Below, one piece after another: positions 1-64,000 of a stretch of 64,000 bases of DNA. The position numbers were made by a program, and so were the translations under genes. The stretch covers positions 317,992-381,991 of the forward strand of contig MKWL01000021.1 in assembly GCA_001899305.1 (NCBI GenBank), in the 5' to 3' direction. The notes beneath the pieces are model-generated. The model was given only the letters and a program-made list of their open reading frames with translations, did no database searches and was not told where the DNA came from. This DNA is from Thiobacillus sp. 0-1251 (GTDB lineage Bacteria > Pseudomonadota > Gammaproteobacteria > Burkholderiales > Thiobacillaceae). Within the stretch, counting starts at the first letter, position 1. Each line of letters begins with the position of its first letter.

Positions 1-204
1 GCGCCGTTCGCACATCCGGAGACGATGCCTGGCGATTGACAGCGTCGATGCGACAAGGTCCTCGTCCCGCCGCCGCAGGACATAAATGCCGCGGAGGCCC
101 GCCTGAACGAAGGCTACGAGTGCACCGACTGATACTTCTGTACGAAGTCGCTGTAACCCGGCCGTGTTCGCCGTACATATGCAGCGAACAGGACGTTCAC
201 GGAT
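1..204 (+). other. Window edge, no assignable gene
   Basis: Frame 1 stays open from the first base to a TGA at 37-39, so it may be the last 12 codons of a gene that enters from the left, but the peptide is too short to identify. Nothing else here is recognisable as coding. The terminator just downstream implies that a plus-strand transcript enters from the left. Confidence 0.25.
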
Positions 205-234
205 GGCGGGGGATTTCCCTCGCCGTTTTTTTTT
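205..234 (+). terminator. Rho-independent terminator
   Basis: A G/C-rich hairpin (GGCGGGGG, short ATTT loop, CCCTCGCC) is followed by a run of nine T. It would end a plus-strand transcript entering from the left edge and insulate the bfd promoter. Confidence 0.75.
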
Positions 235-262
235 GCGCGGAATCTCTACTCCAATATTGTTA

Positions 263-291
263 TTGACAACCATTCTCATTATTTATAATAT
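263..291 (+). promoter_or_regulatory. bfd promoter with Fur-like box
   Basis: A perfect -35 TTGACA (263-268) stands 17 bp before TAATAT (286-291); an overlapping TATAAT at 284-289 is the alternative -10. Between them, 265-283 reads in reverse as AATAATGAGAATGGTTGTC, close to the Fur box consensus GATAATGATAATCATTATC. A Fur dimer there would block RNA polymerase, which predicts iron repression of bfd. Confidence 0.65.
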
Positions 292-324
292 TCAGCTACC
301 GAGTTCCAAACCAGAAGGTGCGTC

Positions 325-537
325 ATGTACGTCTGTCTTTGCAAAGGTGTCACCGACCATGAAATCCGCGGCTTGGTCCATCATCGTGGCGTGACCACGA
401 TGCGCCAGCTTCGCGACGAACTCGGCGTGTCCACCCAATGTGGTCGTTGCGCCCGCTGCGCGAAAGACGTGCTCCAGGAAGCCCTCGCCGAATGCCAGGG
501 ATGCTCGGCGGACGCCTCATTCGCCGCAGCCGCCTGA
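325..537 (+). CDS. bfd: Bacterioferritin-associated ferredoxin
   Basis: A 70-aa [2Fe-2S] ferredoxin of the Bfd type, which reduces the ferric core of bacterioferritin so that stored iron is released as Fe2+. The cluster ligands are visible as C4 and C6 (MYVCLCKGVTD) and C39 and C42 (STQCGRCARC), the usual spacing of the BFD-like [2Fe-2S] fold; C45 is extra. Length is typical (about 64-75 aa). Start: ATG after the purine-rich AGAAGGTG. bfr follows 160 bp downstream on the same strand but has its own promoter, so the pair can be regulated oppositely by iron. The Fur-like box upstream fits induction of iron release during starvation. Confidence 0.93.
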   Translation: MYVCLCKGVTDHEIRGLVHHRGVTTMRQLRDELGVSTQCGRCARCAKDVLQEALAECQGCSADASFAAAA

Positions 538-586
538 TTCGGTCCGCTCTGCTTGCACCCGTTTTGTGCGGGCCGCGCATTCATAC

Positions 587-614
587 TTGTCCCGCACGGC
601 TTTTCCCCTAGAAT
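587..614 (+). promoter_or_regulatory. Putative bfr promoter
   Basis: TTGTCC (587-592) and TAGAAT (609-614) are separated by 16 bp, a fair sigma-70 match, about 85 bp ahead of the bfr start. No Fur box overlaps it, unlike the bfd promoter. Confidence 0.45.
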
Positions 615-698
615 GACAGGCGTCCCATTCGCCTATTAGCCAGCATTCGCCCAGCCAACGGCTCTTTAAACGGGCTTGCCCACTCTCAGGAGAGAACC

Positions 699-1178
699 AT
701 GAAAGGCGACAAAAAAGTCATCCAGTACCTGAACAAGGCGCTCACGGTCGAACTGACTGCCATCAACCAGTATTTCCTCCACGCCCGCATGTACAAGAAC
801 TGGGGGCTGATTGCGTTGGGCAAACACGAATACGAAGAGTCCATCGAGGAAATGCACCACGCCGACAAGCTGATCGAGCGCATTCTCTTTCTAGAAGGCC
901 TGCCCAACCTGCAGGATCTGAACAAATTGCTGATCGGCGAAAACGTCGTCGAATGCCTGGAATGCGACCTCAAGCTCGAACTGGTCGGCCGCGCGCTCTA
1001 CGTCGAAGCCATCGCGCACTGCGAATCGGTCAAGGACTATGTTTCGCGAGAAATCCTGGTCGGCATCCAGTCCGACACCGAAGAGCACATCGATTATCTC
1101 GAGACCCAACTCGACCTGATCAAACGCATGGGTGAGCAGAACTACATGCAGACTGCAGCCGGCCCGATCGAAAGCTGA
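699..1178 (+). CDS. bfr: Bacterioferritin
   Basis: A 159-aa haem-containing ferritin subunit; the family forms 24-mer shells that oxidise Fe2+ and store it as a mineral. The haem-ligating Met is M52 in EEMHHADK. Ferroxidase ligands E18, E51, H54, E94 and H130 are present in the expected places, but the position of E127 in E. coli Bfr is Thr here (SDTEEH), so one diiron ligand appears lost unless E128 substitutes. Subunits with an incomplete centre are known in two-subunit bacterioferritins, so a second bfr may exist elsewhere. Start: ATG behind AGGAGA. A terminator follows 20 bp after the stop codon. Confidence 0.95.
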
Positions 1179-1198
1179 GAGCCTCCGCGCGTACAATG

Positions 1199-1223
1199 AA
1201 CGCCCCGCCATGGGGCGTTTTTT
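1199..1223 (+). terminator. Rho-independent terminator after bfr
   Basis: AACGCCCC pairs perfectly with GGGGCGTT around a 5-nt loop and runs into a T tract. It ends the bfr transcript and argues against starting the next gene inside or before this hairpin. Confidence 0.8.
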
Positions 1224-1233
1224 ATTGCTTCCG

Positions 1234-1857
1234 ATGCACTTCGACCCTGACTGCCGCGCCTGCCCGCGCCTCGCCACGTTTCTCGACGAGGTGCGCGCCC
1301 GCCATCCCGACTACCATGCCCGCCCGGTGCCCGCCTTCGGCGATCCCGCGCCCGGCCTGCTCATTGTCGGCCTCGCCCCGGGCATGCACGGCGCCAATCG
1401 CAGCGGCCGGCCCTTCACAGGCGACTATGCCGGCGTGCTCTTATACGAAACCCTGCACAAATTCGGCTACGCCAGCGCACCGCAATCGCTGTCCGCAGAC
1501 GACGGACTGACGCTCACCGGCTGTCGCATCACCAATGCGGTGAAGTGCCTGCCGCCCGCCAACAAGCCGGAACCGGGCGAGATCCGCGAATGCAATCGTT
1601 ATCTGGCCGCCGAACTGGAGGCCCTGCCCGGCCATGCCAGTATCCTGGCGCTGGGCCAGATCGCGCATCAGGCCGTGCTTCGCGCGAAAGGACTGAAGCT
1701 CAAGGACTACCCGTTTGCCCACGCCAGCGATTACCACCTGCCCGGCGGCCGGCGGCTGGTCAGCAGCTACCACTGCTCCCGCTACAATACCCAGACACAC
1801 CGCCTCACCCCCGAGATGTTCGAAGCCGTATTCACGCGGATTCAAGCGAAGGACTGA
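1234..1857 (+). CDS. Uracil-DNA glycosylase, family 5 type
   Basis: A 207-aa uracil-DNA glycosylase of the iron-sulfur class, removing uracil (and in family 5 other deaminated bases) from DNA. Four cysteines suited to a [4Fe-4S] cluster are C7, C10, C105 and C120. The active-site region reads GLAPGMHGANRSGRPFTGD, the family 5 (UdgB) pattern, which lacks the catalytic Asp of family 1, and the late motif around SSYHCSRYNTQT fits the C-terminal His loop. The frame is open further upstream, overlapping bfr, but the bfr terminator lies there, so the ATG after it is preferred; an ATG at 1210 inside the hairpin is the alternative. The next gene starts 2 bp after the stop, suggesting cotranscription. 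Confidence 0.85.
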   Translation: MHFDPDCRACPRLATFLDEVRARHPDYHARPVPAFGDPAPGLLIVGLAPGMHGANRSGRPFTGDYAGVLLYETLHKFGYASAPQSLSADDGLTLTGCRITNAVKCLPPANKPEPGEIRECNRYLAAELEALPGHASILALGQIAHQAVLRAKGLKLKDYPFAHASDYHLPGGRRLVSSYHCSRYNTQTHRLTPEMFEAVFTRIQAKD

Positions 1858-1859
1858 CC

Positions 1860-2048
1860 ATGCCTGTCGTCACCATCAAGCTCGCCGGCAGCCTCACCCG
1901 CGAGCAGAAGCAGAAAGTCGCCGAGGAAATCACCGCCACGCTGGAGCGCCATGCTGGAAAACCGGCCTCCTACACCTATATCGCGTTCGAGGAACTGCCG
2001 GACGAGAACTGGGCGATCGCCGGCAAGCTGCTCGACGAAGACGAATAA
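1860..2048 (+). CDS. 4-oxalocrotonate tautomerase-like small protein
   Basis: A 62-aa protein starting MPVVTIKLAG. The tautomerase superfamily uses the N-terminal proline, exposed after Met removal, as its catalytic base, and Pro2 is present. The beta-strand start and the helix LTREQKQKVAEEITATLERH match the single-domain subunit, which normally assembles as a hexamer. The physiological substrate cannot be inferred; no aromatic degradation genes lie nearby. It follows the glycosylase by 2 bp. Its stop codon directly abuts the palindromic element at 2049, so its native downstream region has been replaced or extended by that element. Confidence 0.8.
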   Translation: MPVVTIKLAGSLTREQKQKVAEEITATLERHAGKPASYTYIAFEELPDENWAIAGKLLDEDE

Positions 2049-2315
2049 GAGCCTAATTCGGCAGGAATCATGCTCCACGTTGAGACCAGGATCGGATGTA
2101 TGCAAGGCGCAGCGCGCCGGCAAGGGCCATTCCCTTGCCAAGCGCTGCAACGCAGCAGACGCCGACCCTGGTCTCAACCCGGAGGGCCGGTTGCCTGCGG
2201 GCGCATGGCCGCGTTGCGAGTCGCTCATTTGGAGCGACCAAACTTCACTCCCCGCGCCTTGCCCTGCATCCCGCAGGCAACCGGCGCGGGGCATGATTCC
2301 TGCCGAATTAGGCTC
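2049..2315. repeat. 267-bp palindromic MITE-like element
   Basis: The element is bounded by perfect 25-bp inverted repeats at 2049-2073 and 2291-2315. Inside are nested pairs: GTTGAGACCAGGATCGG near 2079 with an almost perfect complement near 2162; GGCAAGGG/CCCTTGCC near 2119; GCCGGTTGCCTGCGGG near 2187 with its complement near 2272; GTCGCTC/GAGCGAC near 2220. No protein is encoded. Terminal inverted repeats plus small size suggest a non-autonomous transposable element; no target-site duplication is evident. A structured RNA is the alternative. Confidence 0.7.
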
Positions 2316-2320
2316 TGACC

Positions 2321-4117
2321 TTGAGCGTCGACAAGGACTTTCTCGCCTCGCTGCCCACCCTGCCCGGCGTCTATCGGATGATCGATGCGGCCGGCGCCGT
2401 GCTCTACGTCGGCAAGGCGAAGGATCTTAAAAAACGCGTCTCCAGCTATTTCCAGAAAAGCGACCAGAGCCCCCGCATCAAGCTGATGCTGAAGAGTGTC
2501 GACCATATCGACACCACGATCACGCGCACCGAGGCCGAAGCGCTGCTGCTGGAAAACAACCTGATCAAGGGGCTGAAGCCACGTTTCAACATCCTGTTCC
2601 GCGACGACAAGTCCTATCCCTACCTGCTGCTGACCGGGCACCGCTTTCCGCGCCTGGCCTATTTCCGCGGCACACCCAAAAAGCGCGACCAGGCGTATGG
2701 CCCCTACCCCAATGCCTACGCGGTGCGCGAAAGCATCCAGTTGCTGCAGAAGGTATTTCAACTGCGCACTTGCGAGGACACGGTATTCGCCAACCGCTCT
2801 CGCCCGTGTCTGCTGTATCAGATCAAACGCTGTACCGCACCGTGCGTTGGGCACATCACGCCCGACGCCTATGCGCGCGACGTCCATGAAGCAGCCCAGC
2901 TGCTGCACGGCGAGGCCAGCGCACTGACTGAACACATTACCGAGCAGATGAACGCCGCTGCGGCTGCGCTCGATTTCGAGACGGCCGCCTTTCTGCGCGA
3001 CCGCCTGCGCATGCTCGCCGCCGTGCGCGAGAAGCAGTTCGTCGACTCCACCGGCAGCGATGCGGACGCGGATGTGGTCGCGGTCGCCGAGGCCGGCGGC
3101 GTCATCGCAGTCAACCTGACGATGATCCGCGGCGGCCGGCATCTCGGCGACCGCAGCTTCTTCCCGCAGCACGGCGAGGGTGCGACGCCGGCCGAGGCGC
3201 TGGAAGCCTTCATCGTCCAGCACTACCTCGACCACCCCATCCCGGCGCGCATCCTGGTGAGCGAAGCCATCGAGACCAGCGCACTGGAAACGCTGCTCAC
3301 CGAGCAGGCCGGTAAAAAAGTCACCCTTCTGCATCGCGTCACCGGTGAACGCAAGGTTTGGATCGGTATGGCGCAGGCCAACGCGCGGCTGTCGGCCGAA
3401 CGCCGCAGCGCCGATCGTGCCAACCAGTCGCAGCGGCTCGCCGCGCTGCGCGACACACTTGACCTCCCGGCGCTCAACCGCATCGAATGCTTCGACATCT
3501 CACACACCATGGGCGAGGCGACCGTGGCGTCCTGCGTCGTCTACGAAGGCGACGACCTGAAGAAGTCCGACTACCGGCGCTACAACATCACGGGCATCAC
3601 CCCGGGCGACGACTACGCCGCGATGCATGCCGCGCTGATCAAGCGCTTCCACAAGAGCGTGGAAGAGAATGGCGTGCTGCCCGACCTGCTGCTGATCGAC
3701 GGCGGTAAGGGGCAGATCGCGATGGCGGTCGAGGCCATGGCCGAACTGGGACTGAACGACGTGCCGCTACTCGGCGTGGCCAAAGGCGAGGCACGCAAGC
3801 CAGGACTGGAAACATTGATCTTCGCCGACGGCCGCGAGCTCAACCTCGCGAAGGACCACCCTGGCTTCCACCTGATCCAGCAGGTGCGCGACGAAGCGCA
3901 CCGCTTCGCCATCACCGGCCACCGCGCCAAACGCGGAAAAACGCGCGTGCAATCGACGCTGGAAGACATCGCAGGCATCGGTCCCAAACGGCGCAAACAG
4001 CTACTGGAACACTTCGGTGGCCTGCAGGGCGTACGCGACGCCGGCGTCGACGCGCTTGCCAGCGTGAACGGTATCAGCCGAGAATTGGCGGAAACCATTT
4101 ATAACGCGCTCCACTGA
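2321..4117 (+). CDS. uvrC: Excinuclease ABC subunit C
   Basis: A 598-aa UvrC, the nuclease that makes both incisions in nucleotide excision repair after UvrAB has marked the lesion. In order: a GIY-YIG domain (about 12-90, [22 protein letters not shown]), a Cys-bearing linker (CEDTVF and RCTAPC), a UVR motif for UvrB contact near residue 210, the RNase H-like endonuclease domain ([29 protein letters not shown]) and a C-terminal helix-hairpin-helix region. The start codon is TTG, only 6 bp past the palindromic element, with no obvious Shine-Dalgarno sequence, so the element may have removed the original start region. It overlaps pgsA by one base. Confidence 0.95.
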
Positions 4118-4689
4118 TGCCACTCAATCTCCCCAATCTGCTCACCTGGCTGCGCATTCTGTTCATCCCTTTGATGGCGGGCGTGTTCTACCTGCCCGAC
4201 GGCTGGGTGTCGCCGTCCGACGCCAACCTGCTGGCGGCCGCATTTTTCGGGGTGGCGGCGCTGACCGACTGGCTCGACGGCTGGCTGGCGCGCAAACTGG
4301 GACAAACCTCGGCCTTCGGTGCCTTCCTCGATCCTGTGGCCGACAAGCTGATGGTGGCGGCCGCACTGATCGTCCTGATCGACCTGGATCGCGTGGCGCC
4401 GCTGATCGGCCTCATCATCATCGGCCGCGAAATCACCATTTCCGCCCTGCGCGAATGGATGGCCAAAGCAGGCAAGTCGGCCAGCGTCGCGGTCTCTTTC
4501 GTCGGCAAACTGAAAACCGCGGCGCAGATGGTCGCCATCGTGCTGCTGCTGTATTTCCAGCCCCTCGCCGGCCTGCCCATTCCCCAGATCGGCACACTGC
4601 TGATCTGGGTGGCCGCCCTGCTTACTCTCGTATCAATGGCGTATTACCTCGTGATGGCCGCGCGTGCACTGCAAAAATCTTCGCCCTGA
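4117..4689 (+). CDS. pgsA: CDP-diacylglycerol-glycerol-3-phosphate phosphatidyltransferase
   Basis: A 190-aa inner-membrane enzyme making phosphatidylglycerophosphate, the committed step to phosphatidylglycerol and cardiolipin. The CDP-alcohol phosphotransferase signature DG-x2-AR-x8-G-x3-D-x3-D is complete (DGWLARKLGQTSAFGAFLDP, then VAD), with several hydrophobic helices on either side. The ATG shares a base with the uvrC stop codon (TGATG), indicating translational coupling. The order uvrC-pgsA followed by tRNA-Gly, tRNA-Cys and tRNA-Leu is the same as in E. coli (uvrC-pgsA-glyW-cysT-leuZ). Confidence 0.95.
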   Translation: MPLNLPNLLTWLRILFIPLMAGVFYLPDGWVSPSDANLLAAAFFGVAALTDWLDGWLARKLGQTSAFGAFLDPVADKLMVAAALIVLIDLDRVAPLIGLIIIGREITISALREWMAKAGKSASVAVSFVGKLKTAAQMVAIVLLLYFQPLAGLPIPQIGTLLIWVAALLTLVSMAYYLVMAARALQKSSP

Positions 4690-4693
4690 GGTG

Positions 4694-4722
4694 TTGACAG
4701 AAAAAACCGAAATCACCATAAT
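4694..4722 (+). promoter_or_regulatory. Promoter of the Gly-Cys-Leu tRNA operon
   Basis: TTGACA (4694-4699) and CATAAT (4717-4722) are separated by an ideal 17 bp and stand 15 bp before the tRNA-Gly 5' end. It is a near-consensus sigma-70 promoter, as expected for stable RNA, placed just after the pgsA stop. Confidence 0.75.
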
Positions 4723-4736
4723 GCGCAGCCTTCAAC

Positions 4737-4812
4737 GCGGGAATAGCTCAGCTGGTAGAGCGCAACCTTGCCAAGGTTGAGGTCGCGAGTTCGAACCTCG
4801 TTTCCCGCTCCA
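4737..4812 (+). tRNA. glyW: tRNA-Gly (GCC)
   Basis: Complete 76-nt cloverleaf: acceptor GCGGGAA pairs with TTCCCGC, anticodon stem CAACC/GGTTG holds loop TTGCCAA (anticodon GCC), the T loop is TTCGAAC and the CCA end is encoded. First gene of a three-tRNA operon. Confidence 0.97.
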
Positions 4813-4880
4813 GCATTCTGGGGAAAACAGATGGCACAGCCCGGACGTTTTCCCCTTTTCGTTTAAGCGTTTACCGCGAC

Positions 4881-4954
4881 GGCGCGATAGCAAAGCGGTT
4901 ATGCACCGGATTGCAAATCCGTGTAGGTCGGTTCGACTCCGGCTCGCGCCTCCA
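4881..4954 (+). tRNA. cysT: tRNA-Cys (GCA)
   Basis: Complete 74-nt cloverleaf: acceptor GGCGCGA pairs with TCGCGCC, the anticodon loop TTGCAAA gives GCA, and CCA is encoded. Second gene of the operon; no separate promoter is evident in the 68-bp gap before it. Confidence 0.97.
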
Positions 4955-4978
4955 AATTCAGGGTCAGCCGTCCGCTTT

Positions 4979-5065
4979 GCCCGGATGGTGAAATTGGTAG
5001 ACACAAGGGACTTAAAATCCCTCGCCAGCGATGGCGTACCGGTTCGATTCCGGTTCCGGGCACCA
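4979..5065 (+). tRNA. leuZ: tRNA-Leu (TAA)
   Basis: An 87-nt class II tRNA with a long variable arm (CTCGCCAGCGATGGCG region). Acceptor GCCCGGA pairs with TCCGGGC, the anticodon loop CTTAAAA gives TAA, and CCA is encoded. Last gene of the operon. Confidence 0.97.
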
Positions 5066-5119
5066 CCTTCCGGTTCACCGGCCCGAGTGGTATAATTTTT
5101 GCGCTTTATTATTAACACG

Positions 5120-5141
5120 ATGGGCGGTTCGCCCATTTTTT
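5120..5141 (+). terminator. Hairpin terminator between tRNA operon and rimP
   Basis: ATGGGCG pairs with CGCCCAT around GTT and is followed by TTTTT. It probably ends the tRNA operon. A TATAAT at 5091-5096 lies upstream; if that is a promoter, this hairpin would act as an attenuator in the rimP-nusA leader. Confidence 0.75.
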
Positions 5142-5198
5142 ATTTGTGCTGCGCCACGTCCTGACCGGGTCGTACAGCGGCACAACAATGGATTTGCG

Positions 5199-5627
5199 AT
5201 GATGGATCTGCCCACCCGCCTGGAGCCTGTACTTGCCGGACTCGGTTACGAGTTGGTGATGCTGGAGCGCGCCGGGCGAGGTCTGATCCGGATTTTCATC
5301 GACAAGCCGGGCGGCATCACGATCGACGACTGCGTCGCGGTGAGCAATCACCTGACCCACCTGTTCACGGTCGAGAACATCGACTACGACAGGCTGGAGG
5401 TGTCCTCCCCCGGTCTCGACCGGCCGCTGGTCAAGCCGCAGGACTATGCGCGCTTCGCCGGCGAGCCGGTGACGCTGAAATTGCGGGTGCCGATGGACAA
5501 CCGGCGCCGCCTGAGCGGCCAGCTGGTCGGCCTGGATGGCGAACTGGTGAAATTGATCGTCGACGGCTCGGAAGTGTCGGTCGACTTGAGAAATGTGGAT
5601 GCTGCCCGTCTGAAACCCATGGTTTAG
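5199..5627 (+). CDS. rimP: Ribosome maturation factor RimP
   Basis: A 142-aa RimP, a cytoplasmic factor needed for late maturation of the 30S subunit. The N-terminal alpha/beta domain ([40 protein letters not shown]) and the C-terminal Sm-like domain ([17 protein letters not shown]) are both evident; length is typical. Two consecutive ATG codons (5199 and 5202) are possible starts; upstream codons in this frame run through tRNA-Leu and the terminator and are not used. First gene of the conserved rimP-nusA-infB-rbfA-truB-rpsO-pnp cluster, 21 bp before nusA. Confidence 0.93.
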
Positions 5628-5648
5628 GCAAGGCAGGCTGGAGGGAAT

Positions 5649-7127
5649 ATGAGCCGTGAAATGTTGATGCTGGCCGATGCGCTGGCTCGCGAAAAGAACG
5701 TGGACAAAGAGGTGGTGTTCGAAGCGCTGGAGCAGGCGCTCGCCTCCGCCACCAAGAAACGCTTCAAGGAAGAATCCGACGTGCGCGTGTCGATCGACCG
5801 CGAGACCGGCGATTACGAATCCTTCCGCCGCTGGCAGGTCGTGACCGAAGCCGATCTGGAGTCCGAGGGCTACCAGATCCTGCTGATCGACGCCCAGGAC
5901 AAGATTCCCGACATCGAGATCGGCGACTATATCGAGGAGCCGCTGGAGAACGTCGAGTTCGGCCGCATCGGCGCCCAGGCCGCCAAGCAGGTCATCCTGC
6001 AGAAGATCCGCGACGCCGAGCGCGAGCAGATCATCAGCGACTTCCTGGCCCGCAAGGAACATCTCGTCAACGGCGTGGTGAAGCGCATCGACCGCGGCAA
6101 CGCGATCATCGAATCGGGGCGCGTCGAAGGTTTCCTGCACCGCGACCAGATGATCCCGCGCGAGAACCTGCGCGTTGGCGACCGCGTGCGCGCCTATCTG
6201 CTGCGCATCGACCGCGGCGCCCGCGGCCCGCAGGTGGTGCTGTCGCGCACCGCGCCTGAATTCATCATGAAGCTGTTCGAGCTCGAAGTGCCCGAGATCG
6301 AGGAAGGCCTGCTGGAGATCAAGGCGGCCGCCCGTGACCCCGGCCTCCGGGCCAAGATCGCCGTCGTCTCGCACGACCCGCGCATCGACCCGATCGGCAC
6401 CTGCATCGGCCTGCGCGGTTCGCGCGTCACCTCGGTGACCAACGAACTCGCCGGCGAACGCGTCGACATCATCCACTGGTCGGCCGACCCTGCCCAATAC
6501 GTCATCAATGCCCTGGCGCCAGCCGAGGTCAGCTCCATCGTCGTCGACGAGGACAAGCACAGCATGGACGTCGTGGTCGACGAGGAGCAGCTCGCGATGG
6601 CGATCGGCCGCGGCGGCCAGAACGTGCGCCTGGCATCCGAACTGACCGGTTGGGAACTCAACATCATGTCGCGCGAAACGGCGGAAGAAAAACAGTCGGC
6701 TGAAAGCGGCAAGACGCTCGCGCTCTTCATCGAGAAGCTCGATGTGGACGAGGAGGTCGCCCAGATCCTGGTCGACGAAGGTTTCTCCACGCTGGAGGAA
6801 GTCGCCTACGTGCCGCTCAACGAGATGCTCGAGATCGAGGCCTTCGACGAAGACCTGGTCAACGAACTGCGCAACCGGGCTCGCAACGCCCTGCTGACCG
6901 CCGCCATCGTCGGTGAGGAGCAGGTCGAGGCTTCTGCAGGCGACCTGCTGTCGCTCGAGGGCATGGATGCCGAAACCGCACGCACGCTCGCCAGCAAGGG
7001 CGTCCACACCACCGAGGATCTGGCCGAGCTGGCCGTCGATGAGCTGACCGAAATGGCCGCCATGGATGCCGAACGTGCCAAACAATTGATCATGGCCGCA
7101 CGCGCGCCCTGGTTCGCCCAAGGCTGA
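5649..7127 (+). CDS. nusA: Transcription termination/antitermination factor NusA
   Basis: A 492-aa NusA, which binds RNA polymerase and nascent RNA and modulates pausing, termination and antitermination. In order: an N-terminal RNAP-binding domain (1-125), an S1 domain (about 135-200), two KH domains (about 200-345, including [11 protein letters not shown] and [13 protein letters not shown]) and two acidic helix-hairpin-helix AR repeats at the C-terminus (near 365-415 and 440-490), as in proteobacteria with the full-length form. Start: ATG behind GGAGG. It sits between rimP and infB with short gaps, the standard operon arrangement. Confidence 0.97.
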
Positions 7128-7144
7128 TACGCCACGAGGACTGC

Positions 7145-9904
7145 ATGAACGTTGAACAATTTGCCCAGGAACTGAAACTGCCGCCCCAACTGTTGCTTGA
7201 ACAGCTGAAGGCGGCGGGCGTCAACAAGAACGATGTAATCGACTCCGTCACGGAAGCGGACAAGGCACACCTGCTCGACTACCTGCGCAAGATGCACGGT
7301 GGCGGCACTGAGACCGGCAAGACCAAGATCACCATCACGCGCAAGCAGACCGGTGAAATCCGCAAGACCGACAGCACCGGCAAGTCGCGCACCATCACAG
7401 TGGAAACGCGCAAGTCGCGCACCTACGTCAAGCGCGATGCCGCCGCGCTGGCAGCTGAAGCCCAGCCGGTCGCCGAGCCGGCCGCCGAAACTCCGCCTGT
7501 TCCGCAGGTCGAGGTGCCGGCCCAGCCTGTGGCGGAGCGCAAGGTCGAAGCCCCTGCCCCCGAGCCGGTCGTTGAAGCCGCGCCGCCTGCGGCCGTCGAG
7601 GCTGAGCCTGTTGCTGCCGAGCCCGCTGCCGCTCCCGAGCCGGTCGCCGAAGCCGTGCCGCCTGCGGTCGCCGAGACCGCTGCAGAGCCCGCACCGGTGG
7701 TGAAGAAAACCACTCGCATCAAGAAGGCCTCGATCCTCAATGAAGCCGAAGTCAAGGCTCGCGAAGAAGAGACGCGCCGCCATCAAGCGCTGCAGGAACG
7801 CCAGGCTGCGGATGCGCGGGCTCGCGCCGAACGCGAAGCCCTGCGCAAGCAGGCCGAAGCCGCACGCGAAGCCGCCAAGCTAGCGGAAGCCCAGAAAGCC
7901 GCTGCGCCTGCCGCCCCCGCCGCACCGACGGAAAAGACGCTGCACAAGCCAGACAAACCCAGCGCAGCCAAAGGCGCCAAGGGCCCGGACAAGAAAGCCG
8001 GCGGTACCTGGAAGGACGAAGCCGCGCGCCGTAAGGGGGGTCTCAAGACCCGCGGCGGCGCTGCGCCTGACGCAGGCTGGCGCGGCCGCAAGGGCAAGTC
8101 CAAGGGTGGCCACGAAGAAACCACCTTCGTTGCACCGACCGAACCGATCGTACGCGAAGTATTGGTGCCCGAAACCATTACCGTCGCCGAACTGGCCCAC
8201 AAGATGTCGGTGAAGGCCGCCGAAGTCATCAAGGCGCTGATGAAACTCGGCAGCATGGTGACGATCAACCAGGTACTCGACCAGGAAACGGCCATCATCG
8301 TCGTCGAGGAAATGGGCCACATTGGCAAGCCGGCCGCGCTCGATACGCCGGAAGCCTTCCTGATCGATACGGGCGAGACGAGCGAGGTGGAAATGCACGC
8401 CCGCCCACCGGTCGTCACGGTGATGGGCCACGTCGACCACGGCAAGACCTCGCTGCTCGACACCATTCGCCGCACTCGCGTGGCGAGCGGTGAAGCCGGC
8501 GGCATCACCCAGCACATCGGCGCCTATCACGTCGAGACCGAGAAAGGCGTCATCACCTTCCTCGACACCCCGGGTCACGAAGCGTTTACGGCGATGCGGG
8601 CGCGCGGCGCGAAGGCGACCGACATCGTGGTGCTGGTCGTCGCCGCCGACGACGGTGTCATGCCGCAGACGATCGAAGCGATCCATCACGCCAAGGCGGC
8701 CAACGTCCCGCTGGTGGTGGCGGTGAACAAGATCGACAAACCCGAGGCCAACCCGGAACGCATCCGCCAGGAACTCGTCGCGCAGGGCGTCACGCCCGAG
8801 GAATGGGGCGGTGACACCCAGTTCGTCGAAGTGTCGGCGAAAGCGAACACCAACATCGACGGCCTGCTCGACGCCATCCTGTTGCAGGCCGAAGTGCTGG
8901 AACTGCAGGCAGCCTCCGATGGTCCCGCCAAAGGTCTCGTCATCGAAGCACGCCTGGACAAGGGCAAGGGCCCGGTCGCCACGCTGCTGGTGCAATCCGG
9001 CACGCTGCGTCGCGGCGACATGGTGCTGGCCGGCCAAGTATTCGGCCGTGTCCGCGCCATGCTGGACGAGGCAGGCAAGACGGTGACCGAAGCCGGTCCG
9101 TCGATCCCGGTGGAAATCCAGGGTCTGTCCGATGTGCCGCAGGCTGGCGAGGACATGATGGTGCTGCCGGACGAACGCAAGGCGCGCGAAATCGCGCTGT
9201 TCCGTCAGGGCAAGTTCCGCGACGTGCAACTGGCGAAAAAGCAGGCCGCCAAGCTGGAATCGATGTTCGAACAGATGGGCCAGGGCGAAGTGCAGCATCT
9301 GCCCATCATTCTCAAGTCCGACACCCAAGGTTCCTACGAGGGCCTGGCGCATGCGCTGGGCAAGCTGTCGACCGACGAGGTCAAGGTCAACATCATCCAC
9401 AGCGGCGTCGGCGCCATCACCGAATCCGACGTCAACCTGGCGCTCGCCTCCAAGGCGGTGCTGATTGGCTTCAACGTGCGCGCCGATGCAACGGCACGCA
9501 AGCTGGCCGAATCCAGCGGCGTGGACATCCGCTACTACAACATCATCTATGAAGCCGTGGATGAGGTGAAGGCTGCGCTGTCCGGCATGCTGGCGCCCGA
9601 GAAGAAGGAATCGGTCATCGGCACGGTGGAAGTCCGCCAGGTATTCGTCATCTCCAAGGTCGGCACCATTGCCGGCTGTTATGTGACGGATGGCATGATC
9701 AAGCGCAACGCCGGCGTGCGCGTGCTGCGCAACAACGTCGTGATCCACCAGGGCGAACTCGATTCGCTCAAGCGCTTCAAGGACGACGTCAAGGAAGTCA
9801 AGGCCAACTTCGAATGCGGCCTCTCGCTGAAGAACTTCAACGACATCCAGGAAGGCGACATCCTCGAAGTGTTTGAAGTGGTGGAAGTGGCGCGCTCGCT
9901 GTAA
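7145..9904 (+). CDS. infB: Translation initiation factor IF-2
   Basis: A 919-aa GTPase that places fMet-tRNA on the 30S subunit and promotes subunit joining. Residues 1-50 form an IF2_N domain ([20 protein letters not shown]). A long Ala/Pro/Glu and Lys/Arg-rich linker (about 90-330) follows, then a second IF2_N domain. The G domain has GHVDHGKTS near 428, DTPGHE near 473 and NKID near 527; beta-barrel domains and the C-terminal fMet-tRNA-binding domain complete it. The low-complexity linker is normal for the family. An imperfect inverted repeat separates it from rbfA. Confidence 0.97.
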
Positions 9905-9910
9905 TGCAAT

Positions 9911-9980
9911 GGTGAGGGGTGAAGGGTGAGACATTAGGCGCTCACTCCATTCCTCACCCCTTACCCCTCACTCCTACCCC
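9911..9980. repeat. Heptamer-rich inverted repeat between infB and rbfA
   Basis: The left arm (9911-9930) is built of GGGGTGA/GAGGGGT-like 7-mers and the right arm (about 9952-9976) is its near complement (2 mismatches over 19 bp). It can form a stem of about 19 bp with a loop of about 20 nt, without a T tract, so it is not a standard terminator. Confidence 0.5.
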
Positions 9981-9985
9981 TATTT

Positions 9986-10360
9986 ATGCCGAAGGACTTT
10001 CCCAGAGCACGCCGCGTCGCCGACCAGATCCAGCGCGAACTGCCGGAATTGATCCGGCAGGAAGTGAAGGATCCGCGCGTCGGCATGCTGACCATCACCG
10101 AGGTGGAGGTCAACCGCGACATGGAGTTCGCCAAGGTCTACTTCACCACGCTGGGCGGCCAGGCCGAGCATGACGCCTGCCTGCAGGGCCTGCAGCGCGC
10201 CAGCGGCTTCCTGCGGTCGCAGCTGTCGCACCGCATGCAGCTGCGCGTGGTGCCCAAGCTGACCTTCGTCTACGACCGTTCGGTCGAACGCGGCATCGAA
10301 CTCACCCAACTGATCGAATCGGCCGTCGCCGAAGACGCCAAACACCCGAAAGACGAGTGA
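9986..10360 (+). CDS. rbfA: Ribosome-binding factor A
   Basis: A 124-aa KH-fold protein that binds the 30S subunit near helix 1 of 16S rRNA during late maturation and helps cold adaptation. The family signature is clear: RRVADQIQRELPELIRQEVKDP, then VEVNRDMEFAKVYFTTLG and the SQLSHRMQLRVVPKLTFVYD strand. Length is typical. It overlaps truB by 4 nt (GTGA), implying coupled translation. Confidence 0.95.
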   Translation: MPKDFPRARRVADQIQRELPELIRQEVKDPRVGMLTITEVEVNRDMEFAKVYFTTLGGQAEHDACLQGLQRASGFLRSQLSHRMQLRVVPKLTFVYDRSVERGIELTQLIESAVAEDAKHPKDE

Positions 10361-11253
10361 AACCCGCCCGCCAGATCGTCGATGGCGTGCTGCTGCTGAA
10401 CAAGCCGGTCGGCATTACCTCCAACGCCGCGCTGCAAAAAGCCAAGTGGCTGCTCAACGCCAAAAAGGCGGGGCACACCGGTACCCTCGACCCCTTCGCC
10501 GACGGTCTGCTGCCGCTGTGTTTCGGTGAAGCCACCAAGTTTTCCGCCTACCTGCTCGACGCCGACAAGCGCTATCGCGCCGTGCTGCAACTCGGCGTCA
10601 CCACCGCGACCGGCGATCCGGAAGGCGAGGTGCTCGACACGCGTGAGGTGGCGGTCGGCTGCGACGACATTGCCGCAGTGCTGCCGCGCTTCCTGGGCGA
10701 GATCGAGCAGATCCCGCCCATGCACTCGGCGCTCAAGCATCAGGGGCGCCCGCTTTACGAATATGCGCGCGCCGGGATCGAAATCGAACGCCCGCCGCGC
10801 AAGGTCACGATCCGCGCGCTGGAGATGGTCGAATGCGCCCCGCCGCGCGTGGTGCTGGATGTGCAATGCACGGCGGGCACCTATATCCGTACCCTGGCGC
10901 AGGATATCGGCGCCGCATTGGGATGCGGCGCCCACCTCACCGCGCTGACGCGCACCGCAGCCGGCGGGTTCAGCCTGGATCAGGCCCACGCGCTGGCCGG
11001 TCTGGACGCGCTCGACGCCGGCCAGCGTGCCGCCCTCCTGCAGCCCGCAGACTGTCTCGTGGCCCATCTGCCGGCCTTGCAACTTGACGAAGCCGAGACC
11101 ACGGCCGTGTGCCAGGGACGCAGCATTGCGCATTCCACCCCGCACGCCGGGCTGGTGCGCCTCTATACGCCTGCAAACCGCTTTCTCGGCCTGGCCCAGG
11201 CTGACGCCGGCCAGCTGGTCCCCCGCCGCCTGATCGCCACCCAACAGACTTGA
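10357..11253 (+). CDS. truB: tRNA pseudouridine(55) synthase
   Basis: A 298-aa enzyme isomerising U55 to pseudouridine in the T loop of tRNAs. The catalytic Asp is D45 in GHTGTLDPFADGLL, with the usual LLLNKPVGITSN start and the PUA-like C-terminal extension (about 230-298). The start codon is GTG, overlapping the rbfA stop (GTGA). Its order between rbfA and rpsO is conserved in proteobacteria. Confidence 0.95.
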   Translation: MKPARQIVDGVLLLNKPVGITSNAALQKAKWLLNAKKAGHTGTLDPFADGLLPLCFGEATKFSAYLLDADKRYRAVLQLGVTTATGDPEGEVLDTREVAVGCDDIAAVLPRFLGEIEQIPPMHSALKHQGRPLYEYARAGIEIERPPRKVTIRALEMVECAPPRVVLDVQCTAGTYIRTLAQDIGAALGCGAHLTALTRTAAGGFSLDQAHALAGLDALDAGQRAALLQPADCLVAHLPALQLDEAETTAVCQGRSIAHSTPHAGLVRLYTPANRFLGLAQADAGQLVPRRLIATQQT

Positions 11254-11343
11254 GTTGCACGCCTCTTTCCACGTAAAATACGCGGTTTCCCCCCGAACGT
11301 GTCCCGCTCAGCCGCAGGCCACGCGATTTCAAAGGAGTACACC

Positions 11344-11613
11344 ATGGCTGTGAATACCGCGCAAAAAGCGCAAATCGTCCAGGATTACCAACGCGCCGCC
11401 GCCGACACCGGCTCACCCGAAGTGCAGGTTGCCCTGCTGACGGCTCGCATCAACGACCTGACCGGCCATTTCAAGGCCAACATCAAGGATCACCACTCGC
11501 GTCGTGGTCTGCTGAAGATGGTGAGCCGCCGCCGCAAGCTGCTCGACTACCTGAAGCGCACCAACCTCGAAGGCTACAAGACCCTGATCGATCGCCTCGG
11601 TCTGCGCAAGTAA
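11344..11613 (+). CDS. rpsO: 30S ribosomal protein S15
   Basis: An 89-aa S15, a primary binder of the central domain of 16S rRNA. The helical protein carries the conserved [16 protein letters not shown] and the [20 protein letters not shown] loop that contacts rRNA. Start: ATG behind AAAGGAG. A possible promoter (TTGAGT 11250-11255, 18 bp, TAAAAT 11274-11279) lies upstream. In E. coli S15 represses its own translation by binding its leader; the short leader here might allow that, which I cannot test. Confidence 0.96.
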
Positions 11614-11708
11614 TCCCTGCAGAGCCACTGTGATGATCCGGCACCCTGCTGCACCGGCGCTGTCTGTATCAGAGCTGTGGATGGGGCGTATTGCCCCCTG
11701 AATTTCGC

Positions 11709-11734
11709 ACGCCCCGCTTCTGCGGGGCGTTTTT
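11709..11734 (+). terminator. Terminator between rpsO and pnp
   Basis: ACGCCCCGC and GCGGGGCGT form a perfect 9-bp stem around TTCT, followed by TTTT. It resembles the partial terminator found between rpsO and pnp in enterics, which lets some transcripts read into pnp. Confidence 0.75.
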
Positions 11735-11752
11735 GCTTTGAAAGGAACTCGT

Positions 11753-13876
<2,124 letters not shown>

Positions 13877-13898
13877 CCACGCTGTTTGTCGCCACAGA

Positions 13899-13926
13899 AA
13901 GCCGCGCTCAAGGGCGCGGTTTTTTT
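13899..13926 (+). terminator. Terminator after pnp
   Basis: CCGCGC pairs with GCGCGG, flanked by AA/TT extensions, followed by seven T. It ends pnp and overlaps the 3' end of the convergent sensor kinase gene; the A run on its left arm may let it act in both directions. Confidence 0.75.
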
Positions 13927-15319
13927 ATGCCTGTGCGGGTGCCGCAGGAAACAGGACGTTCACGACCAGACCCACACCCTCTGCCCCTGTTCCCAGGCTC
14001 ACCTGTGCGCCATGCAAATGGGCGATTCGCTGGACGATGGTCAGGCCGAGTCCGGCACCCTCCACGCTGCCCGACAGCCGATGGAATGGCGAAAAGGCTG
14101 CGGCACGCTGCGACTCCGGGATACCCGGCCCGTTGTCCGCCACCTGCCAGATCACGCCCTGTTCGGAACGCCGGACCGTCAGCATGATGCGCGTGCCGCC
14201 ATACCGCAAGGCATTGTCGATCAGGTTCGCGAGCATTTCCCGCAGCAATTGCGCATCGCCCATCACCCAGGCCTCGCTGTCCTTCATGTCGAAACCAATC
14301 TCCACCCCGCTGGCCAAGGCCCGCGGAACCCACTCCCGCGCAACTTCCCGCACCACGTCCACGCCATCCAGCCGGTTCAGGCGCAAGGTGTTTTCCGCCG
14401 CATCGACACGCGCCAGAATGAGCAGCTTCTGCACCAGATCGCCCATGGTCCGGGTCGACTGGGCAATACGCGACAACGCATGCTGGGCATCCTCGTGTCG
14501 CGCGCCGGCCAGCGCTGCCTCGGCTTGCGCGCGGATGCCCGCGATCGGCGTGCGGAGCTGATGCGCGGCGTCCGCGACGAAACGCGATTGCGACTCCACC
14601 GCTTCGGACAGGCGCTGCAGCAGCGAATTGATTTCATCCAGAAACGGGCGCAGCTCGGCGGGGGTCTCTCCCAGAGGAACCGGGCTCAGATCGAACGCCT
14701 GCCGCGCCGACAGCCGGTCGCGCAGCCGGCTCAGCGGCTCGAGCCCCTTCCGCACGCCATAGGCGATGGCGATCGCCGCAGTCAGGGTCATCAGCAGCAT
14801 CGGAATCACGATCGCCAGCGTGGCACGTTCGGCCATGGCCGAACGGTGCGACAGCGTCTCGCCCACCTGGACCAGGGCGGTCCCACGCGCACTCGTGCCT
14901 TTGAGCGAAAGTCCAAAAGCAGCCACCCTGACCTTCTCGCCGTCCTTGATGCCGTCATAGACGACCAACTGGCCCGGCCGGATATCCTGATGGTCAGGAA
15001 GCCGCGGCATATCCTGCTCGCCGTCGATGACACGTCCGGCCGGATTGGTAATGCTGTGGAACAGCAAATCCTCCTGGTCGAACACCAGCAATTCGCGCGC
15101 GGCAACCGGCAGGTCCACCTGCACCTGCCCCTGCATGACCTCGACCCGATCGGCCAGCGCGAACGTACGCCGGATCAGCGATCGGTCAAACGCCGCATTG
15201 ATGAAGTACTGGCTGGAGAAATAGGCGATCACCCACAACAGAATGAACAGCGGCAGCATCATCGACAGCATGCGGACGATCAACTGCCGCCGCAGGCTTG
15301 TCTGGCCTTCCCCGTTCAA
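13925..15319 (-). CDS. Sensor histidine kinase, TctE-like
   Basis: A 464-aa inner-membrane kinase. A first membrane helix (about 13-35) and a second (about 167-190) bracket a periplasmic sensor region like the 2CSK_N domain of TctE. A HAMP-like linker, the H box FVADAAHQLRTP with phospho-acceptor H253, the N box MLANLIDNALRYGG and the G boxes DNGPGIP and GAGLGLTIV follow. The TTG start overlaps the stop of the response regulator gene (TTGA), so the two are translationally coupled. The signal is unknown; TctE itself responds to tricarboxylates, but no Tct transporter is present. The divergent small Lys/His-rich protein gene is the likely nearby target. Confidence 0.9.
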   Translation of the reverse strand: MNGEGQTSLRRQLIVRMLSMMLPLFILLWVIAYFSSQYFINAAFDRSLIRRTFALADRVEVMQGQVQVDLPVAARELLVFDQEDLLFHSITNPAGRVIDGEQDMPRLPDHQDIRPGQLVVYDGIKDGEKVRVAAFGLSLKGTSARGTALVQVGETLSHRSAMAERATLAIVIPMLLMTLTAAIAIAYGVRKGLEPLSRLRDRLSARQAFDLSPVPLGETPAELRPFLDEINSLLQRLSEAVESQSRFVADAAHQLRTPIAGIRAQAEAALAGARHEDAQHALSRIAQSTRTMGDLVQKLLILARVDAAENTLRLNRLDGVDVVREVAREWVPRALASGVEIGFDMKDSEAWVMGDAQLLREMLANLIDNALRYGGTRIMLTVRRSEQGVIWQVADNGPGIPESQRAAAFSPFHRLSGSVEGAGLGLTIVQRIAHLHGAQVSLGTGAEGVGLVVNVLFPAAPAQA

Positions 15320-15984
15320 CGCTCGGCTTCCAGCAGATAGCCCAGGCCGCGCAGTGTGCGTATCACCACGCCGGAACCCTCGAGTTTGCGGCGCAGGCGA
15401 TGGATATAGACTTCCACCGCGTTGTCGCCTACGCCGTCATCCCATCCCGTCAGACGATCCGCGATCGCCTCCTTGGCCGTCACACGCCCGGCATGGCTGA
15501 GCAGAATTTCGAGCACCTCCACCTCGCGAGCCGACAACACCAACGGCGTCTCGTCGACGCTGGCCTGCCGCTTCACGCTGTCGAAACAGAAGCGGCCCAT
15601 GCGAATCTGGGTATCGGCCACGCCATGCGCCCGCCGCAACAAGGCGCGCAGCCGCGCCAGCAATTCATCCAGCGCAAACGGTTTCAGCAGATAATCGTCC
15701 GCGCCCGCATCGAGACCGCGCACGCGATCCTCCACCGTATCGCGTGCGGTGAGGACCATCACCGGCAGGGTTGCGCCGCGTTTGCGCGCATTGCGCAACA
15801 CCTCCAGGCCTTCCCGTCGCGGCAGCCCCAGATCGAGCAGCATGGCGTCGTAGGCATAGGTCTTCAGCGCGGTCTCGGCCTGCACCCCATCGCGGCTCCA
15901 ATCAACCGCGAAGCCTGCCTGCCGGACCGCCAGCATGACGGCCTCACCCAGGGTCGGATCATCTTCCACGAGCAGGATCTTCAT
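15316..15984 (-). CDS. OmpR-family response regulator, TctD-like
   Basis: A 222-aa response regulator. The receiver domain has acidic pocket E7-D8-D9, phospho-acceptor D51 (MLLDLGLP), T79 and K101 (LLKPF). The winged-helix domain (about 125-220) shows the OmpR pattern DNAVEVYIHRLRRKLEG and IRTLRGLGYLL. The preferred start is MKILLVEDD; six upstream codons in frame are probably not used. It is the first gene of the two-gene operon with the kinase and diverges from the exported small protein gene. The direct-repeat site between them is a plausible binding site for autoregulation. Confidence 0.92.
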   Translation of the reverse strand: MKILLVEDDPTLGEAVMLAVRQAGFAVDWSRDGVQAETALKTYAYDAMLLDLGLPRREGLEVLRNARKRGATLPVMVLTARDTVEDRVRGLDAGADDYLLKPFALDELLARLRALLRRAHGVADTQIRMGRFCFDSVKRQASVDETPLVLSAREVEVLEILLSHAGRVTAKEAIADRLTGWDDGVGDNAVEVYIHRLRRKLEGSGVVIRTLRGLGYLLEAER

Positions 15985-16061
15985 GCTTGAAGTCTGACAC
16001 AAACTCAGGCCATCCGGCCTTCAGTCCATCGCGAATAACAATGTTCTCATCGGGCGAATTC

Positions 16062-16077
16062 GTAAGGTTCATGTAAG
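16062..16077. promoter_or_regulatory. Tandem GTAAG response-regulator site
   Basis: GTAAG occurs at 16062-16066 and again at 16073-16077, exactly 11 bp apart, one helical turn, as OmpR-family dimers bind. A possible -10 CATAGT (16088-16093) lies 10 bp downstream with no good -35, the arrangement of an activator-dependent promoter facing the small exported protein gene. Confidence 0.5.
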
Positions 16078-16154
16078 TATCGCACCGCATAGTGCCCTCC
16101 ATGCAGTCGCAATCAGTGGCCGCATATCTTTCACTTGATCATATGGAGAAACTC

Positions 16155-16388
16155 ATGAACAAACTGCTGTCTTCCCTGGTTGCCGCTACGATTGCCGGCG
16201 CTTTCAGCCTGTCCGCCATGGCTGCCGATGCAGCACCCGCCGCACCTGCTGGCGCCACCGCCGCAGAAAAGCCCGCTGCCGCGCCCAAGGCCAAGAAGCA
16301 CGTCAAGAAGCATGTCAAGAAGCACGCTGCCAAAAAAGCTGAAGAGAAAAAGTCTGACGCTGCCGCTCCGGCCGAGTCCGCGAAGTAA
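16155..16388 (+). CDS. Small exported Ala/Lys/His-rich protein, Asr-like
   Basis: A 77-aa protein with a clear signal peptide (MNKLLSSLVAATIAGAFSLS, then AMA-ADAAP) and a low-complexity mature part rich in Ala, Pro, Lys and His. A tandem repeat of about 12 bp encodes KKHV-KKHV-KKHAAKK. Composition and size resemble enterobacterial acid-shock protein Asr, an RstBA-controlled periplasmic protein, but this is similarity of style, not shown homology. A basic His/Lys periplasmic protein could buffer protons or bind metal or envelope polyanions. It diverges from the TctD/TctE-like operon with the GTAAG repeats between, so it is the best candidate target. Start: ATG after GGAGAAACTC; two in-frame upstream ATGs are less likely. 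Confidence 0.75.
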   Translation: MNKLLSSLVAATIAGAFSLSAMAADAAPAAPAGATAAEKPAAAPKAKKHVKKHVKKHAAKKAEEKKSDAAAPAESAK

Positions 16389-16401
16389 TTCTTCAAGGGC
16401 A

Positions 16402-16433
16402 CAAAAAACCGCGCTCTCGGGCGCGGTTTTTTT
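16402..16433. terminator. Bidirectional terminator
   Basis: ACCGCGC and GCGCGGT form a stem flanked by six A on the left and seven T on the right, so it can stop both the small exported protein transcript and the convergent minus-strand gene, whose stop codon lies in the T run. Confidence 0.8.
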
Positions 16434-16875
16434 ATACCGTACTGGCGAGAAACGATTGCCACCAGCGTTTGCGCTGGCCGGTCACCACCCCGTGCATCTC
16501 GAGTTCACGCGGCGGCGTGCGGCTCATCAGCCAGCCTGGAAGGATCGATGACTTGGTTGAGCTCGACCCGCACGAACTGCCGAGATGGTTGGGGTCATAG
16601 ATCTTGATGAAGTTGGGCGCATCCAGGTTGTCCGCATACACAATCGCGCAGTAATCCTCGTGATGCTCGCGCCGCAGCAATTCATCCAGTTCGCGCATGA
16701 ACTGCTGTACCTTGTCGGCGGCAGCCGGCTCCGCAGGGACATCCTGCCCCACCGCATAGAGATACCAGCCCGCTCCGGTGTCCACCTTTTGCCAGAACGA
16801 CGTCAACTGGTCCCAGCGCATCACACTGTACAGCAGCCCGTTGTAATAACGGTCGAATTCGTCGAGGTCTGCCAT
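16432..16875 (-). CDS. Conserved-looking hypothetical protein
   Basis: A 147-aa soluble protein I do not recognise. No signal peptide or membrane helix is evident. The N-terminal two thirds looks like a compact domain rich in aromatic residues (FDRYYNGLLYSVMRWDQLTS, GAGWYLYAVG, HHEDYCAIVYADNLD, FIKIYDP); the last 40 residues are basic and Trp-rich. It lies about 105 bp downstream of dksA on the same strand and may be cotranscribed, separated by an imperfect hairpin around 16935-16966. Confidence 0.7.
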   Translation of the reverse strand: MADLDEFDRYYNGLLYSVMRWDQLTSFWQKVDTGAGWYLYAVGQDVPAEPAAADKVQQFMRELDELLRREHHEDYCAIVYADNLDAPNFIKIYDPNHLGSSCGSSSTKSSILPGWLMSRTPPRELEMHGVVTGQRKRWWQSFLASTV

Positions 16876-16980
16876 GGCTCTCTCCGCAGCGAGTCTGGTG
16901 GGGCGACGGGACGCCGCCGGTTTATTCTGCTACACGCCAGGCGCCCTGAACAGGCGACCTGGCGCTACTTCTTCTTGTTG

Positions 16981-17400
16981 TTATTTGGCGACCTGGCGCT
17001 CGCGGATTTCCTCGAGCGTCTTGCAGTCGATGCACAGCGTCGCCGTCGGGCGTGCCTGCAGGCGCTCCAGCCCGATTTCGACCCCGCAGGATTCACAGTA
17101 GCCGTAATCCCCGGCGTCGATCTTGGCGATGGTCTCGTTGATTTTCTTGATCAGCTTGCGCTCCCGGTCACGATTGCGCAGTTCCAGCGCCATGTCGGAC
17201 TCCTGAGTGGCGCGATCATTGGGGTCGGCGAAAACCGTCTGCTCGTCCTGCATGGAATGCAGGGTGGTATCGATATCCTGCGACAGTTCGGCTTTCCAGG
17301 CTTCGAGCATTTTGCGAAAATGCGCGAGCTGTTTCGCGTTCATGTATTCTTCGCCCTTCTTGGCCTTGTAAGGCTCGAAGCGCATCAAAGTTTCAGCCAT
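16981..17400 (-). CDS. dksA: RNA polymerase-binding factor DksA
   Basis: A 139-aa DksA, which enters the RNAP secondary channel and works with ppGpp to reset rRNA and amino acid gene transcription. The coiled-coil tip Asp pair is present in [10 protein letters not shown], the coiled coil flanks it, and the C-terminal zinc finger has CESC and CIDC. The start [20 protein letters not shown] matches the usual E. coli-type length; an upstream in-frame ATG at 17451 would add 17 unusual residues. It diverges from the CbbY-like gene. A 14-bp piece of its 3' end (16987-17000) is repeated at 16953-16966. Confidence 0.95.
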
Positions 17401-17490
17401 CTCGTTCTCTGTTCTCTTTGAAAATTTCGGTCTAATCCGGGCCAAGCCCAACCTGCTTTAATATCAGAATCGCTTACGCGCCGCAACCAT

Positions 17491-18249
17491 ATGACACTAC
17501 ACGCCCTACTCTTCGACGTGGACGGCACGCTTGCCGACACCGAACGCGACGGCCACCGGCCCGCCTTCAACCAGGCCTTTGCCGACGCCGGTCTCGACTG
17601 GCACTGGGACGTCGCGCTCTACGGCAAACTGCTTGCCGTCACCGGCGGCAAGGAGCGGATGAAGCACTATATCGACCACTTCCGGCCGGACTATAGGAAG
17701 CCGGACAATTTCGACGAACTGGTGGCCGAACTGCACAAGGCCAAGACCCGAATTTACAGTGCGCTGGCCGCGCAAGGCGGCATTCCCATGCGCCCCGGGG
17801 TCAAGCGCCTGCTGGTCGAGGCGCGTGCCGCCGGCCTGCGCCTGGCGATCGCCACCACCACGACGCCGGAAAACGTCACCGTACTGCTGGAACATAGCCT
17901 GGGCGCCGGCACCCAGGACTGGTTCGAAGTGATCGCGGCGGGCGACATCGTGCCGGCGAAGAAACCCGCGCCCGACATCTATCACTACGCGCTGGAGAAA
18001 ATGGGCCTTGCCGCCGCCGACTGCCTGGCGTTCGAGGATTCGGAGAATGGCCTGCGCGCGAGCCTGGGCGCCGGCCTGAAAACGCTAGTGACGGTCAACG
18101 ACTACACGCTGGATCACGATTTCACCGGCGCGGCCGTCGTGCTCTCCGATCTCGGCGAACCCGGTGCGCCAAACCAGCGACTCGCCGGGGCCGAACTCAG
18201 CCAGCCGTTCGTCGATGTGGCGTATTTAAGGGCACTACACCAGGGCTAA
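17491..18249 (+). CDS. cbbY: HAD-family phosphatase, CbbY type
   Basis: A 252-aa haloacid dehalogenase phosphatase. The catalytic motif is FDVDGTLADTERDGHR (nucleophile D9, acid/base D11); motif II lies in IATTTTPENV, the motif III Lys in PAKKPAPDIY and motif IV is FEDSENG. The DTERDGHR extension and cap match CbbY, which removes the Rubisco inhibitor xylulose-1,5-bisphosphate in autotrophs. That suggests a Calvin cycle host, but no Rubisco genes are in view, so the substrate is inferred. It diverges from dksA. Confidence 0.85.
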   Translation: MTLHALLFDVDGTLADTERDGHRPAFNQAFADAGLDWHWDVALYGKLLAVTGGKERMKHYIDHFRPDYRKPDNFDELVAELHKAKTRIYSALAAQGGIPMRPGVKRLLVEARAAGLRLAIATTTTPENVTVLLEHSLGAGTQDWFEVIAAGDIVPAKKPAPDIYHYALEKMGLAAADCLAFEDSENGLRASLGAGLKTLVTVNDYTLDHDFTGAAVVLSDLGEPGAPNQRLAGAELSQPFVDVAYLRALHQG

Positions 18250-18255
18250 TCCCCT

Positions 18256-19110
18256 TCAGGGGTTATGCATCAGCGCGGCTTCGAGCGTGTTTTCCAGCAG
18301 GGTCGCGACGGTCATCGGTCCCACCCCGCCGGGCACCGGCGTGATCCAGCTGGCGCGTTCGACTGCGGTATTGAAATCGACGTCGCCGACCAGCTTGCCG
18401 TCGGGCAGGCGGTTGATGCCGACGTCGATCACGATCGCGCTCTCGCGCACCCAGTCACCCGGGATCATGCGTGGCCGCCCCACCCCCACCACCAGGATTT
18501 CGGCGGAACGCACGAAGCTCTCGAGGTCGCGGGTGGCGCTATGGCATACGGTGATCGTGCAGCCTGCAAGCAGAAGCTCCAGGCTCATCGGCCGGCCGAC
18601 GATGTTGGACGCGCCGACCATCACCGCATTCTTGCCACGCAGCTCCTCGCCGGTAGCGCGCAGCAGCGTCATGATGCCGCGCGGCGTGGACGGACGCAGC
18701 GTCGGCATCTTCACCGCCAGCCGGCCGATGTTGTAGGGGTGGAAGCCGTCGACGTCCTTGTCCGGGCGGATGCGCTCGATCACCGTCTCGGCATCGATGT
18801 GCGCCGGCAGCGGCAGTTGCACCAGGATGCCGTCGATGGCCGGGTCGGCGTTCAGCGTGTCGATCAGCGCCAGCAGCTGGTCCTGCGTGGTTGCGCTGGG
18901 CAGGTCGTGCGACACGCTGGTGACGGCGGCCCGCTCGCAGGCGCGCTTCTTGTTGCGCACGTACACGGCCGAAGCGGCATCGTCGCCGACCAGGATCACC
19001 GCCAGGCCGGGCCGGCGTTTGCCCTGCGCCTCGCGTTCGGCCACCTTGTCGTGGACCACTGCGAGGATGGTGTCGGCCATGGCCTTGCCGTCGAGGATAC
19101 GTGCGCTCAT
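18256..19110 (-). CDS. folD: Methylenetetrahydrofolate dehydrogenase/cyclohydrolase
   Basis: A 284-aa bifunctional enzyme interconverting 5,10-methylene-THF and 10-formyl-THF with NADP. Visible are the catalytic region [10 protein letters not shown] (Tyr and Lys), [20 protein letters not shown], the Rossmann segment [16 protein letters not shown] and the C-terminal [18 protein letters not shown]. The start [13 protein letters not shown] fits the family length; upstream in-frame codons to 19194 look non-native. It ends 6 bp from the convergent CbbY-like gene. Confidence 0.95.
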
Positions 19111-19249
19111 CAAGACAACCCTGAAGCAAAAGGGTGATTTTCCCGGAAACCCCCCCTCCGACTCAAGCGAAAATTGACCCGGCCGATTCGCCAAGGTATA
19201 GTCTCGCCTCTCCGAAATGCGCCCGGAATGCCGGACGCCGATAGGATTT

Positions 19250-19326
<77 letters not shown>

Positions 19327-19365
19327 CCCCCAGACAGTAAGTGATAGTGCCCGAGAAGTGAGTCT

Positions 19366-19442
19366 CTGCCCGTAGCTCAACTGGATAGAGCACCAGCCTT
19401 CTAAGCTGGGGGTTACAGGTTCGATTCCTGTCGGGCAGGCCA
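19366..19442 (+). tRNA. tRNA-Arg (TCT)
   Basis: A 77-nt cloverleaf: acceptor CTGCCCG pairs with CGGGCAG, anticodon stem CCAGC/GCTGG holds loop CTTCTAA (TCT), T arm ACAGG/CCTGT, and CCA is encoded. Confidence 0.96.
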
Positions 19443-19477
19443 AGGTTTTCGTTGCCAGCCTTGCTGGCGACAACAAT

Positions 19478-19554
19478 GGTGGATGTAGCTCAGTTGGTAG
19501 AGTCCAGGATTGTGATTCCTGTTGTCGTGGGTTCGAGTCCCATCATCCACCCCA
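19478..19554 (+). tRNA. tRNA-His (GTG), island integration site
   Basis: Complete cloverleaf with the extra G-1 (19478) opposite discriminator C. Acceptor GTGGATG pairs with CATCCAC, anticodon loop TTGTGAT gives GTG, and CCA is encoded. Its 3' half from 19507 is duplicated exactly at 33102-33150, so the gene is the attachment site of the following island and its 3' part may be island-derived. Confidence 0.97.
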
Positions 19555-19555
19555 C
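19507..19555 (+). repeat. attL: 3' end of tRNA-His
   Basis: Forty-nine bases from the anticodon arm to one base past CCA are identical to 33102-33150 in the same orientation. This is the classical core of tRNA-directed site-specific integration, with the tRNA kept intact on this side. Confidence 0.88.
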
Positions 19556-19559
19556 TAAT

Positions 19560-20168
19560 TCAAGGCATTTGCCGATAGCACCCGCTAACTTTTGTAAGAT
19601 GGCGGGTGCTTTTTGTCCTCCAGCGACAATTCGGACCACAGCCGATGGTCTCGCCGTTGGGGGCGGTGACGCTGGCGAGCCGCCCGGTGGGGTCGTAGCT
19701 CATGCTGGCCATGTGGCCGTCGCTGTCTTCGACCATGGCGAGGCGCCCGCCGGGGGTCCAGGTGTAGGTGAGCTCTTTGGCAATCTCCATGCCGGGCCGG
19801 CTGTCGGTGACGCTTCTCAGGCGCTTGGCGGAATCGTAGTCGTAGGCGACGACGAGCTGGCTGGAGCCGTTCTTCGTTTCGGCATGGGTGACGAGGCCGA
19901 GGGCATTACGGGTGTAGACGGCGGTCTGGCCGTTGGTGCCAGGGACGCTGCGGGATTTGAGCTGGCCCTGGGTTTCACCGGGATTGGTCTTGCTGCCCCA
20001 GGCGTAGACGGTGGTCTGGCCGGCGGCGATCTGGACCGGGGTCTGGCTGGATGTCAGCTGGTTGTGGACGTTCCAGTTCCATTTCCAGGTGTGATTCAGG
20101 GCGTCGGTTTCGGTGATCTGGCTGTCGAGGTTAGTCTTGCTTTGGCAGATTAAGCGGCTGTCGTTCGC
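19560..20168 (-). pseudogene. Displaced RHS/YD-repeat fragment
   Basis: About 200 codons are open without a usable start; a TAG lies just upstream. From about 20145 to 19643 the peptide parallels residues of the large RHS protein encoded at 22,440-22,940 (shared TETDALNHTWKW, PGETQGQLKSR, AKELTYTWTPGGRLAMVEDS, TGRLASVTAPNGETIG), very similar at one end and more divergent at the other. It then breaks into unrelated codons and stops at 19560. Such orphan pieces are common beside rhs genes and arise by recombination between repeated cores. It is a relic, possibly a donor for recombination with the intact gene. Confidence 0.8.
19577..19614 (+). terminator. Terminator after tRNA-His at the island edge
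   Basis: AGCACCCGC pairs with GCGGGTGCT around a 16-nt loop, followed by five T. It lies inside the island just past attL and would replace the original terminator of the tRNA operon that the insertion moved to 33,167. Confidence 0.7.
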
Positions 20169-20192
20169 CTATTTCGCCAACTGGGAAGGAGT

Positions 20193-20687
20193 TCACCTGA
20201 CACTACGGAGCCTTACATCACAACGCTGCTCCAACGACACGTCATGTCGCAGTGGCACGCATTCCAATTCGACATACCTGTTACCTTGATCGGCAACCAA
20301 GGCACACAAGGGCTGCTTGGCTAGCCTAGGGTACACAAACGTATTGGAATGCGCGGTTGACACTGGCATATGAGAGGCAACGTCATCACCTTTAACGATC
20401 ATAAAAAATGCTGGATATGATGCTTCTCCAGCGTAGTTCATGACCTTGTTAGCCGCAGTCTTGCTGAAGGGGACAGGATCGCAAAGGTAACCGCCGTATT
20501 GGCCGTTGATCATCACGAGATGCTCATTTCCTTGTAGTGCAGGAAGTGCCACATTGCGCACCTCCCCGGGCTTCATTTCCTTCTGAGCCAAGGTCACCAT
20601 GGCATCCAATTTTGTCAAACGCTGATCACTTTGATTGCAGGATGTGAGTGCTGAAATTAGCAATGCACCAATAGCACACTGTTTCAT
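20193..20687 (-). CDS. Lipoprotein, candidate immunity protein of the RHS toxin
   Basis: A 164-aa predicted lipoprotein: MKQCAIGALLISALTSC gives a type II signal peptide with lipobox LTSC. The mature part has no recognised domain; it contains further Cys residues and short motifs such as NEHLVMINGQYGGYLCDPVP. An in-frame upstream ATG (20729) would add 14 residues before the signal. It is the first gene after the RHS gene, 81 bp past its stop on the same strand, where polymorphic toxin loci carry the immunity gene. A lipid-anchored periplasmic immunity protein would fit a toxin acting in the periplasm. Role inferred from position only. Confidence 0.65.
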   Translation of the reverse strand: MKQCAIGALLISALTSCNQSDQRLTKLDAMVTLAQKEMKPGEVRNVALPALQGNEHLVMINGQYGGYLCDPVPFSKTAANKVMNYAGEASYPAFFMIVKGDDVASHMPVSTAHSNTFVYPRLAKQPLCALVADQGNRYVELECVPLRHDVSLEQRCDVRLRSVR

Positions 20688-20768
20688 AACGACGTATCCG
20701 CCATCCCATAAAGACAAGTTCTTTTCCATGCTCCAAGCGCAGCAAAAAAAACAGCACCAAAAATTTGG

Positions 20769-23700
20769 CTAATTTCGTGGGGCCTGTATTACAACCCCAA
20801 GCATATAGTCTATTGGGCCGATATTGGGTTGTCCTTTTGGCCCTCCACTGCCGTAGGTCAGGCCGCTTGAGTTTTCATCAATACGTATAACTCCTTGCGC
20901 CGCCTGGCCCCTTCCAAAACTGTTGTTGCTCAAATCCATAAATGTTTCTTGGAAATACTGATTCCATGTCTGTCCAGGAACGCCATTGCCCATGATCTTA
21001 TCCTTGAAATTTACAAGTTCATGTCCATACCCTGCAATTGCGGCGAAGGTACTTCCAACTTTCGGGTCAGCCGCCATTTGTCTGTTCCATTCAGCATGAC
21101 GCCAAGCGTCGACTTGTCCGTTGTATAGGAGCTGGCCTGCCTTCTGTCTGTCTCCGCCGGACAATTGAAGTGCAAGAGCAGGTGCATCGGCATTCTTGAC
21201 TTGCTCACCGAGAGCCACAGCTCGATCGTAACGACCAACGGTATTCTCATACGCCCAATCTGTCGCCTGCCCCAAATATTTCTGCCAATCCGCACCCGCC
21301 GTCATCCCCCAATATTTTCCAGCCTGAGGTGTGCCTGCTAACGCCGCCAGCAACCCATCCGGATCGATCAGGTTGACCGGATTGTTGGCCACATACGCAT
21401 ACGGACTCACGCTATCCGCCATCCCCATCGGATCACGCGATGCGAATCTTCCCAGTCCCGGGTGGTAATACCGTGCCCGATAGAACTCCAGCCCCGTGGC
21501 ATCCGGCTCGCGCCCCGTGTAACCGTATTGCGGAATGGTGCCACTGCTCGCGGTCTTGTTCCCCCACGCATCGAACCGCTGGTTCGCCGTCAGCGTGCCG
21601 GCTGTGTTGGCCAGCCCGACCACGCTGCCGAGGCCGTCCTGCAGATACGCCGCCTCGGTCGCGGCCGGGCTGTTTGTCGTTCCGGTCAGCCTCAGAAGCG
21701 GGTTGTCGATGCCGGGGCCCTGGACATAGGCTGCTGCGGGCATGCCGCTGATGCTGCCGGCCCACTCGGCGTGGATGTCGTCGCCGTCGTAGAGGTAGCT
21801 GGTGGTGGTGGCGCCGCTGGTCTTCTGGATGCGCCGTCCGCTGTCGTCGTAGACGTAGCCCTCGGCGATGGCGTTGGCACCGCTGCGCGTTGCGGTGTTG
21901 AGCTGGTCGAGCGCGTTCCACACGAGCGCAAGCGTGGTCGAGCCGGTGCCCGATGCGGTGCAGTCGCCAGCCGGGTTGGTGACAGTGCCGCCGGTCGATA
22001 CCTCGCACAGCTTTGTCATGTGCCCGTCGGCGTCGTGCACCGCGGCGCCGATGAGAGGGCCTGTGTCGCTGCCCGAGTGGACTTCGGTGAGCTGCTGGGC
22101 AGCGTCGTACAGGTACGCGGTGGTTGTTCCTGACCTGGTCTTGCTCCGCCTGTTGCCCCAGATGTCGTAGGCGTAGGTCTCGGCGGTGCCGTCGTTCGCC
22201 GTGGTCAGGCGGTCGAGGTTGTCGTAGAGGTAGCTCCAGGCCTTGCTGACACCAGCAATGATTTCCGTTTGGGTGGCGCGCCTGCCCTGGTTGTCCAGGG
22301 TATACAGGTGGCTGGACAGCATCGTGGTGTTGTAGAGGTTCTGTTTCTGCTTGAGATTGCCGTCCTCGAACCAGCTCTGGGTGGTTCTTTGGCCGCTATT
22401 GAGACGGGTCTCGATCAATCTTCCGCCGGCGTCGTAGGTGAAGCCGATGGTCTCGCCGTTGGGGGCGGTGACGCTGGCGAGCCGCCCGGTGGGGTCGTAG
22501 CTCATGCTGGCCATGTGGCCGTCGCTGTCTTCGACCATGGCCAGCCGCCCGCCGGGCGTCCAGGTGTAGGTGAGCTCTTTGGCAATCCCCATGCCGGGGC
22601 GGCTGTCGGTGACGATTCTCAGGCGCTTGGCGGGGTCGTAGGCGTACTCGTAGGTGACGACGGCCTGGTTCGAACCATTCTTCGTTTCGGCCTTGGTCAC
22701 CTGACCGAGCGCGTTGCGGGTGTAGCTTACGGTATGCCCGTTTGTTCCCGGCATGGTGCGGGACTTGAGCTGACCCTGGGTCTCGCCTGCCGCGCCTTTG
22801 CTGCCGTAGGCGTAGACGGTGCTCTGACCGGCAGCGATCTGGGTGGGAGTCTGGCTTGCGATGAGCTGGTTGTGGAGGTTCCAGGTCCATTTCCAGGTGT
22901 GATTCAGGGCGTCGGTCTCGGTCAGTTTGCGGCCGAAGTCGTCGAAGGTTCTTGCGACTTGTTTCTTCACGGTCACCCCGTCGAGCACGCACGTCTTGCT
23001 GGTGGTGTCGGTGGTGGCTCCGGCCCAGACCTCCGCGACGAAGCCGAGCGGGGTGTAGACGAGGCAGGTGACGGGGCGGCTGGTGTCGGTGGCGGAGACC
23101 TGGGGGCCGACGTCGCGAGTCAGGCGGCCGAGTTCGTCGTAGAAACGGTAGCTGTCGCGGATGCTGCCGTCGGCGGCGAGGGTATTGAGCTTGAGGGGGC
23201 GCCCAATGCCGTCGTACTGGGCGACTTCGACCGCGCGGCCCTGGGTCTGGCCGGTGATCTTGGGCAGGGTGGTGCGCTTCAAGCGTCCGTCCCCGCTAGC
23301 ATGGTAGTAGTCGTACTGGGTGGTGAGGTTGTTGGGGTCGGTACTGCTCCGGACCCGGCCGGCGGCGTCGAGGCTCATGCTGACGCGCTGGCCTTCCTGG
23401 TTGTAGGCGCCGGTGACGCGGCCCATGGGGTCGCGATCGAAGCTGACCGAGTAGCCGTCGGCTTCGGTGATCTGGCTGACCTGGCCGAGCGCGTTGTACT
23501 GGGTCAGGGTGGCGTTGCCGGCGTAGTCGACGCGGCGTTCGATCTGATCAAGGTCGTCGTACGCGGCGTAGTAGCCGTCGAGGTAGGCGTTGTTGACGGT
23601 GAGGCCAACGGTGAGGGGGTTGCCGTTGGCATCAAAGACGGTGTCCCACTGGTGGCCGCGGCCGTCGGGGGTCTTGATCGGGCGGTCGAGGGAATCGTAC

Positions 23701-26700
23701 AGGGTGTCGGCGGCGTACCAATTTGAATCGGCGCCGCGCGTCGTACGGCCGAGGCTGTCGTAGGCGAAGTCGGTGTAGGTGTCGGTCTCCAGCGTGGCGG
23801 GCGTGCCGTTGGTGTCGCCGCGGCGCGTCAGGCTCACGACATTGAGCTTGCTGGCGTCGTAGGCGGTTTCCAGGCTGGGACCGGTGCCGGTCGTGGCGTC
23901 GCCGAGCACTGCGGTGGTCCAGTCGCGCAGGCTGCGGGTCTTGACAGGGTTGCCGGCGCTGTCGGCGGCGTATTGCGTCCAGGCGAGGATGTCGGTGTTG
24001 GCGGGCTTCGTGTTGGCTACGGGGACGACGCCATGCTTCACGCGGACGACATCGGTGAGATTGCCCAGGGCGTCGTAGCGGTTGAGCGTCCAGTTGTCGT
24101 CGGCGTCCTTGACGCGCTGTGGCTGGCCGTATTGGTTGATGTCGCGGTATTGCAGGGTGCGGGTGCTGGGCAGGGTGACGTCGGAGAGGTTGTCGAGGCT
24201 GTCGTAACCGTAGCTGGTGACCATGCCCTGGGGGTCGGTTTTGGTGAGGCGCAGGTGGGTGCGGCCTGCCGTCTGGTCGTAGGTGTAGTCGGTGGTGGCC
24301 CCGGCTTCGTCGGTGATGGACAGCGGGTTGCCGTTGGCATCGAACAGGAAGGTGCGCGCGTTGCCCTGGGCGTCGATGCTCTTCGCTTCGCGGCGGAATT
24401 CGGCCCAGGCGAAGGTGGTGGCGTGGTCGGTCAGCGGCACGCCGGCGGTGTCGAACGGCGTGTGCCGGAAGACGCGACCGTTGGCGTAGTACTCGAAGCG
24501 CATGCCGTTGCTGCGGGGAAGCGTGTATTGCTTCATGGCATGCGCGAGCTTTGCGCCGTCGAGGCTGCTGTAGTACTGGTAGGTGACGGGGTTCTGGCTG
24601 CCGGCCACGGCCAGGGGATTCTTGAACGTAACGAGGTCGCCGTTACCGTCGTAGAAATATTGCCAGGTGCGATTCGTGAAGTCCGTGATCTGACTGATGC
24701 GGCTGCCGTTGTAGCTGAAGGTCAGGCTGCGGCTGAGACTGTCGGTGACCTTGCAGACGTACGTGCCGGTGCAGCCCGTGATGGGCGCATAGGAGAGCGT
24801 CAGGACGTTGCCGTTGCGGTCGGTGATCGAAAGCAGCCGCGCCTTCTGCTGGGTGTCGGTGGCGGTGGCATTGACGCTCTCGAAGACGTAGACCATGCCG
24901 GAGCGCTCGGTCAGGCGATAGGTGCCGCCGGTGAGCCGCGTGAGGGTAGCGTAGATGCCGGGCGAGCCGCCGAACGTTGCGCCGACACTAATGTTGCCGC
25001 TGGTCTGGTTGGGCGTGGAGAAGAAGCGTTCGCCGCCGGTGCCGTCGGTCCAGGAGACCTTGGCGGCGCTGGCGCCGTCGAGCCCGTAGAAACGAAGGTA
25101 ATGGTTGAAGCTGTGGGTCCAGCCGTAGCCGAGGGGGCCGTCCTTGGCGCCCTTGCTGTTGTACCAGCGCTCGAACACGATGGGCATCCCGCCGCGGCCC
25201 TTGATGCTGATATCGCGCTCGCTGTGGATGAGGTTGCCGGTGACCATGTTGACGGGGTCGAAGGCGGTAGTGGTGCCGCTGCTATTGCCGTTGGCGGCCT
25301 GGTAGCCGTTGATGCCGAGGGTCTGGTAGGCCAGCGGAGCGTAGGGGTCGGCGATGATACCAGTACCGAGGCTGGCGTTGTAGAGGCTGCCCAGAGGGTC
25401 GTTGTTGCCAGTGTAACCCCCGGAGGCGGTGCCTTCTGGGCTGGTACCGCCGGTTGAACCGGAACCTGTGGTGCCGGTGCTGCTGGCGGGTTCGATGGTC
25501 ATGCCTCCCGAGAAGCCGCCGATGGGGAAAGACGCAGCCGGCTTGGTCGCGCCGAAGTTTTCTCCGTAGAAGGCATAGCCCAGCGCGCCGCTACTGTTGG
25601 GATATTGGAGCATCCGGCGCGGGATGGTCAGCTTGTAGCCGGCGTTGACATATTGGGTCTCGATGGAAGTGACGTCGCCGGCAGAGTAATTGGTATTTAC
25701 GGGGCTGGTCGGATTGGTGTTGAGTGCACCATTGGAACAGGTATTGGTGAGCTTGCACTTCTGGTTGGCCCAGTCGGTGCTGTTGTTGATCTGCAGGATT
25801 TCGATGCCCTGCTCGTTGGCAAATTGCAGCCCGCGCGTGGTTGAAACGGCATCGAGGTTGGCAACTTCGTTCCAGATGTAGGCCTCATAGGCCGAACCGG
25901 CGAAACCGGCCAGTTTAAAGGCGCGCAAATCCGCCGCGTTGGGCGTATCCAGCCGGGTGCCGGTATAGACACCGCCCGGCCAGTCGACCAGGAATCCCTT
26001 GCGGAACAGGCCATAGGGCAGATCGAACAGGTAGTTGATTTTGACCTGAGCAGAGGTGAGACCAAGGCTGGAGCCGACTGTCCCGGATTCGCCGAAGAGC
26101 TCGCCGGCTCGCTTACTGGCATCGGCCACATAGCGGCTGTACTTGCTGGCGGCAATGTTGAGGAATTCGCCTTCGATGCCGTCGCGGTCGGCGTTGGGGT
26201 TGCTGCTGTTGGCCTGTACGTTGGCAAGCAGTAGCGCCGAACGCTTGGCGAGATAGGTATCCGAGGTATGCCACGCGTAGGCATGCAGGGCCTCCAGGTT
26301 GGCGGCGCGGATGTTGGCGTAATTGACGCTGGTGCGCGTAGCATTGGCGCCGAGTTCGGCCAGCGAGACCGTCATGGCCAGTTTATTGTTGGTCGAGCAC
26401 AGCAACGTGGTCCCGCTGCCTGCCTCGCTGGTTTGCTCGACGCCCTCCAGCTTGATCGACGGCACCATGTTGACGGTGGTCGCGCAGGTGGGCGTGGCCG
26501 CGGGATCGACGGCGTTGAACCAGGTGTCGAATGCGGTTTGATCGGTGGAGGTCGCGCCCTTGAACGAGAGCGTCAGCCGCTGGCTGGCGAGATCGACGAG
26601 GTTGACGGTCTTCTGTGCCAGCAGGCTGCTGGCTGAAGTTTTGACGGCCACCAGCAAGCGGTACTTGTGGCGATCCGGCAGCGCGGCAGTTTCGGCCGAT

Positions 26701-28232
26701 CCTCCTACCGTGCTGTCCCAACTTGTGTATTGCAGCACCTCGTATGGCGGAACGATGGGCAGAATGTCGAAATGCTGGCGATTGATTTCAGACTTATAGG
26801 GAACGTCTTCCAGTGTCGTGTTGGCGTAATTGGGCGCTTTGGTTTTGACGTTGGCCTCGACTTCGTCTTCGAGTGCTTCCTGCGGCAACGTGTAATTGCC
26901 CTGTGCGTCCAGCCGGCTGGCGAGCCAGCTTGTGTAGTTAAAGTCGAAAGTGCTGTCGACGTTGACACCGGCCTGGTAATGCTGGTCTTTGTAAGAGGGA
27001 TCGAGCGGCACCCAGCGATAGCCTGAGTTGTCGAGCCCGGTTCCACGGTAGGCGGCATAGGGCAGACAGGCCTCGATCCAGACATGAGCCTGGCTCACGT
27101 AGTTGGACCCATAGCCCGCCGCCGGATTGCCGTTGCTGGCCAGCACCGTCGCGGCGGCCTGATAGCTTTTTGCGCCCACCCAGCGTGGGCCACGTCCGGA
27201 AGCCGCCATGGCCGTGGGATCCAGGACCGTGATATTGCCGCGAACATAGCGGACGGGAATGTTGGACGCGCGGAACAAGGCTGCCAGCAGGCTGGCCTGG
27301 TCGGTGGCGCCGCCGGATTTGCTCCACAGCGTGCCGAGCGCGCCTTTCATCGAACCGTAGTAAGGCTCGAACTTGATGTTCTGGTTGACCCACTCGAACA
27401 TGCGCACCGGGTTGTAATCGAGTTGCTTCGCCAGTGCGATGATGTCTGCGTTGGTTTTAGGCGCTTCGGCAGTGTCCGCCAGATCAGCTGCGGTATAGCC
27501 GCAGGCGGTGGCCTCGGCCGGGGTATTCTGCAGCACAACATGGATGAAGCCGCCGCGGCTGGCGACCTTTTGCTGCATCAACCAGTATGCGTCAGCGACA
27601 AAACGCGGGACTGCTTTGGCGGACGGCAGCGTCATCGGTGGGACAGGCTCGGCACGCCGCCAGTTGGGCTGCGGCAGGGTCTCGGTCGGGCGAACGGCAA
27701 GCCAGCCCTTGATACGGTTGGCCGCACGCCTTGCGCGCGCATCGAGGTTGGTTTTGTCGGCCTTCGAAATATCGTCGAGATCCTGGGCGATGGTGTCGAA
27801 GCGTAAGGCCAGCTTCTGCTTGAGGCCGATAGCCTGCGTAGCTTCTGCAGGCTGCCCCTGCGCCTTCAAGTCTGCTGCCTCATGATCGAGGCGGGACAGC
27901 ACTTCATCGCGCAGGGTGAGCATCTCCTGCCGCTTGGCGGCAGCTTCGGCGCGGCGGCTGGCGAGTGTGTTCTGCACTTCAATAGTCTTGCTGCCTTTCT
28001 TGTTGATTTGCGCGGCGGAGCGTTCGCCCCGATCGGTCAACTCCAGACCTTCGCGCAAATGGCGATCAAGTGCCTCTGATACCGGGTCGGGCCTGCCGCG
28101 TTGTGCGTCGCGCACCGCCTGGACGACGGCTTCCGCCGGCAAGGGTGCAGTCTCCTTGTGGGCCGCGGCCTGGGCGGCGAGCGCGGTTAGGCAGGCAAGC
28201 AGGCTCAAGGCTGAGGCAGCAAGGCGCTTCAT
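20769..28232 (-). CDS. Giant secreted RHS/YD-repeat protein with toxin-like tail
   Basis: A 2487-aa protein starting MKRLAASALSLLACLTALAA, a Sec signal peptide. In order: a helical, charged region (25-200); a transglutaminase-like domain (about 270-420) with GGATDQASLLAALFR, AHVWIEACLP and WVPLDPSYK, in which the catalytic Cys position is Ala; a long unassigned stretch; a Gly/Ser/Thr-rich linker near 950; a DUF6531-like entry (DPVNMVTGNLIHSERDISIK) near 990; YD repeats to about 2220; the RHS core RARYYHPGLGRFASRDPMG near 2260, ending at DPDGL near 2290. The last 196 residues are a variable tail with DAWRHAEWN, GYGHELVNF and MDLSNNSFGRG, a His/Glu/Asn pattern I associate with DUF6973. The ATG at 28232 has GGAG before it; two in-frame ATGs lie upstream. 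Probably exported and cell-surface or periplasmic, releasing the tail from an RHS shell. Confidence 0.85.
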   Translation of the reverse strand: MKRLAASALSLLACLTALAAQAAAHKETAPLPAEAVVQAVRDAQRGRPDPVSEALDRHLREGLELTDRGERSAAQINKKGSKTIEVQNTLASRRAEAAAKRQEMLTLRDEVLSRLDHEAADLKAQGQPAEATQAIGLKQKLALRFDTIAQDLDDISKADKTNLDARARRAANRIKGWLAVRPTETLPQPNWRRAEPVPPMTLPSAKAVPRFVADAYWLMQQKVASRGGFIHVVLQNTPAEATACGYTAADLADTAEAPKTNADIIALAKQLDYNPVRMFEWVNQNIKFEPYYGSMKGALGTLWSKSGGATDQASLLAALFRASNIPVRYVRGNITVLDPTAMAASGRGPRWVGAKSYQAAATVLASNGNPAAGYGSNYVSQAHVWIEACLPYAAYRGTGLDNSGYRWVPLDPSYKDQHYQAGVNVDSTFDFNYTSWLASRLDAQGNYTLPQEALEDEVEANVKTKAPNYANTTLEDVPYKSEINRQHFDILPIVPPYEVLQYTSWDSTVGGSAETAALPDRHKYRLLVAVKTSASSLLAQKTVNLVDLASQRLTLSFKGATSTDQTAFDTWFNAVDPAATPTCATTVNMVPSIKLEGVEQTSEAGSGTTLLCSTNNKLAMTVSLAELGANATRTSVNYANIRAANLEALHAYAWHTSDTYLAKRSALLLANVQANSSNPNADRDGIEGEFLNIAASKYSRYVADASKRAGELFGESGTVGSSLGLTSAQVKINYLFDLPYGLFRKGFLVDWPGGVYTGTRLDTPNAADLRAFKLAGFAGSAYEAYIWNEVANLDAVSTTRGLQFANEQGIEILQINNSTDWANQKCKLTNTCSNGALNTNPTSPVNTNYSAGDVTSIETQYVNAGYKLTIPRRMLQYPNSSGALGYAFYGENFGATKPAASFPIGGFSGGMTIEPASSTGTTGSGSTGGTSPEGTASGGYTGNNDPLGSLYNASLGTGIIADPYAPLAYQTLGINGYQAANGNSSGTTTAFDPVNMVTGNLIHSERDISIKGRGGMPIVFERWYNSKGAKDGPLGYGWTHSFNHYLRFYGLDGASAAKVSWTDGTGGERFFSTPNQTSGNISVGATFGGSPGIYATLTRLTGGTYRLTERSGMVYVFESVNATATDTQQKARLLSITDRNGNVLTLSYAPITGCTGTYVCKVTDSLSRSLTFSYNGSRISQITDFTNRTWQYFYDGNGDLVTFKNPLAVAGSQNPVTYQYYSSLDGAKLAHAMKQYTLPRSNGMRFEYYANGRVFRHTPFDTAGVPLTDHATTFAWAEFRREAKSIDAQGNARTFLFDANGNPLSITDEAGATTDYTYDQTAGRTHLRLTKTDPQGMVTSYGYDSLDNLSDVTLPSTRTLQYRDINQYGQPQRVKDADDNWTLNRYDALGNLTDVVRVKHGVVPVANTKPANTDILAWTQYAADSAGNPVKTRSLRDWTTAVLGDATTGTGPSLETAYDASKLNVVSLTRRGDTNGTPATLETDTYTDFAYDSLGRTTRGADSNWYAADTLYDSLDRPIKTPDGRGHQWDTVFDANGNPLTVGLTVNNAYLDGYYAAYDDLDQIERRVDYAGNATLTQYNALGQVSQITEADGYSVSFDRDPMGRVTGAYNQEGQRVSMSLDAAGRVRSSTDPNNLTTQYDYYHASGDGRLKRTTLPKITGQTQGRAVEVAQYDGIGRPLKLNTLAADGSIRDSYRFYDELGRLTRDVGPQVSATDTSRPVTCLVYTPLGFVAEVWAGATTDTTSKTCVLDGVTVKKQVARTFDDFGRKLTETDALNHTWKWTWNLHNQLIASQTPTQIAAGQSTVYAYGSKGAAGETQGQLKSRTMPGTNGHTVSYTRNALGQVTKAETKNGSNQAVVTYEYAYDPAKRLRIVTDSRPGMGIAKELTYTWTPGGRLAMVEDSDGHMASMSYDPTGRLASVTAPNGETIGFTYDAGGRLIETRLNSGQRTTQSWFEDGNLKQKQNLYNTTMLSSHLYTLDNQGRRATQTEIIAGVSKAWSYLYDNLDRLTTANDGTAETYAYDIWGNRRSKTRSGTTTAYLYDAAQQLTEVHSGSDTGPLIGAAVHDADGHMTKLCEVSTGGTVTNPAGDCTASGTGSTTLALVWNALDQLNTATRSGANAIAEGYVYDDSGRRIQKTSGATTTSYLYDGDDIHAEWAGSISGMPAAAYVQGPGIDNPLLRLTGTTNSPAATEAAYLQDGLGSVVGLANTAGTLTANQRFDAWGNKTASSGTIPQYGYTGREPDATGLEFYRARYYHPGLGRFASRDPMGMADSVSPYAYVANNPVNLIDPDGLLAALAGTPQAGKYWGMTAGADWQKYLGQATDWAYENTVGRYDRAVALGEQVKNADAPALALQLSGGDRQKAGQLLYNGQVDAWRHAEWNRQMAADPKVGSTFAAIAGYGHELVNFKDKIMGNGVPGQTWNQYFQETFMDLSNNSFGRGQAAQGVIRIDENSSGLTYGSGGPKGQPNIGPIDYMLGVVIQAPRN

Positions 28233-28280
28233 AGGGGACTCCATCGAATGCATTGTTGTGTTGTCAGGCGATTGGCTTGA

Positions 28281-28565
28281 TTAGTGGTGCATGAGCGGGG
28301 CTGACATCCCGGAATTGGTACTGCCGTTCGTTCGCAGGCCTTCATCCAGGTGGGGCTTAACGCTGCTCGCAGGCGTTACCAGGACCTCCTGCTGCAATTC
28401 CCTTTCGCCCTTATGAACGTGCCGAATGCTGAAAGGATTGGCCCGCCGTGGAATCGTGACTCCAGCACTACAGCCGAACTCAGTCTGATTCAGATCCCGC
28501 ACCAGGACGCCGCTTAGATAGCCGACGTAGCGCCGGCCCATCTTGAGCACGTTTTCACCTTTCAT
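28281..28565 (-). CDS. Small hypothetical protein upstream of the RHS gene
   Basis: A 94-aa protein, not recognised. It begins MKGENVLKMGRRYVGYLSGV, which is not a convincing signal peptide, and has a polar, His-containing C-terminus. The start is well supported by GGGGGAGTGAA just before the ATG. It lies 48 bp before the RHS start on the same strand, so it is probably cotranscribed with it. It could be a chaperone or leader for the RHS protein, but nothing in the sequence proves this. Confidence 0.55.
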   Translation of the reverse strand: MKGENVLKMGRRYVGYLSGVLVRDLNQTEFGCSAGVTIPRRANPFSIRHVHKGERELQQEVLVTPASSVKPHLDEGLRTNGSTNSGMSAPLMHH

Positions 28566-28668
28566 TTCACTCCCCCTTTTATTCCGGTTCCGCCGGAATT
28601 TGTGTTGCTCTTAATCCGAAATCCACACTGCTTTGGCAGCAGGTGGTTATCGCAGATAACCTTTCATC

Positions 28669-29562
28669 TCAATTGACTTGTGTGATAGCCACATCAAAGC
28701 CGGACAATCGATTGCCCGAGGCGTCGTAAGCTTTGAGGCTGGTCAAGTTGAGACTGGTTACCGAACCGGTGACGTAAAGCTTGAAGTCCTTCAGCGAACT
28801 CAGGGGTACACCCTTGACCGGCGTGAGCATGACTTTTATTTCTGAGCCATTGTCCGACCACATGAGGTTTTTAAGGTCGCCCCTCCCTTGAGTGACCCAC
28901 GGATCCCCGGTACTGCCTAGCGTCCTGGAAAAAACAGCCTCGATTGAGTTCGGTATGGTCCCTGCTGGTCCCATGAACTTAACAATAAAATGCGGGGCAC
29001 GCTCAACAGTTGTATAGGGGGTCTGTGAGCCACCGTTTACCGTGAAAGGATGTGTGGTTGTTGCCGGACCAGGAAGTACATCGATCGTGATTGAATCAGT
29101 GTTTAGGAGGACTCCACCAGAAGTGAACTGAAGCGATGCTGCGCCGGCAGCAATGTCCGTTGGAAGATCCAACATCACGATGGTTTGTGACCAATCGTTA
29201 TCACCTTTAGTCAGACTACGTGCATTCATTCCCCATCCATAAAACGTGTAGTCTGGGAATGCTGTTCCGTATTCCGTATGCGCCCGATCGGCCACCACAA
29301 GCTTGGATACAGGGTCGGGATAGCCTTGGAACACCATTTTTACCCTGGCGTCACCGGGACTATAGGTGTATGGAGAACCGCTTTGGGGACTAATGCTCAC
29401 AGTGAGATTGCTGCGGTTGATCTTCTGCTGATAGCCAATCGCCACCGCAATCGTCTCGCCGGGGCGTGCGCCTGTTGTGAAAGTATTAACCCCTGTACAC
29501 CCCACCAAGGCTCCGCTTAGACACGCCAAGCCCATCTTAAGCATACTGACATAGCGTTTCAT
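28669..29562 (-). CDS. Island lipoprotein, paralogue B
   Basis: A 297-aa predicted lipoprotein: MKRYVSMLKMGLACLSGALV runs into lipobox ALVGC. The mature protein is beta-rich, with Thr/Ser/Gly-rich strands and no recognised domain. It is a diverged copy of the preceding gene: both have an early GxRPGETIAVA or ARAGDTVALA block, a YPDP-SKL block, a DWxQTxVxLDLPT block, GDLKN-W-D and a final AYDASGNR. An in-frame ATG at 29589 overlaps the upstream stop (ATGA), so a longer start that adds nine residues before the signal is possible. Probably an envelope partner of the RHS system. Confidence 0.75.
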   Translation of the reverse strand: MKRYVSMLKMGLACLSGALVGCTGVNTFTTGARPGETIAVAIGYQQKINRSNLTVSISPQSGSPYTYSPGDARVKMVFQGYPDPVSKLVVADRAHTEYGTAFPDYTFYGWGMNARSLTKGDNDWSQTIVMLDLPTDIAAGAASLQFTSGGVLLNTDSITIDVLPGPATTTHPFTVNGGSQTPYTTVERAPHFIVKFMGPAGTIPNSIEAVFSRTLGSTGDPWVTQGRGDLKNLMWSDNGSEIKVMLTPVKGVPLSSLKDFKLYVTGSVTSLNLTSLKAYDASGNRLSGFDVAITQVN

Positions 29563-29585
29563 ACAGCCCCCCAATGCTCGGTTAG

Positions 29586-30512
29586 TCATGGCGTATAGCT
29601 CGCGGCAGCGACGATATCCGGGACGCGATTTCCGGAAGCGTCATAGGCAATTACGTCAGCGACCGTTAACAAACCCGCCAAGGGCACACCGCTCGCAACA
29701 TAAAACTTGAAATGTTTCATATCGGCGAGGGGAACACCATGACTGGTTGTAAGAAGAACCCTGAGATTTGTAGCCCCATCATCGTGCCAAGCCACGTTTT
29801 TGAGATCGCCGCGTGGATTCACTACCCAAGGTTTAGTCGTGCCCGCTGGATGGGTCAGATTCACTTGTATGGAATCTGGAATGGTCGATCCGGTGAATGT
29901 AACCGTGTAATAGCCGTGCCTTTCCATCAAAGGCAAAGAGGCGCCATTGCCACCGCCCTGACTATTAAGTGGATTGGATACGCCCGTACCTGAAATTACA
30001 TTTACTTTTATAGGACTGATAGGGACCTGGCTGCCGTCACCAGACATAGTCCCATTAGTCAAAACTCCATTGGGTCCGGACAACACGATTGACGCCACCC
30101 CTTGCGGGAGTGTTGTAGGGAGATCCAGATAGACAACCGTCTGATTCCAGTCGGCATCGTGGTTTGTATAACCAGAATCTACATACGAGCCAACTGTCGG
30201 CCCATTCAAGGCACCAACGCCACTTGTTTGGCCGGTCGCATATTCAACCATGAGCTTAGAAATCGGATCTGGGTAGAGCTGAACCACCGCCCGGATGCGC
30301 TCATCTCCGGGGTTGTAGGTGGCGACGACCGTATTATTCACATCACTGAACTGAACAGTAAGGTTGTCTCTCGTTACTGGTTGATTCCAGCCGGTTGCCA
30401 ACGCGACCGTATCGCCCGCTCTCGCCACCAAACCAAAGGTTCTTTGACCGGTACATCCTTGCACGATAGTCAAGCAAAGCATTAACCAAGGCAGTAATTT
30501 CCCAGTGTTCAT
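29586..30512 (-). CDS. Island lipoprotein, paralogue A
   Basis: A 308-aa predicted lipoprotein: MNTGKLLPWLMLCLTIVQGC is a signal peptide with lipobox VQGC. It is paralogous to the following gene (shared ARAGDTVALA, DWNQTVVYLDLPT, NPRGDLKN, AYDASGNRV). The ATG at 30512 follows GGAGGGTGGCG and overlaps the stop of a 39-codon upstream frame (ATGA), suggesting coupled translation; an in-frame ATG at 30527 is the alternative. Two related surface lipoproteins next to a secreted RHS protein suggest a scaffold or receptor pair, which is inference. Confidence 0.75.
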   Translation of the reverse strand: MNTGKLLPWLMLCLTIVQGCTGQRTFGLVARAGDTVALATGWNQPVTRDNLTVQFSDVNNTVVATYNPGDERIRAVVQLYPDPISKLMVEYATGQTSGVGALNGPTVGSYVDSGYTNHDADWNQTVVYLDLPTTLPQGVASIVLSGPNGVLTNGTMSGDGSQVPISPIKVNVISGTGVSNPLNSQGGGNGASLPLMERHGYYTVTFTGSTIPDSIQVNLTHPAGTTKPWVVNPRGDLKNVAWHDDGATNLRVLLTTSHGVPLADMKHFKFYVASGVPLAGLLTVADVIAYDASGNRVPDIVAAASYTP

Positions 30513-30628
30513 CGCCACCCTCCCCATCTTGGCGCTGGTCTGCTGCTAGCCCAGCACATAACTGAATCTGCATCCCCGCATCGAAACGTAAAACGTTCTG
30601 CTAAGAACATGCTGACATAGCGATTCAT
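30509..30628 (-). pseudogene. Fossil leader of a third lipoprotein copy
   Basis: A 39-codon frame begins MNRYVSMF, nearly the same DNA as the start of paralogue B (MKRYVSML), with a good GAGGAA ribosome site, then loses similarity and ends by ATGA overlap with paralogue A. It looks like the 5' end of a deleted third paralogue that now serves as a translated leader. Confidence 0.5.
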
Positions 30629-30663
30629 ATCATTTCCTCACTCATTGGTCAGTTCAGCATCGA

Positions 30664-32262
30664 TTAGTTGATACCCAACGCCTTTCGGATAATCTCGTTC
30701 AGATCGGCTGTGTCGAGTACCCCGTTCGGCGCGCCCACAGGCGCCAAGTCCGCCTGGTTGACCTGACCTGGCGTGAGTGTGGCCAGACCCAGCAAGTTTT
30801 GCTGTAGCAACGCAACATCGGCCACGTCCACTATGCCGTCGTCGTTGAGGTCTCCAGGCGTGCCGGGCGCCACGATTGCAATGAGGCCGATGATCAAGGT
30901 CTGGGCGCCTCCAGCATCCGTAGCCTTGTAATCGAATGCAAAGCTGCCAAGAGTGGTCGGTATGCCGGAAATCGTGCCGTTCCCTGCCATCGTGAGGCCG
31001 GGAGGGAGCCCCCCATTCGCAAGGGTGTAGGTATAAGGCCCTCCGCCACCCGCTGGCACGATGTTGTAGCTGAAGGCCTGATTGACCATACCGCTGACGC
31101 TAAAGGCGTTGGTGGTTACGCCTGGCACTGAATTGGCCCCGTTGTTGACTTGTCCCTGGGCATCAGCAACCAGTGGCTGGGTACCCAGTTTTTGCTCGAT
31201 CACGTCGGGAAGCCCATCCTGATCGCTGTCCGTGAGCTGCGTGCCGGCGGCGACAGGCAGTGCAGCCACCACACGGGCCGTGACGATGGGGTCGTTCTGC
31301 CAGTTGCCATCAGCGCCCTGTATACCAACAAGCCAGCCCCGGGCGTTATCGACGGCAGCAGTCGCAGCCGAGTCGCCCTCGGCGGCGAAGAGCGCCAGCG
31401 CCCGAATCGCCAGGGCAGTGACCACCGGTGAGGACGCTTCGAGATTGCCTGTTTGCGGGTTGCGTTCGGCAAACCCGTTATCGGGGTTTGCCTGGGCGAC
31501 GAGCCAGGTCTTGGCACTGGTCATGGCGGTATCGATCGCACCGGGAGATGTCTTGCTGCAGGCACTGCCGGACAGGAAGCGCCCGGCCTGGCGCTGCTTC
31601 TTGAGTTCGTACAGCATGACCGCCGTGGCGGCCAGGGATCCCGACGATGCCTGGGGCGGCTGGCCATTTTGCGGCAACGCTTGTGGCCAGGCGCCAGTCC
31701 AAGGGGAGCTTGCAAGTTGCGCCGGCAGAATAGCGCACAGCGCGGTGGTCGTCAGTTCGTTGGTGTCGTTGGTGTAGCTTACCCCGGCGCTGCGCAACGC
31801 CCCATATCCAAGAGCGGTATCTAGCATGCCCGCACCGTAGCCCGGATAAGCACCCCAGGTTGTGATGCCACTGGTAATGACTCCAGATTTGGCGATGCTG
31901 GTATTGCGCGCGTCGCGAATCCCTCCTGCAATGGTTTTGGCATCACGTCCCGCCGCGGCCAGCGTGCCAGTCTGCCAGGCCAACGCATCCAGGCTACTGC
32001 CTGGCGCGTTGCCAAGCCAGGATAGGGCACGCGTGTATTGGGGTGATCGGTTTATGCCACCGGCGATCATCGCATCCACGGCGGCGGCGGTCGCTTGTAT
32101 ATCCAGACCTTTCGGGCTGGAAAAAGAACCGTCGCCACGTTGATGCTGCACCAGCCATACCAGGCCTTGGGCACGGGCCTGGTCTATCTCGGCGGTCGTC
32201 GCGGCTTGGGTGGCTGTCGCGACGAACAAGCAGGCGTATACCAACAGCTTGCTGCGGATCAT
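30664..32262 (-). CDS. Secreted alpha/alpha-toroid protein with Ig-like and dockerin-like domains
   Basis: A 532-aa protein with a signal peptide (MIRSKLLVYACLFVATATQA). Residues about 25-345 contain repeated helical units of the prenyltransferase/squalene-cyclase toroid type (GLVWLVQHQRGDGSFSSPKG, AKTWLVAQANPDNGFAERNP, ARGWLVGIQGADGNWQND). These folds also occur in thioester-containing complement proteins; no DxDD cyclase motif is visible, so it is unlikely to make terpenes. Then come a Ca-binding DSDQDGLPDVIEQ segment, a He_PIG-like Ig domain (GLPPGLTMAGNGTISGIPTT) and a dockerin type I-like pair of Ca loops (GDLNDDGIVDVADVALLQQN and the ADLAPVGAPNGVLDTADLNE region). First gene of the island operon; probably extracellular. 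Confidence 0.8.
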   Translation of the reverse strand: MIRSKLLVYACLFVATATQAATTAEIDQARAQGLVWLVQHQRGDGSFSSPKGLDIQATAAAVDAMIAGGINRSPQYTRALSWLGNAPGSSLDALAWQTGTLAAAGRDAKTIAGGIRDARNTSIAKSGVITSGITTWGAYPGYGAGMLDTALGYGALRSAGVSYTNDTNELTTTALCAILPAQLASSPWTGAWPQALPQNGQPPQASSGSLAATAVMLYELKKQRQAGRFLSGSACSKTSPGAIDTAMTSAKTWLVAQANPDNGFAERNPQTGNLEASSPVVTALAIRALALFAAEGDSAATAAVDNARGWLVGIQGADGNWQNDPIVTARVVAALPVAAGTQLTDSDQDGLPDVIEQKLGTQPLVADAQGQVNNGANSVPGVTTNAFSVSGMVNQAFSYNIVPAGGGGPYTYTLANGGLPPGLTMAGNGTISGIPTTLGSFAFDYKATDAGGAQTLIIGLIAIVAPGTPGDLNDDGIVDVADVALLQQNLLGLATLTPGQVNQADLAPVGAPNGVLDTADLNEIIRKALGIN

Positions 32263-33101
32263 GGATGCACCCTCCTCAGGGTCAAGCTTTGGAGTTGTTT
32301 ACGTCTGTAGCTACGGCGTTACATGCCCGGTCGACACAGCCCACAATCCCTGGACGGCCCTTCGCAACATCAGCCCCCCTACCTAGACTGACGTTGATGC
32401 ATGCGTTGAATTGCAAACCATGAGGCTTGCGAAAGGCAGAAGGATGTGGGGTGGTGGGGAGATACTGAAAATCTTCAAGCCTTAAAGACGAGTGCCGCCT
32501 CAATGCATACTGAATCGAATCGAGGTTTCGCGAGTTTGAATTCTCTGGGCAACAGCGCGGACGTTGATAAGCCTCATGTGCGCTTTGCACGCACGAACGC
32601 ATCCCATTCGACATGGCTCCCCCCTCCCTTGGCGTACTACATTATTTATTTGTTCTTCCGCAAGGCGGGATCGCGTGCGTTGCGCGTCCCTTAGTTGGCC
32701 GGACTCTATTCTATAGTTTTCGTGTTTGTCAACCCCCCCTCACTGGGGTAGCCCTATCGAGCCAAGTCTCATGATTCCACACGCGCCATTTGCTGATGGC
32801 CCTGCCACCTTATACCGATTAGAGTGCCTTCCCTCGCTATTTCTTTGGCTGCGGTGCATTCTCTAGGTCATGAAGGATTCGCGCCGTATCCAGTTCGAAA
32901 TCGCAGAAGAACGAACACTCAAGATGCTCGCAATCATGGATTCCACCCCCTTCCCCCCGCTCGAATACGGTCGACTAATTGCACAAAGAACAGGCAATTT
33001 TTTGTAAGACGCGGAAAACACTCCGCGTGGACAGGGGCTTCCATCTCTTCACGAATTACAAAAAACAAGTGCAAGCCATTGATATTAATTAAATGTCGCT
33101 T
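32263..33101. other. Island end without a recognisable gene
   Basis: About 840 bp, more AT-rich than the surroundings. I see no integrase fragment on either strand. The best small frame is plus strand 32870-33007 (45 aa, MKDSRRIQFEIAEERTLKML), of protein-like composition; the same frame stays open for about 23 more codons after its TAA, ending in SLHELQKTSASH. It may be a decayed gene. Otherwise nothing is evident. Confidence 0.35.
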
Positions 33102-33150
33102 GGATTGTGATTCCTGTTGTCGTGGGTTCGAGTCCCATCATCCACCCCAC
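33102..33150 (+). repeat. attR: duplicated 3' end of tRNA-His
   Basis: An exact copy of 19507-19555. It lacks the 5' half of the tRNA, so it is not a functional tRNA gene. It marks the right border of the island. Confidence 0.88.
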
Positions 33151-33166
33151 CGTTTCACGAGAAATA

Positions 33167-33199
33167 GAACAAGGCCCGCGCAAGCGGGCCTTGTTCGTT
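33167..33199. terminator. Strong hairpin terminator right of the island
   Basis: GAACAAGGCCCGC pairs perfectly (13 bp) with GCGGGCCTTGTTC around GCAA, followed by GTTT. It is probably the original terminator of the tRNA operon and also serves the convergent minus-strand gene that ends at 33200. Confidence 0.75.
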
Positions 33200-33583
33200 T
33201 CATTCCCAGACTTCGCCGTCGACGTACAGCCAGCGTCCGTCCACCCGCTCGAAGCGGCTGGTTTCGTGTAGTTTGAAAGCACGGCCGTTGAGCTTGTAGC
33301 GTGCGACGAACTCGACCGTCGCATGGGTTTCGTCCAGCGGCGTATGCACCTTCACCGTCAGCCCCAGCCATTGCGGGCGCGGCACCGCGTCGAGACCCAG
33401 CGCAATGGGACAGGTCGCGGGATGCCAGGTCGCGCGCAAATAGTCCTCCAGACCCAGTACGTAGGCGCTGTAGCGCGAACGCATCAGGCTTTCGGCGTCC
33501 GGCGCCCGCTCGCCAACATGAAACCGGCCGCAGCAGTCCGCCAGCGGACGGCCCGATCCGCACGGACAGGCTGTGGCGCTCAT
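33200..33583 (-). CDS. YchJ-like SEC-C motif protein
   Basis: A 127-aa cytoplasmic protein of the UPF0225/YchJ family. The N-terminal zinc-binding SEC-C motif is CPCGSGRPLADCCGRFH; the rest forms an NTF2-like domain (AESLMRSRYSAYVLGLEDYL, ATVEFVARYKLNG). Function is unknown for the family. The start MSATACPCGSG overlaps the stop of the upstream esterase gene (ATGA), so it is the second gene of that operon; the frame is open further upstream inside tesA but this is not used. Confidence 0.88.
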   Translation of the reverse strand: MSATACPCGSGRPLADCCGRFHVGERAPDAESLMRSRYSAYVLGLEDYLRATWHPATCPIALGLDAVPRPQWLGLTVKVHTPLDETHATVEFVARYKLNGRAFKLHETSRFERVDGRWLYVDGEVWE

Positions 33584-34206
33584 GATTTCTTCACCGTGCA
33601 GCGCAATTTCGGCTTGATGTGCGGCCACACGGCATCGAGCATCGCGCCCTGGGCTTTTTCGTTCGGATGAATGCCGTCGGCCTGCATCATGCCCGGCACG
33701 ACCGCAACCTTGCAGACAAAACACGGCACGCGGATGATCTTTTCCTCGCGCGCCACATCGACGTACAGTTTGGCCACCGCATCGGCATACGGCTTGCCGT
33801 AATTCGGCAACACCGGCGCCTCCAGCAAGGCCACCCAGGCGCCTGCCGCTTTCGCCTGGCGGATCATCGTCACCAGGTTCTGCCGGATCGTTCCGGGCGG
33901 CGTGCCGCGCAACGCATCGTTGCCGCCGAGTTCGATCAGCACGCCTTGCGGATGATGCCGATCGAGCGCAGGCTGCAGACGCTGCAGGCCGTTCTGCGTG
34001 GTGTCGCCGCTCACGCTGGCGTTGACCGCGCGCCAGTCCGGCGCCGCTTTCTTCAGGCGGCTATCGAGCCTGTCCACCCAGCTCGAGCCATTCGCCAGAC
34101 CGTATCCGGAACTCAGGCTGTCGCCGACAATCAACAGGGAACAGGGATTCGCCGCCGCCCAGCCCGGAATCCACAGCAACAACAGCCACCACACGCGATA
34201 ATTCAT
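33580..34206 (-). CDS. tesA: SGNH-hydrolase esterase, TesA-like
   Basis: A 208-aa periplasmic arylesterase/thioesterase/lysophospholipase. The signal peptide MNYRVWWLLLLWIPGWAAA precedes block I GDSLSSGYG (nucleophile S30); the GGND block (Asn) and DGIHPN with catalytic Asp and His follow. It diverges from the ABC transporter genes by 27 bp, as tesA diverges from ybbA-ybbP in E. coli, which supports the name. Confidence 0.92.
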   Translation of the reverse strand: MNYRVWWLLLLWIPGWAAANPCSLLIVGDSLSSGYGLANGSSWVDRLDSRLKKAAPDWRAVNASVSGDTTQNGLQRLQPALDRHHPQGVLIELGGNDALRGTPPGTIRQNLVTMIRQAKAAGAWVALLEAPVLPNYGKPYADAVAKLYVDVAREEKIIRVPCFVCKVAVVPGMMQADGIHPNEKAQGAMLDAVWPHIKPKLRCTVKKS

Positions 34207-34233
34207 TCACTCACCTTGAACCGATCCATTCCA

Positions 34234-34941
34234 ATGACGCCACCCGACAGCGCGCAGTTCCCCGATACCATCGTCCTGGCACGCGACCTGTCCCAGCGCG
34301 TACCGACCGCCGGCGGCATGCTCGACATCCTCAGCGAAGTCGGACTCGCCGTCAAAGCGGGTGAGACGCTCGCCATCACCGGCGCGTCCGGCTCCGGGAA
34401 ATCGACCCTGCTGGGCCTGCTGGCAGGGCTCGACCATCCTTCCGCAGGCGAGATCACCCTGCTCGGCCAGCGTCTTGATGCGCTCGACGAAGACGCCCGC
34501 GCCCGCCTGCGCGCGGGCCGTATCGGGTTCGTGTTCCAGTCGTTCCAGCTGCTGCCCGCGCTCACCGCCCTGGAAAACGTCCTGTTGCCGCTGGAACTGG
34601 CCGGCCGCCCCGACGCGCGCGACCGCGCCGCCCACTGGCTCGACCGCGTCGGCCTGGCCACGCGCGCCACCCACACGCCGCGCCAGCTGTCCGGCGGCGA
34701 ACAACAGCGCATCGCCATCGCACGCGCCTTCGCCACCGATCCGGAAATCGTGTTCGCCGACGAGCCCACCGGCAACCTCGACGCCGACACCGGCGCACGC
34801 ATCATCGAGCTGCTGTTCGAACTAAACGCCTCCGCCCATACCACGCTCATCCTGGTCACCCACGACGACGCGCTGGCAGCGCGCTGCCAGCGCCGGCTGC
34901 ATCTGGTCGCGGGCCGCGCGCGCGAAGAGGCCGTTGCATGA
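34234..34941 (+). CDS. ybbA: ABC transporter ATP-binding protein, YbbA-like
   Basis: A 235-aa ATPase of the LolD/MacB group. Walker A is GASGSGKST, the Q loop is VFQSFQLLP, the signature is LSGGEQQRIAIARA and Walker B is EIVFADEPTGNLD, with the H loop in LVTHD. The frame is open far upstream through the divergent tesA, but the ATG at 34234 gives the family length. It overlaps the permease gene by 4 nt (ATGA). Confidence 0.92.
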   Translation: MTPPDSAQFPDTIVLARDLSQRVPTAGGMLDILSEVGLAVKAGETLAITGASGSGKSTLLGLLAGLDHPSAGEITLLGQRLDALDEDARARLRAGRIGFVFQSFQLLPALTALENVLLPLELAGRPDARDRAAHWLDRVGLATRATHTPRQLSGGEQQRIAIARAFATDPEIVFADEPTGNLDADTGARIIELLFELNASAHTTLILVTHDDALAARCQRRLHLVAGRAREEAVA

Positions 34942-37439
34942 GCTTCGCGCGGCTCGGCTTGTGGCTGCTGCGGCGCGAACGTGCGAGCGGCGAATGGCGC
35001 GTGCTGCTGCTGGCGCTGATCATTGGTGTCGGCAGCGTCAGCACCACCGGTTTTCTCGGCGACCGCCTGAAGCGTGCCATGAGCGAGCAGGGTGCCAGCT
35101 TCCTCGGTGCCGACCTGCTGGTCACCAGCCCACGGCCGATCGGAGACTGGCCCGATCTCGCCGTTACAAAAAGCGCAGGCACGGCCAGCCCGCTTGCGCG
35201 CAGCCAGGCGCTCGAATTTCCCAGCATGCTCGCCAAGGGCGACGCCTTCCAGCTCGCCACCCTGCGTGCCGTCGATGCGTCCTATCCCTTGCGCGGCAGC
35301 GTGCGCATCGCCGACCGCCCCTTCGCGGCCGGCACTGCACGTCCCGCGCAGCCGCCACCCGGCATGATCTATGTCGCCCCCGACCTGCTGCCGCTGTTGT
35401 CGGCCAAAGTGGGCGATCGCGTGCAGATCGGCGAAGCCCGCTTCACCATCGCCGGAATCGTGGCCGAGGAACCGGGCCAGCTCGGCGGCGTGTTCGGCCT
35501 CGCGCCGCGCGTCTTCATGCGCGCCGATGAAGTCGCGAAAACCCGCGTGCTGCAGCCCGGCAGTCGCGTGACCTACCTATACCAGTTTGCCGGCGACCCG
35601 GCGCAGCTCACCGCATTCAGCGCCGCGCTGAAATCCCGGCTCGACAGCACCCAGCGCCTCATCGGCTCGCGCGAAGGCGTCGAGACCCTGCGCGGCGCCT
35701 TCGCCAATGCCGACCGCTACATCCAGCTCACCGCGCTGATCAGCCTGCTGTTGTCGGTGGCCGCCATCGCCATCGCTGCCCATCGCCATGCACTACGGCA
35801 TTACGACCAGGCCGCGCTGCTGCGATGCTTCGGCGCCACCACGGCACAGCTGCGTACGCTGTATGCCGTCCAATTGCTCACGCTGGGCCTGCTGGGCAGC
35901 CTGATCGGCGTGGCGATCGGCGCGCTGATGCAGCAGGCGCTGGCGCTGCTGGTCCTGCCCGATGCCGTCACCCGCCTGCCGTCGCTTGGGCTCGCGCCCG
36001 TGGGCGCTGCCGTCTTCAGCGGCCTGCTGGCATTGGCGGGCGCCAGCCTGCCCGCGTTGATGCGCCTCGTCCGCGTGCCGCCGCTGCGGGTGCTGCGGCG
36101 CGATCTGCCGCCGTTGCCGGTCGCTGCATGGCTCAGCGCGGCGATCAGCGGCTCGGCGCTGCTGCTGCTGATCGCCTGGTATGCAGGCAACGCCAGGCTG
36201 ATCGGCGTGTTCGTCGGCGCACTGGCCGGGTTGATCGTCGTGCTGGCCCTGCTGGCGCGCCTGGCGCTGGCAGCCGGCCGCGGTGTCCAGAAAATGAGCC
36301 ACGGCCCGGTACGCTTCGGGCTCGCCCAGTTGCTGCGCCACCGTTTCGACAGCACCCTGCAGCTCGGCGCTTTCACTCTGGCCCTGTTTCTCGTGGCGCT
36401 GCTGGCGCTGGTGCGCAGCGATCTCATTGCCGGCTGGCGCCAGCAATTGCCGCCGGACGCGCCCAACTACTTCCTGATCAACATCGCCCCCGCCCAACAG
36501 CAATCCGTCGCCGCCTACCTGTCGCAGCACCATCTCAAGGCCTCCGCACTCTATCCCATGGTCCGCGGCCGCCTCACCACCAAGAATGATGTCCCCATCG
36601 CGTCCACCCTGCCGCCGGACGCGCGCGATGCCAACAGCCTGCGGCGCGAACTCAACCTGACCTGGACCGCCACCCTTCCCGCCAACAATGCCGTACTCGC
36701 CGGACACTGGCACGGCGACCGCCGCGTCGCCGAAATCTCGGTTGAATCGGGCATGGCCGAACGCCTGCATCTGGCCCTCGGCGACCGGCTCGGTTTCCGG
36801 ATCGGCGACCAGACGCTCGCCGCCCGCATCACCAGCATTCGCAGCGTGAAATGGGACTCGATGCAACCGAACTTCTTCGTCATCTTCGCTCCCGGCCAGC
36901 TCGACGCCCTGCCCGCCAGTTCCATCGCCAGCCTCTACGTGCCCCCCGATGCGGCCAGCGTATTGCCGAGCTTCATCAAGATGTTCCCCGGCATCACCGT
37001 GCTCGCACTGGACCGGCTCATCGCCAACCTCGAAGCGGTGTTCGCCCAGATCATCGGCGCCATCCAGTTGCTGCTGGGATTCCTGCTCGCCGCCGGCATC
37101 GCCGTCGTCATCGCCACGCTGCTGGCCAGCCTCGACGCCCGCCAGCAGGAGGCTGTCCTGTTGCGCACCCTGGGCGCCCAGCGCGCCTACCTGGCCAAAA
37201 GCCTGTGGAGCGAATTTCTCGCCCTGGGCCTGCTGGCCGGCCTGCTCGCCAGCGCCTGCGCAGAAATCGCCATGGCGCTGATCGCCCAGCGCCTGTTCGA
37301 ACTGCCGCTGCGCCTGCATCCGTGGCTATGGCTCGCGCTGCCGGTGGCCGGCGCCCTGCTGGTCGGGATGAGCGGCTGGCTCACCACGCGGCACATCACG
37401 CGCGTGCCGCCGATGCAGTCGATCCGGGCGCTGAATTGA
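34938..37439 (+). CDS. ybbP: FtsX-like ABC permease, YbbP-like
   Basis: An 833-aa inner-membrane protein with an N-terminal helix, a large periplasmic MacB_PCD-like region (about 45-240), a first FtsX block of helices (about 260-450), a second periplasmic region (about 500-680) and a last FtsX block near the C-terminus with the typical RQQEAVLLRTLGAQRAYLAK coupling segment. Length and double FtsX layout match YbbP. With the adjacent ATPase it forms a type VII (MacB-like) ABC complex of unknown substrate; the tesA link suggests envelope lipid handling. Confidence 0.9.
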   Translation: MSFARLGLWLLRRERASGEWRVLLLALIIGVGSVSTTGFLGDRLKRAMSEQGASFLGADLLVTSPRPIGDWPDLAVTKSAGTASPLARSQALEFPSMLAKGDAFQLATLRAVDASYPLRGSVRIADRPFAAGTARPAQPPPGMIYVAPDLLPLLSAKVGDRVQIGEARFTIAGIVAEEPGQLGGVFGLAPRVFMRADEVAKTRVLQPGSRVTYLYQFAGDPAQLTAFSAALKSRLDSTQRLIGSREGVETLRGAFANADRYIQLTALISLLLSVAAIAIAAHRHALRHYDQAALLRCFGATTAQLRTLYAVQLLTLGLLGSLIGVAIGALMQQALALLVLPDAVTRLPSLGLAPVGAAVFSGLLALAGASLPALMRLVRVPPLRVLRRDLPPLPVAAWLSAAISGSALLLLIAWYAGNARLIGVFVGALAGLIVVLALLARLALAAGRGVQKMSHGPVRFGLAQLLRHRFDSTLQLGAFTLALFLVALLALVRSDLIAGWRQQLPPDAPNYFLINIAPAQQQSVAAYLSQHHLKASALYPMVRGRLTTKNDVPIASTLPPDARDANSLRRELNLTWTATLPANNAVLAGHWHGDRRVAEISVESGMAERLHLALGDRLGFRIGDQTLAARITSIRSVKWDSMQPNFFVIFAPGQLDALPASSIASLYVPPDAASVLPSFIKMFPGITVLALDRLIANLEAVFAQIIGAIQLLLGFLLAAGIAVVIATLLASLDARQQEAVLLRTLGAQRAYLAKSLWSEFLALGLLAGLLASACAEIAMALIAQRLFELPLRLHPWLWLALPVAGALLVGMSGWLTTRHITRVPPMQSIRALN

Positions 37440-37687
37440 TGGCTGGGGATTGCGGGATCGCGGATGCCGACCCGCAAGGAACCGTTCCGGCTTGCGTGTT
37501 CATCGAATGACCGTCGATGCGGCGAAAGCGGTTCATTCACGATCCCATGCCCAGCAGCATTAATTCGTCGAGTGCCTACATCCGCAGCAGATTATGCCTA
37601 TAGCCGCGTCACTCTTGAAAACGCAACATTCCAAAGATGAGGCACTGAAAGGACCATTAACAATCATTGCGATACTGGAGGCTGAAG

Positions 37688-38158
37688 ATGCACCCATACA
37701 GAAACTTTCTGCTCATGATTTTGGCTGCATCGTTGCTGATGTTCGGTTTGATGTACCTGAACACCTATCAACTCAGTCATGTTTGGTTCAGTCAAACCCG
37801 CATGTTCATGACCTTGATCATGTCTGGCTGCATGTCGCTGGTCATGCTATTTTTTATGCGCCACATGTATAAGGATCGACGCGCCAACACAGTGATCGTC
37901 GTCGGCGGCATCGGCTTAATCGGTTTGGGTCTGTGGCTCGTGAGGAGCCAGGTAACGGTGGGAGATGTTGCATGGATGGAAGCCATGATTCCCCATCATT
38001 CAATTGCGATTCTCACGAGTGAACGCGCGCGCATCGCAGACCCCCGTGTAAGAAAACTTGCAGATGGAATCGTCCAGACCCAACGGCGTGAAATTTCGGA
38101 AATGGAATTCCTCATCAACGATATTCAAGAGAAAGAAACAGGAGATCCTGTCCGCTGA
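37688..38158 (+). CDS. DUF305 membrane protein
   Basis: A 156-aa protein with three predicted membrane helices (about 8-28, 37-57 and 66-88) followed by a soluble DUF305 segment containing MIPHHSIAILTSERARI, the conserved M-x-x-HH-x2-A pattern of a ferritin-like helical domain often linked to metals such as copper. The start is set by GGAGG 7 bp before the ATG; seven upstream codons are excluded. It stands alone between ybbP and a cupin gene, about 250 bp from ybbP. Confidence 0.8.
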   Translation: MHPYRNFLLMILAASLLMFGLMYLNTYQLSHVWFSQTRMFMTLIMSGCMSLVMLFFMRHMYKDRRANTVIVVGGIGLIGLGLWLVRSQVTVGDVAWMEAMIPHHSIAILTSERARIADPRVRKLADGIVQTQRREISEMEFLINDIQEKETGDPVR

Positions 38159-38273
38159 AGTCTAACTTGTCGTTCAACACGGAACCCAACAGGGAATGAC
38201 CGCTCCGCAGCAGCCATGTATTGTGGTCCGGTCAGTTCGGCGTTGGCCCTGGAATTACAGAGAGGAGTGCACG

Positions 38274-38618
38274 ATGAGCAACGAACAGATGGCACCCGAA
38301 ACGAAAGGGGTGACGGTGAAGTTACTTTCGACGGTTGACCTGGGTCCTGAGATCGAGGGCATGGCCGGGCGCCAACTTCGAATGCGCATGGTGACCATCG
38401 AGCCCGGCGGCGTCTTTGGCCCGCTTCACGACCACAAGGACCGGCCAGGCACCGTCTACATCCTGCAAGGAATGATCACGGACCATCGGAATGGCGTCGC
38501 GACGGACTATGGGCCGGGCGTGGGCTGGCCCGAGGACAGGAACACCCTGCACTGGCTTGAGAACAGGGGAACGGTTCCGGCGGTGGAGATCTCGGTCGAT
38601 ATCGTGCGGCAAGAGTAG
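38274..38618 (+). CDS. Cupin-domain protein
   Basis: A 114-aa single-domain cupin. Metal-binding motif 1 is GPLHDHKDRPGTVYILQG (two His and a later acid position) and motif 2 lies around NTLHWLENRG. Such proteins bind a metal or small ligand; no substrate can be named. Start: ATG after GAGAGGAGTGCACG; an upstream ATG at 38196 would add 26 unlikely residues. A relic of ureG follows immediately on the opposite strand. Confidence 0.8.
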   Translation: MSNEQMAPETKGVTVKLLSTVDLGPEIEGMAGRQLRMRMVTIEPGGVFGPLHDHKDRPGTVYILQGMITDHRNGVATDYGPGVGWPEDRNTLHWLENRGTVPAVEISVDIVRQE

Positions 38619-38717
38619 TCAGGCCGCCTGCAGCATGCCTTCCCGTTCGATGAAGGCAATGATGTCTGCCAGGCCCTGTTCCGTCTTGAGGTTGGAAAAA
38701 ACGAATGGCCGCGCGCC
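38619..38717 (-). pseudogene. ureG: 3' relic of urease accessory gene ureG
   Basis: Reading the minus strand gives [20 protein letters not shown] and then [12 protein letters not shown] before a TGA, which matches the C-terminus of the UreG GTPase (RPFVFTNLKTGxGL pattern). A stop codon directly upstream and lack of any G domain show that only the last 32 codons or so survive. No other urease gene lies nearby. Confidence 0.7.
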
Positions 38718-38850
38718 TCACACCCGTTCGATCAACAATGCCCCAGGTAACGGGCAAGCCCTGTGCCAATCGGGTGCTTTTTTACAAGCAGTTGTTTTGT
38801 CTTGTTTTTATTCGCATGGAGGGCGGTCACCTCCCGTCGGGGCCGGGCGA

Positions 38851-39597
38851 TCAGCGATGCAGGCGTCCCGCCGCCGGCTGCAGGTCCGCGCTCAGCGTCT
38901 CGCGCTCGTCGAAGACGAAACAATCGCCGCGATAATGCGCCCCGCCGACTTCCTCGAAATACTTGAGGATGCCGCCTTCGAGCTGGTACACGTGCTCGAT
39001 GCCGATTGCCTTCATGTGGATGGCGGCCTTTTCGCAGCGGATGCCGCCGGTGCAGAACGACACCACGGTCTTGCCGGCATAGTCGGACAGATGGGCGGCC
39101 AGCCGCGGGGGAAATTCGCTGAAGACGCCGATGTCGTAGTCGACGGCGTTCTCGAAGGTACCGGCCGCCACTTCGTAGTCGTTGCGGGTATCGAGCATCA
39201 CCACCGGGCGGCCTTCGTCGTCGCAGCCGCGATCGAGCCACTGCTTCAGCGTCGCGGCCGGCACCGAGGGAGCACGGCCCGCCTCCGGACGGATCAGCGG
39301 GTGCTTCATGGTGATGATTTCCTTCTTCAGCCGCACCCGCATGCGCTTGAACGGCGGCTCGGCCGACAGGCTCTCCTTGGGCGCAAGATCGCCGAAGCGC
39401 GGATCGGCGCGCAGATGGGCGACGATGGCGTCGATCGCCTGGCGCGAGCCGGCCAGGAACACGTTGATGCCTTCCGGCGCCAGCAGGATGGTGCCCTTGA
39501 GGTCGAGGGCAAGGCAGCGCGCGGTGAGATCGGCCTTCAAGGCCTCGCGGTCGGCGAGGGAAACGAATTTGTAGCAGGAGATATTGACGACTGACAC
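38851..39597 (-). CDS. trhO: tRNA uridine(34) hydroxylase, rhodanese fold
   Basis: A 248-aa TrhO (YceA) family protein, which hydroxylates U34 of certain tRNAs as a first step to cmo5U/mo5U. An N-terminal acylphosphatase-like domain ([17 protein letters not shown]) is followed by a rhodanese domain with [19 protein letters not shown] and the active-site loop [11 protein letters not shown] carrying the catalytic Cys. Start is GTG at 39597. The last residues ([10 protein letters not shown]) are short compared with family members that have a C-terminal Cys-rich tail. The palindrome at 39612-39713 sits just upstream. Confidence 0.9.
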
Positions 39598-39611
39598 GGT
39601 AAAACCCTTTC

Positions 39612-39713
39612 ATTCCGATTCCAGATCCAACCTGGCTTTGTCGCCTTCGCCTTGCCGTGCGACAGCACTGTCTGCGGCTCGGCTTCGCGCCACTTTGGAT
39701 CTGGAATCGGAAT
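39612..39713. repeat. 102-bp palindromic element
   Basis: Perfect 19-bp inverted repeats (ATTCCGATTCCAGATCCAA at 39612-39630 and its complement at 39695-39713) enclose 64 bp without a gene. It lies between divergent trhO and the mscS-like gene. It could be a REP/MITE-like mobile repeat or a structured leader; its ends differ from those of the element at 2049-2315. Confidence 0.6.
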
Positions 39714-39821
39714 CAGCAAGTCGGCATTATCCCGGAAACCGTCCCCACGGGATCAACCGGCCGGTTCTGCCCTGCCGGGGGTTTTGATACCCTTCGGTCT
39801 TCCCCCTGCCTTTTCCCGATC

Positions 39822-40646
39822 ATGGACGAACAACTGCAAACGCTGGCATACGCCAAGAAAACCGCGATCGAGCTGGCCGTCCAGTTCGGCCCCAAGCTGC
39901 TGGTGGCGCTGCTGATCCTGGTGGCGGGCTATTACGTCGGGCGCTGGGTGGGCAAGCTGGTCGACTCCATGCTGGCGAAACTCGGGCTCGACGAGCCGCT
40001 ACGCGTGCTGCTGGTTCGCATCGTGCGCATCCTGGTGCTGGGTCTGTTCCTCATCATGGCGCTGCAGAACCTGGGGGTGCAGCTGTTGCCGCTGATCGCC
40101 GGGCTGGGCGTGGCCGGTGCGGGCATCGCGCTGGCCATGCAGGGTGTGCTGGGCAACCTGGCGGCCGGGCTGACGATCCTCTTCACCCGGCCGTTCCACG
40201 TGGGCGAATACATTTCCATCGTCGACGAGGAGGGCACGGTCGAGGATATCAAGCTGTTCAATACCGTGCTGAGCCATCCCGATCGCTCGCGCATCGTCAT
40301 CCCCAACCGCAAGATCGTCGGCGAGATCCTGCACAATTTCGGCACGCTGCGACAGCTCGACGTGATCGTCAACGTGGCTTACGACACCGACATCCGGCAA
40401 GCGCTTGCCACCATTCAGGACTTGCTGCGCGCGCACCCGAAGATCCTGCAGGAACCGGAGCCTTTCATCCGCGTGCTGGCGCTGACCGATTCCAGCGTGC
40501 AGATCGCGATCCGCCCCTGGACTGCGACGGCCGATTTCTACGTCACAGGGGGTGAGGTCACGCAGGCCGTGCTGGAAACCTTCCGCGAGCGCGGCATCCA
40601 GATTCCCTTCCCGCAGCGCGAAGTACGCCTGCTCGGCCCGGCATGA
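39822..40646 (+). CDS. Small-conductance mechanosensitive channel, MscS family
   Basis: A 274-aa inner-membrane channel that opens under membrane tension to release solutes during hypo-osmotic shock. Three membrane helices lie within 1-130, with the pore-lining helix GLGVAGAGIALAMQGVLGNL rich in Gly/Ala as in MscS TM3. The beta domain (FHVGEYISIVDEEGTVEDI) and the alpha/beta cytoplasmic vestibule follow. The ATG at 39822 is chosen; the frame is open to 39657 but runs through the palindrome. It overlaps the next gene by 4 nt (ATGA). Confidence 0.92.
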   Translation: MDEQLQTLAYAKKTAIELAVQFGPKLLVALLILVAGYYVGRWVGKLVDSMLAKLGLDEPLRVLLVRIVRILVLGLFLIMALQNLGVQLLPLIAGLGVAGAGIALAMQGVLGNLAAGLTILFTRPFHVGEYISIVDEEGTVEDIKLFNTVLSHPDRSRIVIPNRKIVGEILHNFGTLRQLDVIVNVAYDTDIRQALATIQDLLRAHPKILQEPEPFIRVLALTDSSVQIAIRPWTATADFYVTGGEVTQAVLETFRERGIQIPFPQREVRLLGPA

Positions 40647-41521
40647 AGCGCGCCGCCCCCCTCGCCAGCCGCGCGCCAAAAGCGGCCTACACCGACCCGC
40701 TGGCCGAGGTGCTGCGCCCCGGACAGTCGGTCGAGCTGCTGAAGGAACTGCACATCCTCACGCGCGACGGCAAGCTCAACCAGGACAGCCGCCGCAAGCT
40801 GAAGCAGGTGTATCACCTGTGCAACTTCATCGAGCCGCTGCTGGACGACGTGCTGGGCCGGCAGGACACGCTGACGCTCGCCGACCACGGCGCCGGCAAG
40901 TCGTATCTGGGCTTCATCCTGTATGACCTGTTCCTGAAGGCGCGTCCCGGTGCGCACATCTATGGCATCGAGACGCGCGACGACCTGGTGGAAAAGTCAC
41001 GCGAACTGGCGGCCCGACTGGGGTTCGAGCGCATGTCGTTCCTGAATGCCACGGTCGCGGAATCGATCACCACCGAGAGCCTGCCGCCACGCATCGACAT
41101 CGTCACCGCGCTGCATGCCTGCAATACTGCGACCGACGACGCCATCCAGTTCGCGCTCGCCAAACAGGCCCGCCACATCGTGTTGGTGCCGTGCTGCCAG
41201 GCCGAGGTCGCGGCCGTGTTGCGCAAGCACAAGAACGAATCCTTCGGCAAAACCCCGCTGTCGGAAATCTGGCGCCACCCGATCCACACCCGCGAATTCG
41301 GCAGCCAGCTGACCAACGTGCTGCGCTGCCTGCAGCTGGAATCGCACGGCTATGCGGTCACTGTCACCGAGCTGGTGGGCTGGGAGCACTCGCTGAAGAA
41401 CGAACTCATCATCGCCACCCAGGCAAACGCGCCGCGCCGCAACGCACGGGAACGCCTGCAGCAGATCCTGGTTGAACTCAACCTGCAGGAACTCGAAGCA
41501 CGTTTTCTGGGAACCCCATAA
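40643..41521 (+). CDS. SAM-dependent methyltransferase
   Basis: A 292-aa class I methyltransferase. The SAM motif is LADHGAGKSYLGFIL, the acidic ribose-binding strand is IYGIETRDD, and ALHACNTATDDAI and VPCCQAE follow, resembling the PF13679 group found in tRNA-modifying and DNA-repair-associated methyltransferases. The substrate is not known. Its ATG overlaps the channel gene stop, so the two are cotranscribed. Confidence 0.82.
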   Translation: MKRAAPLASRAPKAAYTDPLAEVLRPGQSVELLKELHILTRDGKLNQDSRRKLKQVYHLCNFIEPLLDDVLGRQDTLTLADHGAGKSYLGFILYDLFLKARPGAHIYGIETRDDLVEKSRELAARLGFERMSFLNATVAESITTESLPPRIDIVTALHACNTATDDAIQFALAKQARHIVLVPCCQAEVAAVLRKHKNESFGKTPLSEIWRHPIHTREFGSQLTNVLRCLQLESHGYAVTVTELVGWEHSLKNELIIATQANAPRRNARERLQQILVELNLQELEARFLGTP

Positions 41522-41573
41522 GCCGCAAACCATCCTATGCTTCGAAGGCATCGTTAATTTTGCGGATCGAATC

Positions 41574-42131
41574 ATGCGCCTGCCCGCTTCGCCGTTTCGC
41601 TTCATCGCGGCTGCCCTGTTCGCAGCCCTGGCCGGCTGCGCCACGCCGCAATACCAGACGACCGTCCGGCTGATCCCGCCAGCCGACGCGCAGGGCCGCG
41701 CCTGCGTGCAGAGCTGCGATGCCAAGAAAGCGACCTGCCAGAACGATTGCCAGACCCGCTACCAGGCCTGCGTGAAAGCGCTCGAACCCCAGGTGGAAGC
41801 ACGCTATCTCGATGCGCTGAAAAAGTACGAACTCGAGTTGAAGCAGTATGCGGCGGCGTTGCGGCACTATGAAATGCAGATGCAGTTCGACTGGATGAAC
41901 CGCTACCCCTTCTACCCTTACTGGTGGGACCCGTGGCCGGGGCCCTATTTCCCGCCGCCCTATCGCGAACCGGTGATGCCGACGCGTGAAGGCGTGCGCG
42001 CGCAACTGGAAAAATCCGAGTGCAAGGCCGACTGCGGCTGCCTGCCGGCCTACGACACCTGTTTCGTCGGCTGCGGCGGCCAGCGCGTGACCGAGACGGT
42101 GTGCATCAAGAACTGTCCGCCCGCGAAATGA
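41574..42131 (+). CDS. Cys-rich lipoprotein
   Basis: A 185-aa predicted lipoprotein: MRLPASPFRFIAAALFAALA ends at the lipobox ALAGC. The mature part has two Cys clusters (ACVQSCDAKKATCQNDCQTR with a following YQAC, and CKADCGCLPAYDTCFVGCGG) bracketing an aromatic/Pro-rich centre (NRYPFYPYWWDPWPGPYFPP). The clusters probably form disulfides. Not recognised as a named family. The start is the ATG before the signal; the open frame extends back into the methyltransferase gene. Confidence 0.75.
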   Translation: MRLPASPFRFIAAALFAALAGCATPQYQTTVRLIPPADAQGRACVQSCDAKKATCQNDCQTRYQACVKALEPQVEARYLDALKKYELELKQYAAALRHYEMQMQFDWMNRYPFYPYWWDPWPGPYFPPPYREPVMPTREGVRAQLEKSECKADCGCLPAYDTCFVGCGGQRVTETVCIKNCPPAK

Positions 42132-42134
42132 GGC

Positions 42135-42677
42135 TTATGCCGCCGCCTGAAGCGTAGCCAGCTTCACCGGTACGCTGGCGGTGTCGGTGTTGATCCAGAT
42201 TTCGCCATCCTGCACCATGCATTGCAGGCGCATGCTGCGTGCGGCCAGTGCCGCCAGCGCCTGGCTGGTTTCGGCGGGCAGCTGCAACACGGTCAGATTG
42301 GCAAAGCGCGTGAGTTTGCCGGCGACCTGCTTCCACCACACGTCGCAACTGCTGCTGTAGCAGAGCACCACGACCTGTTCGGCGCGACCGCACGCGCGGC
42401 GGATGCGCGCCTCGTCGGGCTGGCCGAGATCGATCCACAGTGTGATCTCGCCCACCAGGTTCTTCACCCACACTTCCGGCTCGTCGACATCGAACAGGCC
42501 CTTGGTGAAGGCGATGCCTTCCTGCGCATGCAGCGCGTAGGCCAGCACCCGCACCATCATGCGTTCGTCAGTTTCGGAAGGATGGCGTGCAATCGTCAGC
42601 GCATGGTCACCGTAGACGTGGCGGTCCATGTCGGCAATCTGCAGGTCGGCTTTGTAGATGGTGGCTTTGAGCGCCAT
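42135..42677 (-). CDS. yaeQ: YaeQ family protein
   Basis: A 180-aa protein of the YaeQ family, which adopts a PD-(D/E)XK nuclease-like fold but has no proven activity. Conserved blocks are MALKATIYKADLQIADMDRH, HPSETDERMMVRVLAYALHA, LWIDLGQPDEARIRRACGRA and the C-terminal strand around EIWINT. The start fits the family exactly; eight upstream codons are excluded. It ends 3 bp from the convergent lipoprotein gene. Confidence 0.9.
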   Translation of the reverse strand: MALKATIYKADLQIADMDRHVYGDHALTIARHPSETDERMMVRVLAYALHAQEGIAFTKGLFDVDEPEVWVKNLVGEITLWIDLGQPDEARIRRACGRAEQVVVLCYSSSCDVWWKQVAGKLTRFANLTVLQLPAETSQALAALAARSMRLQCMVQDGEIWINTDTASVPVKLATLQAAA

Positions 42678-42740
42678 GGGGAGGTCTCGCTTGAAACGCA
42701 AAAATGCCCGAACGGCATCAATACCCAGAGGGCATAAATA

Positions 42741-42768
42741 AAAAAACCCCGGCGAACCGGGGTTTTTT
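42741..42768. terminator. Bidirectional terminator below the cold-shock gene
   Basis: ACCCCGG and CCGGGGT form a stem around CGAA, with A6 on the left and T6 on the right. On the minus strand it ends the cold-shock transcript, whose stop codon lies 20 bp before it. Confidence 0.8.
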
Positions 42769-42786
42769 CACATCAGGTCGAAAAGA

Positions 42787-42993
42787 TTACGACATGACCT
42801 GGATGTTCGAAGCTTGCTTGCCCTTGGGGCCAGTCGTCACTTCGAAGCTGACTTTCTGGTTTTCCTGCAGGGACTTGAAGCCGCTGGAGTTGATTGCGGA
42901 GAAATGTGCAAAGAGGTCCTCGCCGCCGTTATCCGGAGTGATGAAACCAAAACCTTTTGCATCGTTGAACCACTTAACAGTACCCGTTTCCAT
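42787..42993 (-). CDS. Cold-shock domain protein
   Basis: A 68-aa single cold-shock domain, an RNA/DNA chaperone. RNP1 is KGFGFI and RNP2 is LFAHFSAI, with the start [14 protein letters not shown] typical of CspA/CspE proteins. The ribosome site is AGGAAACAAG. The roughly 150 bp upstream on the coding strand are clearly AT-richer than the surroundings and may hold a long 5' leader as in other cold-shock genes; no definite promoter could be assigned. Confidence 0.93.
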
Positions 42994-43144
42994 CTTGTTT
43001 CCTATCTATCTAAAAAAATTGAGCGACATGCTCCATCGATCGAATTTCAAGGAAAAAGGCTTACCAGAGGTACCGCAATTTAAAGCTTGAATCCAACAGA
43101 TGGTGTATTGATAACACATAAGATTCAGATGTCCAAGATTTTTT

Positions 43145-43666
43145 TCATCCGCCTGCCAGCGGGCGCAACACCAGCGTGTCACCGCGTTGGGTGAATTCCA
43201 GGTGCTTCAGCACGCTCATGCCCAGCAATACCTGATCCTCCGCCATGCCGGGATTGAGGCTGGCCGGCACATTGCGCAGCACGAAGGGCCCGAAGGCCAG
43301 TGCGCCGATCCGGGTGGCACGGGTGGTTACCGTGCCGTTGGCGGTCATCGACTGCTGATACGCGCCGGCCTCGAGTCCGAGCTCACCCGCCAGATGGGCC
43401 GGCACCGATACCAGGGTGGCGCCGGTATCGAGCAGGAAGCTGACCGGCCGGCCATTGATCGCCCCCGGAAAAACATAGTGTCCGTTGCCGCTGCGCTTCA
43501 GGACCAGTTCGGCACCCGGCGCGAGTTGCAGGTCGCGATTGGGATGGTCGCGTGCCTGCAGACTGTTCTCGAAATAGAGATAGAACATTCCCAGAACCAG
43601 CAGGCTGGCGACGAAGGCCATGCCGCGACCAAGCTGACGATGGGGATTAGGCTCGTTCTCTTGCAT
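43145..43666 (-). CDS. Retropepsin-like membrane-anchored aspartic protease
   Basis: A 173-aa protein with an N-terminal membrane anchor (about 15-33) and a periplasmic single-lobe aspartic protease domain: the active site FLLDTGATLVSVP has D80-T-G-A, and the flap and second strand are visible in TRIGALAFGPFVLRNVPAS and LLGMSVLKHLEF. It matches the clan AA proteases of proteobacteria, which dimerise; the substrate is unknown. The start ATG is supported by the hydrophilic leader before the helix. Confidence 0.85.
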   Translation of the reverse strand: MQENEPNPHRQLGRGMAFVASLLVLGMFYLYFENSLQARDHPNRDLQLAPGAELVLKRSGNGHYVFPGAINGRPVSFLLDTGATLVSVPAHLAGELGLEAGAYQQSMTANGTVTTRATRIGALAFGPFVLRNVPASLNPGMAEDQVLLGMSVLKHLEFTQRGDTLVLRPLAGG

Positions 43667-43769
43667 TCTGATTCATCGTGCTCGGTAGTTTCTTGCTGCA
43701 GGGCCATCAAGAATAGTCGCGTCAAGGCCGACTATATTCACAGAAGCGGCAATTGTGAAAGGGGAAGCG

Positions 43770-44507
43770 ATGTTCACCCTGACAGATCATTCAGCATGGT
43801 CAGGCGTCAGATACGGCGTAGGTCTGAGCCTGCTTCTGTGCGCAAGTTTCCTTCATGCGCATGCCGCGCAGCCTGCCGCCGCAGTCTGGTTCCCGGATGC
43901 CCCGACTTTTCGCCACTATGCCTGGACCGACCCGCCCTGTCCCGGATGCTCGGACCTCGACCCGCAGCCCACCTGGACCCGCATGGCCCAACTCGCCGGC
44001 CTGTCCGACGTGCATTTCAAGCGTGCACCGGACGACAGCGAGGGCGATGCCTATTCCCTTGCGCCGAATGTCATCGTGTTGTCGCCTTCGGCGCAGAAGC
44101 TGCCATCCTGCCAACTGGCGTTTGTGATCGGACACGAAATCGTCCACATTGCACAGCGCCACTTCGACGAGGACGCCATCGCCCTGTCCGTCTATTCCGG
44201 CAAGCCTCCCTACTGGACCCACGACGGCGATGACGCCATGCAGCTAGCCAATGGCGATTTCGGCTTGGCACTCAAGCTGTCCCCTTTGTGGAAACAACAG
44301 GAACGCGAAGCCGACTGGCTCGGTTCACTGCTGGCGGCGCAGGTCTGCGGCTGCAGTCTCGAAAAAGGCGCGCTGGCCTATTTCCACCCGGGCGACGGCG
44401 ATGGGGGCGGCATTGCCGCTGCCCACCCGCCAGACACGGAACGCATCCGCCAACTCATACCCTTTACCGAATCGGCCCGGCGCCTGATGGCCATGGTCCC
44501 GCACTGA
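43770..44507 (+). CDS. M48-type periplasmic metalloprotease
   Basis: A 245-aa exported protein (signal peptide with GLSLLLCASFLHAHA) with zinc motif GHEIVHIAQRH (HExxH) and the third-ligand helix QEREADWLGSLLAAQVCG, typical of M48 family proteases. The C-terminal AAHPPDTERIRQL is the usual late motif (HPP..ERI). Cys-containing segments near the N-terminus (DPPCPGCSDL) may form a disulfide. ATG at 43770 follows GGGGAAG; a GTG at 43755 is less likely. Confidence 0.85.
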   Translation: MFTLTDHSAWSGVRYGVGLSLLLCASFLHAHAAQPAAAVWFPDAPTFRHYAWTDPPCPGCSDLDPQPTWTRMAQLAGLSDVHFKRAPDDSEGDAYSLAPNVIVLSPSAQKLPSCQLAFVIGHEIVHIAQRHFDEDAIALSVYSGKPPYWTHDGDDAMQLANGDFGLALKLSPLWKQQEREADWLGSLLAAQVCGCSLEKGALAYFHPGDGDGGGIAAAHPPDTERIRQLIPFTESARRLMAMVPH

Positions 44508-44515
44508 GGCGGCAG

Positions 44516-45001
44516 TCAGGCGATGTGCTGCATGCGCGGCTGGCTGAAGTGGCAGTGCGGCGCATCGCCGAAAATGTCGCGCAGATAGCGGGTCTCGATG
44601 TGCAGCAGGCGTTCGTGGTCGCCCCCCTCCAGATAGACATCCGGTTGCGCCATCAGATCGTCGTCCCACACCATTTCCACGCCCCAGGCATTCGGTAGAC
44701 CCGGTACCACGCCGGGCTCGCATTCGCCGAACAGGCGGCTCACGCTGGCTTCGTCGGCCAGGCTGAATTCCACGCCGTGGTCGAGGCCCAGCCTGCCGAG
44801 ATGGACTTCCTGGTCAGCAGGGATCATCGCCACCATCTGGCAGCCGACGCCGTCGAGCAGCACGCCCTTGGCCACGCGGTTGGACGGAATCCCTGCCGCA
44901 CGTGCCGTTTCGGCGCTGGTGTGCGTGTGTGGGTGCGCGACGATGTCGAATGGAATCATGTGCTCGTCGAGAAAGCGCGCCATGCGGTGAAGTGCGTTCA
45001 T
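44516..45001 (-). CDS. YbaK/EbsC-type aminoacyl-tRNA deacylase
   Basis: A 161-aa protein of the INS/YbaK/ProX superfamily that hydrolyses mischarged aminoacyl-tRNA. Conserved features are HPHTHTSAETARAAGIP at the start and the catalytic Lys region VAKGVLLDG. The C-terminal extension (VYLEGGDHERLLHIETRYLR) is longer than in minimal YbaK. It lies 8 bp from the convergent M48 gene. The exact tRNA specificity (Cys-tRNA-Pro or other) cannot be read from the sequence. Confidence 0.85.
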   Translation of the reverse strand: MNALHRMARFLDEHMIPFDIVAHPHTHTSAETARAAGIPSNRVAKGVLLDGVGCQMVAMIPADQEVHLGRLGLDHGVEFSLADEASVSRLFGECEPGVVPGLPNAWGVEMVWDDDLMAQPDVYLEGGDHERLLHIETRYLRDIFGDAPHCHFSQPRMQHIA

Positions 45002-45067
45002 GATCGTCTCCTGGCAAAGAAATGAACGACTTTCACTATAGTTCAGACCCCGTCCGGCCGCTGGCGG

Positions 45068-47509
45068 CTAACGCCGCTGCGGACGGTCGGCAGCACGGAA
45101 ATGCCGGCGTGGCGCCCGCGTATGCTCCTGCTGCTGGCAGGCGCGGCGAAACGCCAGCAACGCCTCCTGTGCCTGCCCCAACACGCTGTCGGAGGGATAG
45201 TGTCCCGCTGCGTTCGGCTCGCCCGCTGCCACCCCGGTCAGCAGCTCGATCCCCTCGGTCGCCAGCTGCGCCGTATGGATATGGAAGCGCCCCCCGGCGA
45301 CCGCCTCGACCACGCGCGGCGCCAGCATCAGATGGCGCCGGTTGCGCGCGGGGATCAGCACGCCCTGGCTGCCGTCCAGGCCGGCGGTCTCGCAGACGGA
45401 GAACCAGCCCTCGATCTTTTCGTTGATGCCGCCCACCGGCAGCACCTCGCCGTGCTGGTTGACCGCACCGGTGACGGCGATGCCCTGTTTCAGCGGCAGG
45501 CCCGACAGCGCCGACAGCAGGGCATAGAGCTCGGCGCAGGAGGCGGAATCCCCTTCCACTTCGTGATATTGCTGTTCGAAGGCGATGGAGGCGTTGAGGG
45601 ATAGCGGCGCCAAATGTGCGAACAGCGCAGCCAGGTAGGACTGCAGGATGAACACGCCCTTGTCGTGGATCGGACCGGACAGTTCGACCTCGCGCTCGAT
45701 GTTGAGCAGGCCGTCCTCGCCGGCATGGACGCGTGCCGACAGCCGCACCGGCAGGCCGAAGCGGTAATCGCCGAGGTCGATCTGGGTGAGGCCGTTGACC
45801 TGACCCAGGCGCTCGCCGTGCAGGTCGATCAGCACGTCGCCTTCCGCGATCTCCTCGCGCAGCCGCTGTTCGGGGTAACCGTGGCGCGCGGCATGCGCGG
45901 CGAGCGCCGTCTCGACATCCGCCGCTGTCACCTGACCCGGTCCGCGCGCACGGCAGATCGCCGCACTTTCCATCACCATCGCCTCGGTCCGCGCAAAGAT
46001 CGCGCTCTCGCGTGCCTGGTCGCCCGCCTCGCGATGCGACTCCTCGAGCAGGCGCGCCACCGCCGCCGCCGAGAAGTGCGGCAGGCCATGTTCGCGGCAG
46101 ACGTGGGCGACAAAAATCGCCGAGGCACGGCGGGTGGTGGCACTGGCCAGGAAGCTGTCGGCAAAATCCACCTTGGCGCGGAAATGGCGGGTGAACTCCG
46201 GCGCGGCCTCCTGCAGTTCGTAATACTGGTCGCGCGAGCCGATCAGCACGAGCTTGACTTCGACGTCGACCGCCTCCGGCACCAGCGATACTGCAGCGAT
46301 CGGCGAGAACGACACGCCCGGCTCCTCGATCTGCAACCGCCCGCTGCGCAGGAAGCGCCGCAGCTTCTCCCATACCAGCGGATCGGCCAGCACGTCGCGC
46401 AGATGCAGCATGAGGAAGCCGCCGTGCGCCTGCAGCAGGCTGCCGGCGCGGATGCGCGAAAAGTCGGTCACCAGCACATCGTTTTCGGACTGGTATTCGA
46501 TGCTGCCGAACAGCGCGCGGAACAGCGGGTTGTCCTCGACGATCACGGGCGCACCCGTCAGCCCGCCGTTGTCCACGACGAGGTTGACCCGGTAGCGCGC
46601 CAGCGCGGCCTGCAATTCCTCCTGCCGCCCTTCTTCGTCCTCGCCGCCGTTGAACAGCTCCAGATTGTCGAACAGGTCGCGTTCCAGCGCATCGAGCCAG
46701 GCGTTGAGCTTGGCGGCATCCTTGATCTGCTTCCTCAGCCCGTCACGGATCGCCTGCAGCTCGCGTTCGACCAGCGGCCTCACCACCTGCCGCCGCAGCG
46801 CCGCCAGCGCTTCGTTCATCGCGCGCTCCAGCGGCTGGGTCTTCTCGATGTAGCGGGCGATCTCGGCGCGCAGCTCCTGCTCGGCCTGCTCCACCGCCGC
46901 GCGGCGCGTCTTCGGCAGCGCCAGCACCTCGTCCTCCGTGAGCGCCTGCCCCTTCTTGCCGATGAGGGTGAACACCATGCGCCCGGCCTCGCGGTGCAGC
47001 GAAAAGCTGCGCGCCTCGGCAAACGCCGACAGCTCGGCATAGTGCCGCGCCACGTCGTCCTTCCAGGCCTTCTCGATGCGTTCGCTCTCGGTCTTGTAGT
47101 CCTGCCCGCCAAGCTGCGGCGGAATCTCGGCCTGCAGGTTCTTCACCGCCTGCGTCAGCAGCTGGCGCAGCAGCCGCCCTTCGCCCGCCGGCAGGCGCAG
47201 GGCCAGGGGCCGCTCGGGGGTGTCGAAGTTGTGCAGATAGCACAGGTCCGGCGGCACCCGCCGCTTGGCCGCCGCCTCGACCATCGCCTGCCGGAGCAGC
47301 GAGGAACGGCCGCTGCCGACCTCGCCCAGCACGAACAGGTTGTAGTTGGGCTGGTCCATGCCGAGGCCGAAGCGGGCCGCCACCTCGGCGCGCGCCTGGC
47401 CGATCCACGGCAGGGCCTCGTCCGCCAGTTCGGCAGTATCGGCAAACCCGAGCGTGGCGGGATCGATGGTCAGGCGCAGGTCGGTGGGAGACAGCGGAAC
47501 GGTCGGCAT
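45068..47509 (-). CDS. Lon-related ATP-dependent protease
   Basis: An 813-aa protease of the AAA_32/Lon-related type, distinct from housekeeping Lon. The N-terminal P-loop is FVLGEVGSGRSSLL, with Arg where Walker A normally has Lys. A long coiled-coil region (about 150-300) and an AAA core with a sensor segment follow. The C-terminal Lon protease domain has the Ser-Lys dyad in EGDSASCAELYALLSALS and INEKIEGW. The start MPTVPLSPTDLRL is used; 15 upstream codons are probably not translated. It follows the pyruvyl transferase gene by 34 bp, so they may form one operon. Confidence 0.88.
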   Translation of the reverse strand: MPTVPLSPTDLRLTIDPATLGFADTAELADEALPWIGQARAEVAARFGLGMDQPNYNLFVLGEVGSGRSSLLRQAMVEAAAKRRVPPDLCYLHNFDTPERPLALRLPAGEGRLLRQLLTQAVKNLQAEIPPQLGGQDYKTESERIEKAWKDDVARHYAELSAFAEARSFSLHREAGRMVFTLIGKKGQALTEDEVLALPKTRRAAVEQAEQELRAEIARYIEKTQPLERAMNEALAALRRQVVRPLVERELQAIRDGLRKQIKDAAKLNAWLDALERDLFDNLELFNGGEDEEGRQEELQAALARYRVNLVVDNGGLTGAPVIVEDNPLFRALFGSIEYQSENDVLVTDFSRIRAGSLLQAHGGFLMLHLRDVLADPLVWEKLRRFLRSGRLQIEEPGVSFSPIAAVSLVPEAVDVEVKLVLIGSRDQYYELQEAAPEFTRHFRAKVDFADSFLASATTRRASAIFVAHVCREHGLPHFSAAAVARLLEESHREAGDQARESAIFARTEAMVMESAAICRARGPGQVTAADVETALAAHAARHGYPEQRLREEIAEGDVLIDLHGERLGQVNGLTQIDLGDYRFGLPVRLSARVHAGEDGLLNIEREVELSGPIHDKGVFILQSYLAALFAHLAPLSLNASIAFEQQYHEVEGDSASCAELYALLSALSGLPLKQGIAVTGAVNQHGEVLPVGGINEKIEGWFSVCETAGLDGSQGVLIPARNRRHLMLAPRVVEAVAGGRFHIHTAQLATEGIELLTGVAAGEPNAAGHYPSDSVLGQAQEALLAFRRACQQQEHTRAPRRHFRAADRPQRR

Positions 47510-47543
47510 GGTGTGAAGGCAGTTTTTTTGTAGGGTTTCCGGA

Positions 47544-48779
47544 TTATTGCGCAAGACCGGCTGGCCGGCCCGATCCGGATATCAGCAAGCCTGTCCACTG
47601 CGCCTGGCTGTGCAGATAACGCTCGCGCAGATGCGCCGCGTTGTCCCGCAGCACGCCAGCAGGCACGGCCAGCGCCTGCATCATTGCGCGTTCGAGCGCC
47701 TCGACCGTCACGCTGCGGGGGACCGCATCCGGCTCCCAGGTTTCGGCGAAGGCGGCGGTCTTGACCGGTCGCACGCCCTGCTGCGGCGGGATCAGGCTGA
47801 CCCGCGGCAGGCCATGGGCCAGCGCGACGATCCGCCCGTGCAGGCTGCTGCCGACCGCGCCACGGCTGGCGGCGATCAGCGCGCAGATGTCCCACAGATG
47901 CAGCGATCCGAACAGGCACGCCGCGCCGGGCGGCAGCCGCTGCTGCAATTGTGCGTAGAGCTTTGCATCGTCGTGCCAGGGGGCCGCACCGGCACGATAG
48001 AACACCAGCCCCAGCCCGGTCTCCGCCGCCACCCCGGACAACTCCCGCGTCAGGGCATCCAGCGTGGCGTCGTCGCCGAAGTCGGCGCTGAACTGGACCG
48101 CCAGGTAGCCATGGGGAAAGGCCTCCCGCATCGCCTGTACTGCGCCCTGCCGCTGGTGCGCTGCAATCGTCTCGCCGAAACGGTCCGCCACCATCACGGC
48201 CGGGTCGGGACACAGCGGGAAATCGAGGCCCTCTGCTCGTAGTGCGGCCTGCGTCAGATGGTCCCGCACGCTGACCCAGTCCGCCTGCCCGAGGGTTGTC
48301 TTCACCGCTTCGCGATGCGCAAGCGGCAGATGCCTCCAGTCCACGCCGCCCACGGCATTGAAGATCAAGGTCCCGCCCGGCGTCAGTACCTCGCGTCCCG
48401 CCACATAGGGTGCGAGGCGTGGCGTGCCAAGCTGGCGGGCCGCCCATGCGGCAGCCGCAGCCGGGTCGCTGTCGTAGCGCGCGATCGCGCCTGCCGCCGC
48501 ATCCGGATCGAGCAGCATGACTGCAGCCTGCCAGGCCGTGCAGGTCAACAGCTCGCCACCCGCATGGATCAGCCGGGCGGGCCGCGCCGCGCCCAGCGCG
48601 TTGACCCGGTGGCCGCCGAAGGCCTGCAGATCGCACTCGATCAGTCCCGCAAACGAGAAGGGCTGGCCGGGCAGCAGAGCCGTCAGCAGATGGGGAAACA
48701 GCAGGTCGCCGAAGTTGTGGCGGTCGAATGCGCCAAACAGGACCGGCGGGGCGCTGACAGGCGGGTTAGGGGTTTCCAC
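47544..48779 (-). CDS. Polysaccharide pyruvyl transferase family protein
   Basis: A 411-aa protein of the PF04230 pyruvyl/glycosyltransferase-like (WcaK/CsaB) family, which adds ketal pyruvate to polysaccharides or related envelope polymers. Characteristic parts are the start LFGAFDRHNFGDLLFPHLLT (GxxNxGD pattern) and the C-terminal SRGAVGSSLHGRIVALAHG. GTG at 48779 with GAGGAA upstream is the best start; the frame is open well beyond into the divergent MFS gene and that part is not coding. No other polysaccharide genes are nearby, so the substrate is unknown. Confidence 0.82.
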   Translation of the reverse strand: METPNPPVSAPPVLFGAFDRHNFGDLLFPHLLTALLPGQPFSFAGLIECDLQAFGGHRVNALGAARPARLIHAGGELLTCTAWQAAVMLLDPDAAAGAIARYDSDPAAAAAWAARQLGTPRLAPYVAGREVLTPGGTLIFNAVGGVDWRHLPLAHREAVKTTLGQADWVSVRDHLTQAALRAEGLDFPLCPDPAVMVADRFGETIAAHQRQGAVQAMREAFPHGYLAVQFSADFGDDATLDALTRELSGVAAETGLGLVFYRAGAAPWHDDAKLYAQLQQRLPPGAACLFGSLHLWDICALIAASRGAVGSSLHGRIVALAHGLPRVSLIPPQQGVRPVKTAAFAETWEPDAVPRSVTVEALERAMMQALAVPAGVLRDNAAHLRERYLHSQAQWTGLLISGSGRPAGLAQ

Positions 48780-48857
48780 GCTTCCTCGGGATTCGCACAC
48801 GGCAGGATTTCCACTACATTCTAGGCAAACCCGACCGCGTCCCCGCAGCTGTCCCCG

Positions 48858-50018
48858 ATGAAACCCGCCCGCCCGTCCTTCTTCGTCCTGATTTCGCTCA
48901 TCGGCGGGCTGGCCATCCTGAGCTCCACGCTGTCGAAAACCCCGGTCCTGCCGCTGTTCGCCCACGCGCTCCACGCCACGCCGGCCGAAATCGGCTGGAT
49001 CGTCATGGCCTCGACGATTCCGGGAATCCTCATCAGCTACCCCGCCGGCGCGCTGTCCGACCATCTCGGCTCGCGGCGCCTGCTGCTGGCCTCGCTGCTC
49101 GTGTTCGCCACTGCGCCCTTCCTGTATCTGCTGGTCGGCACCGCCGCGCAATTGATGGCCGTGCGCTTCTACCACGGCTTCGCCACCGCGATTTTCGGCA
49201 CCGTGGCGAACGCGGCGATCGCCGAACGCTACACGACCGACCGCGCGGCCCGGCTCTCCACCTATTCCTCGGTCACCATCGTCGGGCGTTCGATCGCGCC
49301 CTTTCTGGGCGGCAGCCTGATCTCGCTGGCGAGTTTCCACGCCGTCTACCTCGCCTGCGCCGTCAGCGGCGTGCTGGCGCTGGGGGTCGGCCTGCTGCTC
49401 GCCGACCACACCCCGCAGCCGAAAAAGAAGCTCGAACTGCCGCATTTCTGGGCGAGCCTCGCCACCGTGCTGCGCGATCGCCGCATCATGCTGGTGAGCC
49501 TGACCGAGGCCGCGCAGTACCTGGTGTTCGGCGCCGTCGAGGCCTTCCTCGCGCTGTATGCGTCCTCGCTCGGCATCCCGGCGTGGGAGATAGGCGTCAT
49601 CCTCGGCGTGCAGCTGGTCAGCATCGTGTTCGCCAAGCCGCTGATGGGCAAGGTGTCCGACCGCGTGGGGCGACGGCGCGTCATCCTGCCCGGCCTGCTG
49701 GTCGGTGCTGCGAGCGTCGTGCTGCTGCCTGTAGCCCCCGGCTTCCTCACGCTGTCACTGCTGAGCCTGGCGTTTGGCGTCGGCTTCGCCACCGTCACCT
49801 CGTCCACCTCCGCGCTCGTCGCCGACCTCACCCGCGACGGCCGTTACGGCTCGTCGATGGGCGTGCTGCGCACGGTGATGGACGTCGGCCAGTCGATCGG
49901 CCCGGTGCTCACCGGCTGGATGGTCGGCGTCGCCGGCTACGGCAGCGCCTTCGCGCTGCTGGCGGGGATCCTGGTTTGCGCCGCGCTGATGCTCGGGCTG
50001 CTGCTGCGCGACGCGTAA
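48858..50018 (+). CDS. Major facilitator superfamily transporter
   Basis: A 386-aa inner-membrane carrier with about 12 hydrophobic helices. Motif A is present between helices 2 and 3 (GALSDHLGSRRLLL) and in part between helices 8 and 9 (GKVSDRVGRRRVIL), typical of proton-coupled multidrug or metabolite exporters (DHA1-like). It diverges from the pyruvyl transferase gene. Substrate not identifiable. Confidence 0.88.
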   Translation: MKPARPSFFVLISLIGGLAILSSTLSKTPVLPLFAHALHATPAEIGWIVMASTIPGILISYPAGALSDHLGSRRLLLASLLVFATAPFLYLLVGTAAQLMAVRFYHGFATAIFGTVANAAIAERYTTDRAARLSTYSSVTIVGRSIAPFLGGSLISLASFHAVYLACAVSGVLALGVGLLLADHTPQPKKKLELPHFWASLATVLRDRRIMLVSLTEAAQYLVFGAVEAFLALYASSLGIPAWEIGVILGVQLVSIVFAKPLMGKVSDRVGRRRVILPGLLVGAASVVLLPVAPGFLTLSLLSLAFGVGFATVTSSTSALVADLTRDGRYGSSMGVLRTVMDVGQSIGPVLTGWMVGVAGYGSAFALLAGILVCAALMLGLLLRDA

Positions 50019-50072
50019 GACCGCGCCCGATCGGCTATAGTGAGGCAGCCCGTTTCTCACAAGGAGACTTCC

Positions 50073-50363
50073 ATGCACATCCGACCCCTGCTCGCCGTCC
50101 TGGCTTTCGCCCCGCTATTCTTCTCGCTGCCGGCTGCAGCCGACTCGAACGCCAGCGCCCTGCTCGCCACCGCCCGGCACGACGCGGTCGCAGCCCAGGC
50201 CTGCCTCGCCCGCGCCAAAGGCGACCGCGTGGCCCAGATCAACTGCTGCTCCGGACACAAGGGCGTCTGCGGTTGCCGCGCCGGCAAGATCATCTGCTGC
50301 GACAACACGAGCAGCACCGAGGCGGGGTGTACATGTCATGGGGATGAGGGCGTCGTCGAGTAA
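50073..50363 (+). CDS. Small exported Cys-rich protein
   Basis: A 96-aa protein with signal peptide MHIRPLLAVLAFAPLFFSLP (cleavage near AAADS) and a mature domain rich in Cys: CCSGHKGVCGCRAGKIICCD followed by a CTC pair near the end. The Cys number and spacing suggest a knotted or metal-binding fold; no family is recognised. The ribosome site AAGGAG is clear. It stands alone between an MFS and an EAL gene. Confidence 0.75.
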   Translation: MHIRPLLAVLAFAPLFFSLPAAADSNASALLATARHDAVAAQACLARAKGDRVAQINCCSGHKGVCGCRAGKIICCDNTSSTEAGCTCHGDEGVVE

Positions 50364-50471
50364 TCAAGCAACGCTGGCTGCGCAGCTCCAACGTCCAGGG
50401 CGAATCATGATCGAACCAAGAACGGCGATCAGTCGCGCAATCGCCTCATCCTTATTTCGGAGTATCTCGCG

Positions 50472-51248
50472 TTGAGTACAGAGAAAAACTATCGGGCACT
50501 CAGTTGTATCGAATGCGCCAACGGCGCAGGGCTAGACTTTGATTTCACCATGGCGTTCCAGCCGATCGTGAACACCACAACCCACGAGATCTTCGCCCAG
50601 GAGGCCCTGGTCCGCGGCCTGCAAAACGAGCCGGCCGGGCAGATCTTTGAGCACGTGAATGAAGCCAACCGCTACCGCTTCGACCAGGCCTGCCGCGTCA
50701 AGGCGATCGAGATCGCCAGCGAGCTCGGTGTCCCTTGCTTCCTCAGCATCAATTTCATGCCGAACGCCGTCTATCGCCCGGAGTTGTGCATCCGCACCAC
50801 GCTCGAGGCTGCCGAGAGGTTCGGATTTCCAATCGAGCGCATCATTTTCGAGATCACCGAAGGCGAGAAGGTCGACGACCATGCCCACCTGCGCGAGATC
50901 GTGCAGCACTACCAGCAACGGGGCTTTCTGACCGCCATCGACGATTTCGGCGCCGGCTACTCAGGCCTGAACCTCCTGGCTGAAATCCAGACCGATCTGG
51001 TCAAACTCGACATGGCCTTGATCCGCAACATCGACCAGGACAAGGGGCGGCGGGCGATCGCTCGCGGCATCATCCAAGTGTGCAATGAGCTGGACGTCCG
51101 GGTGATTGCCGAGGGTATCGAAACCCGGGAAGAACTGGAGACCTTGCAAGGCTTCGGTGTCGAGTTGTTCCAAGGCTACTATTTTGCCAAGCCTGCGTTC
51201 CGGGCCCTGGCATCTTTGTCGCAGCCGGGATTCGGCGCGGCCAAATGA
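50472..51248 (+). CDS. EAL-domain cyclic-di-GMP phosphodiesterase
   Basis: A 258-aa protein that is almost only an EAL domain. The key residues look complete: EALVRG (here QEALVRG), the Asn in INFMPNAV, the Glu in IFEITEGEKV, DDFGAGYSGL, the Lys of LVKLDMALI and the final AEGIET; an active c-di-GMP phosphodiesterase is therefore likely. The preferred start is TTG at 50472, overlapping the stop of a 22-codon upstream frame (ATG 50407) by TTGA; an internal ATG at 50550 is the alternative but would cut the first strand. No sensor domain is present. It ends 18 bp from the convergent cyclase gene. Confidence 0.85.
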   Translation: MSTEKNYRALSCIECANGAGLDFDFTMAFQPIVNTTTHEIFAQEALVRGLQNEPAGQIFEHVNEANRYRFDQACRVKAIEIASELGVPCFLSINFMPNAVYRPELCIRTTLEAAERFGFPIERIIFEITEGEKVDDHAHLREIVQHYQQRGFLTAIDDFGAGYSGLNLLAEIQTDLVKLDMALIRNIDQDKGRRAIARGIIQVCNELDVRVIAEGIETREELETLQGFGVELFQGYYFAKPAFRALASLSQPGFGAAK

Positions 51249-51266
51249 CGTGACCTGGGCGCACGC

Positions 51267-52991
51267 TTATTTACTCGCTGCCACCCAAACCCCATCCCAC
51301 CCTGTCTCCGGCGGCGTCTGCCGGAACTCCGCAATACGCTCCAGCATGACCTGACTGGGCTGGTCGCCCGGCGCATTCGCCAGGCATACACGGAACGCCG
51401 CCTCGGCTGCCTCCCACTCCTGCGCGCGGTAGCGCGCGAGTCCTTCTTCATACGCCTGCACCGCCTTGCGCGTGGTGTCGCTCGCCTCGGCAGCCAGCCC
51501 CAGCAGCTCGTAAACCCGCACCGGCTCCAACTTGCCGGCGACGCGCAGGCTGTCGATCTCGCGGAAGGCCAGCGTGTCGCCTGTCAGGTCGCGCGTGCCC
51601 TCGCTGACCAGGATGCGCGTGCCGTAGAACTTGTTGGCCTGCTCCAGCCGTGACGCGAGATTCACGGTGTCACCGATGACGGTGTAGCCGCGCGAGGTCT
51701 CGGAGCCGATGTTGCCGACCGTCACGTCGCCGCTGGCGATGCCCATGCGCACGTTGACCTCGGGCAGGCCGTGGCGGACGCCGAAGAGGTCGGGCAGGCC
51801 CGTACGGAAGTCGTCCATCTTCTTCATCTGCTCGAGCGCGGCGAGGCAGCCAAGCCGTGCGTGGTCGGCGGCATCGGTGAAGGGTGGACCCCAGAAGGCC
51901 ATGACCGAGTCGCCGATGTACTTGTCGACGATGCCCTGCCGGCCGCGGATCACCTCGGCCATCATCGAGAAGTAGCGGTTGAGGAAGCGCACCGCGGCAT
52001 CCGGCGTGAGGCCTTCGCACATGCGGGTGAAGCCGGCCAGGTCGGAGAAGAACACGGTCATCACCTGGCGCTCGCCCTTGTCGGCCGGGATACGGCTTTC
52101 CAGCAGGCTCTTGACGATGCGCGGGTCGACGTACTGGCCGAAGGTTGTGCGGATACGCTCCTTCTCGCGTAGCCCGACCACCATGTGGTTGAAGGAGGTG
52201 GCGAGCGTGGCTAGTTCGTCGTGGGTCCGTACCAGAATTTCGACGTCGAGGTCGCCCGCTTCCACCGCGCGCGTGCCGCCCAAGAGGCGCTTGACCGGGT
52301 CGACCAGTGAGCGCGTGACGAACGCGGCGAAGATCAGCCCAAGCGCGGTGGCGATGGCGGTGACGATCCAGTTGAGGGTGGTGGCGCGCGCCTCCTCGGC
52401 CTTGGCCTGGCTAGCGGTGTCCTGGGTCAGCTTGTTGAGCAGGTCGATGGTCTTGCCGATCTCGACGTCGACGGCGTCCTTCTCGCGCAGCAGGGCGTCG
52501 CGCACGATCTTTTCCGAGCGCGGCGTCCCTTCCTGGGCCTCGATCTGAAACTGGCGGAAGGTCGCGTGGAAATGCTGGCGCGTGGTCTGGATCAGGGGCA
52601 GTTCCTTGCCCAGCACGGCGAGCGTGACGCGGTCGAGCTCGATCCCCTTCTCCGCTTCGGCATCATTCAGCATGCGCAGCGAGGAGTCGACGATCTGGTC
52701 GGCGTTGATCCCGCGCATGTCGAAGGCGTTCGATTCCTTCGCAAGGAATTCCGGATCGGGCTTGGCAACCTCCATGCCCGCCATCACCCGCTCCATGTGC
52801 ACCATCTGGTCGCGGATGAGGATTTCCACGCTCGCCACCTGCTGCTGCAGCGGCAGGTAGTAGTCGGAGAGCGCCCGCACCTGGTTGTTGAGCTGGCGGA
52901 AGTTGAGCACCGACAGCCAGGTGACGACGACCATCAGCGCCAGTAGCGCGGTGGTGATGCTGAATATCTTCAGGCTGATGGGAAGTCTCAT
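51267..52991 (-). CDS. Membrane-bound class III adenylate/guanylate cyclase
   Basis: A 574-aa cyclase. An N-terminal helix (about 8-28), a helical sensor region (about 35-205), a second helix (about 207-228), a HAMP linker and the class III catalytic domain (about 300-480) are evident: VFFSDLAGFTRMCEGL supplies the metal Asp, KYIGDSVMAFWGPP the second Asp and VIGDTVNLASRLE the Asn/Arg region that binds substrate. A short C-terminal TPR-like helix pair (about 515-555) ends it. Such proteins make cAMP from ATP; cGMP cannot be ruled out. It is convergent with the EAL gene. Confidence 0.88.
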   Translation of the reverse strand: MRLPISLKIFSITTALLALMVVVTWLSVLNFRQLNNQVRALSDYYLPLQQQVASVEILIRDQMVHMERVMAGMEVAKPDPEFLAKESNAFDMRGINADQIVDSSLRMLNDAEAEKGIELDRVTLAVLGKELPLIQTTRQHFHATFRQFQIEAQEGTPRSEKIVRDALLREKDAVDVEIGKTIDLLNKLTQDTASQAKAEEARATTLNWIVTAIATALGLIFAAFVTRSLVDPVKRLLGGTRAVEAGDLDVEILVRTHDELATLATSFNHMVVGLREKERIRTTFGQYVDPRIVKSLLESRIPADKGERQVMTVFFSDLAGFTRMCEGLTPDAAVRFLNRYFSMMAEVIRGRQGIVDKYIGDSVMAFWGPPFTDAADHARLGCLAALEQMKKMDDFRTGLPDLFGVRHGLPEVNVRMGIASGDVTVGNIGSETSRGYTVIGDTVNLASRLEQANKFYGTRILVSEGTRDLTGDTLAFREIDSLRVAGKLEPVRVYELLGLAAEASDTTRKAVQAYEEGLARYRAQEWEAAEAAFRVCLANAPGDQPSQVMLERIAEFRQTPPETGWDGVWVAASK

Positions 52992-53091
52992 GGGGCAAAC
53001 CCTGGCGTACCGTCAATTCACTGGAATTCGAACCTTAGCGCAAGCCACGGATTCGGCAATGCCCCGGGTCTGATCCAGGCCAAGCGACCGC

Positions 53092-54567
53092 TCACAGCAC
53101 GGGCTTGAGCGGCAGCAGCCGCCACAAGCGCATCTGGCCGCGCTTGGTCAACGGGACGTACTGGTCGGGCTCGTCCGCCGCGTTCCAGCTGTTTTCAGGC
53201 TGCATGTCGGCTTCGATCAGGGCTTGCACCTGCTTCGCCAGCACCGCATGGTGCACGACCACGCCGACCTCGGTGTTGAGGTTTTCCGAACGCGGATCGA
53301 GGTTGTAGGTCCCGATGTACGCGATCCGACCGTCCACCACCATGCTCTTGGCATGCAAGGCGAACACCGGCGGCGTGTCGGGCGGGTTCACCCGCGACAT
53401 CAGCATCTTCCGGTTGGCGGGATCGGGCTTGTATTCATGAATTTCCAGGCCCATTTTCAGCAGTTTCCTGCGTTGATTGCGATAGCCCGAGAATGCCGGG
53501 AAGTTGTCTGTGGACGCGAGTGAGTTGGTCAGGATGCGTACCTTGACCCCGCGCGCGACGGCGGCCTTGAACAGCGCCAGCGCCTTGTCGGACAGCACCA
53601 GATAAGGCGACTCGATGACGATCGATTCGCGCGCCGCCTCCACCAGTTGCGCCAGGGCCGCCGAGGTCTGGCCGCCCCCATTCAGCTGCCAGCGGTTGTC
53701 GTTCTTGCCGGGGATGTCGTGGATGAACTCGACCTGCCCCCACGCCAATTCGCGTGCCAGACGATCGAAGCTTTCCGGCGTCGCGTTGATCGCCTCGCGC
53801 ACCTCGGGCGCAAGGTTCTCGGGCGAGCGGGCATAGTCATGCAAATCCTTGAACACCTGCTGCACCTCGGCGTCGTCGACATGCACATTTTTCTTCATCA
53901 GGCCCCAGCCGTCGTAGCGCGACGCCACGGGCACCGCGAGCGGGCTGTCCCAGAAGGCGGCGAAGCTCGCCTGCATGGTCTTGACCGCCGCACCCAGCAG
54001 CAGCGCATCGCGGTCGCGAAAATTGTAGGCGTGGTCGTAATTGAAATATTCGTCCGCCATGTTGCGGCCGCCGGTGATCGCCACCTTTCCATCCACGATG
54101 AAGGTCTTGTCGTGCATGCGCTGGTTCGCCCCGCGGAAATCCGTCAGCACGTTGAGCGCGCGCTTGTAGAACGGCGTGCCGACATGATGCACGGGGTTGT
54201 AGATGCGAATCTCGATATTGGGATGCCTGGCCAGGGCCAACAGCGTCTTGTCGGGCACGTCGATCAGCATGTCATCGACGATGACGCGCACCTTGACGCC
54301 GCGATCCGCTGCGCGCAGCAGCGCTTCGGCAGCCAGGATGCCGATGTTGTCGGTGCTCCAGATGAAATACTGCACCTCGATCGAGCGCTCGGCGTGGTCG
54401 GCGAGCCAGGCACGCGCCAGCAGCGCCTCCTCGCCGGTATCGAGGACGTAGGCACCGGTCGCGCCCGGATGCGCGGCGATCTGTTCATCGACGACGGCGA
54501 GCGATGCGGCCGCGGCGGGGCCGAACGCGATCCAGAACAGCAGCGCGAGAATGAGGCGCTGCATCAT
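53092..54567 (-). CDS. Phospholipase D-like protein, ClsC type
   Basis: A 491-aa exported or membrane-anchored protein of the phospholipase D superfamily. The signal/anchor is MMQRLILALLFWIAFGPAAA. Two HKD motifs are intact: HDKTFIVDG...GGRN and HAKSMVVDG...GTYNLDPRS. The layout fits cardiolipin synthase C (ClsC), which joins phosphatidylglycerol with phosphatidylethanolamine; other PLD transfer reactions remain possible. It begins 13 bp after aroC and is probably cotranscribed. Start: ATG pair at 54564-54567; the frame extends back into aroC. Confidence 0.88.
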   Translation of the reverse strand: MMQRLILALLFWIAFGPAAAASLAVVDEQIAAHPGATGAYVLDTGEEALLARAWLADHAERSIEVQYFIWSTDNIGILAAEALLRAADRGVKVRVIVDDMLIDVPDKTLLALARHPNIEIRIYNPVHHVGTPFYKRALNVLTDFRGANQRMHDKTFIVDGKVAITGGRNMADEYFNYDHAYNFRDRDALLLGAAVKTMQASFAAFWDSPLAVPVASRYDGWGLMKKNVHVDDAEVQQVFKDLHDYARSPENLAPEVREAINATPESFDRLARELAWGQVEFIHDIPGKNDNRWQLNGGGQTSAALAQLVEAARESIVIESPYLVLSDKALALFKAAVARGVKVRILTNSLASTDNFPAFSGYRNQRRKLLKMGLEIHEYKPDPANRKMLMSRVNPPDTPPVFALHAKSMVVDGRIAYIGTYNLDPRSENLNTEVGVVVHHAVLAKQVQALIEADMQPENSWNAADEPDQYVPLTKRGQMRLWRLLPLKPVL

Positions 54568-54580
54568 GCGGACGGTACGG

Positions 54581-55681
54581 TCAGCCCGCCCGGCCCGGCA
54601 CCACCGGCGTGCCGCTGGCCACGTCACCGCATTGCGCGCGATGGCGCAGTGCGTGATCCATCAGCACGATCGCCATCAGCGCCTCGGCGATCGGGGTGGC
54701 GCGGATGCCGACGCAGGGATCGTGGCGGCCGTGGGTGACGACCTCGATCGGCTGGCCGTGCAGGTCGACCGAGCGGCCAGGAAGGCGCATCGACGAGGTG
54801 GGTTTGATCGCAATGTGCGCGACGACGGCCTGGCCGGACGAGATGCCGCCGAGCACGCCGCCGGCGTGGTTGGAGAGGAAGCCTGCGGGCGTGATCTCGT
54901 CGCGGTGTTCGGTGCCCAGTTGCCGCGCCGCCTCCATGCCGTCGCCGATCTCCACACCCTTGACAGCGTTGAGGCCCATCAGCGCGTGGGCGAGATCGGC
55001 ATCGAGCTTGTCGTAGAGCGGCTCGCCCCAGCCGGGCGGCACGTTCTCGGCCATCACGCTGATCCTGGCGCCGACCGAGTCGCCCGACTTCCTGAGCGCG
55101 TCCATGTATTCCTCGAGCTTGGGCACGATGGCGGCACTGGGCGCGAAGAAGGCATTGTTGCCGATCTCGTCCCATGATTCGAAGGGCACGTCGATCGGGC
55201 CCAGCGCGCTCATGTAGCCGCGGATGACGATGCCGTATTTTTCAGCCAGCCATTTCTTGGCGATGGCGCCGGCGCCGACGATGGGCGCGGTCAAGCGTGC
55301 CGACGAGCGGCCGCCCCCGCGCGGATCGCGGAAACCGTATTTCTGCGTATAGGTGTAGTCGGCATGGCCCGGGCGGAAGGTCTCGGCAATGTTGCCGTAG
55401 TCCTTGCTGCGCTGGTCCTCGTTGCGGATCAGCAACGCGATCGGCGTGCCTGTCGTCTTCCCTTCATACAAACCGGAGAGAATCTCGACGGTATCGGATT
55501 CGCGGCGCTGGGTGACGTGGCGCGAGGTGCCGGGCTTGCGGCGGTCGAGGTCGTGCTGGATGTCGGCTTCGGCAAGCGCCATGCCGGGCGGACAGCCGTC
55601 GACCACGCAGCCGATGGCAGGGCCATGCGATTCGCCGAACACGGTGACACAGAACAGTTTGCCGAGTGTGCTGCCAGACAT
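54581..55681 (-). CDS. aroC: Chorismate synthase
   Basis: A 366-aa enzyme converting EPSP to chorismate, the last step of the shikimate pathway, with reduced FMN. The family signatures [25 protein letters not shown] and [12 protein letters not shown] with the C-terminal [17 protein letters not shown] are all present; length is normal. It diverges from the transaldolase gene by about 140 bp. Confidence 0.96.
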
Positions 55682-55822
55682 GGAATTTAGCCGGAAAAAA
55701 GCCGAAAGAATGCGCCGGAGTCTAGCACAGGCGCGGCTTCTGGCACGGATCGGCCCGGTCCGTTGAACTTGCCGTCATGCACATGTTCTATCCTGAACAT
55801 CTCACTCATGCGAGGACCGCCC

Positions 55823-56902
55823 ATGAACACCACGCAACACGTCACCACCCTCGGCCAGAGCCTCTGGCTGGACAACCTGTCGCGCAGCCTGCTCCATGAC
55901 GGCACGCTGGCCAGGCTGATCGCCGAGGACGGCGTCTCGGGCGTAACCTCGAATCCGTCGATCTTCCAGAACGCCCTGGCCACCAGTCCCTACTACGCCG
56001 ACGACCTGGCACGGTTGAAAGCCGGCGAACCGGATGTCGAGCGGCGCTACGAGGCGCTGGTCATCCCCGACATCCAGGCTGCCTGCGATCTGCTGCTGCC
56101 CACCCATGAAGCCAGCGGCGGCAACGACGGCTACGTCAGCCTGGAAGTCGCGCCGCGCTGGGCCTACGACTCGACGCGCACGGTGGAAGAGGCGCAACGC
56201 CTGTCCGCCGCCGTGAACCGCCGCAACCTGCTCATCAAGGTGCCGGGCACGCCCGAAGGCGTCAGCGCATTCGAAGCGCTGACCACGCTCGGCATCAACG
56301 TCAACGTGACCCTGCTGTTCTCGATAGCCCAGACCGAGGCGGTCTTCCATGCCTATATCCGCGGCCTCAGCGCACGCGTGCAAGCCGGCGCCGACGTGCG
56401 CCGCAGCAAGGCGGTGGCCAGCCTGTTCCTGTCGCGCGTCGATACGCTGGTCGACACGCAATTGACCGCCATCGGCACCCAGGCGGCGCTGTCGCTGCGC
56501 GGCAAGGCCGCGGTGGCGATGGCCAAGCTCGCGTATCAACGCTATCTGCGGATTTTTCATGGCGAGGCCTTCGCCACGCTGGCGCAGCAGGGCGCCACGC
56601 CGCAGTACCTGCTGTGGGCGAGCACTGGCGTGAAGAATCCGGACTACCGCGACCTGCTGTATGTCGAGCCGCTGATCGGCCCGGAAACCATCAATACCCT
56701 GCCCGACAAGACGCTCGCCGCACTGCGCGACCACGGCGATCCGGTGCCGCGTGTGGCGCAAGGCGTCGCTGAAGCCGAGGCACAGATGGCGGAACTGGCC
56801 CGCCTGGGCCTCGACATGGATGCCGTCGGCAATACCCTGCAGGACGACGGCGTCAAACTGTTCGAGGCCGCATTTCAGAAGCTGCTGCTGCAGGCCGGCT
56901 AG
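55823..56902 (+). CDS. tal: Transaldolase
   Basis: A 359-aa transaldolase of the longer subfamily, transferring dihydroxyacetone between sugar phosphates in the non-oxidative pentose phosphate pathway. The N-terminal GVTSNPSIFQNAL motif and the Schiff-base Lys K139 in NLLIKVPGT are present, with VTLLFSIAQ and KNPDYRDLLY further on. The start follows GAGGACCGCCC; an ATG at 55808 is also possible. It diverges from aroC. Confidence 0.92.
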   Translation: MNTTQHVTTLGQSLWLDNLSRSLLHDGTLARLIAEDGVSGVTSNPSIFQNALATSPYYADDLARLKAGEPDVERRYEALVIPDIQAACDLLLPTHEASGGNDGYVSLEVAPRWAYDSTRTVEEAQRLSAAVNRRNLLIKVPGTPEGVSAFEALTTLGINVNVTLLFSIAQTEAVFHAYIRGLSARVQAGADVRRSKAVASLFLSRVDTLVDTQLTAIGTQAALSLRGKAAVAMAKLAYQRYLRIFHGEAFATLAQQGATPQYLLWASTGVKNPDYRDLLYVEPLIGPETINTLPDKTLAALRDHGDPVPRVAQGVAEAEAQMAELARLGLDMDAVGNTLQDDGVKLFEAAFQKLLLQAG

Positions 56903-56960
56903 ATTCGCCCGACCCTGCGTGCGTTATGGATGTCATGGAAGTTCGGCATCATCGACCCGC

Positions 56961-57071
56961 GGCATCCCGCTCACGCTGCGAATGCAGGAGGACTACGACC
57001 ACAGCTACCATTTCATCGCCACCTTCATCGGCGGGCCTTCGGCGTTTCACGCGCAGGCCATGGCCTGTTGA
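56961..57071 (+). pseudogene. 3' relic of an S-formylglutathione hydrolase gene
   Basis: The frame GIPLTLRMQEDYDHSYHFIA, then TFI, matches the C-terminus of S-formylglutathione hydrolase (LRLQ-x-GYDHSYxFIxxFI), including the catalytic His of DHSY. The following GGPSAFHAQAMAC resembles the normal ending FHAQA, then TGA. The rest of the gene is missing; upstream sequence is the transaldolase stop region. Only about 36 codons remain, so it is not functional. Confidence 0.7.
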
Positions 57072-57240
57072 ACCAGCGGCACTACGCTCCGCCTCCTCCC
57101 GATCAAGCAAGAACAATTTATGTCAGGCTAAAAAATCTTGAATGGACAGGCGGCACGCCGAGGAACAGGATTGTCGTTTCCAGCACCGCACGCAAGGCGT
57201 GCGCGCATGGAGTCCAGAAAACGATGCAAGGAGATCCGAC

Positions 57241-57834
57241 ATGACCCTGACCTACACCCGCCTGCCCGCCCGCAATCTCGACAAGAGCGCCGGCCTGCTG
57301 CGCCCTGCCTGCATCCTGCCCGAGCGGGTTGAGCTGGATAACCCGGCGCTCGACGTCATGACCGACTTTCGTCGCCTGACGGCCTTCATCGCCACGCCCG
57401 GCGACACCATCAAGCAGGCGGAAGAGCGCATGATCCGCCGCAAGGTGCGCCTGCTGTTCGTCATGGACAGCCAGGACCGCGTCGCCGGCCTGGTGACCCG
57501 CACCGACATCCACGGCGAGAAGCCCATGCAGGTCGTGCAAAGCCGCGGCATCCGCCGCGACGAAGTGCTGGTGGCCGACATCATGACGCCGGTGGAACGG
57601 CTGGAAGCGGTCGACTACGACGACATCGCCCATGCCCGCGTCGGCCACGTGCTGGAAACGCTCAAGGCACGCGGTCGGCAGCATGCCCTGGTGATCGAGC
57701 ACACCGGCGGCCGACAAATGGTGCGCGGCCTGCTGTCGCTGTCGCAGTTGTGCAAACAGCTGGGGGTCAACGTCGAAACCACCGAAGTGGCTAATACCTT
57801 CATCGAGATCGAGCAGCACCTGGCGCACGCCTGA
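57241..57834 (+). CDS. CBS-domain protein
   Basis: A 197-aa cytoplasmic protein with a tandem pair of CBS motifs (about 40-105 and 110-180: TAFIATPGDTIKQAEERMIR, LFVMDSQDRVAGLVTRTDI, VADIMTPVERLEAVDYDDIA and RGLLSLSQLCKQLG). Such pairs bind adenosine nucleotides and act as energy sensors; no catalytic domain is fused. Start: ATG behind AAGGAGATCCGAC. The frame upstream is not coding. Confidence 0.85.
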   Translation: MTLTYTRLPARNLDKSAGLLRPACILPERVELDNPALDVMTDFRRLTAFIATPGDTIKQAEERMIRRKVRLLFVMDSQDRVAGLVTRTDIHGEKPMQVVQSRGIRRDEVLVADIMTPVERLEAVDYDDIAHARVGHVLETLKARGRQHALVIEHTGGRQMVRGLLSLSQLCKQLGVNVETTEVANTFIEIEQHLAHA

Positions 57835-57858
57835 ATCATCCGCCCACTTCCGTCTTCT

Positions 57859-58197
57859 TCAGGTGGAAGCGGGCGGGTTGCCGAGCACGCGGTAGGTGCT
57901 CTGCACGAATCTGCTTTCATAGGTCCGGGGCCGGACGTGCTCGAGAGGGATATCCTGCGATACCGGGCTGAACACGACCACCCTGCGTCCGGGATAGGGC
58001 CATTCCCCGAACGTCAGCGCTGTTTCGAAGGTATTGCGCCCCATCACCAGCGCGTCGATGCCCGCCATGAAGTCGGCATAGCCATGGTCGTCGGTCGAAT
58101 CGGTGGCGCCGATCAGCCAGTCGAGATTGCCGTCCGGTCGGGCAATGAATCCATCCAGGCTGGTGGCGATGAAGACGGAAAACCGGATGCTCGCGAC
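57859..58197 (-). pseudogene. Dihydrofolate reductase-like (RibD C-terminal) gene without a normal start
   Basis: The frame gives SVFIATSLDGFIARPDGNLD, WLIGATDSTDDH, DALVMGRNTFETAL and PGRRVVVFSP, a RibD_C/DHFR-fold reductase of about 112 aa. The frame has no ATG, GTG or TTG at its N-terminus: after the good ribosome site AGGAGAA the expected start triplet is GTC (58195-58197). An ATG at 58210 is in another frame and shares RRNSREHP before shifting, so a 1-base frameshift or a point mutation of the start is likely. The C-terminus is also short (ends VLGNPPAST). Probably inactive or poorly expressed. Confidence 0.6.
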
Positions 58198-58410
58198 TGT
58201 TTCTCCTCATGAAAACGATGCATGGCGGCATGCGCATAGGCCGGCAGCATACGTCACCATTTTGCCGCCGCACGGCCAAAGACCTCATGGGCAGGGCGGT
58301 TTTACGACGCCGTCAAGGTTTTCCCGCACGGCGTCTTGTGCTCAAATCCGGTACTCCGGATGCGTCGACGCGCGTCGGAGGCGCGAGATTGCCCATCCCA
58401 TAACAAGCAC

Positions 58411-60075
58411 ATGAACATTTCCGTCAGCGAACTGATCGTCCGGTATCTGGAACGCCTGGGCATCGACCACATCTTCGGCATGCCGGGTGCGCACGTGCTG
58501 CCCATCTACGACCGCCTGCACGATTCGGGCGTGAAGAGCGTGCTGGTCAAGCACGAGCAGGGTGCGGCCTTCATGGCGGGCGGCTACGCACGGATCTCGC
58601 ATCAGCCCGCGGCCTGCATCGCCACGGCGGGCCCCGGCGCGACCAATCTGCTGACCGGCATCGCCAACGCCTATGCCGAACGGCTTCCGGTGCTGGCGAT
58701 CACCGGCGAGACCTCCACCTACATCTTCGGCCGCGGCGGCCTGCAGGAAAGCTCGGGGGAAGGCGGTGCCATCGACCAGGGCGCGCTGTTCGCCAGCGTC
58801 ACCCGCTACCACAAGCTCATCGAACGCACCGACTATCTGGGCCAGGTGCTGAACCAGGCTGCACAGGCGCTGCTTGGACGTGAACCCGGGCCGGTGCTGC
58901 TGTCGATCCCCTACAACGTGCAGAAGGAGAGCGTCGACGACAGCGTGCTCGACCAGATCCACTTTCCGCGCAAGGCCGCCGTCCGGCACACAGCCTCGAT
59001 CGCCGAACTCGCCGAGCTGCTGCGCGCCGCGCACACCCCGGTCATCGTCGCCGGCTACGGCTGCATCCAGGCAGGGGCACGCGACGTCGTCGCTGCCCTG
59101 GCGACACAATTCAACATTCCGGTCACCACCAGCCTCAAGGCCAAGGGCGTGGTCGCCGAGGGCTCGCCCCTGTCGCTCGGCTGTCTCGGCGTCACGTCCA
59201 ACGGCGATGCCTATCGCTACCTCGTCGATCACGCCGATCTGCTGGTCTTCCTCGGCGCCAGCTTCAACGAACGCACCAGCTATCTGTGGGACGCCAAATT
59301 GCTGGGCGGCAAGAAAATTGCCCAGGTCGACCGCGACGCGGCGCAACTCGGCCGCGTGTTCCAGCCCGACGTGGCGATCTGCGGCGACATCCGCGCCGTG
59401 GCGGAAGACCTCCTCGCCACCCTCCGGGCCGACGCCATGCCGCCCAAGACGCTGGATCGTCTCGATGGCCATCGGCGCGCCGCCGTCCTGACGGCCGATG
59501 AACCCGACGCGGCATCGGCTCAGTCCTTCCGCCTGATGCAGGGGTTCTTCAGCCGGCTCGCGCGGCACTTCCCGCACAACGCCCTGGTGTTCGACGACAA
59601 CATCGTCTTCGCGCAGAGCTACTTCGACGTCTCCGACCGCAACCACTACTTCCCCAATTCCGGCATTTCGTCGCTGGGCCACGCGATCCCCGCCGCCATC
59701 GGCGCGCGCTGCTTTGCGAAAGACAGCCCCACCTTCGCCATCCTCGGCGACGGCGGCTTCCAGATGTGCTGCATGGAAATGATGACTGCGGTGAACTACG
59801 GCATCCCGCTCAACGTGGTGGTGATCAACAACGGCACGCTCTCGCTCATCCGCAAGAACCAGTTCCAGCTCTATGGCGAGCGCTACATCGACTGCGACTT
59901 CACCAACCCCGACTTCGGCCTGCTCGCGCAATCGTTCGGAGTCCATCATTACCGTATCGAAAGCGAGGCAGCGCTCGACGCCCTGTTCGCAAACGCCGAC
60001 CTGACCGGCACAATCAACCTCATCGAGATCCTGCTCGACAAACATGCCTTTCCACGCTACCTGTCGGCTCGCTAA
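58411..60075 (+). CDS. Thiamine diphosphate-dependent enzyme, acetolactate synthase-like
   Basis: A 554-aa enzyme of the IlvB superfamily. The PYR domain has the catalytic Glu in VKHEQGAAFMAGGYAR; the central domain follows; the PP domain holds the ThDP motif GDGGFQMCCMEMMTAVNYGI through VVVINN. The exact reaction is uncertain: acetolactate synthase, a 2-oxoacid decarboxylase or sulfoacetaldehyde acetyltransferase are all possible. There is no small regulatory subunit gene next to it, against a biosynthetic IlvB role. The TRAP transporter 210 bp downstream could bring its substrate. Start: ATG in MNISVSELIVRYLERLG. Confidence 0.82.
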   Translation: MNISVSELIVRYLERLGIDHIFGMPGAHVLPIYDRLHDSGVKSVLVKHEQGAAFMAGGYARISHQPAACIATAGPGATNLLTGIANAYAERLPVLAITGETSTYIFGRGGLQESSGEGGAIDQGALFASVTRYHKLIERTDYLGQVLNQAAQALLGREPGPVLLSIPYNVQKESVDDSVLDQIHFPRKAAVRHTASIAELAELLRAAHTPVIVAGYGCIQAGARDVVAALATQFNIPVTTSLKAKGVVAEGSPLSLGCLGVTSNGDAYRYLVDHADLLVFLGASFNERTSYLWDAKLLGGKKIAQVDRDAAQLGRVFQPDVAICGDIRAVAEDLLATLRADAMPPKTLDRLDGHRRAAVLTADEPDAASAQSFRLMQGFFSRLARHFPHNALVFDDNIVFAQSYFDVSDRNHYFPNSGISSLGHAIPAAIGARCFAKDSPTFAILGDGGFQMCCMEMMTAVNYGIPLNVVVINNGTLSLIRKNQFQLYGERYIDCDFTNPDFGLLAQSFGVHHYRIESEAALDALFANADLTGTINLIEILLDKHAFPRYLSAR

Positions 60076-60134
60076 CCCTGACGAACAGATCGACGCAACC
60101 GCCGCCATCATGCCGTTCGGCGCCGGGCGGATGA

Positions 60135-61274
<1,140 letters not shown>

Positions 61275-61343
61275 GGCTGTGGGGCCGGCCCGACGGCCTC
61301 TTTTCCAGGGCCTGCATTGTTGGGCAGGCCCGGCGGGCACTCT

Positions 61344-61868
61344 ATGAAGATTCTCGACCGCATCGAGGAACTGATCGTCATCGTCATGCTTGCGCTGATG
61401 ACGCTGCTGACCTTCCTGCAGGTGGTCATGCGCTATGGATTCAATTCCGGTTTCCCGTGGGCGCTGGAACTGTCCACGGTGTTTTTCGCTGCCATGATTT
61501 TTGTCGGCATCTCGTATGGCGTGCGGACGGGCGCGCACATCGGCGTCGACGCGCTGGTCAAGCGCTTTCCTCCCGGATTGCGCCGCGCGATATCCATCGT
61601 CGTCGTCTTGCTATGCCTGCTCTATGCAGGCCTCGTGATCTACGGCTCGTGGGTCTACGTCAGCAAGATGAAGCTTATCGGCATCGAGATGGAAGACCTG
61701 CCCATCCCCATCTGGATCGTACGGTCCATCCTGCCCATCGGCTACCTGCTGCTGGTGCTAAGACTCGGGCAGGTCCTGTGGGCACTGATCACCGGCCGGT
61801 CCGACCGGCTGCACCTCGGCAACGAAGCAGACGACGCGCTCAGGCTCAAAAGCGGGGATGCCCCATGA
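61344..61868 (+). CDS. TRAP transporter small membrane subunit, DctQ family
   Basis: A 174-aa membrane protein with four predicted helices, the small subunit of a TRAP carrier. FLQVVMRYGFNSGFPWALEL and FVGISYGVRTGAHIGVDAL are typical of DctQ. It lies 69 bp after the binding-protein gene and overlaps the large subunit gene by 4 nt (ATGA). Start: ATG of MKILDRIEEL; nine upstream codons are excluded. Confidence 0.9.
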   Translation: MKILDRIEELIVIVMLALMTLLTFLQVVMRYGFNSGFPWALELSTVFFAAMIFVGISYGVRTGAHIGVDALVKRFPPGLRRAISIVVVLLCLLYAGLVIYGSWVYVSKMKLIGIEMEDLPIPIWIVRSILPIGYLLLVLRLGQVLWALITGRSDRLHLGNEADDALRLKSGDAP

Positions 61869-63145
61869 GCACCGCATTCCTCTTCGTTTCGCTCTTCCTC
61901 CTGATGGCGCTGGGCATGCCGGTGGCCATTTCCCTGGGCCTGTCCAGCATGCTGACGATCCTGTTCTTTGCCGAAGATTCGCTGGCCAGCCTGTCGATCA
62001 AGCTGTATGAGACCAGCGAGCACTACACGCTGATGTCGATCCCGTTTTTCATCCTGGCCGGCACCATGATGAGCACCGGCGGCGTGGCCAAGCGCATGGT
62101 GCGCTTTGCGGTGGCGGCCGTCGGCCATCTGCGCGGCGGACTGGCCATTGCCAGCGTGCTGGCCTGCACGCTGTTTGCCGCGGTGTCCGGATCGAGTCCG
62201 GCCACCGTGGTGGCGATCGGCTCCATCGTGATCGCCGGCATGGTCAGGAGCGGCTACCCGAAGGCCTTTGCCGCCGGGGTGATCTGCAACGCGGGAACGC
62301 TGGGCATCCTCATCCCGCCATCCATCGTGATGGTGGTCTATGCCTCGGTCACCGAGCTCTCGGTCGGGCGCATGTTCATGGCCGGCATCCTCCCCGGCCT
62401 GCTGCTGTCCAGCATGCTGGCGGCGGCGGTCTGGTGGCGTGCCGGCAAGCTGACGCTCACGCGCACCGAGCGCGCCAGTTCGCGCGAATTGCTGATCGCA
62501 TTCAAGGACTCGATCTGGGGCCTGGCCCTGCTGGTCATCATCATGGGCGGCATCTACGGCGGCGTGTTCACGCCGACCGAGGCGGCGGCCGTCGCCGCCG
62601 TGTACGCCACGTTCATCGCAATCTTCGTCTATCGCGACATCGGCGTACGCCAACTGCCCGAAGTGCTGATGGAATCCGGCAAGACAACCGTGATGCTGAT
62701 GTTCATCGTCGCCAATGCCCTGTTGTTTGCCCACGTACTGACGACCGAACGCATCCCGCAGACCATCGCGGAACACATCGTCGCCGCCGGCATGGCCCCA
62801 TGGATGTTCCTGCTGGTGGTCAACCTCATCCTTCTGGTCGCGGGCAATTTCATGGAGCCCACCGGCATCATCCTGATTCTGGCGCCGATCTTCTTTCCGA
62901 TCGCCACTCACCTCGGTATCGATCCGATTCACCTCGGCATCATCATGGTCGTCAACATGGAGATCGGGATGATCACGCCGCCGGTGGGATTGAACCTGTT
63001 CGTCACCAGCGGCATCACCGGCATGAGCCTGGTGCAGGTCACGCGGGCTGCGCTGCCGTGGTTATCGGTCCTGCTCGTCTTCCTGATGATGGTGACCTAC
63101 ATCCCGCAAATCAGCCTGGTATTGCCGCAGCTGGTTTTCGATTGA
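61865..63145 (+). CDS. TRAP transporter large membrane subunit, DctM family
   Basis: A 426-aa permease with 12 or more hydrophobic helices. The family signature blocks are GVICNAGTLGILIPPSIVMV, GGVFTPTEAAAVAAVYATFI and EIGMITPPVGLNLFVTSGI, which form the ion- and substrate-binding hairpins. It uses a sodium or proton gradient to take up the ligand delivered by the DctP-like protein. Last gene of the dctPQM operon; its ATG overlaps the small subunit stop. Confidence 0.93.
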   Translation: MSTAFLFVSLFLLMALGMPVAISLGLSSMLTILFFAEDSLASLSIKLYETSEHYTLMSIPFFILAGTMMSTGGVAKRMVRFAVAAVGHLRGGLAIASVLACTLFAAVSGSSPATVVAIGSIVIAGMVRSGYPKAFAAGVICNAGTLGILIPPSIVMVVYASVTELSVGRMFMAGILPGLLLSSMLAAAVWWRAGKLTLTRTERASSRELLIAFKDSIWGLALLVIIMGGIYGGVFTPTEAAAVAAVYATFIAIFVYRDIGVRQLPEVLMESGKTTVMLMFIVANALLFAHVLTTERIPQTIAEHIVAAGMAPWMFLLVVNLILLVAGNFMEPTGIILILAPIFFPIATHLGIDPIHLGIIMVVNMEIGMITPPVGLNLFVTSGITGMSLVQVTRAALPWLSVLLVFLMMVTYIPQISLVLPQLVFD

Positions 63146-63233
63146 AGGATCCACGCAAGCGCTGCCGGCTTGACGATGCCAGGTCGCTCTGACACAGTCG
63201 GAGCACTTCTTTGACCCCCTCAGGACATCAGCA

Positions 63234-63788
63234 ATGGATACCGCCAAGCTGTACGCACAACTCATCCAGAGCGCAGGCGAGGACATCTCGCGCGACGGAT
63301 TACTGAAAACCCCCGAGCGCGCCGCCGCTGCGTTCAAGTTCCTGACGCAGGGCTATACACAGTCGCTGGACGAGGTTCTCAACGATGCCGTGTTCGATTC
63401 GGACAACAACGAAATGGTCATCGTCAAGGACATCGAGCTGTATTCGATGTGCGAGCACCACCTGCTGCCATTCGTCGGCAAGGCCCATGTGGCCTATCTG
63501 CCGAAAGGCAAGGTGATCGGCCTGTCGAAGATCGCGCGCATCACCGACATGTTCGCGCGCCGCCTGCAGATCCAGGAGCAACTCACCACCCAGATCGCCG
63601 ACGCCATCCAGGCCGCCACCGGCGCGGCCGGCGTCGGCGTCATCATCGAGGCCCAGCATTTCTGCATGATGATGCGCGGCGTGCAGAAACAGAATTCGTG
63701 GACCATCACCTCGATGATGCTGGGTGCCTTCCGCGACAACGACCGTACCCGGCAGGAATTCCTCCAGCTCGTCGCCAAATCGCATTAG
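63234..63788 (+). CDS. folE: GTP cyclohydrolase I
   Basis: A 184-aa enzyme turning GTP into dihydroneopterin triphosphate, the first step of folate and biopterin synthesis. Zinc ligands C73, H76 and C144 are visible ([10 protein letters not shown] and QHFCMMMRG), and [13 protein letters not shown] and the C-terminal [13 protein letters not shown] match the family. The length is at the short end, as in many bacterial type IA forms. It begins 88 bp after the TRAP operon. Confidence 0.94.
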
Positions 63789-63827
63789 GCACACAGCCCG
63801 AAGGATTTGACCGGCCGACGACACGGC

Positions 63828-64000
63828 TCAGCCCATGCCACCCGCCTGTTTCTCCGACCGTCCAACCAGCGCCAGCCTGGGTTTGCCTTGTGCTTTTCCT
63901 AAGGCAGCGATGACGTCCCGGGAAATTTGCGATGCCCCATCCGGATCGCGCGACACCGGAAGCTCGGAACGCACGCTGTAGGCACCGCTCTCCAGCTTGA
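63828..64000 (-). CDS. C-terminus of an unidentified protein (partial)
   Basis: An open minus-strand frame of 57 codons runs from the right window edge to a TGA at 63828. The visible end reads KLESGAYSVRSELPVSRDPD and then DVIAALGKAQGKPRLALVG before ending in QAGGMG. Codon use and composition look coding. No family is recognised; it is convergent with folE. The true start lies outside the window. Confidence 0.5.
   Translation of the reverse strand, partial: KLESGAYSVRSELPVSRDPDGASQISRDVIAALGKAQGKPRLALVGRSEKQAGGMG

What the first reader, a model, noticed from the sequence alone, without database searches (positions are those of the whole stretch)
19507..33150. 13.6-kb genomic island bounded by a perfect 49-bp tRNA-His duplication
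The last 49 bp of the tRNA-His region (19507-19555) recur exactly at 33102-33150 in direct orientation. Only accessory genes lie between, all on one strand, while the flanks are conserved chromosome. The strong hairpin after attR suits the original tRNA operon terminator. The boundaries and content are seen directly; that they are att sites follows from the known use of tRNA 3' ends by tyrosine recombinases.
Basis: partly seen in the sequence, partly recalled or inferred. Interest (0 to 1): 0.85.

Follow-up and report, generated by a model that had tools for sequence, protein, structure and literature searches.

The report
Integrase-less toxin island at tRNA-His
A 13.5-kb block of bacterial toxin genes sits in a Thiobacillus chromosome between the two half-sites left by a virus-type integration into a tRNA-His gene; the integration enzyme itself is gone, so this is a real but eroded genomic island, of a known kind.

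Summary
A 49-bp stretch (3' part of tRNA-His) recurs exactly at 33102-33150; the genome search found no other copy. In 17 of 50 Thiobacillus genomes examined, tRNA-His is followed within 90 bp by ychJ, the gene beyond the island: empty sites. Both island ends match the attP arms of a viral contig (L086, IMG/VR) that carries the same core beside its integrase (P' arm 55/60, P arm 65/85; 0 of 1000 shuffles as good). No integrase or phage structural gene was recognised inside; similarity to the phage stops inside the outer P' arm motif, where the integrase gene should begin, and an RHS-gene fragment follows. Best reading: an eroded, integrase-less remnant of a phage-type integration, holding one minus-strand operon: dockerin-bearing protein, two paralogous lipoproteins, a 2494-aa RHS polymorphic toxin with an inactive transglutaminase domain, candidate immunity lipoprotein. 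Excision would need an integrase in trans; none of this type was found in this genome. The operon's promoter-leader (32568-32732) belongs to an unlisted structured leader family: 38 copies in 26 of 117 family genomes, before RHS genes in 11 of 16 copies tested. The island is ordinary in kind; the leader is the fresher lead.

The parts
19479..19554 (+). tRNA-His(GTG), target gene; stays intact because the element supplies its 3' part
   Evidence: ARAGORN; Rfam RF00005
19507..19555 (+). attL core, 49 bp
   Evidence: exact copy at 33102-33150
19557..19616 (+). P' arm of a phage-type att site with one whole arm motif (TTTTGTAAGA, 19590-19599) and a broken second one (19610-19616)
   Evidence: 55/60 identical to viral contig L086, 57/60 to G004 attL; 0 of 1000 shuffles as good; motif positions
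19640..20131 (-). RHS-core fragment in open frame, about residues 1778-1937 of the RHS protein; lies where the integrase gene lies in L086
   Evidence: 96% and 78% identical to 22442-22939; frame
20193..20729 (-). 178-aa lipoprotein-like gene directly after the toxin gene; candidate immunity protein (inference from position; lipobox read by eye)
   Evidence: no Pfam, NCBIfam, PHROG or PADLOC match
20769..28253 (-). 2494-aa RHS polymorphic toxin: N-terminal hydrophobic leader (by eye), transglutaminase-like domain, DUF6531, RHS repeats, RHS-associated core, C-terminal DUF6973
   Evidence: Ala at the catalytic Cys position
28281..28565 (-). 94-aa ORF, no family; may not be a gene
28669..29589 (-). 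lipoprotein lipB2, paralogue of lipB1
   Evidence: no Pfam match
29586..30527 (-). lipoprotein lipB1; model suggests two Ig-like beta-sandwiches, moderate confidence
30664..32262 (-). 532-aa protein: squalene-cyclase/TED-like part, He_PIG, dockerin-like end (dockerin and TED scores are just below Pfam's cut-offs)
32282..32614 (-). 110-aa ORF opened by the leader's start codon (MSNGMRSC...), ends 20 nt before the next gene
32568..32710 (-). copy of the 147-position structured leader R1 (143.9 bits)
32703..32732 (-). sigma-70-like promoter directly before the leader, 10 of 12 consensus positions
   Evidence: 5 such sites in the stretch, 4.7 expected by chance; a similar -35 precedes the other leader copies printed
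32998..33082 (+). P arm of the phage-type att site with TTTTTTGTAAGA (32998-33009) and inverted ATTACAAAAAA (33055-33065)
   Evidence: 65/85 identical to L086; 0 of 1000 shuffles as good; motif positions
33102..33150 (+). attR core, 49 bp
33167..33196 (+). original terminator of the tRNA operon
   Evidence: after tRNA-His in 15 of 17 empty sites by blastn

Best explanation
A temperate phage or phage-like element with an L086-type attP and tyrosine integrase entered the chromosome by recombining its 49-bp core with the 3' part of tRNA-His, leaving attL and attR (shown by the repeat, the empty sites and the matching arms). The integrase and all phage genes were later lost; at the left end the loss ran from inside the outer P' arm motif into an RHS module, so that an RHS fragment now lies 23 bases from the arm (break point shown, order of events inferred). 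What remains is one operon for a secreted RHS polymorphic toxin, its surface partners and a candidate immunity lipoprotein (families shown; secretion, toxin action and immunity inferred). The island cannot excise by itself; an integrase of the same type could still act on the sites in trans, probably less well than on a whole site because one arm motif is broken (inferred). The toxin-immunity pair may keep the island in the population by harming cells that lose it, as shown for CDI systems (inferred by analogy). Whether the toxin operon came in with the phage or later is left open.
For: Exact 49-bp repeat, no other copy found in the genome. In 17 of 50 genomes tRNA-His is followed within 90 bp by ychJ; in G001, G030 and G055 the joined right flank is 94-96% identical. 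L086 carries the core once, beside an integrase; its arms match both island ends far above shuffles, while the left arms of three other cores at the site (L077, L080, L079) score 17, 13 and 19 against 70. Relatives of the L086 integrase (77, 74 and 67% identical) sit beside tRNA-His-type cores in three more viral contigs. G004 has the same P' arm followed by the end of an L086-like integrase at a contig edge. No PF00589 match in the window; the nearest of 18 in the genome is 120 kb beyond the window's edge. RHS architecture.
Against: No phage gene was recognised inside, so the RHS operon could have been added after the phage left. An integrase like L086's (E <= 1e-20) was found in only 4 of 117 family genomes, at 34-42% identity, and not in this genome or in G004, whose copy is cut by the contig edge. 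Two further relatives of the integrase in viral contigs (L127, L128; 43 and 38%) show no such core in the stretch printed. The P arm's similarity to L124-L126 is modest (29, 1 and 3 of 1000 shuffles as good). Immunity rests on position alone. The transglutaminase alignment is weak (E 0.016).
Confidence: 0.82

Rival explanations
1. A satellite-type island that never had its own integrase and was always moved by the integrase of an L086-type phage.
For: Both att half-sites and most arm motifs are kept and no integrase is present. Other elements with tyrosine integrases use the same core in the genus.
Against: The outer P' arm motif is cut and an RHS fragment starts 23 bases on, which looks like a deletion. 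No second island with the same arms and cargo was found; of 50 attL sequences compared (49 printed with DNA after the tRNA) only G000, G004 and G011 show the arm, and G011 has neither an integrase match nor ychJ within 37 kb.
Confidence: 0.12
2. The RHS operon entered by recombination into an older, already decayed prophage at tRNA-His; att sites and cargo have separate histories. This agrees with the best explanation about the sites and differs only about the cargo, so the two odds overlap.
For: A diverged copy of the operon lies elsewhere in this genome and in G001, G030 and G055, about 0.8 kb from a tRNA-Val gene, on its 5' side, with no second tRNA-Val stretch longer than 10 nt in the DNA held. 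RHS loci are known to recombine through their cores (recalled), and an RHS fragment sits at the left junction.
Against: The island copy is only 35-48% identical in protein to those copies, so it was not copied from them. No prophage gene remains to date the decay.
Confidence: 0.3
3. The 49-bp copy is a chance relic of a tRNA duplication and the genes are ordinary chromosome.
For: Second, full-length tRNA-His copies exist in two relatives (G042, G020).
Against: Empty sites in 17 of 50 genomes and phage arms at both ends.
Confidence: 0.01

Closest known systems
CIME (cis-mobilizable element), as defined in PMC5704250 (passages read)
   Same: attL and attR kept, integration genes lost.
   Different: CIMEs are decayed ICEs or IMEs; these arms match a phage contig, and no conjugation gene was recognised among the island ORFs scanned.
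Defective-prophage islands such as the RAP44-related 50K island of Riemerella (PMC9745183, abstract read)
   Same: Island whose integration site comes from a phage.
   Different: That island, by its abstract, still integrates and excises; this one keeps only the ends.
Site-specific islands of Dehalococcoides at ssrA (PMC3146451, abstract read)
   Same: One RNA gene serves as a hotspot with different cargo.
   Different: Sixteen of the 31 islands there have a syntenic integration module; here it is lost.
RHS polymorphic toxins with an inactive transglutaminase domain (PMC3482391, passages read)
   Same: Transglutaminase domain near the N terminus with a lost catalytic residue, then RHS array, then C-terminal domain.
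   Different: Here encoded with two lipoproteins and a dockerin-bearing protein on a tRNA island.
CDI loci on genomic islands (PMC4927057, abstract read)
   Same: Toxin plus immunity on an island; shown there to stabilise a plasmid.
   Different: Type V CdiA system, not RHS; stabilisation not tested here.

Membership tests
tRNA-targeted genomic island | direct repeat of the tRNA 3' part at both ends | tested here: met
tRNA-targeted genomic island | empty site in relatives | tested here: met
   17 of 50 genomes
tRNA-targeted genomic island | own integrase gene | tested here: not met
   no PF00589 match in the window at E <= 0.001
CIME | attL and attR retained, integrase lost | tested here: met
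   one P' arm motif broken
CIME | derived from an ICE or IME | tested here: not met
   arms match a phage contig, not the mobilisable element of G014 (score 13, no better than shuffles); no relaxase family among island ORFs in Pfam
CIME | mobilised in cis by a neighbouring element | not testable with these tools
   needs cells
Prophage | phage structural or lysis genes | tested here: not met
   of 8 island ORFs scanned only the RHS protein matches a PHROG, of unknown function
RHS polymorphic toxin with inactive transglutaminase | transglutaminase domain N-terminal to DUF6531 and RHS repeats | tested here: met
RHS polymorphic toxin with inactive transglutaminase | catalytic residue lost | tested here: met
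   Ala opposite the Cys of 3isr, (weak alignment, E 0.016); that this Cys is the catalytic one is recalled
RHS polymorphic toxin with inactive transglutaminase | C-terminal toxin and cognate immunity protein | tested here: inconclusive
   DUF6973 at the C terminus, function unknown; immunity by position only; model of the tip useless (pLDDT 33)

The most novel reading that the evidence does not exclude
The operon on this island is driven by a portable promoter-leader module, an undescribed structured 5' RNA that Thiobacillus places in front of RHS toxins and a few other secreted proteins; and lipoprotein-RHS cassettes of this kind repeatedly sit at tRNA genes (tRNA-His here; a duplicated tRNA-Gly with a truncated integrase in a betaproteobacterial MAG; beside tRNA-Val for the second copy), in two cases on islands whose integrase was cut or replaced, so that the toxin cargo disarms and fixes the element.
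Probability: 0.3. Interest if true: 0.65.

Novelty: new member of a known kind. Interest (0 to 1): 0.42.

Why it matters
It ties a toxin island to the phage family whose integration site it uses, down to single arm motifs, and shows the break at which the integrase is missing. It gives one site (tRNA-His to ychJ) in 50 Thiobacillus genomes where empty, integrase-bearing and eroded states can be compared. The leader family, if confirmed, would be a handle on the control of RHS toxins in a whole genus.

Tried and rejected
Integrase remnant near attR: by eye the 840 bp left of attR hold no integrase; a 46-aa ORF whose stop lies in the P arm motif (32872-33009) has no PHROG or PADLOC match. A search with these 840 bp found instead the leader family.

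Cargo in phages: lipB1 has no match (E <= 1e-5) in 50,697 phage records, and an alignment search of viral contigs confirmed no relative among 72 candidate stretches. RHS matches on plasmids (1275 records) are all below 60% identity.

Toxin-tip structure: one sequence only, pLDDT 33, discarded. lipB model: pLDDT 68; the 50 hits listed are Ig-like with TM-scores below 0.3, taken only as a hint.

Leader: its pattern has no exact match in viral contigs; in a sample of 300 genomes of the order only two, both Thiobacillus, match. No Rfam match. A single-sequence fold of the window copy is not better than shuffles (z -0.26), which speaks against strong structure in this copy; the support is covariation. 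Alignment A5 was fitted to the structure and leans towards it; A6 is a MAFFT alignment of 23 of the 31 copies (8 weaker copies left out), but its rows had been picked with the model and its structure was predicted on itself. The ORFs scanned behind leaders were chosen for length, so 11 of 16 may lean towards large proteins such as RHS; 5 of the 30 loci had no ORF of 50 aa by the script's rule.

First genome-contig scan with lipB1 found nothing; the alignment found 10 loci.

Mended on checking: my first tRNA listing inside a script returned nothing for any locus, even those with tRNA-His, so it had failed; find_trnas then showed tRNA-Val beside the second operon copy.
Full report
OBSERVATION. 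ARAGORN places tRNA-His at 19479-19554. The 49 bp 19507-19555 recur exactly at 33102-33150; no other copy was found in the 3,658,319-base genome. The ORFs that match families or relatives are all on the minus strand.

EMPTY SITES. tRNA-His and its downstream DNA were examined in 50 of the 56 genus genomes, own included (not in this count: G014, G019, G025, G035, G037, G046). The near end of ychJ, the window's right-hand gene, lies within 90 bp of tRNA-His in 17; 0.4-1 kb away in 10; 1.6-13.8 kb away in 10, the window included; and is not reached in the DNA held in 13. In 15 of the 17 empty sites blastn finds the window's right-flank hairpin within 30 bp of tRNA-His, so the right flank is the original neighbour. 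The insertion is real and the site is a hotspot.

WHO INSERTED IT. The core was sought in the viral contigs: one hit, L086 (13,451 bases), core at 8163-8210, integrase at 8285-9298; tail, lysis and SSB-like genes around it were read by eye, not tested by a family search. The DNA on both sides of that core matches the island ends: right arm 55/60 (score 95, shuffles 12.1 +/- 2.0), left arm 65/85 (score 70, shuffles 15.4 +/- 2.2), 0 of 1000 shuffles as good for each. G004 has the right arm at 57/60 and then the end of an L086-like integrase at a contig edge; G011 has the arm, but in 37 kb neither ychJ nor a match to any of the 17 integrases that I used as queries. Of five further viral contigs with relatives of the integrase, three (77, 74, 67% identical) hold tRNA-His-type cores among repeated TTTTGTAAGA-like motifs, with lower scores against the island arms; two (43, 38%) show no such core in the stretch printed. 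The left arms at three other cores at this site (L077, L080, L079) are not above shuffles (235, 798 and 91 of 1000 as good). In the family, an integrase like L086's was found at E <= 1e-20 in 4 of 117 genomes (34-42% identity), not in this one.

WHAT IS MISSING. No PF00589 match lies in the window; 18 lie elsewhere, the nearest about 120 kb beyond the window's edge. The island's right arm follows the phage's up to TTTTTGT and then departs, inside the outer arm motif and just before the integrase gene's place. After 23 unassigned bases comes an RHS-core fragment in open frame (residues about 1778-1937), copying 22442-22939 at 96% and 78%. I read this as an eroded end: a downstream orphan RHS module and the integrase lost in one or more deletions. 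Among the 10 assembled insertions of 1.6-13.8 kb at this site, a PF00589 match was listed inside one, G045 (whose list is cut; G000); G012 has integrase traces by tblastn. Integrase-less states seem usual here.

CARGO. From the promoter on: a 110-aa ORF, a 532-aa protein (squalene-cyclase/TED-like, He_PIG, dockerin-like end), two paralogous lipoproteins without a Pfam family (41% identical stretch), the RHS toxin, and a 178-aa lipoprotein-like gene. The RHS protein has Transglut_core at 271-419, DUF6531, RHS repeats, the RHS-associated core and DUF6973 at 2372-2452. The transglutaminase has Ala opposite the Cys of 3isr (weak alignment), fitting the inactive class described by Zhang et al. (PMC3482391, passages; author name recalled). 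A diverged copy of the operon (35-48% identical proteins) lies at G000:C2 and in G001, G055 and G030, about 0.8 kb from a tRNA-Val gene on its 5' side, without a visible repeat. lipB relatives were found in 10 named loci. Of nine loci checked for the rest of the operon (L164-L168, L172, L173, L039, L040), an RHS match lies near lipB in two, L164 and L168; in the other seven none was found in the DNA held, so the pairing is not universal.

A PARALLEL CASE. In L164 (Betaproteobacteria MAG) two identical 76-nt tRNA-Gly genes are followed by a tyrosine integrase that matches residues 8-198 of a 427-aa relative and then stops, then lipB and a transglutaminase-type RHS gene. One parallel is suggestive, not proof of a rule.

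THE LEADER. Window 32568-32710 (minus) belongs to a family first seen as a repeat of about 160 nt in 19 of 117 family genomes, own included. A covariance model from 13 copies finds 38 copies in 26 of 117 genomes (24 of 56 Thiobacillus, 2 of another genus). Pfam was run on long ORFs behind 16 different copies (one copy was scanned in both): RHS or DUF6531 in 11, LysM-FecR in 2, nothing in 3; 22 copies were not tested, the window's among them, which leads into the operon above. With a loose threshold the model also picks, as its only four matches in 73.7 kb, a weak, diverged copy (12-18 bits) in front of each of the four second operons. In an alignment of 23 copies made without the model, 5 of 7 pairs of hairpin P1 show changes on both sides (2 of 500 shuffles as high); 11 such cells in all (shuffles 2.5 +/- 1.4, 0 of 500); the second hairpin, behind the start codon, has no such pair. 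A single-sequence fold is unremarkable. No Rfam match. Two paper searches (listings only) showed nothing on it. Control of translation is my guess; the signal is unknown.

PRIOR WORK ON THE SITE. Searches for Thiobacillus islands at tRNA-His (listings only) showed no paper on this island.

VERDICT. The finding is right and its interpretation is strengthened. The thing is an integrase-less, phage-derived tRNA island with an RHS toxin operon: a new member of a known kind. It works like a CIME or a cryptic prophage; membership in CIMEs fails on origin, in prophages on content.

Noticed in passing
window 32568-32732 (minus strand): Conserved promoter plus structured leader shared by RHS and other genes in Thiobacillus; no Rfam family; hairpin P1 covaries; weak copies also precede the second operon.
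   Followed up: partly
L164:2973-8791: Duplicated tRNA-Gly, truncated tyrosine integrase, then lipB and RHS: the same cassette at another tRNA island.
   Followed up: partly
L066:8284-9119 and the same place in L067, L068, L069: The second operon copy lies about 0.8 kb from tRNA-Val, on its 5' side; no repeat in the DNA held, far end missing.
   Followed up: partly
L086 8163-9298 compared with L124, L125, L126: The integrase lies on opposite sides of the att core in L086/G004 and in L124-L126, although the arms keep their orientation to the core.
   Followed up: no
G042:C22:50-128 (L081) and G020:C126:1447-1523 (L082): Second, full-length tRNA-His copies, 96-97% identical to the window's, in two relatives.
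   Followed up: no
window 19617-19639: 23 bases between phage arm and RHS fragment match neither; source unknown.
   Followed up: no
L077 and L080: A phage-like element and an element with relaxase-like genes (both read by eye) use the same tRNA-His core with other integrases.
   Followed up: partly
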